From Arenimonas sp. (GTDB lineage Bacteria > Pseudomonadota > Gammaproteobacteria > Xanthomonadales > Xanthomonadaceae), in assembly GCF_022842045.1 (NCBI RefSeq), contig NZ_JALHQI010000003.1, positions 20,141 through 84,140 of the forward strand: DNA of 64,000 nucleotides, read 5' to 3'. Below the pieces are notes generated by a model. The model was not told the DNA's origin and ran no database searches. It saw only the letters and a list, made by a program, of their open reading frames with translations. Below, in pieces: positions 1 through 64,000 of this stretch. Numbering within the stretch: the stretch's first letter is position 1; every line of letters begins with the position of its first letter. Position numbers and translations under genes: made by a program.

Positions 1-1
1 G

Positions 2-664
2 CTCCAACTGGGCGAAGATGCCGCACGCATCGCGGGTCGTGGCTTCGGGTTCCTTCCCAGCAGCCGGCGGCTGGATCGGTTACGGACCCGGCCCTTGGCG
101 GAAGAGGGGCCGTACCGCCTGCTGTTCCTGGGTCGTTGGCACCCCAACAAGGGCATCGACCTTCTGCTTGACGCGCTGGCGCAGCTGGAGGAGTCGGACT
201 GGGGACGCATCCGCGAGGTCCATGTCGCCGGGGGCGGTCCACTTGAGGCCGAGGTCAGGGCAGGGGTGCGGGCACTGGTTTCGGCCGGTCGGCCAGTGCG
301 ACTGGACGGATTCCTCGACAAGGCCGCGGCGTCGGCGGCGCTGGAAGCCGCGGACTTCCTGCTGCTGCCTTCCCGCATCGAAAGCATCCCCGTGGTCTTT
401 TCCGATGCGCTGGCGATGCGGCTGCCGGTGGTGGCGATGCCAGTGGGCGATCTCCCGGGGCTGTTGCAAGGAGCCGATCTGGGCGAGATCGCCGGCGAGG
501 TGACGGCGACTGCATTCGCCCGCGCGCTGTCCCGGGCGATTTCCAAGGCCCCGGTGCATCGTGCGGGGCACCTGGCCGTCGCGGCTGCGCGCTTCGACGT
601 CGGCGAGGCGGCGCGCGCCTTCCTCGATGCCGCGGGACTCCTGCCCACGGAGCCGGAGCCGTGA
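2..664 (+). CDS. Glycosyltransferase family 1/4, C-terminal part (5' truncated by window edge)
   Basis: Frame open from base 2; RLLFLGRWHPNKGIDLLLDAL and E-x7-E-like region (LLLPSRIESIPVVFSDALAMRLPVVAMPVG) typical of GT-B group 1. Confidence 0.85.
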   Translation, partial: LQLGEDAARIAGRGFGFLPSSRRLDRLRTRPLAEEGPYRLLFLGRWHPNKGIDLLLDALAQLEESDWGRIREVHVAGGGPLEAEVRAGVRALVSAGRPVRLDGFLDKAAASAALEAADFLLLPSRIESIPVVFSDALAMRLPVVAMPVGDLPGLLQGADLGEIAGEVTATAFARALSRAISKAPVHRAGHLAVAAARFDVGEAARAFLDAAGLLPTEPEP

Positions 665-1587
665 GTCATTGGCGCACGGACGATGACGCGGTGCGTCGGG
701 CGCAGGCCTGGGCGGATTCGTCGGGGCGCCTGTTCTCGTCCGTAGCCTGGGGCCATGTGCTGGGCGCGCTCGGGGCGCAGCCGCGATACGCCTGGAACGA
801 GGCGCTCGGCGAGGGAATGATGGTGCCCGTATTCCGGCGAGGGCCACTGAAGGTGGGATTCCTCGGCTTCCCCGTGGTGCCGCGTTGCGTGGGCGACCTG
901 CCGCTTGCGTTCGTCCCGCCGCTCGCCGAAAGACTGGGGCTGCACATCGTGCGGGTGAACCAGCCAATGGCTGGCGAAGCGGTGGCCTCCGGCCTCCCGG
1001 GGCTCGTCCAGCCCGACGCCTGGATCGACGATCTCGGCGCCTGGCGCGAGGATGCCAGCAGGCGTCGCGTACGTGACCTGGCGCATGCGCGTCGGGCGGG
1101 GGGGTCGCTGGCCTTCATCGAGGGACCTTGTGCGCCACGCGATCTGCATGGCCTGTATGCGGCGGTCGTACGTGCGCATCGCGGAACCGCCCGTTACAGC
1201 GCCGCATACTTCGAACGGCTGCTGTCCATGCCCGGGGATCGGGTGCGGGTGGTCCACGCGCTGGATCCGCAGGGCAGCCTGGCCGGTGCCGCCGTGCTGG
1301 CGATGGACGGGGACACTGGCTATTACCTGCATGCCGCGGTTTCGGCGGCGGCCCGACCGCTGGGGGTCAGTGATGAACTGCTGTCGCGACTGATCGCCAT
1401 CGCCCGTCGCCAGGGACTCTCGCGGTTCAACCTGATGGCATCGCCCGCGAACCAACCGGGATTGCTGCGGTTCAAGGCAAAGTGGGCCGATCGCGAAGGC
1501 GTGGTGCTGACCCGCGACTATGGCCAGGGCTGGCTGGGGCGGGTCGCCGTCGGCGTCAATGCCGCGCTTTCCCGGCTCAACCGCTAG
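661..1587 (+). CDS. FemAB/GNAT-type acyltransferase-like protein
   Basis: GTG start overlapping upstream stop (GTGA); FemAB-like layout with C-terminal LIAIARRQGLSRFNLMASPANQPGLLRFKAKWAD. Confidence 0.6.
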   Translation: MSHWRTDDDAVRRAQAWADSSGRLFSSVAWGHVLGALGAQPRYAWNEALGEGMMVPVFRRGPLKVGFLGFPVVPRCVGDLPLAFVPPLAERLGLHIVRVNQPMAGEAVASGLPGLVQPDAWIDDLGAWREDASRRRVRDLAHARRAGGSLAFIEGPCAPRDLHGLYAAVVRAHRGTARYSAAYFERLLSMPGDRVRVVHALDPQGSLAGAAVLAMDGDTGYYLHAAVSAAARPLGVSDELLSRLIAIARRQGLSRFNLMASPANQPGLLRFKAKWADREGVVLTRDYGQGWLGRVAVGVNAALSRLNR

Positions 1588-2684
1588 GCCGGCCGACGCC
1601 GCAGCTGGGCCGCAATGCCGGCGGCGTCGCTACGGATGCCGCGGATGGTGCGGCTTCGATAATTCATGCGGTTGTCGAGGCCGAGGAAATACAGCCCCGG
1701 CACGCCGTCCGCCTGCCATCGGATGCAGGCCGGCAGGTCGTCTTCCAGCCTCCTGATGGGGAGGGACTGCAGCGCGGGCAGCGCCGGACGGTAGCCGGTC
1801 GCCAGCAGGATGACGCCGGGCTCAAGGCTGCTTCCGTCCCGGAAAGTCACCCGTCCCTCGCGAACCGCGGTGATCTCCGGGTGCGCCATGACTTGCCCGC
1901 TCTCGACCATTTGGCGTGACCTGCCGCCGTCCATGACCGGGAACGATGGCGCGCGCAGTTCCGGCTTGAACTTCATCAGCAGCTCCTCGTAGAAGTAGTA
2001 GATGAAGTCCTTGGCGTTCCCGAGCAGGCCGTCCCGCCTGAACTCGACCGGCTGACGCGTCGAGAGCGCGACGGATAGTCCGCTATCCGCGAGTTCGACC
2101 ATGAGCTGTCCGGCGCTGATGCGTCGGCCGACGATCAGCGCAGGCTTTCCGGCGCACAGTCGCGCGATCGCCTCTGTCCCGGGGTAGCTGGCGGCGTGTA
2201 CTACCGGGATCGACCCATCATGCTGCGGCGCAGGCACCGGCCCGACGGGGTTGGAGAAGTACCCGGTCGCGATTATCACGGCCCGGCAGTGCAGCTGACC
2301 CTTGCTGGTCGCGAGTACGAACGGAGCCCCGTCACCCCCGGGGCGGTCTATGGCGTCTACCCGGCAGCCGCCGAGCACCTCGATGCCGTGGCGCCTGGCG
2401 AACGCCGCCAGGTAGGTGGCGTAGTCCGCCGCCGAGACCATGGAAAACGGCCAGTGGCGAAGGACGTCACGAAAGGAAAGTACGTTGGTCCACCAAGGGC
2501 TCACGAGATGCAAGGTCGCCGGCATGTTCCGCCACGATTCCCCCAGGTCGCCTTGGTCCAGCACGAGGTGTTCGATGCCGTGGTGGCGCAGCTGGCGCGA
2601 AGCCGCCAGGCCACCCGGCCCCGCACCCACCACGATCACCGGGAACACGTGTTCCCGCGTCGCATTACCCGCGCCGGCCGTCAT
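1584..2684 (-). CDS. FAD-dependent monooxygenase / flavoprotein oxidoreductase (class B FMO-like)
   Basis: VVGAGPGGLAASRQL dinucleotide fold, two ATGY motifs; start chosen at ATGA overlap with upstream methyltransferase. Confidence 0.8.
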   Translation of the reverse strand: MTAGAGNATREHVFPVIVVGAGPGGLAASRQLRHHGIEHLVLDQGDLGESWRNMPATLHLVSPWWTNVLSFRDVLRHWPFSMVSAADYATYLAAFARRHGIEVLGGCRVDAIDRPGGDGAPFVLATSKGQLHCRAVIIATGYFSNPVGPVPAPQHDGSIPVVHAASYPGTEAIARLCAGKPALIVGRRISAGQLMVELADSGLSVALSTRQPVEFRRDGLLGNAKDFIYYFYEELLMKFKPELRAPSFPVMDGGRSRQMVESGQVMAHPEITAVREGRVTFRDGSSLEPGVILLATGYRPALPALQSLPIRRLEDDLPACIRWQADGVPGLYFLGLDNRMNYRSRTIRGIRSDAAGIAAQLRRRPA

Positions 2685-3493
2685 GGCGGAGCCGGGGAAT
2701 CGACCGACAACACGAATCGCACGTCGCAGTAGTCCCAGGGAAGCACGCCCAGCCATCGGCCGATGCGTCGCTCCCACCGTGCGACGGACTCGTGGTGCCG
2801 CTCGCTCAGCCAACCGTAGCGGATCGCGTAGGTCATCGGCAGGCGTCCGTATCGAACGATGGCCGTCTCCTCCACGCGGAAACCCGCGGCATTGAAGAGA
2901 GCGATGAAGCCCTCGATGGTTCGCCGGTGTTGCCAGGCCGTCCTGTCCACGGTGGGTCGACGACGGACCTGTTCGATGGCAACGAACCTGCCGCCCGGCA
3001 CCAGGGAGGCCCTGATCTGCACCAGCAGATGGTGCAGTTCGGCATCGTCGAGGATGTGGTTGAGCACCACCCAGGTCACGGCCGCCTTGAAGGAAGCTGC
3101 CCGGACGGGCAGGTGCCGGCCGTCATAACGAACGAAGGCGGACTTCCGGCCCAAGTTCCTTTCACCCGTCCGCTTCAGCAGCCCCATCGAGATGTCCACG
3201 CCCAGCGTCCAGCAGCCGGTGACGGACAACTGGGAGGAGATGCCGCCATTGCCGCAGCCGAAGTCCAGCACCACGTCGTCCTGGCTGAGCAGGGGCCGGA
3301 CCGCTTCGAGGATGGCGGCATTCCGCAGTCTGGCGATGTAGCGGTTCTTCCTGCCCGGCAAGTCGTTGGGGTCGATGACCGCTGCATCGAGCTCGGCTGC
3401 GGCAAGCTGGTCCCATCTTTCAACCTGGCCGTGCATCGTCACTCCTGGGTGTCGCCGGTATTTCGCCACAACCCGCCCACGCATGGCCAGCAA
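2681..3493 (-). CDS. Class I SAM-dependent methyltransferase
   Basis: VVLDFGCGNGGISSQLSVTGCWTLGVDIS motif I/II. Confidence 0.85.
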   Translation of the reverse strand: MLAMRGRVVAKYRRHPGVTMHGQVERWDQLAAAELDAAVIDPNDLPGRKNRYIARLRNAAILEAVRPLLSQDDVVLDFGCGNGGISSQLSVTGCWTLGVDISMGLLKRTGERNLGRKSAFVRYDGRHLPVRAASFKAAVTWVVLNHILDDAELHHLLVQIRASLVPGGRFVAIEQVRRRPTVDRTAWQHRRTIEGFIALFNAAGFRVEETAIVRYGRLPMTYAIRYGWLSERHHESVARWERRIGRWLGVLPWDYCDVRFVLSVDSPAPP

Positions 3494-3503
3494 ACGGGCG
3501 CAT

Positions 3504-4469
3504 TCACCCGTGCCTCGCGCCGGGCTTCCCGCCGAGCCGCGACACCAGCAGGGCGATTGGAATCAGCGCCAGTTCGCCCAAGGTCATCACGATCCGCAGT
3601 GCGGCCGCCAGCACCAGCAGCAATCCCTCCGGGTAAGCACTCAAGCCGCCCAGCGAGACGAACAACGCTTCCCGCACGATCATGCCGGCGGGAACGGCGA
3701 TGGCCACGATGCCGAGCAGCGATGCCGCGGCGTACCAGGTTCCCAACAGCAGCAGGTCCGGCATTGCCAGCCATCCGTCGGCCGCCACGAGCCACATCGC
3801 GTAGAACGCAATCCACTCCAGGCAGAGCAGGGCGGTGCCACGCCAGGGAATCGGCGCGATCGGCGTGCGCGCCAGGTCCTGGGTGCCGAACCGGCCGCGG
3901 CTGGCCTTCATGGCCAGGGTCACGATCGATTGTTCCAGCACCGGGCGCCGGTGCAGCGCTTCCACGACCAGAAGCGTCAGCGGCAGGCCCAGCAGCAGCC
4001 AGGCCTGCCCTGTCAGGTGTGCCGCGAGGATCGAGCCGATGATCCCCACCGCCATCAGGTTGGTGACCAGCATCTGGAGGAGGTTGGCCAGCATCACCTG
4101 CTGCGGCGTGAACAGGCTGGAGAGCTTGTTGGCCTGGTGCACGAGGCCCCACACCTTGCCCGGCAGGTAGCGCACGACCTGTGCCTGGGCATAGGCCGGA
4201 ACCACGGCCTCCAGGTGTTCGTGCCGGCCAGAGATGCGACTGAGCAGCGTCCGGTGGTAGATCGCCTTGAGATAGCACATCACCAGGGCCAGTGCCGTCG
4301 CCGCGAGGAAGCCAGCGACGGAGATGCGGGCCAGCGCGGCCTGCATCTCGTCGACTTCGTCGCGAAGGGTGTAGGCGAGGTAGCCCAGGGCGATCACCAA
4401 CAGGATCGTCCCCACCCATCGACGCCAGGCCGGCCTTGCGGTGTCCCGCGATATCCCGGGTTGGGTCAT
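3504..4469 (-). CDS. Flippase-like / lysylphosphatidylglycerol synthase TM-domain family membrane protein
   Basis: Multi-TM protein with LPG_synthase_TM-like segments (YLPGKVWGLVHQANKL, VPAGMIVREALFVSLGG). Confidence 0.7.
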   Translation of the reverse strand: MTQPGISRDTARPAWRRWVGTILLVIALGYLAYTLRDEVDEMQAALARISVAGFLAATALALVMCYLKAIYHRTLLSRISGRHEHLEAVVPAYAQAQVVRYLPGKVWGLVHQANKLSSLFTPQQVMLANLLQMLVTNLMAVGIIGSILAAHLTGQAWLLLGLPLTLLVVEALHRRPVLEQSIVTLAMKASRGRFGTQDLARTPIAPIPWRGTALLCLEWIAFYAMWLVAADGWLAMPDLLLLGTWYAAASLLGIVAIAVPAGMIVREALFVSLGGLSAYPEGLLLVLAAALRIVMTLGELALIPIALLVSRLGGKPGARHG

Positions 4470-4481
4470 GGCAGCGCCGCG

Positions 4482-5645
4482 TCAGTCCCGGCGCTTGACC
4501 AGGGACTGCACGCCACGAACGACGCGGTCCAGGTCGGACTCGGAGAGCTTCGGCGAAAGCGGAAGGCTGACGGTGCTGCGGCCGATGGCCATCGCGCGTG
4601 GCCACTGCTCAGGACGCCAGCCGAACCGTTCCTGGTAATACCTGTGCTCGGGAATGGATTGGTAGTGAACTCCCGTGCCGATTCCCAAGGAGTTCATGCC
4701 GTCCAGGAAGCCGTCGCGTGACAGCCCGGCTTCGCGTGGATCGACGAGGATGGTGAACAGGTGCAGGGCGTGGCGCGTATCCGGCTCGAAAGCCGCGGGC
4801 AGCCCGACCGCGAGGCCACCGAGGCGGTCCATGTAGCAGGCCCACGCGGCCTCGCGCTTCTTCCACGCCGCCTCCACGCGCGCCAGTTGGTGGATGCCGA
4901 TCGCCGCCTGCATGTCCATCATGTTGTACTTGAAGCCGCACTCCACCACCTGGTAGTGCTTGTAGCCTTCGTCGCTGAAGCGGTGCCAGGCGTCCTGGCT
5001 CATGCCGTGCAGCGCGAGCATGCGCGCGCGGGCCGACTTCGCGGGGTCGCGCGACAGCACCATGCCGCCTTCGCCCGTCACCACGTTCTTGGTGACATAG
5101 AAGCTGAAGCAGCCGAAGTCGCCGAAAGTGCCTGCCTTCCGGCCGCGGTACTCGGTTTCGATGGCATGCGCGCAGTCCTCGATGACCATGAGGTCGTGCT
5201 TGCGCGCGATCGCCATGATCCGATCCATGTTGCAGGGACGGCCGGCGAAGTGGACGGGTAGGATGGCCCGGGTTCGCGGGGTGATGGCGGCCTCGATGGC
5301 GTCCGGGTCGATGTTCTGGGTGTCGGCCTCCACGTCGGCCAGCACCGGCGTCAGGCCGGCATGCAGGATGGCGTTGACCGTGGCGCAGAAGGTCAGCGGC
5401 GTGGTGATGACTTCCGAGCCGGGCTCGAGTCCGGCGGCCACCATGCTCACGTGCATCGCGGCGGTGCAGGAGTTCACGCCGGCCACCTGGTTCGGCGCGA
5501 CGCCCTTGTAGGCGGCGAAATCGGCCTCGAAGCGCTTCACGCGCGGGCCCGTGCCCAGCCAGCCCGAACGGAGGCAGGCCTCCACCTCCGCAATCTCTTC
5601 CTCTTGGATGTCGGGTGCCGCGAACACCAGGAAATTCGGATTCAT
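4482..5645 (-). CDS. DegT/DnrJ/EryC1/StrS sugar aminotransferase
   Basis: SGWLGTGPRVKRFEADFAAYKGV, ViEDCAHAI, GDFGCFSFYVTKNVVTGEGG PLP-lysine motif. Confidence 0.93.
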   Translation of the reverse strand: MNPNFLVFAAPDIQEEEIAEVEACLRSGWLGTGPRVKRFEADFAAYKGVAPNQVAGVNSCTAAMHVSMVAAGLEPGSEVITTPLTFCATVNAILHAGLTPVLADVEADTQNIDPDAIEAAITPRTRAILPVHFAGRPCNMDRIMAIARKHDLMVIEDCAHAIETEYRGRKAGTFGDFGCFSFYVTKNVVTGEGGMVLSRDPAKSARARMLALHGMSQDAWHRFSDEGYKHYQVVECGFKYNMMDMQAAIGIHQLARVEAAWKKREAAWACYMDRLGGLAVGLPAAFEPDTRHALHLFTILVDPREAGLSRDGFLDGMNSLGIGTGVHYQSIPEHRYYQERFGWRPEQWPRAMAIGRSTVSLPLSPKLSESDLDRVVRGVQSLVKRRD

Positions 5646-7522
5646 TCGGTCGTCTCGTTCTCGGGCGCGGTGTCGGCCAGGCCCAGCAGTTGGTTGTGGC
5701 GCGCACGCGCCTCCACGGCGCCGGCGATCGTCGTGCGGCCGTCCATCACCAGTCCGCCGAGTATGCGGGCGGCGTAGTCCGTAGTCATGGCCGGGTGGTC
5801 CAGGGCGCCCTCGAACAGCCGGACGGCCAGGGCCTCGTCACCCAGATAGGTCATGGCATGGTTGGCGAACAGGACATGCGCGCCCGGGCTGAGCGGGTTT
5901 CTGTCGATCAGGGCCAGGTAGGCTTCGGCGAGGCGCCGGTCGTCGAGCTCGATGCCCTCGAAGCGCTGCTGGACCAGCCCGGTCACGGCCATGATTTCCT
6001 GCGGGCTGATCGGCCGGGTGCGGATCTTCTCCACCAGGCTGTCCCACCAGGCCTCGTCCAAGGCGATGCCGGTGGTGGCGGCCATGAGGATCAGGCCCTG
6101 CTCGGGCAGGGGCGAGGAGTGGGGCAAGGCGGCTCCGCGCTCGAATTCCATCATGCCGAAGGAGAAGAAGGGGGAGCCCGGATTGCTGTCCGACATCGCG
6201 ACATAAAGGGTGGCCAGGTCGCTGCTGGCCCGCGGCGACTCCGGGTTGCGCGCCACCATGTCCGTGGCCAGCAGCAGGGGATTGCCCCAGGTGGCCGCCC
6301 GCAGGACGCAAAGAATGCCGAAGCCCAGCACCAGCGCGCCCGTGGCGAGACGCGCCAGCTTTTCGTCCGCGGCCTTGGGCAGCAGGGTCGTCAGCCCCAG
6401 CAGGGCCAGCAGCACGCCCAGCAGCGCGAAGTAGTTTCGGTGCTCGAACACCAGCTCAAGGTTGATGACATTGCTGGTCAGCAGGTGGCTGGCGAAGAAC
6501 CAGAGGATGCCGAGGCTGGCCAGCGGTGCGCGCCGACGCAGGCCGAAGGCGGCGCCGAGCAATCCCAGCAGCAGGATCCCGCCGGCCAACGTGGTGGCCG
6601 GGTCCAGCAGGCCCCGCGAGACCGGGTAGTTGTCGTAGTAGAAAAGCAGGCTGTCCGGCAGCGGCAGCAGCATCTGGCCCAGGTACAGGGGCAGCACGCG
6701 CAGCTGGGTAAGCAGTCGCTCGGCCAGCGTGAAGTCGCGGAGCGCGTAGGCTTCGGGCGCCAGCTGGGCGGGCAGCACGACCGCGAGGAAGACCACGAGG
6801 CCGGCCAGCGTCGCGGCGACGTAGGCGCCGATCAGAAGGCGGCGGCTGCCGGCAGATTGCGCACGGAACCCGAGCAACGTGAGTTCGAGCACCAGTGCGA
6901 AGGCGGGAAACAGCACGGCCGTTTCCTTGCCCAGCAGTCCGATGGCCGCCAGCACGCCGGAACCGACCAGCCAAGCCCAACCCTGGCTGCCCTGCTGCTG
7001 CAGCTGGCGACCCCGCAGGTAGGCCAGCAGGGCCAGCAGCACGAACAGGGTGGCCAGCATTTCCATGCGCTGCACCACGTAAAGCACGGTGGACACCTGC
7101 AGCGGATGAATGGCCCAGAGCGTGGCGATGGCCGGGGCGACCCAGGTCGGCCAGGGGCTGCCCGCGCCCGGCAGCGCCAGCAGGCGTCGCACCAGCGCCA
7201 GGACCAGCAGGCTGTTGATGCAGTGAATGGTCAGGCTGTGGACCTTGAACACCCAGGCATCTTTTCCGCCGATGGCGAAGTCCAGGGCGAAGCCGAGCGT
7301 GGCCAGCGGTCGGCCGTACATCCCGGGGGCATAGGCCTGTGCAGCGCGCTTGAAGGACTCGAAGTCCCAGCTCTCCAGCTGCAGTCGGGTATTGGTGACG
7401 ATGTTGGGGAAGTCGTCGAACAGGAAGCCGCCCTGGAGGCCCGGGAAGTAGGCCAGTACGCAGGCGAACAGAACGAGCAGCGCAGGGACGATGCCGCTGC
7501 GGGGGATTTCGGGGGAGGTCAC
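5642..7522 (-). CDS. Large integral membrane protein, GT-C-like glycosyltransferase with TPR-like C-terminus (candidate pilin/surface glycosylation)
   Basis: FLFDDFPNIVTNTRL acidic motif after TM1, HPLQVSTVLYVVQRMEML, roughly 10 TM segments then soluble helical tail; ATGA overlap with DegT gene. Confidence 0.6.
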   Translation of the reverse strand: MTSPEIPRSGIVPALLVLFACVLAYFPGLQGGFLFDDFPNIVTNTRLQLESWDFESFKRAAQAYAPGMYGRPLATLGFALDFAIGGKDAWVFKVHSLTIHCINSLLVLALVRRLLALPGAGSPWPTWVAPAIATLWAIHPLQVSTVLYVVQRMEMLATLFVLLALLAYLRGRQLQQQGSQGWAWLVGSGVLAAIGLLGKETAVLFPAFALVLELTLLGFRAQSAGSRRLLIGAYVAATLAGLVVFLAVVLPAQLAPEAYALRDFTLAERLLTQLRVLPLYLGQMLLPLPDSLLFYYDNYPVSRGLLDPATTLAGGILLLGLLGAAFGLRRRAPLASLGILWFFASHLLTSNVINLELVFEHRNYFALLGVLLALLGLTTLLPKAADEKLARLATGALVLGFGILCVLRAATWGNPLLLATDMVARNPESPRASSDLATLYVAMSDSNPGSPFFSFGMMEFERGAALPHSSPLPEQGLILMAATTGIALDEAWWDSLVEKIRTRPISPQEIMAVTGLVQQRFEGIELDDRRLAEAYLALIDRNPLSPGAHVLFANHAMTYLGDEALAVRLFEGALDHPAMTTDYAARILGGLVMDGRTTIAGAVEARARHNQLLGLADTAPENETTE

Positions 7523-7606
7523 GGGGTCAGCTTCCGGTTCGCACCAGGCGGATGTCCGCCATCGTCGTGCATAACGGCTGGCGGCGCCAGCCCGGGGAAG
7601 CCGGGA

Positions 7607-8014
7607 TCAGCTGCAGCCTTCGGGCTTGTGCCTGTCGGCGGCGACGTTGGTCACGCAGCTCCACTCGCCGCTGCTGTTGCGCTCGATGCGCACTACCTTG
7701 CCACTTACATTCGGGTTGCCCACCAACACGCACTGGATGAACCCAAGCGCTGGCGTAAAGTTCATGCTGATGTCGCTGCAGCGCGGCGTCTGCCGTCGAA
7801 GACCGATGTCATTCAACGTGAATGTGGTTGCCCCGCGCGCAACGACCTCGGTCTCGAAGGCCGCTTTGGCGCCGGTGATATCCGTCAGCCCGGTGGTGAC
7901 TTGGGTACGCGTCACGTAGTCCTGGTAGGCCGGGATCGCGATGGCCGCCAGGATGGCGATGATCGCCACGACGATCATCAACTCGATCAGGGTGAACCCA
8001 CGTTCGTGCTTCAT
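7607..8014 (-). CDS. pilA: Type IV pilin (second copy, C-terminal Ser)
   Basis: [33 protein letters not shown] class III signal/N-terminal helix; ends EGCS. Confidence 0.95.
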
Positions 8015-8080
8015 GTTGCACCTGTCCGGCTGGGGCCGTTAGAGGGTTGCAGCGGGCGGAGCTGAATCGGTAGGTCAGTT

Positions 8081-8107
8081 GGAAGGGGCGGCGATGCCGC
8101 CCCTTCC
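8081..8107 (-). terminator. Perfect 12-bp stem / 3-nt loop hairpin between the tandem pilin genes
   Basis: ggaaggggcggc-gat-gccgccccttcc; no clear U-tract on the minus strand. Confidence 0.6.
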
Positions 8108-8125
8108 GGTTCCGCGGTGTAACAG

Positions 8126-8551
8126 TTAGATGCAGCCGGTCGGCAGGTACTTGGCGTCCAGACCACCGGTGATGGTGCAGTCCCAGGCGCCCGACTGGGT
8201 GCGGGTCAGCTTGACGAACTTGCCGGCGACCTTCGGGTTGCCCGCCAGCTCGCACTGGATCTGCTGGCCGCTGGTGGCCGCCACGGTGCCGTTGGTGATG
8301 GTGGTGGTGCAGCGGGCGGTCTTGCCCTGCAGGCCGATGTCGGCCAGCACGACCGCCGCGGTCGGGGTGCCGCGCTGGATGCGCTCTTCGAACGCCGTCA
8401 CGCCGCCACGGATGTCGGCCAGGCCGGTGGTGACCTGCGAGCGGGCGATGTAGTCCTGGTAAGCCGGCAGAGCAATGGCGGCCAGGATGGCGATGATCGC
8501 GACCACGATCATCAGTTCGATCAGGGTGAAGCCTTTCTGGATGTTCTTCAT
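8126..8551 (-). CDS. pilA: Type IV pilin (first copy)
   Basis: [35 protein letters not shown]-terminal cysteines. Confidence 0.96.
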
Positions 8552-8857
8552 TTGTGTAACCCCTAGGGTAGATTGTGATTGTCACGTGCCAAAGCCGGTA
8601 TTGCCGTCCTTGGGTAGCCGTGCGGTTGCACGTGCCATGACACTGATGCATCAACTGTGCCAGCCTCTAGAAGGCCGACACAGGCCGGAGTATAGGCTTG
8701 TAGTCGAACGTGAACGCAAGCTTTCCGAGGACAGGTCAATAGCTGACGCAATGGGTCAGTTTGTGACGCCAACCGTGTTTCATCGGCGGCTGGACGGCCC
8801 CGCCCCGGGCTGGGCTATCCTCCCGACCTTGCAGGCCGTTTCAGACGGGGAGAGTCG

Positions 8858-11800
8858 ATGAATACTTTGGGGAGGGGCCTGGAACGGTCCCTGATGGGCT
8901 TGTTCGTGGCGTCCGGCTTTGCCGGGTTGATCTACCAGGCCATCTGGTCGCACTACCTCGGCCTGAGCCTGGGCCACGCCGCCTACGCCCAAACCCTCGT
9001 GCTCGCGATCTTCATGGGCGGCATGGCGCTAGGCGCTTGGCTGGTCAGCCGCTTCGGCACCGGCTGGCGCCGTCTGATCCTCGCCTACGCCATCGTCGAG
9101 ATCGTGATCGGCGTGGCGGGCTTGCTGTTCCATCCGTTTTTCGTGGCCTACACCGATTTCTCGCAGGGCACGATTTACCCGGGCCTGAGTTCGCCCGGCT
9201 CCGTGAGTGCCTGGCAGTGGGGCACCGCGGCCCTGCTGATCGCGCCGCAGAGCGTGCTGCTGGGCATGACCTTCCCGCTCATGAGCGGCGGTTACCTGCG
9301 CGTGGCGCCGCGCGAGGACGGCGAGATCCTCGGCGGCCTGTACTTCACCAACAGCATCGGCGCCGCGGCGGGTGCGCTGGCGGCCACCTTCCTGCTGCTG
9401 CCCTGGGTAGGCATGCCGGGGGCGATCCTCATTGCCGGTGCCGTGAACCTGGGCGTGGGCGTGCTCGCGTGGATGGTGTCGCGCCGGGCGGACGCCCAGC
9501 CTGCGCCCAAGGTCGCGGCCGTCACCGTGGCCGAAACCCCGCCGGCCAATCGCGGCTTCTACCGCATGATGCTGGCGGCCGCGTGCATCACGGGCGCCAG
9601 TTCCTTCGTCTATGAGATCGGCTGGGTGCGCCTGCTGAACCAGGCCCTGGGCACCACGGTCCATTCCTTTGAGCTGATGCTGTCGGCGTTCATCCTGGGC
9701 CTGGCCTTCGGTGGCCTGTGGATCCGCAAGCGCAGCTCGCGCATTGGTGACCCCGTGGCCTATGCCGGCTATGCCCAGGTGTTCATGGGCATCGCGGCCC
9801 TGATCTCCATCCCCATCTTCAGCCAGAGCTTCCGTTGGGTGGGCGCCATGGTGGAGGCCCTGCCCAAGACCGACGCCGGCTACACGATGTTCACCCTGGG
9901 AAGCGGCGGCATCGCCCTGCTGGTGATGTTCCCGGCGGCCTTTTTCGCCGGCATGACCCTTCCGCTGTTCACCATGGCCCTGCTGCGCCGCCAGTGCGGC
10001 GAGGCCAGCATCGGGCGCGTGTATGCGGCCAACACCCTTGGCGCCATCATCGGCGTGATGCTGGCGGTGCATGTGCTGATCCCGACGCTGGGCCTGCGCC
10101 TGGCGGTCACGGTGGGCGCGGTGGCCGACATCGTCCTGGGCGTGGTGCTGCTGCGGATGTACAGCGCCAACGTGTCGCGCAAGGGCTACGGGCTGGCCGT
10201 GGCGGCCAGCGTGGTGGTGATCGCGGGCAGCCTGGTGGGCGGCCAGCTGGATCCGCGCTCGCTGGCGTCGGGCGTGTTCCGGCATGGGCAGGCCAGCATC
10301 AGTGAAGGCGCGAAGATCTATTACTTCCGCGACGGCAAGACCGCCACCATCGCCGTGATGGGCCACAATTCGATCGCTTCGATCGCCACGAATGGCAAGT
10401 CCGACGCTTCCCTGCAGATGATCGATGCCCTGCCGCCTTCGCCCGACGAGGTGACGATGCTGATGGCCGGTTCGTTGCCGCTGGTCATCCATCCCGACCC
10501 CAAGGACATCGCCATCATTGGCTGGGGCTCGGGGCTGACCACCCATACCTTGCTCGGCAGTCCGGTGCCGCGCCTGGTCGAGACCATCGAGATCGAGCGG
10601 GCCATGTACGACGGGGCCCGGCTGTTCGGTGACCGGGTGGCCCGCGCCTACGAAGATCCCCGGTCGGTGATCCACATCGACGACGCGCGAACCTATTTCT
10701 CGACGGGCAAGAAGTCCTACGACGTCATCGTCTCCGAACCGTCGAACCCCTGGGTGAGCGGCGTCAGCTCCCTGTTCACGCAGCAATTCTATGCCTTCCT
10801 GCGCGGGCACCTGAACGAGGGCGGCATCCTGATCCAGTGGCTGCAGTCCTACGAGCTCGACGACCAGCTCCTGGCGACGATGCTGGCGGCGCTGCGCGAG
10901 GAATTCCCGCACATCGACGTTTACATCACCAACTCGGCCGACCTGCTGTTCGTTTCCAGCCAGCAGCCGCTGCCCCCGCTGGATGCCTCGCGCATCGGCG
11001 ACGGGCCCTTGGCGCGCGAGTTGGCGCGCGTTGGCCTGGCCGGCAAGTACGACTACCAGGCGCGCCGCATCGGTTCGCAGGACCTGCTCAGCGCCGTGGC
11101 ACTGCTCAATGGCGCCGTGCCGCATTCGGACTTCTACCCGGTGTTGTCCCTGGAGGGTCCGAAGGCACGCTTCGTCAACGCCAGTGCCTGGGGTCTGAAT
11201 TCGCTGCTGGTGATGGGCATGCCGGTGCTTGAGATGACGGACGGTCGCGAGCCCGTGCCTGCCGCGGGCTCGGTGGTGTACGACCCGGAAAGCCATGGCG
11301 CGCAGTTGCAGTGGACTGCGCTGGGTATTCGCACCTCCATGACCGAAGGCGACGATGTCGTGCTCGAGGCCGTCGAGAAAGACATGGTCACGTGGGTCGA
11401 ACGTGCGCGCAGCCTGTCCGAGCCCGGGCAGATGGATGTGCAGAAGTGGCTGGAGGCCGTTGGCGTGTTGGCGGAGGCATCCGTTTCACGACTGCCTCCC
11501 TCCGACCTGCAGGGCCTTTGGATTGCCCCGTCCTGGATCGATGCCGCGGCGCAGCCGGCCCAGGTCGCGACGGTCTTGGCGGCCTATGAAGCCGTGGCCA
11601 GCCGCGACGCCGCCCAGATGCAGCAGCGGGGCATCGAGGCCCTGGACGCGCTCGACGCCAACGCGCCGCAGCGCGTCCGGGAGCACATGCTGATGGCCGC
11701 GATGCTGGGAGCCTGTGCCACCGGCGGCCCCGATGCGCTTCGCGCGGTTGAGCGCGAACACGGTTCGAAGGTGCGGCCCGTCGACAGCTACGGTTTTGCG

Positions 11801-11863
11801 CGGTCCTTCTTGCTGGCCTGGGTCGATCTTCCGGACAGCACCTGCAAGGCCCCCGCCTACTGA
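8858..11863 (+). CDS. Fused MFS-like/spermidine synthase-like protein (1001 aa)
   Basis: N-terminal multi-TM half; IAIIGWGSGLTTHTLLGSPV and YDVIVSEPSNPWVSGVSSLFTQQFYAFLRGHLNEGGILIQWLQSYE of the SpeE-type methyltransferase fold. Confidence 0.85.
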   Translation: MNTLGRGLERSLMGLFVASGFAGLIYQAIWSHYLGLSLGHAAYAQTLVLAIFMGGMALGAWLVSRFGTGWRRLILAYAIVEIVIGVAGLLFHPFFVAYTDFSQGTIYPGLSSPGSVSAWQWGTAALLIAPQSVLLGMTFPLMSGGYLRVAPREDGEILGGLYFTNSIGAAAGALAATFLLLPWVGMPGAILIAGAVNLGVGVLAWMVSRRADAQPAPKVAAVTVAETPPANRGFYRMMLAAACITGASSFVYEIGWVRLLNQALGTTVHSFELMLSAFILGLAFGGLWIRKRSSRIGDPVAYAGYAQVFMGIAALISIPIFSQSFRWVGAMVEALPKTDAGYTMFTLGSGGIALLVMFPAAFFAGMTLPLFTMALLRRQCGEASIGRVYAANTLGAIIGVMLAVHVLIPTLGLRLAVTVGAVADIVLGVVLLRMYSANVSRKGYGLAVAASVVVIAGSLVGGQLDPRSLASGVFRHGQASISEGAKIYYFRDGKTATIAVMGHNSIASIATNGKSDASLQMIDALPPSPDEVTMLMAGSLPLVIHPDPKDIAIIGWGSGLTTHTLLGSPVPRLVETIEIERAMYDGARLFGDRVARAYEDPRSVIHIDDARTYFSTGKKSYDVIVSEPSNPWVSGVSSLFTQQFYAFLRGHLNEGGILIQWLQSYELDDQLLATMLAALREEFPHIDVYITNSADLLFVSSQQPLPPLDASRIGDGPLARELARVGLAGKYDYQARRIGSQDLLSAVALLNGAVPHSDFYPVLSLEGPKARFVNASAWGLNSLLVMGMPVLEMTDGREPVPAAGSVVYDPESHGAQLQWTALGIRTSMTEGDDVVLEAVEKDMVTWVERARSLSEPGQMDVQKWLEAVGVLAEASVSRLPPSDLQGLWIAPSWIDAAAQPAQVATVLAAYEAVASRDAAQMQQRGIEALDALDANAPQRVREHMLMAAMLGACATGGPDALRAVEREHGSKVRPVDSYGFARSFLLAWVDLPDSTCKAPAY

Positions 11864-11911
11864 CGAACACCCACCCGCGCGGCCATGCCGCGCGGGTGGA
11901 GGCCCGGGACC

Positions 11912-13294
11912 TCACTCCATCCCCAACTTCTTCAGCTTGTACCGCAACGCCCGGAACGTGATGCCAAGGTGCATCGCCGTCTTGGTCTTGTTGTAGCGGT
12001 TGGCTTCCAGCGCCTTCTGGATCGTCTCGCGCTCCATTTGCTCGATGGCGTCCGGCAGCGGCGTGCCGTCCGGACCAAAGGCGGTGGGCGAGGGCGGGGC
12101 GGCGGTGCGCAGCGGCGCGTCGGCTTCCTGGCCGATCAGGCTGTCCACCTGGGGCAGGTAGAGGTCCGCCACTTCAATGCGGTGGCCTTCGCACAGGGCG
12201 ACGGCGCGTTCGAGGATGTTCTCGAGCTCGCGCACGTTGCCGGGGAAGGGGTAGGCTGCCAGTGCGGCCTCGGCTTCCTCGGAAAGGCCCGGCAGGGCTT
12301 CGGGCTGTTCGCCGGCCAGGCGCTTGAGGATGGCGGCGGAGATCACGCCGATGTCCTCGCGGCGCTGGCGCAGCGGCGGCACCGCCAGTTCGATCACGTT
12401 GATGCGGTAGTAGAGGTCCTGGCGGAACTTGCCGTCCTCGACCAGGCGCGCCAGGTTCTTGTGGGTGGCCGAGAGGATGCGTACGTCGACCGGCATTTCC
12501 GCCGGTGCGCCGACCGGACGCACGCACTTCTCCTGGATCACGCGCAGCAGCTTCACCTGCATGTGCAGCGGCAGTTCGGCCACTTCGTCCAGGAACAGGG
12601 TGCCGCCATTGGCGGCCTGGAACAGGCCTTCCTTGTCGGCGTGGGCGCCGGTGAAACTGCCCTTCTTGTGGCCGAACAGTTCGCTCTCCATCAGCTCGGA
12701 CGGGATCGCGCCGCAGTTCACCGGCACGAAGTTGCCACCCGCGCGTGAACCCTGTTCGTGGATCAGCCGCGCCACCAGCTCCTTGCCCACGCCCGATTCA
12801 CCGCTGATGTACACCGGCGCCTGGCTGCGCGCGACGCGGCCGATGGTCTGCCGCAGCTGCTGCATGCGCGGCGAATCGCCGATCAGGCGGTTGCTGGCGG
12901 GCGTGGCGGTGCGGCGCTGTTCGTTGAGGTCGAGCGCGTGCTGCACCAGCCGGCGCAGCACCGAGAGGTCCACCGGCTTGGTGACGAAATCGAAGGCGCC
13001 GGCCTTCAGCGCCTGCACCGCGGCCTCGACGTTGCCGAAGGCGGTGATCATCGCCACCGGCGTGTCCGGATAACGCTGGGCGATGTGCTCGATCAGGTCC
13101 TGGCCCGAACCGTCCGGCAGGCGCATGTCGGTCAGGCACAGGTCGTAGTTGGCCTGGGCCAGCTGGGCGCGCGCGCTCGACAGGTCGGCCGCCGTGTCCA
13201 CCCGCAGGCCCATCCGGCCCAGGGTCAGGACCAGCAACTCCCGGATGTCGCGTTCATCATCGACCACGAGGGCGCTGCGGGGGGTCGTCATCAC
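11912..13294 (-). CDS. pilR: Sigma-54-dependent response regulator of type IV pili
   Basis: REC domain, GESGVGKELVARLIHEQGSRAGG, GSFTGAHADKEGLFQAA, HTH C-terminus KTKTAMHLGITFRALRYKLKKLGME; adjacent to pilS. Confidence 0.93.
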   Translation of the reverse strand: MMTTPRSALVVDDERDIRELLVLTLGRMGLRVDTAADLSSARAQLAQANYDLCLTDMRLPDGSGQDLIEHIAQRYPDTPVAMITAFGNVEAAVQALKAGAFDFVTKPVDLSVLRRLVQHALDLNEQRRTATPASNRLIGDSPRMQQLRQTIGRVARSQAPVYISGESGVGKELVARLIHEQGSRAGGNFVPVNCGAIPSELMESELFGHKKGSFTGAHADKEGLFQAANGGTLFLDEVAELPLHMQVKLLRVIQEKCVRPVGAPAEMPVDVRILSATHKNLARLVEDGKFRQDLYYRINVIELAVPPLRQRREDIGVISAAILKRLAGEQPEALPGLSEEAEAALAAYPFPGNVRELENILERAVALCEGHRIEVADLYLPQVDSLIGQEADAPLRTAAPPSPTAFGPDGTPLPDAIEQMERETIQKALEANRYNKTKTAMHLGITFRALRYKLKKLGME

Positions 13295-13344
13295 TTACCG
13301 ATCGGGGGACGGGAACACCTACACATTAGCTGAAGGCGTGGGTC

Positions 13345-14982
13345 TCAGGCCAGATTGAGCCGGCCCCTGGGACCGTCGTCCTGCATCAGGGTCATGCCCG
13401 GGGGCAGGATGACCCGGAAGCAGCTTCCGCCGCCCGGCACCGGCTGGTAGGTCAGCGTGCACTGGTTGGCCTCGCACAGCTGCTTGGCGATGTAGAGGCC
13501 CAGGCCGGTGCCGTGCTCACTGGTCGTATAGAACGGAGTGAAGATCTGTTCGGCCACCGCCGCCGGGATGCCCGGGCCCCGGTCCAGCACGTTCAGTTCG
13601 GGCGGCGCCCCGGGCGGCGCGCTGGGTACCGAGACCGTCACCTTGGCCGGCTCGCCCGGCATGCGGCCGTAGGTCAGGGCGTTCTGGACCAGGATGGTCA
13701 GCACCTGGTGCAGGTGCCGCGGGTCGGCCATGGCCAGGGTGCTGCGGTGGCTGACCGACTGCAGGATGTCGGTCTCGAGCGGGTGGCTGGCCCGGTACTC
13801 GTCCACGAAGCGGCGGGCGAACTGGCTGATGTCCAGGGTTTCCGGCTGCGAGCGCTCGCGGCGGGCCAGGCCCAGGATGTCCTGGACGATGCCGTTCATG
13901 CGCTGGCACTGGGTATGGATGATCTCCAGCAGGCGCCGGTCGGCGTCGGGCAGCACCGCGGTTTCCTCCAGCAGCTGCACCGAGTAGTTGATGGCCGCCA
14001 GCGGGTTGCGGATCTCGTGGGCGATGCTGGCCGACAGCCGGCCCAGCGTGGCCAGGGTCAGCTCCTCGGCGCGGTCGGAGTAGATGCGGCTGTCGTCCAG
14101 GAAGATAAGGAACAGGTTGTCGGTGAGGCTGAGCGATACGAAGCGGGGCAGTACCTCGGGCGCACCCTCGGCCAGGGTCATGGCCCGCGGGATTTCGCCC
14201 CGGCCCTGGCGCCACAGCAGCAGGGCGCGATGCAGGTCCTTGGCGATGTCGGCCAGCTGCTGGCGGTCGGGCGAGGGCTTGCCGAGCAGACCCCAGGCGG
14301 CCTCGTTGCAGACCTTTACCCGGTGCTCGCCGTCCACCACCAGGATGCCGGTGCGCATGCGCCGGATCACCAGCTCGTTGATCTCGGCCTGGTTGGCGAG
14401 CTCTTCGCCGCGCTTCTCGGCCAGGGCCTGGGACTCGGACACCTGGCGGCTGAGCAGTTCGCACAGCACGGCCGTCGCCAGGTAGGTCACGCTGAACATC
14501 ACCGACTCCGCCAGCGGGCGGGCATTGAGCGGGTCGAAGGTGCGGTTGATCAGGCTGTCGGCCAGCACCAGCACGGCCGCCGCGGTGGCGAAACCCAGGC
14601 CTGCGCGCTGCGGCAGGATCAGCGCGCCGGCGCCGACGTTGAAAAGCATCAGCAGCGCGATCCCGCCCTGGCTGCCGCTGGTGGTGGCCAGTACGCCGGC
14701 GGCCACCAGCAGGTCCAGCCCCAGGCCCAGCGCCGCCTGCCGCCGTGGCGGCATCTGGCTTCGAAAGCTGGCGTAAACCATGACCAGCGCCGCGATGAAG
14801 TAACCCACCACCAGGGCCTGCAGGATCCCGGCCTGCCGGATCTCCAGCATCAGCGAGCCCAGCGGGCTGAAGGCCACCAGCGCAAGCAGCGCCGCTTCCA
14901 GCACCCGGTAAAGGGTGAAGAAATACAGCTCCCGGCGCTGCGGGGAGGTGGCGTGGGCGTTTCGACGGGTAGGGGGCGCCAT
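13345..14982 (-). CDS. pilS: Sensor histidine kinase of type IV pili
   Basis: TM sensor region, [16 protein letters not shown]-box, [11 protein letters not shown]-box, [15 protein letters not shown] extends upstream but [22 protein letters not shown] start is likely. Confidence 0.9.
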
Positions 14983-15113
14983 GCCCGGATTATGCCTGTG
15001 AACCCGCCCGGCCCCGCCTGCGGGCCCGGGCGGCAGGCCTTTTGCCTTTGCCGGAGGGGTCGGCGACAATACCGCCCCTCGCTCGCGAGCCCTCCCCAAG
15101 CACAGGTAGCCGC

Positions 15114-16274
<1,161 letters not shown>

Positions 16275-16293
16275 GCCAAGGACACGAATAAAA

Positions 16294-17169
<876 letters not shown>

Positions 17170-17239
17170 CGGCCTTGCGGCCGCGCACGGGGCTTCCCGG
17201 GCGCGGCCGTTTCCCCCGGCCCCTGCGCGCCCGGCGGGC

Positions 17240-19168
17240 ATGACCACGCTGGCCTACCGCCCCGAGATCGATGGCCTGCGGGCCATCGCGGTCGCCGCAG
17301 TGGTCCTTTACCACGTCGAGCCTCTCTGGCTGCCCGGCGGCTTCGTTGGCGTCGACGTCTTCTTCGTCATTTCCGGCTACCTGATCACGCGGTTGCTGGC
17401 CGTTGAGTGGGATCGCGATCGCCGGATCGATTTCGCGGCGTTCTACGCCCGGCGCGTGCGCCGACTGCTGCCTGCGCTGCTCCTGGTCGTGGTGGCGGCG
17501 ATGGCGATTGCGCTCTGGGTGCTTGGCCGCAGTCCGGTGCTGCTGCAGCAGACCGCTGACTCGGGCATCGCCTCGCTGCTTTTCTTCGCGAACATCCACT
17601 TCCAGGTCGTGACCGGCGGCTACTTCGATCCCGCCGCCGACAGCCAGCCGCTCCTGCATCTTTGGTCACTGGCGGTGGAGGAACAGTTCTACCTGGTGTA
17701 TCCGCTGTTGCTCGCCCTGCTGATGCGTGGCGGCGTGCCGGCGGCGCGCCGTCGACTCCTGTTGCTGGCGCTGGGCTCACTCCTGCTGGCCGAGTACTGG
17801 GCCAACATCCGGCCGGAGCTTGCATTCTTCCAGATGCCGGCGCGGTTCTGGGAGTTGGCGGCGGGAGGCTGCGTCGCCTTGTCCGTGGCCGGTGCGGCGC
17901 CAGGCGTCGCTGCTCGTCTGGCCTTGCCGGTTGGCCTGGTCCTGGTGCTGCTGGCGTCCATTGCCACGCCGCAATGGGGTCCGTTTCCCGGCAAGTCGGC
18001 CTTGCCCGCCGTCGTGGGAAGCGTGCTCGTCCTGTGGGCACTGCACCGCGGCGTGGCCGGCGGGCCTTGGGCCTGGCTACTGCGGTCACGGCCGTTCGTA
18101 GGGCTGGGGCTGTTGTCGTACTCGCTCTATCTCTGGCACTGGCCGTTGCTGGTGATCGACAGCCAGTCGCGCATGGAAACGGCCACGGCCGCCTGGCGGC
18201 TCGGTATCGCGATGCTTGCCGTGGGATTGGCGGCGTTGACCTGGCGTTTCGTCGAACAACCCCTCCGCAAGGGCTTGTTGCGGCACCCGCTCCGCGTGAT
18301 CGCCCTGGGCCTGGCCGCGACGGCGTTGAGTGCCGGGCTGCTCGCCGCGATGGCGCGGATCGACCGTGTCCCGCCGGATGCGGCGCGAATCGCGGCGGCT
18401 GCGCGCGAGGATGTGCCGGCCTACCGGCGTGACTGCCATTTCGATATCCACGATGCCATCACGGCACTCAAGCCCAGCCGTTGCCATTCGCAGCCGGGAG
18501 TCACGCCGCGTTTCGTGCTCTGGGGGGACTCGCATGCGATGGCGTGGCAACCGTTTGCCTGGCGAATCGCAGGCGATGCCGGCCTGTCGGCACAAGGCAT
18601 CACCATGAATTCCTGTCCGCCCGCCATCGCGCCTGCGAAGGGCACGCCCTGCGAGACGCTCAACATGCTCGCGCTGGAAAGCCTGGCGCAGTCACCGCCC
18701 GGCGTACTGCTGCTGGCGCAGCGCTGGCCGTATGCAAGCAGCGATGCGGCGCCCGCGCTGCAGGTCCGCATGGCGAACCTCGAGGCGGTCCTGGCCATCG
18801 CGCCAGCGGCGGCGCAGGTGCTCGTTCTCGGGCCGCTGCCGCGACTGGACTGGCCGGGTCCGGATTGCATCACCCGTGGCTGGGAGGCGGATTGCGGGCC
18901 GACCCGGGCAGAGCATGAAGCCGCCTTCGCCGGCACCTGGTCGGCGCTGGAGGCCATGGCTCGACGCGATGCCCGGGTGACGCTGGTCGATCCCGCGCCT
19001 TTCTTCTGTGGCTCGGGGCGTTGCGAAGCCCGACGCGGGGACCTGGGCCTTTACTGGGATCGCGACCACATCACGGCCGGCGCGGCGGCCGCCTTCGCCG
19101 ATGCCTATTCCGCCGACCCGGCGCGATACACTCGCCGCGTTTCCCCGCCTGCCGAAGAGTCGCCATGA
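17240..19168 (+). CDS. OafA/YrhL-type acyltransferase 3 with C-terminal SGNH domain
   Basis: YRPEIDGLRAIAVAAVVLYHVEPLWLPGGFVGVDVFFVISGYLIT; LWSLAVEEQFYLVYPL; SGNH-like VLWGDSHAMAWQPF. Confidence 0.93.
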   Translation: MTTLAYRPEIDGLRAIAVAAVVLYHVEPLWLPGGFVGVDVFFVISGYLITRLLAVEWDRDRRIDFAAFYARRVRRLLPALLLVVVAAMAIALWVLGRSPVLLQQTADSGIASLLFFANIHFQVVTGGYFDPAADSQPLLHLWSLAVEEQFYLVYPLLLALLMRGGVPAARRRLLLLALGSLLLAEYWANIRPELAFFQMPARFWELAAGGCVALSVAGAAPGVAARLALPVGLVLVLLASIATPQWGPFPGKSALPAVVGSVLVLWALHRGVAGGPWAWLLRSRPFVGLGLLSYSLYLWHWPLLVIDSQSRMETATAAWRLGIAMLAVGLAALTWRFVEQPLRKGLLRHPLRVIALGLAATALSAGLLAAMARIDRVPPDAARIAAAAREDVPAYRRDCHFDIHDAITALKPSRCHSQPGVTPRFVLWGDSHAMAWQPFAWRIAGDAGLSAQGITMNSCPPAIAPAKGTPCETLNMLALESLAQSPPGVLLLAQRWPYASSDAAPALQVRMANLEAVLAIAPAAAQVLVLGPLPRLDWPGPDCITRGWEADCGPTRAEHEAAFAGTWSALEAMARRDARVTLVDPAPFFCGSGRCEARRGDLGLYWDRDHITAGAAAAFADAYSADPARYTRRVSPPAEESP

Positions 19169-20793
19169 GATCCCTCCGCATCGCCCTTGCCCAGTTCGAC
19201 TTCCCCGTGGGTGCGGTGGCCTCGAACACGCAGCGGATCAAGGCGATGCTGGCCGAGGCGCGCGACGAGCACGGCGCCGACCTGGTGCTGTTCCCGGAGC
19301 TGGCGCTGTCGGGCTATCCGCCCGAGGACCTGTTGATGCGGCCGGCCTTCCTGGCCGCGTGCGAGCGGGCGATCCAGGACATCGCCGCCAGCTGCCGCGG
19401 CATCACGGCCGTGGTGGGCTGGCCGCAGACGGCCGGTTCGGTGGTTTACAACGCCGCCAGCGTGCTGCGCGACGGCCGCATCGACCTGACCTACCGCAAG
19501 CGCGAGCTGCCCAACTACGCGGTGTTCGACGAGCGCCGCTACTTTGCGGTGGACCCGGACGGCGAGGCCTGCTGCTTCGAGGTCAGGGGCGTGAAGGTCG
19601 GGCTGGTGGTGTGCGAGGACCTGTGGTTCGCCGAGCCGATGGCCGAAACCGCGGCGCTGGGCGCCGAGCTGGTGCTGGTGCCGAACGCCTCGCCCTTCGA
19701 GAGCGACAAGACCGCGCAGCGCGACGCGCTGCTGGCCCAGCGCGTGCAGGAGTCCGGCGCCGGGCTGGCCTACCTCAACCTGGTCGGTGGCCAGGACGAG
19801 CTGGTGTTCGACGGCGCCTCCGTGCTGGCCGACGGCGACGGTGGCGTGCACCCGGCCGCCCGCGCCTTCGGGGACCATTGGCTGGTGGCCGACTTCGACG
19901 CCGACAGCCGCCGCTTCACGCGCGTGCTGTGGCCGGAGGAGGAGGACGAGACCCGCGAATCGCTCGCTTACCGCGCCATCGTGCGCGGCATCCGCGACTA
20001 CTGCGGCAAGAACGGCTTCGACCGCGTCTGGCTCGGGCTGTCCGGCGGCATCGATTCCGGGCTGGTGCTGGCGCTGGCGGTGGATGCGCTCGGCGCCCGC
20101 AACGTCGCCGCGGTGCGGCTGCCCTCGCGCTACACCTCGGGCCTGAGCAACGACCTGGCCGAGGAGCAGGCGCGGCTGCTGGGCGTGCGGCTGGAAACGG
20201 TCGCGATCGAAGCGCCGTTCAAGGGCTTCCTCGAGGCGCTGTCGCCGCTGTTCGACGGGCTCGAGCCGGGCATCGCCGAAGAGAACCTGCAGTCGCGCTG
20301 CCGGGGCGCACTGATGATGGCGCTGTCGAACAAGTTTGGCGGGCTGCTGCTCACCACCGGCAACAAGAGCGAGTACGCCGTCGGCTACGCCACCATCTAC
20401 GGCGACATGTGCGGCGGCTTCGGGCCCATCAAGGACCTGTACAAGACCGAGGTGCAGGCGCTGTGCCGCTGGCGCAACGCGCGTTCGCCGGCGATCCCGG
20501 AGCAGGTGATCACGCGGCCGCCTTCGGCCGAGCTGCGCGAGAACCAGACCGACCAGGACTCGCTGCCGCCCTACGAGATGCTCGACGCCATCCTGTTCCG
20601 TCATGTCGACCAGGAGATGTCGCTGGGCGAGATCGTCGGCGAGGGCTTCGACCCCGCCACGGTCGAGCGCGTGCTGCGGCTGGTGCGCGCCAGCGAATGG
20701 AAGCGCCGCCAGTCGGCGCCGGGTCCGAAGCTGTCCAAGCGCGCCTTCGGCCGCGAGCGCCGCTACCCCATCACCTCGGGCTGGCGCGACTGA
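19165..20793 (+). CDS. nadE: Glutamine-dependent NAD+ synthase
   Basis: N-terminal nitrilase domain (LVLFPELALSGYPPEDLL, VCEDLWF) and NAD synthase SGGIDSGLVLALA, TTGNKSEYAVGYATIYGD. Confidence 0.97.
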   Translation: MRSLRIALAQFDFPVGAVASNTQRIKAMLAEARDEHGADLVLFPELALSGYPPEDLLMRPAFLAACERAIQDIAASCRGITAVVGWPQTAGSVVYNAASVLRDGRIDLTYRKRELPNYAVFDERRYFAVDPDGEACCFEVRGVKVGLVVCEDLWFAEPMAETAALGAELVLVPNASPFESDKTAQRDALLAQRVQESGAGLAYLNLVGGQDELVFDGASVLADGDGGVHPAARAFGDHWLVADFDADSRRFTRVLWPEEEDETRESLAYRAIVRGIRDYCGKNGFDRVWLGLSGGIDSGLVLALAVDALGARNVAAVRLPSRYTSGLSNDLAEEQARLLGVRLETVAIEAPFKGFLEALSPLFDGLEPGIAEENLQSRCRGALMMALSNKFGGLLLTTGNKSEYAVGYATIYGDMCGGFGPIKDLYKTEVQALCRWRNARSPAIPEQVITRPPSAELRENQTDQDSLPPYEMLDAILFRHVDQEMSLGEIVGEGFDPATVERVLRLVRASEWKRRQSAPGPKLSKRAFGRERRYPITSGWRD

Positions 20794-20856
20794 GAGATCA
20801 GGTCATCGTCGGAAGTACGGGTGGGTGCCTTGTCCGGCGCCGGCGCCACCGCGGAA

Positions 20857-20912
20857 GCGAAGGTCACTTCCTCCTCCGTGAAGCCTTTTATGTCGGAGGA
20901 AGTGACCCTCGC
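20857..20912. repeat. Imperfect inverted repeat (hairpin) downstream of nadE
   Basis: gcgaaggtcacttcctcctccg ... cggaggaagtgaccctcgc. Confidence 0.8.
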
Positions 20913-20969
20913 TTTCCCGGTGACGACGGCGCCATACCACTTCCACGCTTTCCCGGTGACGACGGCGCC
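20910..20969. repeat. Direct repeat of 24 nt (cgctttcccggtgacgacggcgcc x2, 36-bp period)
   Basis: Exact copies at 20910-20933 and 20946-20969. Confidence 0.85.
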
Positions 20970-20988
20970 CGTGCCACAGCGTACCCGC

Positions 20989-21825
20989 TTAGTCGAAGGG
21001 GTTGATGCGGCTGATGATGCCGGTGCCCTGCGGCCACTTGTCGCCCTGCGACAGGTAGGCATGGTTGGGGTGGTTGGCTTCCAGCACCTTGCGGGCGTCG
21101 GCGGCCAGGTCGTCCTGGCCGAGGGCGGCGTAGGACGCGGCCATCAGGGCCAGGGCGTCGCCATCGTGCTCGCTCTGCGGATAGGTCTGCAGCAGGTACT
21201 TGCCGCGGTTGGCGGCGGCCACGTAGGCGCCGCGGCGCAGGTAGTACTGGCCGACGCCCACTTCGTGGCGGGCCAGCAGGTTGCGCAGGAACACCATGCG
21301 CTGGCGCGCGTCCGGCGCGTAGCGGCTGTTCGGGTAGCGGCGCACCACGTCGGCGAAATCGTTCAGGCTCTGGGTCGGCGCGCCCAGGTCGCGGGTGGCC
21401 AGGTCCTGGCGGGTCAGGCGCAGCAGCGCGCTGGAGCTGCGGTCGAAGTTGATCAGCGCCTTGAGGTAATAGGCGTAATCGATGTGCGGGTGGGTCGGGT
21501 AGGTGCGGATGAAGCGGTTGATCGTGGAGGTGGCCTCCTCGGTCATCGCCAGCTTGTACTGCACGTACGCCAGTTCCAGCTGGGCCTGCTCGCTGTACTC
21601 GCCGAACGGGAAGCGCGCGACCAGGCGCTGGTAGTAGCGGCCGGCGCGGGCGTAGTTGCGGTTCTCGAGCGCCTCCTTGCCGGTGGCGTACATCTCTTCG
21701 ACCGGCAGGATCTCGGTCTCGTTGCGCTTGTCGCCGAACCAGCCGCCGATGGTCGAACACCCCGCCAGGCCGGTGGCCAGCATCAGGATCATGAGGAAAC
21801 GCGTCATTCCGTGCAGTCGGGTCAT
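20989..21825 (-). CDS. bamD: Outer membrane protein assembly factor BamD (lipoprotein)
   Basis: Lipobox [57 protein letters not shown] pattern. Confidence 0.95.
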
Positions 21826-21938
21826 CAGGTTCGGCAGGTCAGGGCGCTGGAGGCAGCGAGTTCAGGGATAATACCGGAAAGCCCGCTGTCGCCTCCATGA
21901 ATGCGGCCCCGGGCCCGCCCCGGCCCCACGAGACCCCC

Positions 21939-22945
<1,007 letters not shown>

Positions 22946-22949
<4 letters not shown>

Positions 22950-23701
22950 GCGCCGCCGGCGCCTGGACCGAGGCCGGCTGGCCGGCGCCGCCCGGCGTCC
23001 GCGGCGGCACCAGCCTGCGCGGCGGCGAGGGCGTCTCGCCGCCGCCGTTCGACCGCCTGAATCTGGGGCTGCGCTGCGGCGACGATCCCGCGTACGCCCG
23101 CGCCAACCGCGAGCGCCTGGCCGGCTGGCTGGGCCTGCCGTCCGCGCCGCATTGGCTGGAGCAGGTGCATGGCACCACCGTGGTCCGGGTCGACGCGCCG
23201 CCGGCGGGTGGGCCCGAGCCGGTGGCTGATGCCGCAGTCACCTCCACGCCCGGCGTCGTGCTGGCCATCCTGACGGCCGACTGCCTGCCGGTGCTGCTGG
23301 CCGCCCGCGACGGAAGCGAGATCGGCGCGGCCCATGCCGGCTGGCGCGGCCTGGCCGCCGGCGTGCTCGAGGCGACCGTGCGCGCGATGCGGGCGCCGGC
23401 GGGCGACATCATCGCCTGGCTGGGACCCGCGGCCGGCCCCCGGGCCTACGAAATCGGCGGGGAAGTGCGCGAGGCCCTCCTGGCCCACGACCCGGCCGCG
23501 GCGGAGGCGTTCACCGCCACCCGTCCCGGCCACTGGCGCGTGGACTTGTACGCGTTGGCGCGCCAGCGGCTGGCCGCCGTCGGCGTGCACGAGGTGCACG
23601 GCGGCGGCGAGTGCACGATCAGCGATCCGGCGCGCTATTTCTCGCACCGCCGCGACGGCCGCAGCGGGCGGCTGGCGACGCTGGCCTGGCGCGAAGGCTG
23701 A
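22946..23701 (+). CDS. pgeF: Peptidoglycan editing factor / YfiH-laccase domain protein
   Basis: [57 protein letters not shown] overlap with rluD. Confidence 0.93.
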
Positions 23702-23787
23702 ACCGACGCCGATTTCCTGCCTTCCGGCAGGCTGACGCGGCGCGGCGCCCGTGTCATGTTCGCGCCACCCCCGCCCGAGACCACCGC

Positions 23788-24744
23788 ATGCGCGCCACCG
23801 CCCTCGCCCTAGTCCTTTCCCTGTGCCTGCCGTCCGCCGCCCTCGCGGCCACCGTCGCCGAGGCCACGGCGTGGCTGGTGGCCAAGGATGCCCGCGCCGC
23901 GCCCGCCATCACTGCCTTGCTGAAGGCCCAGCCGCGCAGCGCCGACGTGCACGTGCTGCATGCGCGCCTGCTGCTGCAGCAGCGCGAGCCCGAGGATGCC
24001 ATCGACGCCGCCGAACGCGCCGTTGGACTGGGGCCGGCCCACGCCCAGGCGCACTATTGGCTCGGCAACGCCCTGGGCCAGCGCATCGGCCAGGTCGGCA
24101 TGCTTCGGCAGGCGGCGATGGCGCCGAAGCTGCGCGAGGCCTTCGAACGCGCGCTGGAACTGGACCCGGATATCCACGAGGCGCGCCTGAACCTGATCGA
24201 GTTCTACCTGCAGGCGCCCTCGTTCGCAGGTGGCAGCGTCGACGCCGCGAAGGCGCATGCGGCCCAGCTGGCCCGCCGCGATCCGCCCCGCGGCCACTAC
24301 GCCGCCGGCCGCCTGGCCATGCATGCCAAGGACCTGCCGGCAGCGGCCAAGGCCTACGGTGCCGCCTACCGCGCGCGCCCGGACAGCGCCAATTTCCGGA
24401 TGGCCGCGGGCACCACGTGGCAGGCCACCCAGCAGTGGGACGCCGCCTTCGCGCTCTACCAGGCCTGGACAAAGGAGGACCCCGCGGCTGCTGGTGCCCA
24501 GTACCAGCTGGGCCGCACCGCGGCGCTTTCCGGCCAGTTCCTGCCCGAGGGCGAGGCCGCGCTGCGCCGCTACCTGGCGCTGCCGCTGGCGCCGGGGCAA
24601 CCGCCGCACCACAATGCGTGGTACCGGCTGGGGCAGGTGCAGGCCCACGCGGGCGACAAGGCCGCGGCGCGCGTGTCCTTCCAGAATGCGCTGAAGGGCG
24701 AACCGGGCAACGCCGAATTCAAGGCCGCGCTGTCCGCGCTCTGA
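23788..24744 (+). CDS. Secreted tetratricopeptide repeat protein
   Basis: Signal peptide [20 protein letters not shown] followed by TPR-like helices. Confidence 0.7.
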
Positions 24745-24844
24745 ACCGTCCGGCCGCACTTCGCTTGAAAGCCCGGCGCCGGGGCGCCATTTGCTTGGCA
24801 TACGGGCGGCACCCCGCCGCCCCGGACTCCCGAGGGGCTCCCCG

Positions 24845-27427
<2,583 letters not shown>

Positions 27428-27438
27428 CCTGCTTCACC

Positions 27439-27502
27439 TGTAGGAGGGACTTCAGTCCCGAAGCTCTTCGCGAAGGGCTTCGGGACTGAAGTCCCTCCTA
27501 CA
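27439..27502. repeat. GTAG-type REP-like palindrome (perfect 26-bp arms, 12-nt loop)
   Basis: tgtaggagggacttcagtcccgaagc-tcttcgcgaagg-gcttcgggactgaagtccctcctaca. Confidence 0.93.
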
Positions 27503-27535
27503 AAGGGTTCACGGCGATGCGGGCAGGCTGTCGCC

Positions 27536-29062
27536 ATGCCGATCCACCTCGTCTGGTTCAAGCGCGACCTGCGCACGCACGACCACGCGCCGCTGTGCGC
27601 CGCGGCGGCGCGCGGGCCGGTGTTGCCGCTCTACGTGGCCGAACCGGGCTACTGGGCGCAGCCCGACGCTAGTGGGCGGCAGTGGGCCGCCACGGCCGAA
27701 GCGCTGCACGAACTGCGCGACGACCTCGCCCGCCTCGGGCAGCCCTTGGTCGTGCGCACCGGCGACGTCGTTGGTGTGCTCGAACAGCTGCACCGCCGGT
27801 ACCGCCTCGCCGGCCTGTGGTCGCACGAGGAAACCGGCAACGACTGGACCTTCGCGCGCGACCGCCGCGTCGGCGCCTGGGCGCGCGCGAACGGCATCCC
27901 CTGGGAGGAAACCCCGAGCGGCGGCGTCCAGCGCCGGCTCCGCAGCCGCAACGGCTGGGCGTCCGAGTGGGAGAGAAGGATGGCGCCCGCGCCGTTGGCC
28001 GAACCTGCACTCACGCCGGTCCCCGGCATCGAACCCGGACCCATTCCCGCGGGCGAAGCGTTGGGCATCGCGCCCGATCCCTGTCCCGGCCGCCAGCGCG
28101 GTGGCCGCCGTCGCGGCGAGCGCGCGCTGCAAACTTTCCTTGCCGGTCGCGGCGCCGGCTACATGCGCGGCATGAGCAGTCCGGTCAGCGCCGAAACCCG
28201 CTGCTCGCGCTTCTCGCTGGCGCTGGCCACCGGCGCCCTGTCGCTGCGCGAGGTGGTCCATGCGGTGCGTGGCGCCAGGGCCGAAGGCAGCCCGGTGCCG
28301 GCGCGCGACCTCGCCTCGCTCGAGAAGCGCCTGCACTGGCACTGCCACTTCATCCAGAAGCTCGAGAGCGAGCCCGCCATCGAGTTCCGCAACGTGCACC
28401 GCGGCTTCGACGGCCTGCGCGAACAGGACTTCAATCGCGACTGGTTCGGCGCCTGGCAGCGCGCGGAAACCGGCTGGCCGTTCGTGGACGCCTGCCTGCG
28501 CTCGCTGCAGCAGACCGGCTGGATCAACTTCCGCGCGCGGGCGATGCTGGTCTCGATCAGCAGCTACCACCTGTGGCTGCACTGGCCCGAGCCGGCGCGC
28601 CAGCTGGCGCGCTGGTTCACCGACTACGAGCCCGGCATCCACTATCCGCAGGTGCAGATGCAGGCCGGCGTCACCGGCATCAACATCCCGCGCATGTACA
28701 ACCCGGTAAAGCAGTCGCAGGACCAGGACCCGCAGGGTGCCTTCATCCGCCGCTGGCTGCCCGAACTCGAGGCCGTGCCGGACGCCTGGATCCACACTCC
28801 CTGGCGGATGGGCACGGCGCAGCAGCGCGCCGCCGGCCTGCGCCTGGGCGAGACCTATCCGCAGCCCGTCCGCGACCACGAGCAGGCCGCGCGCGAGGCA
28901 CGCGCCAAGCTCACCGCCTGGAAGCGTGCCCACGTGGCCCGCGAGGAGAGCCTGCGGGTCTTCGAGAAACACGGCAGCCGAAAGCGCCAGCCCGCGCGCG
29001 GCTGCACGAAGGGCACGGCGTCCAAGGCGCCGTTACCTGCGGAGCAAGGCGACCTGTTCTAG
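27536..29062 (+). CDS. Deoxyribodipyrimidine photolyase / cryptochrome family protein
   Basis: [16 protein letters not shown]-terminus; FAD-binding domain [49 protein letters not shown]. Confidence 0.93.
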
Positions 29063-29070
29063 CCGTCGCC

Positions 29071-29089
29071 CCTGTAGGAGGGACTTCAG
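29071..29089. repeat. Half-copy of the GTAG palindrome arm
   Basis: cctgtaggagggacttcag, identical 19 nt to 27437-27455. Confidence 0.85.
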
Positions 29090-30777
29090 GCGCGCTGGTG
29101 GCGGAAGGGCGGGGCGGAGAGCGCCATCTCGGCCATGCTGTGGGCAAGTTCCTTCTCGGCCAGCACCGCGCCGTCGGCGCCGTGCTTGAGCAGGTGCTTC
29201 ACTTCGGCATCGCTGTGCGCGCGGGCCAGGATGGTCAGGCCGGGATTGAGCGCGCGCAGGCGGGCCACCACCTCGCCGGCTTCCAGCGCCTGCGGGATCG
29301 CCAGCACCACCAGCAGGGCCTTGGCCGGCGAGGCCTCGTCCAGCACGCGATGGCTGGCCGCGTTGCCGCGGATGGCCGGGAAGCCGGCATCGCGCGCGTG
29401 CTGCACCAGGTCGGCGTCGTCGTCGATCACCACCAGCGGCACCGCGCGTTCACGCAGCAGTTTGGCGATTTCGCCGCCGACGCGTCCGAAGCCGACCAGG
29501 ATCGCGTGGCCGCCGGTGGGCAGCGGCGGCCCGGGGTGGGGCGCGGGAGCCGGCGCCGGCGCCTCGCCGTCGGCGATCGCCGCGGCGCGGCGCGCCTCGA
29601 GCCTGTCCAGTGCGGCGAAGATCAGCGGATTGGCGATGATCGAGAGCAGCGCGCCGGCCAGCACCAGGTCGCGGCCTTCCTGGGGCAGGATCGCCAGCGA
29701 CACGCCCAGCCCGGCCAGGATGAAGGAGAACTCGCCGATCTGCGCCAGGCTGGCCGAGATCGTCAGCGCGGTGCCGTTGGGGTGGCCGAAGGCGCGCACG
29801 ATCAGGTAGGCCGCCAGCGACTTGCCGACGGTGATGATCAGGAAGGTGGCCAGCACCGGCAGCGGCTGCGACACAAGGATGCTCGGGTCGAACAGCATGC
29901 CCACCGACACGAAGAACAGCACCGCGAACGCATCGCGCAGCGGCAGCGAATCCGACGCAGCCTTGTGGCTCAGGTCGCCGTTGAGCAGCATGCCGGCGAA
30001 GAAGGCGCCCAGCGCGAACGACACGCCGAACAGCTTGGCCGAGCCGAAGGCCACGCCCAGGGCGATCGCCAGCACGCTCAGCGTGAACAGCTCGCGCGAG
30101 CCGAAGCCCGCCACCCGCTCCAGCAGCCACGGGATCGCGCGCTTGCCCACCAGCAGCATCAGCGCCACGAAGGCGCCGACCTTGAGCAGGGTCCAGCCCA
30201 GCGAGGCCATCACGGGGCCCAGCGCCAGCGTGCCGTCGTTCGCACCTTCGCCCAGGGATGCGGCCAGCGCCGGCAGCAGCACCAGGGCCACCACCATCAC
30301 CAGGTCCTCGACGATCAGCCAGCCCACCGCAATGCGGCCGCGCCGGGTCTCGAGCAGGCGCCGGTCCTCCATCGCCCGCAGCAGCACCACCGTGCTGGCC
30401 ACCGACAGCGCCAGGCCGAACACGATGCCCTGCAGCGTCGGCCAGCCCAGGAACCACGCCAGGGCCCAGCCCAAGGCCGTAGCCACCGTGATCTGGGCGA
30501 TCGCGCCCGGGATGGCGATCGCCTTCACCTCCATCAGGTCCTCGACCGAGAAGTGCAGGCCGACGCCGAACATCAGCAGGATCACGCCGATTTCCGACAG
30601 CTCCATCGCCAGGTCCGGGTCAGCCACGAAGCCGGGCGTGAACGGTCCCACCAGGATGCCCGCCACCAGGTAGCCCACGATCGGCGACAAGCGCAGCCGG
30701 TGCGCCAGGCTTCCGAGCACGAACGCCAGCACCAGGCCGACGGCGAGCAGGGCGATCAGGGGGGTGTCATGGGGCAT
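29086..30777 (-). CDS. Kef/YbaL-type monovalent cation:proton antiporter with TrkA-N domain
   Basis: GYLVAGILVGPFTPGFVAD, multi-TM CPA2 region; HAILVGFGRVGGEIAKLL RCK/TrkA-N. Confidence 0.95.
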   Translation of the reverse strand: MPHDTPLIALLAVGLVLAFVLGSLAHRLRLSPIVGYLVAGILVGPFTPGFVADPDLAMELSEIGVILLMFGVGLHFSVEDLMEVKAIAIPGAIAQITVATALGWALAWFLGWPTLQGIVFGLALSVASTVVLLRAMEDRRLLETRRGRIAVGWLIVEDLVMVVALVLLPALAASLGEGANDGTLALGPVMASLGWTLLKVGAFVALMLLVGKRAIPWLLERVAGFGSRELFTLSVLAIALGVAFGSAKLFGVSFALGAFFAGMLLNGDLSHKAASDSLPLRDAFAVLFFVSVGMLFDPSILVSQPLPVLATFLIITVGKSLAAYLIVRAFGHPNGTALTISASLAQIGEFSFILAGLGVSLAILPQEGRDLVLAGALLSIIANPLIFAALDRLEARRAAAIADGEAPAPAPAPHPGPPLPTGGHAILVGFGRVGGEIAKLLRERAVPLVVIDDDADLVQHARDAGFPAIRGNAASHRVLDEASPAKALLVVLAIPQALEAGEVVARLRALNPGLTILARAHSDAEVKHLLKHGADGAVLAEKELAHSMAEMALSAPPFRHQRA

Positions 30778-30861
30778 GGGCGCTCCTCGGGGGTGGGGCG
30801 TCCGGGTCGGGGGACGCCGGACCGCCTGATAGACTACGCGACCCTTGCTTCAGCCGACGTC

Positions 30862-32730
30862 ATGATCGCCTTCCGCAACTTCGCCCTCCGCCGCGGCGAA
30901 CGCCTCCTGCTTTCCCAAGTGGACCTCAGCCTGCACGCCGGCTGGCGCATCGGCGTCATCGGCCGCAACGGCTGCGGCAAGTCCAGCCTGTTCGCGGCGA
31001 TCATGGGCGAGGTGGACGCCGACCACGGCGACATCGACCTGCCGGGCAAGGTGCGCATCGCCAGCGTGGCGCAGGAAACCCCGTCGCTGCCCGACGCCGC
31101 GATTGATTTCGTGCTCTCGGGCGACACCGAGGTGCACGCCATCCTGCAGGCCGAGGCCGCCGCGATGGCCGCCGAGGACTGGGACGCCGTGGCCAACGCG
31201 CACCAGCGCCTGGCCGAGATCAACGGCTACGACGCCACCGCCCGCGCCGGCAAGCTGCTGCACGGCCTGGGCTTCCCGGCCGACACCCATTCGCGGGCGG
31301 TGTCCTCGTTCTCAGGCGGCTGGCGCGTGCGCCTGAACCTGGCGCGGGCGCTGATGATGCCCTCCGACCTGCTGCTGCTGGACGAACCCACCAACCACCT
31401 CGACCTCGACGCGGTGCTGTGGCTGGAGGCCTGGCTGCTCAAGTACCCGGGCACGCTGCTGATGATCTCGCACGACCGCGAGTTCCTCGATGGCGTCAGC
31501 ACCCACACCCTGCACCTGCATGAAGGCAAGGCCAAGCTCTACGCCGGCGACTACACCAGCTTCGAGCGCCAGCGCGCCGAGCACCTGCGCCAGCAGCAGA
31601 TCGCGCACGACAAGGAACAGGCCGAGCGCGCCCACCTGCAGAGCTTCATCGACCGCTTCAAGGCCAAGGCCAGCAAGGCCAGGCAGGCCCAGAGCCGCAT
31701 GAAGCGCCTGGCCAAGCTGGCGGGCACCGAGGCGGTGCGCGCCGAGCGTTCGTTCCGCATCGTCTTCGCCGAGCCCGCCCGCCTGCCGCATTCGCTGATC
31801 CGCTTGAACCACGTTGACGCCGGCTACGCGACTCCCACGGGAGCCACGAAGATCCTCGCGGACATTGGCTTCGGGCTCGAGGCCGGCGACCGCGTGGGCC
31901 TGCTCGGGCCCAACGGCGCCGGCAAGTCCACGCTGGTGAAGACGCTGGTGGGCGAGCTGCCGCTGCTGGCCGGCGAGCGCGTCGCCCACCCCGACCTGCG
32001 CATCGGCTACTTCGCCCAGCACACCGTGGAAAGCCTGCACGAGGGCCAGAGCCCGCTGTGGCACCTGAAAGAGCTGGCGCCCAACGCCGGCGAACAAGTG
32101 CTGCGTAATTACCTGGGCCGCTGGAACTTCGTCGGCGACCGGGCGTTCGAGAACATCGACGGCTTCTCCGGCGGCGAGCGCGCGCGCCTGGCGCTGGCCC
32201 TGATCGCCTACCTCGAGCCGAACGTGCTGCTGCTCGACGAACCCACCAACCACCTCGACCTCGACATGCGCGAGGCCCTGGCCGAGGCGTTGAGCGATTT
32301 CCCCGGCGCCATCGTGCTGGTCTCGCACGACCGCCACCTGATCGGCCTGGTCTGCGAAACCTTCTGGCGCGTGGCCGACGGCAAGGTCGAGGAGTTCAAC
32401 GGCGACCTCGACGAGTACGCCGCCTGGCTGCGCAGCCGGAACAACGAGCCGCGCGCCGCCAAGCCGGCCGCGGTCGCCAAGCCGGCGCCGCCGCCGAAGC
32501 CGGTGCGCAGCAAGCAGGAAGCCGACGCGGCCGCGAAGCGACTCAAGCAGGTCGAGGCGCGCATCGCCGTGCTGCAGGCCGAGCTCGACAAGCTGGAGTC
32601 GCAGTTGGCCGACCCGGCGATCTACGGCAACGACGGCGGCATCGAGGTCGCGCAGCTGGCGCAGCGCCAGGGCGAACTGGCCAAGGAAAAGGACCAGCTC
32701 GAGTCCGAGTGGCTCGAACTGGCGGAGTGA
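30862..32730 (+). CDS. ABC-F family ATP-binding protein (YheS/Uup-like)
   Basis: Two ABC domains: GRNGCGKSS, GPNGAGKST; FSGGWRVRLNLA, FSGGERARLALAL; LLLDEPTNHLDLD twice; no TM region. Confidence 0.95.
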   Translation: MIAFRNFALRRGERLLLSQVDLSLHAGWRIGVIGRNGCGKSSLFAAIMGEVDADHGDIDLPGKVRIASVAQETPSLPDAAIDFVLSGDTEVHAILQAEAAAMAAEDWDAVANAHQRLAEINGYDATARAGKLLHGLGFPADTHSRAVSSFSGGWRVRLNLARALMMPSDLLLLDEPTNHLDLDAVLWLEAWLLKYPGTLLMISHDREFLDGVSTHTLHLHEGKAKLYAGDYTSFERQRAEHLRQQQIAHDKEQAERAHLQSFIDRFKAKASKARQAQSRMKRLAKLAGTEAVRAERSFRIVFAEPARLPHSLIRLNHVDAGYATPTGATKILADIGFGLEAGDRVGLLGPNGAGKSTLVKTLVGELPLLAGERVAHPDLRIGYFAQHTVESLHEGQSPLWHLKELAPNAGEQVLRNYLGRWNFVGDRAFENIDGFSGGERARLALALIAYLEPNVLLLDEPTNHLDLDMREALAEALSDFPGAIVLVSHDRHLIGLVCETFWRVADGKVEEFNGDLDEYAAWLRSRNNEPRAAKPAAVAKPAPPPKPVRSKQEADAAAKRLKQVEARIAVLQAELDKLESQLADPAIYGNDGGIEVAQLAQRQGELAKEKDQLESEWLELAE

Positions 32731-32749
32731 GGCCCGCCCCGCGCCCGCG

Positions 32750-34369
32750 CTAGCCGGGCGTGGCGGCCAGGCAAGGCAGGGACACGTCGAAGGTGCTGCC
32801 GCGGTGCTCGCCCCGGCTGCGCGCGGCGATGCGGCCGCCATGCGCTTCCACCAGTTCGCGCGCCACCGCCAGCCCGATGCCCAGGCCGCCGCGGTGCACC
32901 GCCATGGCATCGGGGCCGCGCGCGAACAGGTCGAAGATGCATTCCAGCAGGTCTTCGGGCAGCCCCATGCCGTTGTCCACCAACTGGATGGTGACGCGAC
33001 CCCGCGCCCGGCGCGCCACCAGTCGAAGCCGCCCGCCCGCGGGCGTGTAGCGGCAGGCGTTGTCCAGCAGGTTCACCAGCACCTGGGCCAACCGGTCCGG
33101 GTCACCGCGCACCCAGAGCGCGCCCTCCGGCAGCTGCAGGGCCAGGGCATGGCCCCTGAGCGTGATCGCCGGCTGCCACGCTTCCGCCACGTCCCGCAGC
33201 ACCTGGCATACGTCCACCGGCACCGACGCCATCCGGAAGCGTTGGCCGCCGGCGCGGCCGTCGTCCAGCAGGTCGTCCACCCGCCGGGCCATGTGCAGCA
33301 CTTGCTTCTCGATCGCCCGGTGCAGGCGTTCCATCCCGGCTTCGTCGCCGCTGGCCCGGCGCGCCAGGTCGGCGGCCTTGCGGATCGGCGCCAGCGGGTA
33401 GCGCAGCTCGTGCGCCACCATCGCCAGGAAGCGCACCCGGCGCGCGTGCATCGCCTCCGACTCGGCGTCCACCGGCGCCTTGCCCAGCACGGTCAGGACG
33501 AAACGTTCGTTGGACTGGCGCAGGTCCTGGTCGGATTCGGCCCGCCGCGCTTCGTCGCCCTCGCCGCGCCCGCGGGCACGGGCCTCACCCGGGGAGTCGG
33601 CGTGGAACCGATAGCGGCTGCCGCGGTCGGCCTTGGCGCGATACATGGCGGCGTCTGCGGCTTCGAGCAGGACCGGCACCTGGTCGCCGTCCTCCGGGTA
33701 CAGGCTGATGCCGATGCTGGCCAGTACGCCAGCGTGGTCCGCGGGCGGTTCGCCGGGCAGCGCAAGGGCGTCGAGCATCTTGGCGGCGATCGCACCGGCG
33801 TCGGCCGCGCAGCTGATCTCGGGCAGCAGCACCACGAACTCGTCGCCGCCGAAGCGGCTGACGGTGTCCGAGTCGCGGACCACCGATTGCAGCCGGCGCG
33901 CCACGCACCTGAGCACCTCGTCGCCGAACGCATGTCCCTGGCTGTCATTGACGCGCTTGAAGTGGTCCAGGTCCACGAACATCACCGCCAGCCGCGCCGA
34001 ACGCCGCTGCGCCAGCGCGAGTGCGCTGCCGATCCGGTCGAGCATCAACGTGCGGTTCGGCGTGTCGGTGAGCGGGTCGCGCTGGGTGGCGCGGACCAGA
34101 AGGTCCAGGCTGTGGACCGCGCTCTCGGCGATCCGTGCCGCGGAATGCGCGGCGTCGCTCAGGCGCTGGTAAGCGAGCTGGCGCTGTTCCTCGCTGAGTC
34201 CGCGATGGTCGTGCGGGACATCGTGCAGGTCGCGGCGGAAGGCCTCGAGCAGTTCGCGCAAGTGTTCCGCGCGCAGGCCGGGGGCTGGCCCGCCACCGGA
34301 CGGGGCCGACGCGACAAGGGTCGACGCTTCCGCCTGCGGCGCGTCCGCGATCAGGGTCTGGCCCGTCAT
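32750..34369 (-). CDS. Hybrid GGDEF (diguanylate cyclase) - histidine kinase protein
   Basis: SRFGGDEFVVLLPE active site; MVAHELRYPLAPI H-box; LLDNACRYTP N-box; DNGMGLPE and GGLGIGLAVARELVEAHGG G-boxes. Confidence 0.9.
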   Translation of the reverse strand: MTGQTLIADAPQAEASTLVASAPSGGGPAPGLRAEHLRELLEAFRRDLHDVPHDHRGLSEEQRQLAYQRLSDAAHSAARIAESAVHSLDLLVRATQRDPLTDTPNRTLMLDRIGSALALAQRRSARLAVMFVDLDHFKRVNDSQGHAFGDEVLRCVARRLQSVVRDSDTVSRFGGDEFVVLLPEISCAADAGAIAAKMLDALALPGEPPADHAGVLASIGISLYPEDGDQVPVLLEAADAAMYRAKADRGSRYRFHADSPGEARARGRGEGDEARRAESDQDLRQSNERFVLTVLGKAPVDAESEAMHARRVRFLAMVAHELRYPLAPIRKAADLARRASGDEAGMERLHRAIEKQVLHMARRVDDLLDDGRAGGQRFRMASVPVDVCQVLRDVAEAWQPAITLRGHALALQLPEGALWVRGDPDRLAQVLVNLLDNACRYTPAGGRLRLVARRARGRVTIQLVDNGMGLPEDLLECIFDLFARGPDAMAVHRGGLGIGLAVARELVEAHGGRIAARSRGEHRGSTFDVSLPCLAATPG

Positions 34370-34511
34370 GCACTGCTCCTTGGGTCGATGTAGGTGCGTG
34401 AGTGTTGCAGCTAAACGCATCGGCAAAGGCGGGCGCCGTGGCTGCGGTTCAGTTCCGGCGCGCGCCACGCAGCTATGTGCGCCGGCGCACGGAGAGAGGT
34501 GGCCTCCGCGC

Positions 34512-34589
34512 TTGCTGGCTTACATCGTCGCGGTCTACCTGATCTTCATCGGCATCATCGGCCTGCTGGGGTCCGGCGTGTTGCGCTGA
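34512..34589 (+). pseudogene. Remnant or 25-codon microprotein resembling C-terminal half of DUF3096
   Basis: In-frame LLAYIVAVYLIFIGIIGLLGSGVLR* with possible TTG start at 34512; N-terminal hydrophobic half absent upstream. Confidence 0.45.
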
Positions 34590-34673
34590 ACACGCGCGTC
34601 GCCGCGACCGCGGCTTGATCAACGACCGCCTCCCATGTTTCCCTGAAGCCGGGTTCTCCGCGGGCAAGGAGCG

Positions 34674-36221
34674 ATGGGAGCGCTGCACACGCTCGATTAC
34701 CTGGTGCTGGCGGTTTATTTCGCGATCGTCATCGCTGTCTGCGCGCGGGTGTCCCGGCGCAGCCCGGACAGCGACGAGCTGTTCCTGGCCGGGCGCACGC
34801 TCGGCGTCGGCGTGGTCGGCCTGTCCCTGTTCGCCTCGAACATTTCCTCCACCACCCTGATCGGCCTGCCGGGCGCGGCCTGGCAGTCCGGCATCGCGGT
34901 CGCCAACTACGAATGGATGGCGGCGCTGGTGCTGGTGCTCACCGCCGTGTTCGTGGCGCCGGTGCTGCTCGGCAACCGCCTGACCACGATCCCCGAGTTG
35001 CTCGAGCGCCGCTTCGACGCGCGCATGCGCCAGTACCTCTCGGCGGTGTCCATCTTCCTTTCCATCGTGCTCGACACCGCCGGCAGCCTGTTCGCCGGCG
35101 CGCTGGTGCTGCAGGTGTTCTTCCCGGCGCTGCCGCTGGGGGGCACCATCGCCGCCCTGGCCCTCTTCGCAGGCGCCTACACCGCGGCCGGCGGGCTGCG
35201 CGCGGTGGTCTACACCGACGTGCTGCAGTCGGTGGTGCTGCTGTTGGGTTCGGCGTTCCTCGCGCTGCTGGTGTTCGCCGAGTTCGACTACTCCTGGGCG
35301 GCGGTGAAGGCCGCGGTGCCGGCCGACCACCTGTCGCTGGTCCGCCCGTTCGACGATCCGGACCTGCCGTGGCTCGGCACCCTGATCGGCCTGCCGGTGC
35401 TCGGCTTCTACTACTGGACCATGAACCAGTACGTCTCCCAGCGCCTGCTCGGCGCCCGTGACATGCGCGCGGCCGGCGGCGGCGCGCTGCTGGCCGCGGG
35501 GCTGAAACTGTTGCCGCTGTTCCTGATGGTGCTGCCGGGGGCCCTGGCGATCACGCTGCTGCCCGACCTCGAGCGCGCGGACGAAGTGTTCCCGCGGCTG
35601 CTGGCCGAGTACGCGCCGGCGGGCGTGGTCGGCCTGGTGCTGGCCGGGCTGCTCGCAGCGATCATGTCCAGCGTGGATTCGGCGCTGAACTCGGCGTCCA
35701 CCCTGCTCACCGTCGACTTCATCCAGCCGCGGCGGCCCGGGCTCACGCCGCAGGCGCTGGCCAGGCTGGGCCGCTGGCTCACGCTCGGGCTGATGGTGCT
35801 GGCCGCGGCCTGGGCGCCGATGATCGACCGATTCCCCGGGCTGTTCGCCTATCTGCAGCAAGCCTTCGCCTACGTCACGCCGCCGCTGGTGGCGGTGTTC
35901 GCGCTGGGCTTCGTCGACCGGCGCCTCGGTGCGCGCGCGGCGCTGCGAGCGGCGCTGTGCGGCCATGCGCTCAGTGCCGCCTGGTTCGTGGCGACGCAGC
36001 TGGGCTGGATTGAAATCCATTTCACCATCGTCGCCGGCCTGCTGTTCGCGGCGACGATCCTGTTCGCGATGGGTTGGCGCGCCGTGCTCGACGACGTGCC
36101 CGCCCCGGCGGCCTTGGCCGCCGTCTCTCAGGCCCGGGCGGCACCGTCCCCGCGCTGGCTGCGGCCGCTGGCGGCGGCCATGGTCGCGCTGACGCTGGGT
36201 GTCGTGTTCGTGTTCCGCTGA
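34674..36221 (+). CDS. Sodium:solute symporter (SSS family)
   Basis: LDYLVLAVYFAIVIAVC...SDELFLAGRTLGVGVVGLSLFASNISSTTLIGLPGAAW; MSSVDSALNSASTLLTVDF. Confidence 0.93.
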   Translation: MGALHTLDYLVLAVYFAIVIAVCARVSRRSPDSDELFLAGRTLGVGVVGLSLFASNISSTTLIGLPGAAWQSGIAVANYEWMAALVLVLTAVFVAPVLLGNRLTTIPELLERRFDARMRQYLSAVSIFLSIVLDTAGSLFAGALVLQVFFPALPLGGTIAALALFAGAYTAAGGLRAVVYTDVLQSVVLLLGSAFLALLVFAEFDYSWAAVKAAVPADHLSLVRPFDDPDLPWLGTLIGLPVLGFYYWTMNQYVSQRLLGARDMRAAGGGALLAAGLKLLPLFLMVLPGALAITLLPDLERADEVFPRLLAEYAPAGVVGLVLAGLLAAIMSSVDSALNSASTLLTVDFIQPRRPGLTPQALARLGRWLTLGLMVLAAAWAPMIDRFPGLFAYLQQAFAYVTPPLVAVFALGFVDRRLGARAALRAALCGHALSAAWFVATQLGWIEIHFTIVAGLLFAATILFAMGWRAVLDDVPAPAALAAVSQARAAPSPRWLRPLAAAMVALTLGVVFVFR

Positions 36222-38509
36222 GGCCCCGCCCCGCGCACCGCCGCCAGGAAATCGCGGCCCCAGCGATCCACGTCGTAGTTCTCGACGATGCCGTAGAGCT
36301 GGCGCAGCCGGCCCTCGGCCTCATCGGGATCCATCGCCAGCGCCTGCCCCAGGGCCGCGGTGAGGTCGGCCGGGTCGTGCGGGTTGGTCAGCAGCGCGCC
36401 CTTCATCTCGGCGGCGGCACCCGCGAACTCCGACAGCACCAGCACGCCGCGCCCGCCCTCGATGCCCTGGGTGGCCACGAATTCCTTGGCCACCAGGTTC
36501 AGGCCGTCGCGCAGCGGGGTGATCCACATCACGTCGGCGGCGGCGTAGTGCGCCACCACTTCCTCGAAGGGCAGCGGCCGCGCGAAGAAGCGCACCGGCG
36601 TCCAGTCCAGGCGCGAATGGCGGCCGTTGATGCGGCCCACCGCCTGCTCGATCTGCGTCTGCAGCTGGCGGTAGATGGTCATCTCCTTCGCGGCCGGCAC
36701 GCACACCATCACCAGCGTCACCTTGCCCTGCAGCTGCGGCTGGGCCTCGAGCAGGCGGTCGAAGGCCTCGAGTTTCTCAAGCGTGCCCTTGGTGTAGTCG
36801 AGGCGCTCGATCGAGAGCACCAGCTTGCGCGGGCTGATTTCGCGCCGCAGCTTCTCCAGGCTGTTGCGCACGCTCCGCTGGGCCAGCACGTCGCGGATCC
36901 GGCCCAGGTCCGTGCCCACCGGGTGCGCGCCCAGCCCGACCTCGCGGTCGCCCACGCGCAGGCGCGTGGTCATGGTGTCGAGACCGACCGCGCAGCCATA
37001 GGTGAGGAAGCGGGGCGCGCAGCCCTGGCGCTCCAGCGTTTCGGTCGGCATCGCGCCGCGCACCACGTCCACGAAGTTCTCGACCTGGCGCGGGATGTGG
37101 AAGCCGATGTAGTCGCAGCTGAGCAGGCTGCCCAGGATCTCGCGCCGCCACGGCACCACGTTGAAGATGTCGGCGGAGGGGAAGTAGGTGTGGTGGAAGA
37201 AGGCGATCTTCAGGTCCGGGCGCAGCTCGCGCAGGCGTGCCGGCACCATCCACAGGTTGTAGTCGTGCAGCCACACGGTGGCACCGTGCGCGGCCTCCGC
37301 CGCGGCGGCCTCGGCGAAGCGGCGGTTGACCTTCAGGAACACCTTCCAGTCGTCCTCGCGGAAGCGCGCGCGCTCCCAGAAGGTGTGCAGCATTGGCCAG
37401 AAGGCTTCCTTCGAGAACCGCTTGTAGAACGCGTCCACCTCCGCCTTCGACAGCGGCACGCGCGCGGCGGTGAGGTTCGGGTAGCGGTCCACGTCCACCG
37501 GCGTGCGCGCCTCGAAGCCCTCGCGCTTGGCGTCGTCCAGCGTCCAGGCGACCCAGGAGCCGGCCTGTCCGCCGGCGAAGAAGCTCAGCAGGCTGGGGAT
37601 GATGCCGTTGGGCGAGGTCGGGCGGCGGCGCACCAGCTTGCCGTCTTCGAACGACTCCTCGAAGGGCAGGCGGTGGTAGACCATCACCAGGTCGGACTGG
37701 CCGGCCCGGCCCGGGGCGGGGGCCTCGACGTGCGGGTCGTTGGCCGGCAGCAGGCCGAAGTGCTCGATCGCCTGGAGGATGCCGCCGCAACCGGCTTCGC
37801 TGGCGTGCAGCACGTGCTCGTGGCGGTGCGTTGCCTCCAGCAGCGCGGGCTCGGACTGGCCGACGCAGACGCCGTTGAAGCCCGCCTCGTACATCGAGAG
37901 GTCGTTGAGGGTGTCGCCGGCGACCAGGATGCGGTCCACCGGCAGCCGCAGCAGCGCGGCCAGGGCCTGCAGGGTGCGGCCCTTGTCGGTGCGCGGCGGC
38001 AGGATGTCGAGGTAGCGGTCGGCGGAATAGAGCACCGCGCAGCCGAGGGCGCGGGCGGCGTCCTCGATGGCTTCGCGCTGAGGCGCCAGCACGCCGGGCT
38101 CGCAGAAGTAGGAGCAGCGCCGCTCCTGCGGCACGTCCTGGCGGTGCAGGCCGTGGAAGCCGCGCATTGCGTCGGCCACCACGTGCTCGCCGGGCCAGCG
38201 GGCGTCGATGCCCGACTGCAGCGGCTGCAGCGGCTGCAGGGTGCGGCCGTCGACCACGGTCGCGCCCACGTCGCAGACCAGGTAGTCAGGTCGCGGCAAC
38301 GACGGGTCGGACAGCAGCGGGATCACGGCTTCCAGGCTGCGTCCGGTGACCCAGACCAGCCGGATGTGCGGGTGCCGCTCGACCAGCCGGTACAGGCGCT
38401 GGCGATGGGCGGTTTCGCCGGCGAGGAAGGTGCCGTCGAGGTCGGTGGCCAGGACCAGGCGGGGTGTTTCAGGGTGGGGTGTCTCGGGGCGGGCTGTCTG
38501 CTTGCTCAA
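36128..38509 (-). CDS. ggpPS: Bifunctional glucosylglycerol-phosphate phosphatase/synthase (GgpP-GgpS fusion)
   Basis: N-terminal HAD (LATDLDGTF, VAGDTLND) fused to GT20 domain with GgpS-like DYNLWMVPARLRELRPDLKIAFFHHTYFPSADIFNVVPWRREI; TTG start overlapping MFS stop (TTGA). Confidence 0.88.
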   Translation of the reverse strand: MSKQTARPETPHPETPRLVLATDLDGTFLAGETAHRQRLYRLVERHPHIRLVWVTGRSLEAVIPLLSDPSLPRPDYLVCDVGATVVDGRTLQPLQPLQSGIDARWPGEHVVADAMRGFHGLHRQDVPQERRCSYFCEPGVLAPQREAIEDAARALGCAVLYSADRYLDILPPRTDKGRTLQALAALLRLPVDRILVAGDTLNDLSMYEAGFNGVCVGQSEPALLEATHRHEHVLHASEAGCGGILQAIEHFGLLPANDPHVEAPAPGRAGQSDLVMVYHRLPFEESFEDGKLVRRRPTSPNGIIPSLLSFFAGGQAGSWVAWTLDDAKREGFEARTPVDVDRYPNLTAARVPLSKAEVDAFYKRFSKEAFWPMLHTFWERARFREDDWKVFLKVNRRFAEAAAAEAAHGATVWLHDYNLWMVPARLRELRPDLKIAFFHHTYFPSADIFNVVPWRREILGSLLSCDYIGFHIPRQVENFVDVVRGAMPTETLERQGCAPRFLTYGCAVGLDTMTTRLRVGDREVGLGAHPVGTDLGRIRDVLAQRSVRNSLEKLRREISPRKLVLSIERLDYTKGTLEKLEAFDRLLEAQPQLQGKVTLVMVCVPAAKEMTIYRQLQTQIEQAVGRINGRHSRLDWTPVRFFARPLPFEEVVAHYAAADVMWITPLRDGLNLVAKEFVATQGIEGGRGVLVLSEFAGAAAEMKGALLTNPHDPADLTAALGQALAMDPDEAEGRLRQLYGIVENYDVDRWGRDFLAAVRGAGPQRNTNTTPSVSATMAAASGRSQRGDGAARA

Positions 38510-39759
38510 GGGTTTTCCTGGGTAGCGGTGGGAGGGGGTGATTCGGTTTCGGGCAGCAGTTCCAGCGCCGCCGGGGTGGTGCGCAGCATCGGGTGGAACG
38601 CCGCCGGGTGGCGGTCGGGGCGGCGGTTCAGGGCCAGGCGCGCCATCAGGAACAGCGACAGCGCGGCCAGCACCGCCGCGAAGTAGGCGGGCAGGGCGCC
38701 CGGCCCGTGGCGCGACATCAGCTCGCCGGCGATCATCGGGCCCAGCATGGCGCCGATGCCGTGCACCAGCAGCAGGCTGGAGCAGCCCGACAGCAGGTCC
38801 TCGCGGGGCAGGGTGTCGAGCATGTGCGCCACGCTCATCGGATAGATGGAGAAAGCCAGCCCGCCAAAGGCGAAGAACAGGGCGTAGATCCAGCCGCCGC
38901 CCCAGCCCGCGCCCGGCAGCGCCGCCAGCGCGACGGCGGCGGCGGCGGCGCAGGCCAGCGCGAGCCCGATGCGGCGGTCCAGGCGGTCCGACAGCCGGCC
39001 CAGCGGCCACTGCAGCAGCGCCCCGCCGAGGATGGTGGCGACCATGAAGTGCGAGATGCCTGCGCGGTCCAGCCCGATCTCGCCGGCATAGACCGGGCCC
39101 AGGCCCCAGAACGCCCCCATCGCCAGCCCGGACAACCCGGCCGCCAGGGTCGCCGCCGGCGCCACCGCGTACAGGCGGCGCAGGCCCAGGCGTGGATTCG
39201 GCGGGAACGTCGGCTGCGCCAGCCGCGTCAGCGTCACCGGCAGCGCCGAGGCGCAGACCAGGATGGCCACCAGGCTGAACAGCATGAAGCCGCCGTCCAC
39301 GCCCAGCCCCAGCAGCAACTGACCCAGCGCCAGCGCGCCCAGGTTCACCGCCATGTAGATCGCGAACACCCGGCCACGGATGGCGGGGTCAGGCTGCGCG
39401 TTGAGCCAGCTTTCGATGACGGTGTACAGCGTGACCAGTGCGACGCCGGTGACAACCCGCAGCCCGAACCAGGCCGCCGGGTCGACCCAGACCGGGTGCA
39501 GCAGCACCGCGATCGCGGCCAGCCCGGTGCAGAAGGCGAAGGCGCGGACGTGGCCGATCCGGCGGATCAGCGGCGGCGCCAGGAAGGTGCCGGCCAGGAA
39601 GCCGGCGAAGTAGCCCGACATCACCCAGCCCAGGGTCTGCCCGCCGTAGCCCTCCAGCCCGCCGCGCACCGCCAGCAGGGTACCCAGCAGCCCGCTGCCG
39701 GCCAGCAGCAGCGCCACGCCCGCCAGCAGGGCGGTCAGGGGAAGGACAGCACGGATCAA
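38506..39759 (-). CDS. MFS transporter (YcaD-like)
   Basis: 12-TM MFS pattern; GYFAGFLAGTFLAPPLIRRIGHVRAFAF motif A-like loop; immediately upstream of ggpPS. Confidence 0.88.
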   Translation of the reverse strand: MIRAVLPLTALLAGVALLLAGSGLLGTLLAVRGGLEGYGGQTLGWVMSGYFAGFLAGTFLAPPLIRRIGHVRAFAFCTGLAAIAVLLHPVWVDPAAWFGLRVVTGVALVTLYTVIESWLNAQPDPAIRGRVFAIYMAVNLGALALGQLLLGLGVDGGFMLFSLVAILVCASALPVTLTRLAQPTFPPNPRLGLRRLYAVAPAATLAAGLSGLAMGAFWGLGPVYAGEIGLDRAGISHFMVATILGGALLQWPLGRLSDRLDRRIGLALACAAAAAVALAALPGAGWGGGWIYALFFAFGGLAFSIYPMSVAHMLDTLPREDLLSGCSSLLLVHGIGAMLGPMIAGELMSRHGPGALPAYFAAVLAALSLFLMARLALNRRPDRHPAAFHPMLRTTPAALELLPETESPPPTATQENP

Positions 39760-39918
39760 GGGTCTCGCCGGTTCAAGTCAGCGTGCGATTCTAACATATT
39801 GATATGAATGGAGAAAATCGCCAGCGTTCAGTCACTTGCGGGCCCCGGGCTTGAACTGGCGGCCCGGATACCCACTAATGCGCGCACTCGGCCACCGGCC
39901 GCACGAACATCCGCGACC

Positions 39919-40212
39919 ATGCCCATCTACGCCTTCGAGTGCGCCCACTGCGGCCACGCCTTCGACCGACTCCAGAAGCTTTCCGACCCGGACCCGACCG
40001 ACTGCCCCGAGTGCGGCCAGCCCCAGGTCCGGCGCCAGCTGACCGCGCCCAGCTTCCGGCTGGCCGGCTCCGGCTGGTACGAGACCGACTTCAAGAAGGA
40101 TGGCGACAAGAAGCGCAATCTCGCCGACGGCGCCGCCAAGTCCGAGCCGGCGGCCAAGCCCGAGCCCGCCGCCAAGCCAGCCGAGTCCAAGCCGGCGCCC
40201 GCCTCGGACTGA
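39919..40212 (+). CDS. FmdB-family zinc ribbon protein
   Basis: MPIYAFECAHCGHAFDRLQKLSDPDPTDCPECG two CxxC pairs. Confidence 0.95.
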   Translation: MPIYAFECAHCGHAFDRLQKLSDPDPTDCPECGQPQVRRQLTAPSFRLAGSGWYETDFKKDGDKKRNLADGAAKSEPAAKPEPAAKPAESKPAPASD

Positions 40213-40249
40213 TTGCCGCCTGCGCCCGCGGCGGGGTAGGGTCGGCGGC

Positions 40250-40939
40250 ATGAAGACCCCGACCCACGCCGCGAGCCTGCTCGCCACCGCCGTCCTGCTG
40301 GCCGCCTGCGCCGGCCCCGAAGCCACCCGGCCCGACGCCGGCGCCCAGTTCGGCCTGGCCGAGCCGCTGCCGCCGCCCGGCATCGGCGATCCGGCAGTGC
40401 AGGTGGCGCCGGTGGATGCCTTCCTGGCGCGCATCGCCACCCACTGCGGCCAGGCCTTCGAAGGCCGGGTGAGGGTGGATACGCCGGCCCAGCCCAACGA
40501 TGCCTTCAGCGGCAAGCGGCTGGTGATGCACGTGCGCGGCTGCGACGCCGACGAGCTGCGCATCCCCTTCCACGTCGGCGAGGACCGCTCGCGCACCTGG
40601 GTGCTGACCCGCACCGCCACCGGCCTGCGGCTCAAGCACGACCATCGCCACGAGGACGGCAGCGCCGACGCCGTGACGATGTACGGCGGCGATACCGCCG
40701 CGCCCGGCAGTGCGCGCCGCCAGGCCTTCCCGGTGGACGCCGAATCCATCGCCACCTTCCGCCGCGAAGGCCTCACGGCCTCGCTGGAAAACACCTGGGC
40801 CATGGAAATCGAGCCCGGCCAGGTCTTCGTCTATGAGCTCTCGCGCCCGAACGGCCGCCTGTTCCAGGTCGAGTTCGACCTCAGCCGCCCGGTGCCGGCG
40901 CCGCCGGCGCCCTGGGGCAGCGAGCTGCCCGGCGAGTAG
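40250..40939 (+). CDS. Hypothetical lipoprotein
   Basis: Lipobox MKTPTHAASLLATAVLLAACAG; coding frame between fmdB-like gene and aspS. Confidence 0.75.
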   Translation: MKTPTHAASLLATAVLLAACAGPEATRPDAGAQFGLAEPLPPPGIGDPAVQVAPVDAFLARIATHCGQAFEGRVRVDTPAQPNDAFSGKRLVMHVRGCDADELRIPFHVGEDRSRTWVLTRTATGLRLKHDHRHEDGSADAVTMYGGDTAAPGSARRQAFPVDAESIATFRREGLTASLENTWAMEIEPGQVFVYELSRPNGRLFQVEFDLSRPVPAPPAPWGSELPGE

Positions 40940-41053
40940 CCCGCCGGCCTCGCCCCCGGCGCGCGGCCAATTTGCCGGCACCGGGGCCGCGGCCCTAGAA
41001 TTCCGGGTCTTCCGCCGCCCGTCCGGGCCCGGCGAATTCCCTTCGGAGCAAGC

Positions 41054-42819
<1,766 letters not shown>

Positions 42820-42823
<4 letters not shown>

Positions 42824-43452
42824 ACCCGGCCGGCGCCAGCGGACACGTCGTCCTGGTCCACGGCGTGTGGATGCGGGGGCTGACGATGCTGCCGCTGGCC
42901 CGCCGCCTGCAGGCGGCGGGCTTCAGCACCGAGGTCTTCGATTACGCCAGCCTGTTCCAGGGCCCCGGCCCCTCGGTGGACCGGCTGGCGGCGCGCATGC
43001 TCTCGCGCGGTCCCGGCCCGGTGCACCTGGTCGGGCACAGCCTGGGCGGCCTGGTGGCGCTGGAAACCGCAGCGGGCTGGTCCGGCCTGCCGCCCGGCCG
43101 CATCGTCTGCCTCGGCTCGCCGCTGGCGGGCAGCGGCGCTGCGCGCGGCATGGCCCACAGCCACCTGGGTGCACTGCTCGGCCGCAGCGGCCGCCTGCTC
43201 AAGAGCGGCCTGTACGAACTGCCGCGCGGGCGCGAGGTCGGCGTCATCGCCGGCTGCCGGGCCGCGGGGCTGGGCAAGGTGTTCGGGCGCTTCGACGGGC
43301 CCAACGACGGCACCGTGGCGGTCTGGGAAACCCGGCTGCCGGGCCTGGCCGACCATCGCGTGCTGCCCGCCAGCCACACCGGCATGATCTTCTCGTCCGA
43401 AGTGGCGGCGCTGGCCGCCGGCTTCCTCCGTGACGGCCGCTTCCCCGGCTGA
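42820..43452 (+). CDS. Alpha/beta hydrolase (lipase-like); start uncertain, possible CTG
   Basis: [13 protein letters not shown] and [14 protein letters not shown] nucleophile elbow; frame begins at CTGA overlap with aspS stop. Confidence 0.8.
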
Positions 43453-43469
43453 GCGCACGCCGTGGGCCC

Positions 43470-43475
43470 TATAAT
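43470..43475 (+). promoter_or_regulatory. Putative -10 element (TATAAT) upstream of yebC
   Basis: ccctataatcaccg in the 43453-43514 intergenic gap; no obvious -35. Confidence 0.4.
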
Positions 43476-43514
43476 CACCGCTTCGCAAATCTTAGCTGGC
43501 AGGGGTTGGGTTCC

Positions 43515-44242
<728 letters not shown>

Positions 44243-44246
<4 letters not shown>

Positions 44247-44770
44247 CCCGCATCCTCGGCATCGACCCGGGCTCGCAGCGCACCGGCGTCGGCATCATCG
44301 ACGTCGACGCCACGGGCAAGTGCGCCTACGTGCACTGCCAGGCACTCAACCTGCTGGTGGACACCGAGGACTTCCCGGCGCGCCTCGGCAAGCTGGTGTT
44401 CGACCTCGAGGAGGTGCTGGAAACCTGGCAGCCCACGGTCGTTGCCATCGAGTCGGTGTTCATGGACAAATCGGCCACCTCGGCGCTGAAGCTGGGCCAC
44501 GCCCGCGGCGCCGCCATCGCCACCGTGGTTCGCCGCGGCCTGTCGGTGAGCGAGTACGCGCCGCGCCTGATCAAGCAGTCGCTGGTCGGCAGCGGCGCCG
44601 CCGACAAGACCCAGGTGCAGCACATGGTCCGCCTGCTGCTGAACCTGGGCGAGAAGAAACTGCAGGCCGACGCCGCCGACGCGCTCGCGGTCGCGCTCAC
44701 CCACGCCCACACCAGCGCCACCGCCGGCCGCACCGGCCTGGCGAGTGCCTTGCTCCGGAGACGCAGATGA
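44243..44770 (+). CDS. ruvC: Holliday junction endonuclease RuvC
   Basis: GTG start (GTGA overlap); [34 protein letters not shown]. Confidence 0.97.
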
Positions 44771-45366
44771 TCGGCCGCCTGAAGGGATTGCTCGTGTACA
44801 AGGCGCCGCCGGCGTTGATGGTGGACGTGGGCGGCGTGGGCTACGAGCTCTCGGCGCCGATGAGCACCTTCTACGACCTGCCCGAGGTCGGCCGCGAGGT
44901 CACGCTGTTCACCCACTACGCGGTGAAGGAGGACGGCGTGGCGCTGTTCGGCTTCCTCACCGAGGCCGAGCGCCGCCTGTTCCGCGAGGTGCAGAAGGTC
45001 ACCGGCGTCGGCGCCAAGATCGCGCTGGCGGTGCTTTCCGGTGCGAGCGTCGACGACTTCGCGCGGCTGGTGCAGGCCGGCGACATCACCGCCCTGTGCC
45101 GCATTCCCGGCATCGGCAAGAAGACCGCCGAGCGCATGGTCGTCGAGCTGCGCGACCGCGCCGCGGATTTCGCCGGCGCCGCCGCCGCCGTGCTGGCGGG
45201 GAAGGGCGGGGCGGTACCCGCCGACCCGGCCACCGAGGCCTCGGTCGCGCTGCAGCAGCTGGGCTACAAGCCGGCCGAGATCCAGAAGATGCTCAAGCAG
45301 GCGGAGCCCGGCGACAGCGCCGAGCAGATCATCCGCAAGGCCCTCAAGTCGGTGCTTCGCGGCTGA
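44767..45366 (+). CDS. ruvA: Holliday junction DNA helicase subunit RuvA
   Basis: [28 protein letters not shown]; Hh[30 protein letters not shown]. Confidence 0.98.
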
Positions 45367-45411
45367 CGGCCGCCCTCCCGGTTACACCACTCCCAGCCTG
45401 CGGGCCCTCCC

Positions 45412-47301
45412 ATGACAACCCACTCCCACGACGGCGCCACGGCGCCGCGCACCTGGCCACTGGTGGTCGGCGCCGTCGGCGTCGTCTTCGGCGACATCGG
45501 CACCAGTCCGCTGTACACGCTGAAGGAAGCGTTCGGGCCGCACTACGGCATCGCCCCGGACGCCGCGAACGTGCTCGGGGTGTTGTCCCTGATCCTTTGG
45601 TCCCTGGTCCTGGTGGTCACCCTCAAGTACGTGGCCATCCTGATGCGCGCCGACAACCGGGGCGAGGGCGGCATCCTGGCGTTGACGGCCCTGGTCCAGC
45701 GCAGCCTGCCGGTCGCGGCGCCGCTGGCTTACACGGTCGGCATCCTGGGTGTCTTCGGCACCGCCCTGTTCTTCGGCGACGGCATCATCACGCCGGCCAT
45801 TTCCGTGCTGTCGGCGGTGGAGGGCCTGGAAGTGGCCGCGCCGGAGCTCAAGCGCTTCGTGCTTCCCATCACCTTCGTGGTGCTGGTCTCGCTGTTCTCG
45901 ATGCAGAAGTACGGCACCGAGCGCGTCGGGCGGATCTTCGGGCCCATCACCTGCGTGTGGTTCCTGGTCCTGGCGCTGCTGGGACTGGTCGAGATCGCGC
46001 AGTATCCCGCCGTGCTTTCCGCGCTGAACCCGGCGTGGGCGGTCCGGTTCTTCATCGAGCACGGCGTGGTGGCCTGGCTGGCGCTGGGCGCGATCGTGCT
46101 CGCCGTCACCGGCGGCGAAGCCCTTTACGCCGACATGGGTCATTTCGGCCGGTTCCCCATCCGCCTGGCCTGGCTCGGCCTGGTCATGCCGGCGCTGGTG
46201 CTGAACTACTTCGGGCAGGGCGCCTTCATCCTTTCCCATCCGGGACAGGTCCAGAACCCGTTCTACGAGCTGGTGCCATCCTGGGCGCTTTACCCGATGA
46301 TCGTGCTGGCTACGCTGGCCACCGTGATCGCCTCGCAGGCGCTGATCTCGGGCACGTTCTCGGTGGTTCGCCAGGCCATCCAGCTCGGCTACCTGCCGCG
46401 CATGGAGATCATCCACACCTCGGCGCACAGCGAGGGCCAGATCTACCTGCCTTGGGTGAACCGGGCGATGCTGCTGGCCGTGATCGCGGTGGTGCTGTAC
46501 TTCGGCAGTTCGAGCCACCTGGCGATCGCCTACGGCGTTTCCGTCACCGGCACCATGTTCATCAGCACGCTGTTGCTGCTGATCCTGGCCAAGGTGCGCT
46601 GGCGCCTGCCGGGCTGGCAGGTCTGGCCGCTGGCGCTGGCGTTCCTCGCGATCGAGGCGGCGTTCTTCTCCGCCAACGCCATCAAGTTCGTGGAAGGCGC
46701 GTGGTTCCCGCTGGCGCTCGGCGTGGCGGCGTTCGCGCTGATGCGCAGCTGGCGCCGCGGCCGCGAACTGGTGCATGCGCAGGTGAAGAAGGACAGCCTG
46801 CGGATCGAGACATTCGTGGCCAGCCTGGTGGCGCATCCGCCGCTGCGCGTGCCCGGCACTGCGGTGTTCCTGACGCCGTCGAACCAGTTCATGCCGCCGG
46901 CGATGCTGCACAACCTCAAGCACAACAAGGTGCTGCACCAGCGCAACGTGCTGCTGAGCGTGGAGATCCTCGGCGTTCCGCGGGCCGACGAGGCCGAGCG
47001 GGTGGCGCACCTGGACCTGGGCCACGGGTTCGCGCGCCTGACCCTGCGCTTCGGCTACCTCGAGGATCCGAACGTGCCGCGGGCGCTGAAGCAGTGGCGA
47101 ATCCCGGGCCCGCCCTTCGAGGTGATGGAAACCACCTACTTCGCCAGCCGCGAGACCCTGGTGGCGCGGCCGGGGGAGGGCATGGCGCTGTGGCGGGACA
47201 AGCTGTTCCTGTTCATGTCGCGCAACGCGACGCCCGCGACGGAGTTCTTCCACATCCCCGGGAACCGGCTGGTGGAGCTGGGGACGCAGGTGACCATCTG
47301 A
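45412..47301 (+). CDS. kup: Potassium transporter Kup
   Basis: [50 protein letters not shown]. Confidence 0.98.
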
Positions 47302-47304
47302 AGG

Positions 47305-47387
47305 CAGGAGTTAGTGATCAGGAGTCAGGAGTTAGTGGGATCGCTCTTGGCTCTCACTAACTTCTATCTCCTAATCACTAACTCCTT
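47305..47387. repeat. Imperfect 33-bp inverted repeat immediately 3' of kup
   Basis: Arms 47305-47337 and 47355-47387, each with two copies of a ggagttagtg-like unit. Confidence 0.88.
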
Positions 47388-47445
47388 GTTCCCAGCCACT
47401 GCGGCAGGGGGTCGCGCGCCACCGGAACTGCCATAATCCCCCCCC

Positions 47446-48473
<1,028 letters not shown>

Positions 48474-48477
<4 letters not shown>

Positions 48478-48875
48478 CGGCGGTTCCGTTCAGCTTCCCG
48501 ATAAGGGTTTACTGGGAGGATACCGACGCTGGCGGGGTGGTTTACCACGCCAGCTACGTGCGGTTCCTCGAACGCGCCCGGACCGAATGGCTCCGGGCGA
48601 TGGGCATCGGGCAGCAGGGCCTGCGCGAAAGCGAGGACCTGGTGCTGGTGGTCCGCGCGATGCAGCTCGATTTCCACCAACCCGCCCGGCTCGATGACGA
48701 ACTGCTGGCCAGCGTCGTCGTCACCGAGCGGCGCCACGCCAGCCTGTTGATCGGGCAGGCGATTACCCGGGGCGACCAGGTCCTTGTCCGCGCGGATGTC
48801 CGCGTAGCCTGCCTGGTGGCTTCCAGTTTCCGCCCGCGTGCCCTGCCCGAATGGCTGGCCGCGGATTCCACGTAA
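48474..48875 (+). CDS. ybgC: Tol-Pal-associated acyl-CoA thioesterase
   Basis: [34 protein letters not shown] hotdog motif; ATGA overlap with ruvB; upstream of tolQ. Confidence 0.96.
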
Positions 48876-48890
48876 CCCGGAGCACCCACG

Positions 48891-49667
48891 ATGCCGCACC
48901 CGAACGCCCTGATCCTCGCCGCCGCCCCGGTGACCGAGCTCCCGACCGAGGCGTTGCCCGCCGCGACGGACGCGGCCGCGGCCGCCGGCGGCGCCGGCAT
49001 CAACTACCTGCAGCTGATGCTGCACGCCAGCTGGCCGGTGCAGCTGATCGTGCTGATGCTGGTGCTGGGCTCGGTGCTGAGCTGGGTCATCATCTTCCGC
49101 AAGAACCGCGTCTTCGCCCGCGCCGCCGACGACGCCGACGAGTTCGAGACCCGGTTCTGGTCCGGCGTCGACCTGACCCAGCTCTACCGCTCGGCCACCG
49201 ACCGCAACCGCGTGGTCTCCGGCCTGGAGGCGATCTTCGAGGCCGGCTTCCGCGAATACGCGCGCCTGCGCCAGAAGAAGGGCCTGGATTCGCGCACCCA
49301 GCTCGAGGGTGCCCAGCGCGCGATGCGCGCCACCTATGCCCGCGAGGTCGACCGCCTCGAGCACAACCTCGAGCTGCTGGCCAACATCGGCTCCACCGCG
49401 CCCTACGTCGGCCTGGTCGGCACTGTGTTCGGCATCATGGTCACCATGCACGGCCTGTCCACGCAGCAGAGTGCGTCCATCGCCGCCGTGGCGCCGGGCA
49501 TCTCCGAGGCGCTGTTCGCCACCGCCATCGGCCTGTTCGTGGCGATCCCGGCGGTCTGGGCCTACAACCGCTTCGCCACCAAGGTCGAGCGCATCTCGGT
49601 GCGCTACGAAAGCTTCGCCGAGGAGTTTTCCTCGATCCTGCAGCGCCAGTCCCACGTCGAGGAATAA
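48891..49667 (+). CDS. tolQ: TolQ
   Basis: MotA/TolQ/ExbB family: GLVGTVFGIMVTMHGLS, AVAPGISEALFATAIGLFVAIPAVWAYN. Confidence 0.97.
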   Translation: MPHPNALILAAAPVTELPTEALPAATDAAAAAGGAGINYLQLMLHASWPVQLIVLMLVLGSVLSWVIIFRKNRVFARAADDADEFETRFWSGVDLTQLYRSATDRNRVVSGLEAIFEAGFREYARLRQKKGLDSRTQLEGAQRAMRATYAREVDRLEHNLELLANIGSTAPYVGLVGTVFGIMVTMHGLSTQQSASIAAVAPGISEALFATAIGLFVAIPAVWAYNRFATKVERISVRYESFAEEFSSILQRQSHVEE

Positions 49668-49712
49668 GCGGGCAACCCCGTTTCCCCCGACCACACGTTG
49701 AGAGCTGTCGCC

Positions 49713-50142
<430 letters not shown>

Positions 50143-50153
<11 letters not shown>

Positions 50154-51102
50154 CGTCCTCCGCCTCAACAAGGACTACGACGACACCCTGGTGTCCGTCG
50201 GCATGGCCATTGCCATGCACGTCGGCCTGGTGGTGCTGCTGCTCGTGGCCGGCTGGTGGCAGCCCGCGCCGCAGGTGATCTCGGTGGCCGGGCCGGTGGT
50301 CGAGGCCTCGCTGGTCGTCTCACCGTCCGACGTGGTGGCCGCCCGGCAGAGCGCCGCCGAGGCGCCCAAGCCCGAACCCACCCCGCCGCCCCCGGTGGAA
50401 GCCGCGCCGCCGCCGCAGCCGCTGCCCGCGCCGCAGCCCCAGGACGCGCCCGACGAGCTCCAGCCGACGCCGCAGGAGCGCATTCCCGAGCCCTCGCCGG
50501 TCGAGCAGGACGCGGTGGCCCGCCTCGCGCTCGAGCGCGAGCAGGCCAAGGAGCGCGAGGAGCAGGAGGCCAAGCGCCGGCAGGAACAGATCGACCTCAC
50601 CGAGCGCGAGCGCAAGCAGGAAGAGGCCGAGCGCCGCCAGCGCCTGCGCGAGCAGCAGCTGGCCCAGCTGGCCGAGATCCGCAAGCAGCGCGAGGAAGCG
50701 GAGCGCCGCACCAAGATGGAAGAGCAGCGCCTGCGCCAGCTCGCCGACCGGGAGGCCGCGCCCGCGCCCGCCCCGGCGCCGGCCCAGCCCGCCGGCGGCA
50801 ACAACGGCGTCGACACCGACCTGGCCGCGCGCTACGCGCTGGCGATGCTGCAGACCGCCGAGATGAACTGGAACCGCTCGCTGGCGCCGGAAAGCACGGC
50901 CTGCAAGGTGCGCTTCACCCAGATCCCGGGCGGCGAAGTGATCGACATCAGCTTCCTGTCCTGCCCCTTCGACGCCCAGGCGCGGGAGTCGGTGGAACGC
51001 GCCCTGCGCCGCTCGCCGATGCCCTACGCCGGCTTCGAACCCGTGTTCCGACGCCAGATCGACCTGACTTTCTGCTACCCCCAAGAGGCCTGCCCACGAT
51101 GA
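50143..51102 (+). CDS. tolA: TolA
   Basis: Single N-terminal TM, Pro-rich then charged [19 protein letters not shown] coiled coil, C-terminal TonB/TolA-like domain; between tolR and tolB. Confidence 0.93.
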
Positions 51103-52409
51103 GACGCTTACTGACTTTCCTGGCGTTCGCGCTGCTGCTGCCCTTCGGCTCGGCCCAGGCCCAGGGCCTGGACATCGGCATGGTGCAGGGCCGCGACGGC
51201 GCCCTGCCCATCACGATCGTGCCCATGCCGTACCTCGGCACCAGCGTGGCGCCCGATACCGACATCGCCGCGGTCATCCGCGCCGACCTCAACCGCTCCG
51301 GCCAGTTCAACGCGCTGTCCGAGCAGGACGTGATCGAGAAGCCGATCCGCGGCAGCGAGATCAAGTTCCCGACCTGGCGCGTGCTCAAGCAGGACTTCAT
51401 CGTGGTTGGCCGCGTGCTGGACAACGCCGACGGCGGCTACCGGGTCGAGTACGAGCTGTACGACGTGGCCAAGCAGGAGCGCATGCTCGGCCTGGCCGTC
51501 GGCGGCCGCGCCCGCGGCATGCGCGACGTGGCGCACCAGATCGCCGACCAGGTGTACGAGAAGATCCTCGGCGTCCGCGGCGCCTTCTGGACCCGCATCG
51601 CCTACGTCACCGCCAACGGCCTGGGCGGCAACACCCAGTACGCCCTGATGATCGCCGATTCCGACGGCTTCAACCCGCAGACGGTGGTGAAGTCGCGCGA
51701 GCCGCTGCTGTCCCCGGCCTGGAGCCCGGACGGCCGCAAGCTGGCCTATGTCAGCTTCGAGCGCGGCAATTCGACCATCTACGTGCAGGAAATCACCACC
51801 GGCGCCCGCGAGGTGCTGGCCAGCTTCAAGGGCATCAACGGCGCCCCGTCCTTCTCCCCGGACGGCCGCCGCCTGGCCCTGACCCTGTCCCGGACCGGCA
51901 ACCCCGAGATCTACGTGATGGACCTGGCCACCAAGCAGCTGACCCAGGTCACCCGCCACTACGGCATCGATACCGAGGCGGTCTGGTCGGCCGACGGCCA
52001 GTCCCTGGTCTTCACCTCGGACCGGGCCGGCAAGCCCCAGCTCTACCAGGTGCCCGCCTCGGGCGGTGACGCGACCCGCCTCAGCTTCCAGGGCGATTCC
52101 AACGCAAAGGCGAGTATTTCCTTTGACGGCAAGAAGATAGCTATGGCGCAGGGCACCGGAAACGTTTATCGTATTGCCGTTCTTGACCGCAGTTTTGGCG
52201 GGGCAGGGCGTTGGCAGACGCTGTCGCCGGGCAACCTGGACGAGTCGCCCAGCTTCGCCCCGAATGCCAGCATGCTGCTTTATGCAACCAAGGAAGGTAG
52301 GCGCGGAGTGCTGTTCGCAGTGTCTGCGGATGGCAGTGTGCGACAGCGTTTGGTGTTGGCCGATGGTGACGTCCGGGAGCCCGCCTGGTCACCGTTCAGG
52401 CAGAGATAA
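51099..52409 (+). CDS. tolB: TolB
   Basis: Signal peptide; beta-propeller repeats [45 protein letters not shown]. Confidence 0.97.
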
Positions 52410-52474
52410 GCAAGGACGGGCCGAAAATATATCCAGCTACAACCCCTGCATCCGAATAATAAGAGGCTTCCCCA

Positions 52475-52978
52475 ATGAACATGACCACCCGCGTGCTGCT
52501 CGCCGCTTCCATCACCCTGGCTCTGGCTGCCTGCACCAAGAAGACCAAGCCGGTCGAAGAAACCGTCGACACGACCCCGACCGTGACCCAGCCGGTTTCC
52601 GACGGCCGCTACACCCCGGCCGACCTGGACACCGATTCCTGCCTGCGCCAGCGCACCGTGTACTTCGACTTCGACCAGGACACCCTGCGTCCGGAGTTCC
52701 AGGCCATCATGGCCTGCCACGCCAAGTACCTGAACGACCGTCCGGAGTCGCGCATCACCCTCGAGGGCAATGCCGACGAGCGCGGTACCCGCGAGTACAA
52801 CCTGGGCCTCGGCGAGCGCCGCGGCAACGCCGTCTCCGGCGCCCTGCAGGGTGCGGGTGGTTCGGCCGGCCAGCTCACCGTCGTGTCCTACGGCGAAGAG
52901 CGTCCGACCTGCGGCGAGTCCAACGAGTCCTGCTGGCAGCAGAACCGTCGCGTCGAAATCGTCTACACCGCCAAGTAA
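52475..52978 (+). CDS. pal: Peptidoglycan-associated lipoprotein Pal
   Basis: Lipobox LALAACTKK; OmpA-like YFDFDQDTLRPEF..., LEGNADERGTREYNLGLGERR. Confidence 0.98.
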   Translation: MNMTTRVLLAASITLALAACTKKTKPVEETVDTTPTVTQPVSDGRYTPADLDTDSCLRQRTVYFDFDQDTLRPEFQAIMACHAKYLNDRPESRITLEGNADERGTREYNLGLGERRGNAVSGALQGAGGSAGQLTVVSYGEERPTCGESNESCWQQNRRVEIVYTAK

Positions 52979-52981
52979 GCG

Positions 52982-53809
52982 ATGGGACGCCAGCGCATCC
53001 TTTGCGTTGTGACCGTGGTGGCGGCCCTCGTGGCCGCCACCCCGGCCGCTGCCCAGCGACTGAGCCTCGGCGAGCGCGTCACGCTGCTCGAGAACAAGGC
53101 CAACGTCGAGAACCAGGCGGCAGTGCAGGGCAACATCGAAGCGCAGAACCGGATCGTGCAGCTGCAGTCCGAAGTGCAGTCGCTGCGCAACCAGCTCGAG
53201 ACACTGCAGAACGAAATCGCGCAGCTGAAGCAGACCAACCGCCAGCAGTACCTCGACCTCGACGGCCGCCTCGCGCGCCTGGAAGGCGGTGCCGCCCCGG
53301 CCACCCCCGCGTCACCCCAGAATCCCGCCGCCGCGCCCGCCGCGCCGGCTGCCACCCCCGCGAATGCGCCGGCCGCTGCCGCGCAGGCTCCTTCCACTGC
53401 CCCGGCTGCCGCCGACCCTGCCGCCGAGGAAGCCGCCTACCAGGCCGCGCTCGATGCCCTGGTCGAGCGCTTCGAGGCCGATGAATCCGCCCGCCTCTTC
53501 CAGCGCTTCCTGCGCGACTACCCCGCCAGCGCGCTGGTGCCCAACGCCTACTACTGGCTGGGCGAAAGCTACTACGTCACCCAGAACTACGAACTCGCGC
53601 TGGAAGCCTTCCAGACCCTGCTGTCGCAGCACGCGGGTTCGCGCAAGGAAGCCGACGCCCTGCTGAAGCTGGGCTACTGCCAGATCGCCCTGGGCCAGCG
53701 CGCCGCGGGCGAGGAGTCGCTGCGCCAGGTGTCCGTGCGCTTCGCCGGTACCGACGCCGCGGGCAAGGCCGAAAGCCGCCTGCGCACGCTCGCCCTCGAA
53801 AACCGCTGA
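52982..53809 (+). CDS. cpoB: Tol-Pal system protein CpoB/YbgF
   Basis: Signal peptide, coiled coil, C-terminal TPR YQAALDALVERFEADESARLFQRFLRDYPASALVPNAYYWLGESYYV. Confidence 0.95.
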   Translation: MGRQRILCVVTVVAALVAATPAAAQRLSLGERVTLLENKANVENQAAVQGNIEAQNRIVQLQSEVQSLRNQLETLQNEIAQLKQTNRQQYLDLDGRLARLEGGAAPATPASPQNPAAAPAAPAATPANAPAAAAQAPSTAPAAADPAAEEAAYQAALDALVERFEADESARLFQRFLRDYPASALVPNAYYWLGESYYVTQNYELALEAFQTLLSQHAGSRKEADALLKLGYCQIALGQRAAGEESLRQVSVRFAGTDAAGKAESRLRTLALENR

Positions 53810-53834
53810 TCCCGGCCCCGCGCCGGCCCCCGCC

Positions 53835-54491
53835 ATGGAAACCCCGGCCGCCGAGCGCCTGCGCCTGACCGAAATCTTCCTGTCCGTGCAGGGCGAGGCC
53901 CGCGCCGTGGGCTGGCCCACGGTGTTCGTGCGCCTCACCGGCTGCCCGCTGCGCTGCCAGTACTGCGATACCGCCTACGCCTTCCACGGCGGCGAGTGGT
54001 GGGAAATCGACACCATCCTGGCCGAGGTTGCCCGCCATGGCGTCCGCCACGTCTGCGTCACCGGCGGCGAGCCGCTGGCGCAGAAGCGCTGCCTGAAACT
54101 GCTCGAGGCGCTGTGCGACGCCGGTTACGAGGTGTCGCTGGAAACGTCCGGTGCCATCGACATCGCGCCGGTCGACCCGCGCGTAAGCCGGGTGGTCGAC
54201 CTCAAGACGCCGGGCTCGAAGGAGATGCACCGCAACCTGCTGTCGAACCTGCCGCTGCTGACGGCGCACGACCAGGTCAAGTTCGTGATCTGCGACCGTG
54301 CCGACTACGAGTGGGCGCGCGCGATGGTCGCCGAGCACGCCATCGCCGAACGCTGCGACGTGCTGTTCTCGCCGAGCCAGGCCGAACTCGCCCCGCGCGA
54401 CCTCGCCGACTGGATCATCGCCGACCGCCTTCCCGTCCGCTTCCAACTCCAGCTCCACAAAGTACTCTGGGGCGATACGCCGGGTAGGTAG
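53835..54491 (+). CDS. queE: 7-carboxy-7-deazaguanine synthase
   Basis: LTEIFLSVQGEARAVGWPTVFVRLTGCPLRCQYCDTAYAF radical SAM CxxxCxxC-like motif. Confidence 0.97.
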   Translation: METPAAERLRLTEIFLSVQGEARAVGWPTVFVRLTGCPLRCQYCDTAYAFHGGEWWEIDTILAEVARHGVRHVCVTGGEPLAQKRCLKLLEALCDAGYEVSLETSGAIDIAPVDPRVSRVVDLKTPGSKEMHRNLLSNLPLLTAHDQVKFVICDRADYEWARAMVAEHAIAERCDVLFSPSQAELAPRDLADWIIADRLPVRFQLQLHKVLWGDTPGR

Positions 54492-54501
54492 GCTCCACTG
54501 T

Positions 54502-54632
54502 TTGAACGCGGATCAAGGCGGATGGACGCGGATCAAAGCGGATAGAGCAAGAACGTTTTGAGTGGATCTTGCTTTTCCGTTCAATCGCTTCATCCGCTCT
54601 TATCTGCGTCCATCCGCCTTGATCCGCGTTCG
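54502..54632. repeat. Long nested inverted repeat between queE and queC
   Basis: ttgaacgcggatcaaggcggatggacgc... versus ...gcgtccatccgccttgatccgcgttcgaa; internal gcaaga/tcttgc stem. Confidence 0.9.
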
Positions 54633-54655
54633 AATTCTGATAATTGGTCCATGCA

Positions 54656-55339
54656 ATGACGACGAAGCAGCGCAAGGCAGTGGTACTGGTTTCCGGCGGG
54701 ATGGACTCGGCGGTCGTGTTGGCGATGGCGCGGGAGCAGGGGTTCCTGTGCCATGCGCTCAGCGTGTCGTACGGGCAGCGGCATACGTCCGAGCTGGCCG
54801 CCGCGGCCGCGCTCGCCGCGCTGCACGGCGCCGAGCACAAGGTGGTGACCGTGGACCTGCGCAGCATCGGCGGCTCGGCGCTGACGGCCGACATTGCCGT
54901 GCCCGAAGCCGCGGCCGCCGGCATCCCCGTCACCTACGTGCCGGCGCGCAACACCATCATGCTGTCGATCGCGCTGGGCTGGGCCGAGGTGCTGGGTGCC
55001 GACGACCTGTTCTGCGGCGTGAACGCGGTCGATTACTCCGGCTACCCGGACTGCCGCCCCGAGTTCATCGCCGCCTTCGAGCGCCTGGCCAACCTGGCCA
55101 CCAAGGCCGGCGTCGAGGGCCATGCGCTGCGCCTGCACGCGCCGCTGATGCGGATGTCGAAGGCCGACATCGCGCGCGAGGGCGCGCGCCTCGGCGTCGA
55201 TTTCGCGGCGACGGTGTCGTGCTACCAGGCCGACGCCGACGGCCGCGCCTGCGGCCGCTGCGATGCCTGCCGCCTGCGCGCCGAAGGCTTCGCTGCCGCC
55301 GGCCTGCCCGACCCCACGCGCTACGCCTCGCGCGAATGA
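54656..55339 (+). CDS. queC: 7-cyano-7-deazaguanine synthase
   Basis: [21 protein letters not shown]-loop; C-terminal [14 protein letters not shown] zinc motif. Confidence 0.97.
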
Positions 55340-55344
55340 TGGGT

Positions 55345-55350
55345 TAGAAT
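55345..55350 (+). promoter_or_regulatory. Putative -10 (TAGAAT) upstream of tRNA-Lys with GC-rich discriminator
   Basis: gggttagaatcaccgccccg. Confidence 0.35.
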
Positions 55351-55390
55351 CACCGCCCCGAGCGCCGGCAAGCCGCGCCCGGGCCTCGAT

Positions 55391-55463
55391 GGGCCGTTAG
55401 CTCAGTTGGTAGAGCAGAAGACTTTTAATCTTTTGGTCGATGGTTCGAATCCATCACGGCCCA
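55391..55463 (+). tRNA. tRNA-Lys (anticodon TTT), 3' CCA not encoded
   Basis: Cloverleaf: GGGCCGT/ACGGCCC acceptor, GCTCAGTTGGTAGAGC D-arm, CTTTTAA anticodon loop, GATGGTTCGAATCCATC T-arm. Confidence 0.97.
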
Positions 55464-55464
55464 T

Positions 55465-55494
55465 GTTCCTCAAATGCACTCGCATTTGAGGAAC
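55465..55494 (+). terminator. Perfect 13-bp stem/4-nt loop hairpin 1 nt after tRNA-Lys; no U-tract
   Basis: gttcctcaaatgc-actc-gcatttgaggaac. Confidence 0.55.
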
Positions 55495-55596
55495 CCCACG
55501 ATCCTCGCTCCCAATCCCCGCGCCTGTCGGCGCGCCCCCTTACCAAGGGGGCTTTCCTCCATGCGGTATGCGGTGGGGGTGGTGCTGCGCTCTTGA

Positions 55597-56640
55597 TCAG
55601 AAGGCGCGGGAGAAGGTGAGGGTGCCGAAGGCGGGGAGTTCGGCCTGGCCTTCGAATTCGCGGGTGCGGCGGACGTGGGTGGCGGTGAACTTCCAGGGGC
55701 CGCGGGTGATGGCGACGCCGAGGACGAGGTCGGCGAGGGCGTCCTTCGGGTCGACCGAGTGACTGTCCTTCGAGGTGTTGCCGTCGAAGACGATGTCGTT
55801 GCCGACCCAGCGGCCGTCGAGGGCGATGAAGCCGTGCCAGCGGATGGCTTCGACGTTCTCGTCGCGGGTGCCGGGGGCGCTGTTGTCGCCGCCGATGCGC
55901 AGCGGGTTCGAGCCGAAGTCGTCGGGCAGGTGCTTGCCGAAGCGCAGTTCGGCGCCGGCGTTGGCGTAGGACGACAGGTTGCCGACCGCGCCGCCGACGT
56001 GGCCGATCGCGTCCCAGCGCCAGCCGCCGTCGGTGGTGGCGAAGTCGCGGCGCCAGGCGCGCTCGTGCGCCACCTGCACCACCACTTCGTCGCGCACCTG
56101 GTTGTCCCAGCCCTGGAAACGCGGGCGGCCGAACCAGCGGTGCAGCGTGTCCTGGCCGAATTTGGCCTGCGCGGACGGGCCCACCATGCCCAGGCGCAGC
56201 TGGGTGGTGCCGAGGCGGTTGCCGTTGCGCGCATTGAGCGCCACGCCCAGCGTCGCCACGCCGGCGTAGGGCCGGTCGTCGAGGATCACGTCGCTGCGGG
56301 TGCCGTCGGTGGGCGTGTAGGTGCCGTGCTGGAAGCTGAGCACGATGTTGTTCTGTTCGCCCTCGGGCACCAGCCAGCCCAGCGTGCCGGCGGCCAGGCG
56401 CACCGGCGCGGCCAAGCACCCGGCATCGAAGCGCTCGATGTTGGGCGAGACGTAGGTGACTACGAAACCGTTGGTGTAGCCCTGGTCCTGGCCCTCGCGG
56501 CCGTAGAGGTCGTTGTCCGAGCGCAGCAGCCAGGTGGCGCGGTCCTCGCCGTTGTCGGCGGGGGGCGGGCAGGCGGCCTGGGCCAAGGCCGGGGCGAGCA
56601 GGAGGGCGGTGGCGGCCAGCGCCGGGATGCGGAGGGTCAT
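55597..56640 (-). CDS. LpxR-like lipid A deacylase family outer membrane protein (DUF2219)
   Basis: Signal peptide MTLRIPALAATALLLAPALAQA; SDNDLYGREGQDQGYTNGFVVTY, DRPYAG, terminal FSRAF. Confidence 0.88.
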   Translation of the reverse strand: MTLRIPALAATALLLAPALAQAACPPPADNGEDRATWLLRSDNDLYGREGQDQGYTNGFVVTYVSPNIERFDAGCLAAPVRLAAGTLGWLVPEGEQNNIVLSFQHGTYTPTDGTRSDVILDDRPYAGVATLGVALNARNGNRLGTTQLRLGMVGPSAQAKFGQDTLHRWFGRPRFQGWDNQVRDEVVVQVAHERAWRRDFATTDGGWRWDAIGHVGGAVGNLSSYANAGAELRFGKHLPDDFGSNPLRIGGDNSAPGTRDENVEAIRWHGFIALDGRWVGNDIVFDGNTSKDSHSVDPKDALADLVLGVAITRGPWKFTATHVRRTREFEGQAELPAFGTLTFSRAF

Positions 56641-56680
56641 GGAGCTCGGGCTTCTTGGGGGACGGCACATGGTACCGGCC

Positions 56681-58501
<1,821 letters not shown>

Positions 58502-58586
58502 GGCGACAGTTTACCGGCCCCGGACGTGGAAGCGGCGGCAGGTTGCCCCACCGCCGCTTCGGAAAACCGCCCGTCGGGGCCTGCGA

Positions 58587-59099
58587 TCACTCCAGCAGCG
58601 AACGCAGCATCCAGGCGTTCTTCTCGTGCACCTGCAGGCGCTGGGTGGCGAGGTCGACCGAGGGGTCGTCGCCGGCACCGTCTGCGGTCTTGATCACCTT
58701 GCGCGCGGTGCGGCAGACGGCCTCGTTGCCGACCACCAGCTGGCGGACCATTTCACGCCAGTCCAGGGCGCCGGGGGCCTGCTCTTCCTTGATGCTGGAG
58801 AGCTGCACGAACTCGGCGTACGAGCCGGGCGCCATGTAGCCCAGGGCGCGGATGCGCTCGGCGATCTCGTCCAGTGCGGTCCATTCCTCGGTGTACTGGG
58901 TCATGAACATGGTGTGCAGGGTGTTGAACATCGGCCCCGTCACGTTCCAGTGGAAATTGTGTGTCTTGAGGTAGAGCGTGTAGCTGTCGGCCAGGAAGTG
59001 CGAGAGGTCACCGGCGATCTTCTTGCGGTCCTTCTCGCCGATGCCGATGTCGATCTTCGGCGCGCCCGACGCGGTCTCGGCGGGTTTCTTGGAAGCCAT
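58587..59099 (-). CDS. Dps-family ferritin-like protein
   Basis: LFLAD-like SHFLADSYTLYLKTHNFHWNVTGPMFNTLHTMFMTQYTEEWTALDEIAERI. Confidence 0.93.
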   Translation of the reverse strand: MASKKPAETASGAPKIDIGIGEKDRKKIAGDLSHFLADSYTLYLKTHNFHWNVTGPMFNTLHTMFMTQYTEEWTALDEIAERIRALGYMAPGSYAEFVQLSSIKEEQAPGALDWREMVRQLVVGNEAVCRTARKVIKTADGAGDDPSVDLATQRLQVHEKNAWMLRSLLE

Positions 59100-59192
59100 G
59101 GCATTCCTCCTTCGCATTAGGACCCGACCATACTACGCCGGCGCGGGTTTAGCGCGGATGAACCGGGGCCGTGGCCGCTACAATACGCGGCC

Positions 59193-62100
59193 ATGACGCC
59201 CTCCGCGCCGCCCCTTCCCGCCTTCCCCGACCACGCCGCGCTCACGCGCGACCGTGGCCGTCTGCTGCGCCTGCTGGGGCAGTGGCGCAAGGCGCCGGAG
59301 GATGCCGCGCGCCGCGCCGCGTACGAGCAGGCGCTGGCCGCCTCCATCGCCGCGCGCGAACAGCGCGACGCACAGGCCCCGGCGCCGACCTTCGACGACA
59401 GCCTGCCGGTGGCGCGCGAGGCGGACGCGCTGGTGGCGCTGATCCGCAAGCATCCGGTAGTGGTCGTCGCCGGCGAAACCGGTTCGGGCAAGACCACCCA
59501 GCTGCCCAAGATCTGCCTGGCCGCGGGCCGCGGCCGCGCCGGCATGATCGGCTGCACCCAGCCGCGCCGGATCGCCGCGCGCGCGGTCGCGCGGCGCGTG
59601 GCCGAGGAGCTGCAGTCGCCGATGGGCGGCGCGGTCGGCTACCAGGTGCGCTTCACCGAGAACGTGGGCGACAACACCTACGTCAAGTTCATGACCGACG
59701 GCATCCTGCTGGCCGAGATCCAGTCCGACCGCTGGCTGTCGAAGTACGACACGATCATCGTCGACGAGGCGCACGAGCGCAGCCTCAACATCGACTTCCT
59801 GCTCGGCTACCTGAAGCAGCTGGTGCGCAAGCGGCCGGACCTGAAGCTGGTGATCACCTCGGCCACCATCGATACCGAGCGGTTCGCGAAGCATTTCGAC
59901 GGGGCGCCCGTGGTGAGCGTCGAGGGACGCAGTTTCCCGGTCGAGGTCCGCTACCGGCCCGGCGACGACGAAGGGATGGAAGAACGCGAAGGACCGGGTC
60001 AGGTTCCCTTTTCCGGCGGGATTGCGTCCAAGCCGCCGCGCCCGGGCCGGAAAAATGAACCTGACTCCGTTCTTCCCCGTGATCGCCCGTTGGCGGAGGC
60101 GATCGTTGCGGCGGCGGATGAGATTACCCGCGAGGACCCACAGGGCGACGTGCTGGTCTTCCTGCCCGGCGAACGCGAGATCCGCGACGCCCACGCGGCG
60201 CTGAACCGCCGCAAGTACCGCAGTACCGAAGTGATCCCGCTGTACGCGCGGCTGTCGGTGAAGGACCAGGACAAGGTCTTCAACCCGGGCCCGGGTCGCC
60301 GCATCGTGCTGGCCACCAACGTCGCCGAAACCTCGCTCACGGTGCCGCGCATCCGCTACGTGATCGATCCGGGCGTGGCGCGCGTGAAGCGCTACAGCCC
60401 GCGCGGCAAGCTCGACCGCCTGCACATCGAGCCCGTGAGCCAGGCCAGCGCCGACCAGCGCAAGGGCCGCTGCGGGCGCATCGCGGCCGGCGTCTGCTAC
60501 CGCCTCTATTCGCAGGACGACTTCGAAGGCCGCCCACGCTACACCGATCCCGAGATCCTGCGCGCCTCGCTGGCGGGCGTGATCCTGCGGATGCTGACGC
60601 TGGGCCTGGGCCGGGTCGAGGACTTCCCCTTCATCGATGCGCCCGATGCGCGCGCCATCGCCGATGGCTGGCAGACGCTGCTGGAGCTGGGCGCCGTGGA
60701 CGAACAGCGCCAGCTAACCGCCATCGGCCGCCAGATGGCGCGCCTGCCGGTGGACGTGAAGCTGGCGCGCATGCTGGTCGCGGCGCAGTCCCTCGGCTGC
60801 CTGGCCGACATGACGGTCATCACCTCCTTCCTCGGCATCCAGGATCCGCGCGAGCGCCCCGCCGATGCCCGCGAAAAGGCCGACAACGCCCACGCCGAGT
60901 TCGCCGACCCCAACTCCGAGTTCCTCGGCATCCTCAGGCTCTGGCAGGCCCACCACGCCGCCCACGAGGAGCTCACCCAGTCCAAGCTCCGCGACTGGTG
61001 CGAGCGCCGGTACCTGGCCTTCCTGCGCATGCGCGAATGGCGCGAGCTGCACCGCCAGCTGCTGTTGGCCTGCGAGGAGCTGTGGCCCGCGACGAACCAA
61101 ATGAACCAGGTTCATTTGCCTGCGAAGGGTTCGGCGCCGCGCCCGCCATCCCGCCGGGCAAATGAACCTGGTTCATTTGATTCGCTGTTGCATCGGGCTT
61201 TGATTGCGGGGTTGCCGACGCAGGTGGGGCATCGCAGCGAGAAGGGGCTTTACGACGCGCCGCGGCAGCGCAGGTTCTCGCTGTTCCCGGGGTCTTCGCT
61301 GAGCAAGCTGCCGCCCGCGTGGGTGCTGGTGGCAACGCTGCTCGATACGCAGAAGGTCTGGGGCATGACCGCGGCGCGCATCGAGCCCGACTGGGTGATC
61401 GCCGAGCTGCCGCACCTGCTGGCGCGCAAGCACTTCGACCCGCACTGGTCGCGGCGCCAGGGCCGGGTCATCGGCAGCGAGCAGGTGTCCCTCTTCGGCC
61501 TGGTGCTCGCGCCGAAGAAGCCCGTGCACTACGGCGGCCTGTACCCGGCCGAGTCGCGCGAGATCTTCGTGCGCCAGGGCCTGGTGCCGGGCGAGGTGGA
61601 CACCCGCAGCCCCTTCCTGAAGCGCAACCTCGCCACGCTGGAGAAGGCGCGCGAGGAAGAGGCCAAGCTGCGCCGCGCCGGCCTGGTCGCCGACGAGGAC
61701 TGGCAGGCGCGCTGGTACCTCGACCGCCTGCCGCCGGAGCTCAACTCGGTCGCCGGCCTCGACAGCTGGTACGGCAAGCTGCCGCCCGAACAGAAGAAAT
61801 CGCTGGAATGGTCGCTGGCCGACCTGCTGCCGGGCGAGGGCAGCGAGGCCGAACGCTTCCCGAAGTACTTCGCGCTGGGCGATGCACGGCTGGCGCTCCA
61901 CTACCGCTTCGAGCCCGGCCACGCCGAGGACGGCGTCACCCTCGACCTGCCGCTGCACCTGCTGATGGCGCTCGACCCGACGCGCCTGGGCTGGCTGGTG
62001 CCGGGACTGGTGGAGGAAAAGGCCACCGCGTTGATCCGCGGTTTGCCCAAGGCGCTGCGCCGCAACTACGTACCCGCGCCCGATTTCGCCCGCGCCTTCG

Positions 62101-63239
62101 CCGAGGCGCACCCGAAGCCGGAAGCCGACAGCCTTCCGGGCAGCCTCGCGCGCTTCCTCACCCGCGCCACCGGCGCACCCGTGACGGCGCTCGATTTCGA
62201 CGAGGCTGCGCTCGACGCCCACCTGCGCATGAACCTGCGGCTCGCCGAGCGCGACGGCCGCGTACTGGCCCAGTCGCGCGACCTGGCGCAGCTCCGCGCC
62301 CGCTTCGGCAGCGACGCCGAGCGCGCCTTCGCCGAGCGCGCCGGCGAAGACCTGGCCCGCGACGGCCTCACCGCCTTCCCCGACGCCCCGGTGCCGCGCG
62401 AAGTGCCCGGCGCCGCCGGCGTGCCGGCCTACCCGGCGCTGGTGGACCAGGGCGAGACGGTGGCCCTCAGCGTGTTCGCCGACCCGCAGGAGGCCGCGCG
62501 CGAACACGACGGGGGTGTCCGCCGCCTGGCCACGCTCGCCCTGGCCGACAAACTGCGCCAGGCCCGCAAGCAGCTGCCGGTGTCGCCCAAGCTCGCACTG
62601 CTTTACGCCGCCATCGAAGGCTTCACCCAGGCGCCGGGCCAGGCGCCCGCGCATGAACACCTGCGCACCGATCTCGCGCAGGCCGCGCTGAACGCCGTGC
62701 TCGAGGGCGACTTCGCCGGCGTGCGCGACGCCGATGCCTTCCGCCGCGTGCTGGACGCCGCCGGCAGGCGCCTGTTCGCCGAGGCCATGTCGCGCCTGCA
62801 GCTGGCTGAAGCCATCCTCGGCGGCGTCGCCGAAATCAAGCCCCGGCTGGAGTCGCCGCTGCTGGGCTGGGCCAGCGGCAACCTCGATGACCTGAAGGCG
62901 CAGCTGGCGGGCCTGGTGCCGCCGGGCTTCCTGCGCGACACGCCGGCCGGCCTGCTGGCGGAGTACCCGCGCTACCTCAAGGCCCTGTCGCTGCGCGCCG
63001 AGCGCGCCCTGCGCGACCCGCAGCGCGACCAGGCCCGCATGCTAGAACTCAAGCCCTTCCACGATGCGCTGCTGGCCGCGCGCCGCAGCGGCCGCGAGCG
63101 CGAGCCGGCCTGGCAGGCGCTGCGCTGGGACCTCGAGGAATTGCGGGTCTCGGTGTTCGCGCAGGAGCTCGGCACCAAGCGCCAGGTCTCCGCCAAGCGC
63201 CTCGCGCGCCAGCTGGAGGCCCTTACTCGACCCGCCTGA
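59193..63239 (+). CDS. hrpA: ATP-dependent RNA helicase HrpA
   Basis: VVVAGETGSGKTTQLPKI, DEAH, SATIDTERF, QRKGRCGRIAAGVCYRLYS; full-length DEAH/RHA plus DUF3418-like C-terminus. Confidence 0.97.
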   Translation: MTPSAPPLPAFPDHAALTRDRGRLLRLLGQWRKAPEDAARRAAYEQALAASIAAREQRDAQAPAPTFDDSLPVAREADALVALIRKHPVVVVAGETGSGKTTQLPKICLAAGRGRAGMIGCTQPRRIAARAVARRVAEELQSPMGGAVGYQVRFTENVGDNTYVKFMTDGILLAEIQSDRWLSKYDTIIVDEAHERSLNIDFLLGYLKQLVRKRPDLKLVITSATIDTERFAKHFDGAPVVSVEGRSFPVEVRYRPGDDEGMEEREGPGQVPFSGGIASKPPRPGRKNEPDSVLPRDRPLAEAIVAAADEITREDPQGDVLVFLPGEREIRDAHAALNRRKYRSTEVIPLYARLSVKDQDKVFNPGPGRRIVLATNVAETSLTVPRIRYVIDPGVARVKRYSPRGKLDRLHIEPVSQASADQRKGRCGRIAAGVCYRLYSQDDFEGRPRYTDPEILRASLAGVILRMLTLGLGRVEDFPFIDAPDARAIADGWQTLLELGAVDEQRQLTAIGRQMARLPVDVKLARMLVAAQSLGCLADMTVITSFLGIQDPRERPADAREKADNAHAEFADPNSEFLGILRLWQAHHAAHEELTQSKLRDWCERRYLAFLRMREWRELHRQLLLACEELWPATNQMNQVHLPAKGSAPRPPSRRANEPGSFDSLLHRALIAGLPTQVGHRSEKGLYDAPRQRRFSLFPGSSLSKLPPAWVLVATLLDTQKVWGMTAARIEPDWVIAELPHLLARKHFDPHWSRRQGRVIGSEQVSLFGLVLAPKKPVHYGGLYPAESREIFVRQGLVPGEVDTRSPFLKRNLATLEKAREEEAKLRRAGLVADEDWQARWYLDRLPPELNSVAGLDSWYGKLPPEQKKSLEWSLADLLPGEGSEAERFPKYFALGDARLALHYRFEPGHAEDGVTLDLPLHLLMALDPTRLGWLVPGLVEEKATALIRGLPKALRRNYVPAPDFARAFAEAHPKPEADSLPGSLARFLTRATGAPVTALDFDEAALDAHLRMNLRLAERDGRVLAQSRDLAQLRARFGSDAERAFAERAGEDLARDGLTAFPDAPVPREVPGAAGVPAYPALVDQGETVALSVFADPQEAAREHDGGVRRLATLALADKLRQARKQLPVSPKLALLYAAIEGFTQAPGQAPAHEHLRTDLAQAALNAVLEGDFAGVRDADAFRRVLDAAGRRLFAEAMSRLQLAEAILGGVAEIKPRLESPLLGWASGNLDDLKAQLAGLVPPGFLRDTPAGLLAEYPRYLKALSLRAERALRDPQRDQARMLELKPFHDALLAARRSGREREPAWQALRWDLEELRVSVFAQELGTKRQVSAKRLARQLEALTRPA
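59995..60068. repeat. Palindromic element A embedded in hrpA coding sequence
   Basis: cgggtcaggttcccttttccgg ... ccggaaaaatgaacctgactcc (18/22 arm identity). Confidence 0.85.
61098..61179. repeat. Palindromic element B embedded in hrpA coding sequence
   Basis: Perfect 23-bp IR caaatgaaccaggttcatttgcc ... ggcaaatgaacctggttcatttg. Confidence 0.93.
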
Positions 63240-63684
63240 CCTTGGCGCGAGCGTTGAATCCCTCGATGCGCAGACTCCAGGAACCGAAGGCTGCCGGGGA
63301 GATGGTAGCCACGGGGTTGTCCACGTTCACCGCCAGCGCGCCCGAGACCTGGATGATGCGCCAGCGCTGGCCGTTCTCCAGCGTGATCACCTCGCCCGGG
63401 GCGCTCCAGCCGCGGAAGTTGCCGGGGATGCGCGAGACGATGTCGGTGTCGTCGGCGGCCGCGACCTGACGCAGGCCGCGACGGTCTTCGGACGCGGCGG
63501 CGGGTGCAGGCGCCGCATCCCGGGCGGCCAGCCAGGCGTCCAGGCGCGCCAGTTCCTCGGCGCTGAGTTTGTGCAGGCCGGCGGCCCGGAACTCCGCCTC
63601 CGACATTCGCTGGCGCAGCGGCGCGGTGTCGGCGGCGTGGACCGAAGACACCACCAATAGCAGGCAAGCAAGCAAAAGGCGCAT
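63223..63684 (-). CDS. Secreted hypothetical protein
   Basis: Signal peptide MRLLLACLLLVVSSVHA; IPGNFRGWSAPGEVITLENGQRWRIIQ. Confidence 0.75.
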   Translation of the reverse strand: MRLLLACLLLVVSSVHAADTAPLRQRMSEAEFRAAGLHKLSAEELARLDAWLAARDAAPAPAAASEDRRGLRQVAAADDTDIVSRIPGNFRGWSAPGEVITLENGQRWRIIQVSGALAVNVDNPVATISPAAFGSWSLRIEGFNARAKVRRVE

Positions 63685-63737
63685 GGCGGGGATTCCTTGG
63701 CTGGTTAGACTGTGCGGGACTCCCCCGGATTCTAGCC

Positions 63738-64000
63738 TTGACGCCGTCCCGCGCCACTCCCCGCCTCCACGACTGGCTTGCCGGCCATGCTGCCCCGGCG
63801 CCGCTGCTGTCCGCGCTGCAGGCCGCCGCGGCCACGCTGCCGCATGCGCCCGAGGAAACGCTGGCCGTGCACGTGCTCGCCGTGCTGCAGCCGCTGCGCG
63901 CCGATCCCGAAGTGCTGGCGGCCGCCGCGCTGCACCTGTGGCCCGCGCTGCGCGCCGCCGTCGCGCACGATGTGCTGGGGCCGCGCGTCCCGCCGCTGCT
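63738..64000 (+). CDS. relA: Probable RelA (GTP pyrophosphokinase) N-terminus, truncated by window edge; TTG start likely
   Basis: LHDWLAGHAAPAPLLSALQAAAATLPHAPEETLAVHVLAVLQPLRADPEVLAAAALHLWPALR. Confidence 0.65.
   Translation, partial: MTPSRATPRLHDWLAGHAAPAPLLSALQAAAATLPHAPEETLAVHVLAVLQPLRADPEVLAAAALHLWPALRAAVAHDVLGPRVPPL

Follow-up and report, generated by a model that had tools for sequence, protein, structure and literature searches.

The hrpA gene of an Arenimonas species carries, in frame and within a linker of the encoded helicase, a doublet of palindromes that is well supported as a RAYT-associated REP doublet of a REPIN-like kind. HrpA is a ribosome-rescue helicase, and REPs are by definition extragenic. 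The account that we consider probable is that the doublet is a resident of a flexible linker, to which it would have come by RAYT-driven spread, where the protein would tolerate it and where its arms would have been repeatedly rewritten; more generally, such repeats seem to re-colonise or rewrite fixed sites inside working genes. To our knowledge, the mode by which RAYTs spread REPs has not been settled. Linkers that hold different palindromes in sister species amount to natural in-frame replicates, which could tell the insertion of REP arms from their overwriting and could show how a protein accommodates mobile DNA, and palindromes in these linkers complicate the annotation and alignment of HrpA.

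The window, meaning the whole stretch of 64,000 nucleotides that was analysed, holds the following features:

59193 to 63239, + strand: hrpA open reading frame, 1348 amino acids, with DEAD, Helicase_C, HA2, OB fold and DUF3418 domains (Pfam and PDB relatives)
59988 to 60075, + strand: second inverted repeat, in frame and decayed, located in the linker between RecA1 and RecA2 of hrpA, with arms at 59988-60017 and 60046-60075, of the GGGTCAGGTTC..GAACCTGAC class (inverted repeat score 15)
61093 to 61120, + strand: left arm of the doublet, including the 21-mer CAAATGAACCAGGTTCATTTG (61098-61118), which is dispersed genome-wide
61121 to 61156, + strand: inter-arm loop of 36 nt, encoding AKGSAPRPPSRR
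61157 to 61184, + strand: right arm of the doublet, including the 21-mer CAAATGAACCTGGTTCATTTG (61159-61179)

A preliminary description of this DNA had reported a perfect 23-bp inverted repeat with arms that were palindromic themselves, lying in frame in a continuous hrpA gene and in a linker of the protein, and all of these points held. Over 23 bp, the arms at 61098-61120 and 61157-61179 are exact inverted copies of each other; when extended to 61093-61120 and 61157-61184, they are complementary at 27 of 28 positions around the 36-nt loop, and each contains CAAATGAACC[A/T]GGTTCATTTG, a palindrome in its own right. The hrpA frame (59193-63239) reads through the doublet, which encodes NQMNQVHLPAKGSAPRPPSRRANEPGSF. 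The RNA fold of the doublet has an energy of -60.1 kcal/mol (z = -7.9), and its GC3 is 0.60-0.67 as opposed to 0.93-1.0 in the hrpA codons upstream. The palindrome core has two matches in the window versus 0.04 expected, even allowing three mismatches, and this excess, along with the 47 places found genome-wide as against none for a reversed control, argues that the doublet did not arise by chance.

The expected HrpA domains were found by Pfam on either side of the doublet, whose site, linker 2, follows HA2 and precedes the OB fold; this linker is shorter in the E. coli HrpA structures than here. Linker 1 (residues about 262-296, between the RecA domains) has almost no counterpart in those structures, and it holds the second, decayed repeat, with a score of 15 against a shuffle maximum of 9 and a fold z of -3.5. 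In an AlphaFold model of residues 1-800, the segments 259-296, 636-638 and 643-660 have a pLDDT below 50, and both elements lie in such low-confidence segments; as the mean pLDDT was 67, the contrast between segments alone was used. HrpA of E. coli and of several Arenimonas relatives has no such palindrome, and a search of plasmid DNA with hrpA gave one match, partial and distant.

The 21-mer CAAATGAACCWGGTTCATTTG is present, at up to three mismatches, at 47 places in this genome (G000, a draft of 126 contigs) and at 43 in that of the sister species A. metalli (G026). At up to one mismatch it occurs in G000 and G026 only, among 299 family genomes that are drafts and MAGs, and it was not found in 24 of the 27 genus genomes. 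Between-gene positions account for 42 of 48 matches, with five intragenic and one at an edge; by codon-score gene calls, which are approximate, the between-gene copies are bordered by 20 co-oriented, 16 convergent and six divergent gene pairs, and the density of the 21-mer along the genome is uneven. By raw count, this genome has about ten inverted doublets, with irregular inter-arm spacing, and in G021 inverted doublets make up the majority of the copies. A GTAG or GTGG head common to the copies was not seen in their 90-nt flanks, nor a CGTC tag at the unit ends, and the 21-mer itself is without GGGG.

These dispersed, mostly intergenic copies, together with a Y1/RAYT gene of the same genome (contig C30, 24557-24841) that is flanked on both sides by 21-mers in inverted orientation, identify the hrpA palindrome as a RAYT-associated REP doublet. 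For the element, the preliminary description had proposed a REP or MITE type whose movement depended on a Y1 (RAYT) transposase, and it had suggested counting copies throughout the genome and looking for the transposase gene; the 47 places and the flanked gene bear that proposal out. The C30 RAYT is a deletion pseudogene: relative to the RAYT of G011, some 50 residues that follow position 114 are missing from it. The intact RAYTs of G011 and G023 are flanked by the TGAACCWGGTTCA core, as in the 21-mer family. A second RAYT of this genome, on contig C25, lies between 30-nt GGGGTCAGGTTCSGAACCTGACCCC palindromes related to the decayed linker 1 repeat (59988-60075), and in G021, as in G022, the RAYT end repeat is identical to one of that genome's own HrpA arms. 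The GGGGWSAS motif is present in the repeats flanking the RAYTs of G000 (C25), G021, G022, G004 and G026, and in linker 1-type arms. Another Y1 transposase group is found at the RAYT loci L054, L197 and L196 (of G026, G016 and G020), with long GTAGGAG..CTTCAGG-type hairpins alongside that are unlike the HrpA repeats.

HrpA genes of the genus genomes and of named Xanthomonadaceae (92 tree tips) were then compared for inverted repeats with a score of at least 13. Such repeats occupy linker 1 in 14 of the 92 tips, linker 2 in 13 and either linker in 20, each with a score that none of 40 shuffles of the linker in question reached, and on a HrpA tree built without the linkers they require 11 (linker 1) and 10 (linker 2) Fitch changes. 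The comparison with sister species that the preliminary description had advised gave a divided answer, as several Arenimonas relatives have no such palindrome but the sister species G026 has a different one at the very spot of the doublet. Given this and the recurrence of the sites across species, the doublet was probably not newly inserted into a linker that had been empty before. Linker 2 elements outside the genus include those of Stenotrophomonas daejeonensis, Pseudoxanthomonas suwonensis and Thermomonas haemolytica, with decayed copies in relatives of P. suwonensis. Palindromes unrelated in sequence occur at L116, L129, L156 and L159, as well as in linker 2 of G005 and G017. Those in linker 1 of L129 and L156 and linker 2 of L116 are GGGATTGGAGAGTGGGGATT.. 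(Xanthomonas) and GAGGAACGAG.. (Pseudoxanthomonas yeongjuensis), and the different palindrome in linker 2 of L085 (G017) / L096 (G005) reads GCCATCGGGAAACT / GCCTTCGGAAAACT. A 12-nt loop in linker 2 has inverted orientation between G005 and G017, which fits recombination across a hairpin.

Other coding sites are occupied as well. A second in-frame doublet of the 21-mer family in this genome (L032:1730-1814, contig C94) lies in an IcmF-like fused B12-binding/MeaB/mutase gene, between its first two domains, B12-binding and MeaB, and the same IcmF linker has inverted repeats in G026, G021, G022, G010, G019, G023 and G012. G021 has composite GGGGTCAG-type palindromes within the frame of a gene for a DinG-like helicase (contig C14, L231:1493-1595). 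In hisH, a single 21-mer (L030:3631-3651, contig C58 of this genome) reads as QMNLVHL within a gap-free alignment to V. cholerae HisH, and it looks as though the 21-mer had taken the place of seven codons; a HisH orthologue was not seen among the loci retrieved.

The arms of these elements change together. In a set of 19 different arm pairs, each of 21 bp, both-side changes were seen in 15 of 21 pairs (58 cells), against 0 of 500 shuffles. Arm identity is 82% between loci of one genome versus 69% at one locus between species (permutation p = 3e-4, in a test not corrected for phylogeny), and vertical inheritance alone predicts the opposite order. At IcmF, a lysine-rich loop can be aligned across species while the arms come from different families, and even between the sisters G000 and G026 the loop was retained and the arm family switched. 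The HrpA loops, unlike that of IcmF, differ between species with no clear homology, and for this reason rewriting is best supported for IcmF only. In G026, the GTACCAGGTTCATTTTTCCGG family forms perfect doublets at hrpA linker 1, hrpA linker 2 and icmF alone. The pattern CAGGTWCAYTTTTCC..GGAAAARTGWACCTG has 13 places in the 27 genus genomes, 11 of them at hrpA or icmF sites, a ratio that is descriptive and not a test because the pattern was picked after the sequences had been seen; the other two places are a contig end beside an icmF site and one elsewhere in G021. As for the reading frame, the tabulated elements of the class of the hrpA doublet all show the ..EP(D/G).. phase, or its counterpart, in the right arm, and the left arm has one phase at the Arenimonas sites except in G017 and another phase in the outside cases. 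Stop codons alone do not fix the right-arm phase, since a second one is also open, and the constancy of frame could come from a shared origin within Arenimonas, from selection on the peptide, or from both.

In the explanation that we favour, copies would spread through a RAYT acting on single-stranded hairpins, and the flexibility of the linkers, together with a frame left open, would allow the protein to tolerate them. The arms of a resident doublet would be overwritten by the repeat family active in the host species, whether by REP-to-REP conversion or by renewed insertion into the REP, and arm-to-arm correction would keep the hairpin nearly perfect; a benefit to the host is not required. 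The dispersal of the repeats, RAYT flanking, recurring linkers, arm covariation, retention of the IcmF loop and the low-confidence AlphaFold segments count for this explanation; the cognate RAYT that is a pseudogene here, the irregular doublet spacing and the non-homologous HrpA loops count against it. An extension of it, which we put forward tentatively, is that certain fixed linkers between domains of housekeeping genes, two in hrpA and one in icmF, are long-lived homes of a partly separate, coding-adapted RAYT-type lineage, whose arms may be exchanged among these unlinked pads and rewritten in frame with the loop kept.

The non-homologous HrpA loops are also what would be expected if the element of each species were an independent RAYT-driven insertion of a whole doublet into linkers that simply tolerate or favour it, without any arms being rewritten. 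This alternative is plausible, if somewhat doubtful: the elements of S. daejeonensis, P. suwonensis, T. haemolytica and linker 2 of G023 do look lineage-specific, and the 11 and 10 Fitch changes at the two HrpA linkers suit it, but it does not account easily for an IcmF loop kept beneath a switched arm family, even in G000 versus G026, or for the same frame at all Arenimonas clade pads except that of G017. We think it unlikely that the elements are kept for a function, either as an mRNA hairpin that slows or regulates hrpA translation or as a peptide that tunes the linker. The hairpins are very stable (-60, -51 and -55 kcal/mol), their pairing is preserved as the sequence changes, the EP(D/G) phase of the right arm never varies, and a self-sensing hairpin is conceivable from E. 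coli (Campbell et al. 2025, as cited in PMC13159725). Against these points, elements are missing or decayed in many relatives, IcmF, a metabolic enzyme, has them too, the remainder of the protein is conserved whether or not its linkers hold an element, and repeat turnover with palindrome correction predicts the pairing anyway.

A regulatory reading, in which a transcription factor or nucleoid protein binds the 21-bp palindrome and the dispersal reflects regulation and not mobility, is very improbable. Its compact, nearly invariant and often single form and its uneven density along the genome would suit such a site; this reading was nonetheless set aside, as the copies sit away from promoters, at gene ends and between convergent genes, form inverted pairs and flank RAYT genes, and as the 21-mer is absent outside two or three species and replaced by other palindromes in close relatives. 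A chance inverted repeat or an assembly artefact can practically be dismissed: the genome is a draft of many contigs, but the number of copies, the link to RAYT genes, the shuffle controls and the fact that such repeats recur across numerous independent assemblies contradict it.

Nothing specific on REPs in hrpA, or on in-frame REPs in Arenimonas, was found in the open-access literature. Other lineages were already known to carry REPs in frame (PMC3733652), so the novelty lies in recurrence and concerted change; what looks new is that, across Arenimonas and some further Xanthomonadaceae, the same pair of HrpA linkers and one linker of IcmF are occupied by palindromes that differ. The earlier remark that such elements are little described therefore applies to the lineage, the repeat class and the pattern, but not to in-frame REPs elsewhere.

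Like the REPINs and BIMEs (PMC3116915, PMC2817692), the repeats described here are short palindromes in dozens of copies, mostly between genes, that flank a Y1 transposase gene and pair as inverted doublets able to fold to hairpins. They differ from them in having no GTAG/GTGG head, a unit that is a perfect palindrome, irregular doublet spacing and copies in frame in hrpA and icmF. By their repeats, they appear closest to the TIRtrons with a GGGGTCAG (GGGGWSAS) motif and not to the GTAG REPs. According to the available text of PMC3733652, TIRtrons (TIRYT) are RAYT genes between inverted repeats with GGGGTCAG, some of which are self-complementary and arranged as dimers, and they are known from Stenotrophomonas maltophilia, a member of the host's own family. 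The intragenic list in that text consists of GTAG and CGTC repeats, and the text describes neither in-frame doublets of the TIR type nor recurrence at fixed linkers; the 21-mer, in turn, lacks the GGGG of the TIRtron repeats. Palindromic elements of Rickettsia and intragenic GTAG/CGTC REPs lie in frame in conserved genes, again by the same text (PMC3733652), in which intragenic REP dimers encode 20-30 amino acids, their hosts include RNA helicases and repair genes, and the recB genes of two Xanthomonas species have an in-frame REP at about one shared site. The resemblance to Rickettsia-type elements that the preliminary description had drawn is thus apt for palindromes in coding genes, but it fails on the CGTC tag, which is missing, and on the RAYT association, which is present. 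The elements in HrpA and IcmF belong to another sequence class, one linked to RAYT genes, and in many species they occupy the same linkers with different palindromes, the arms of which change in concert.
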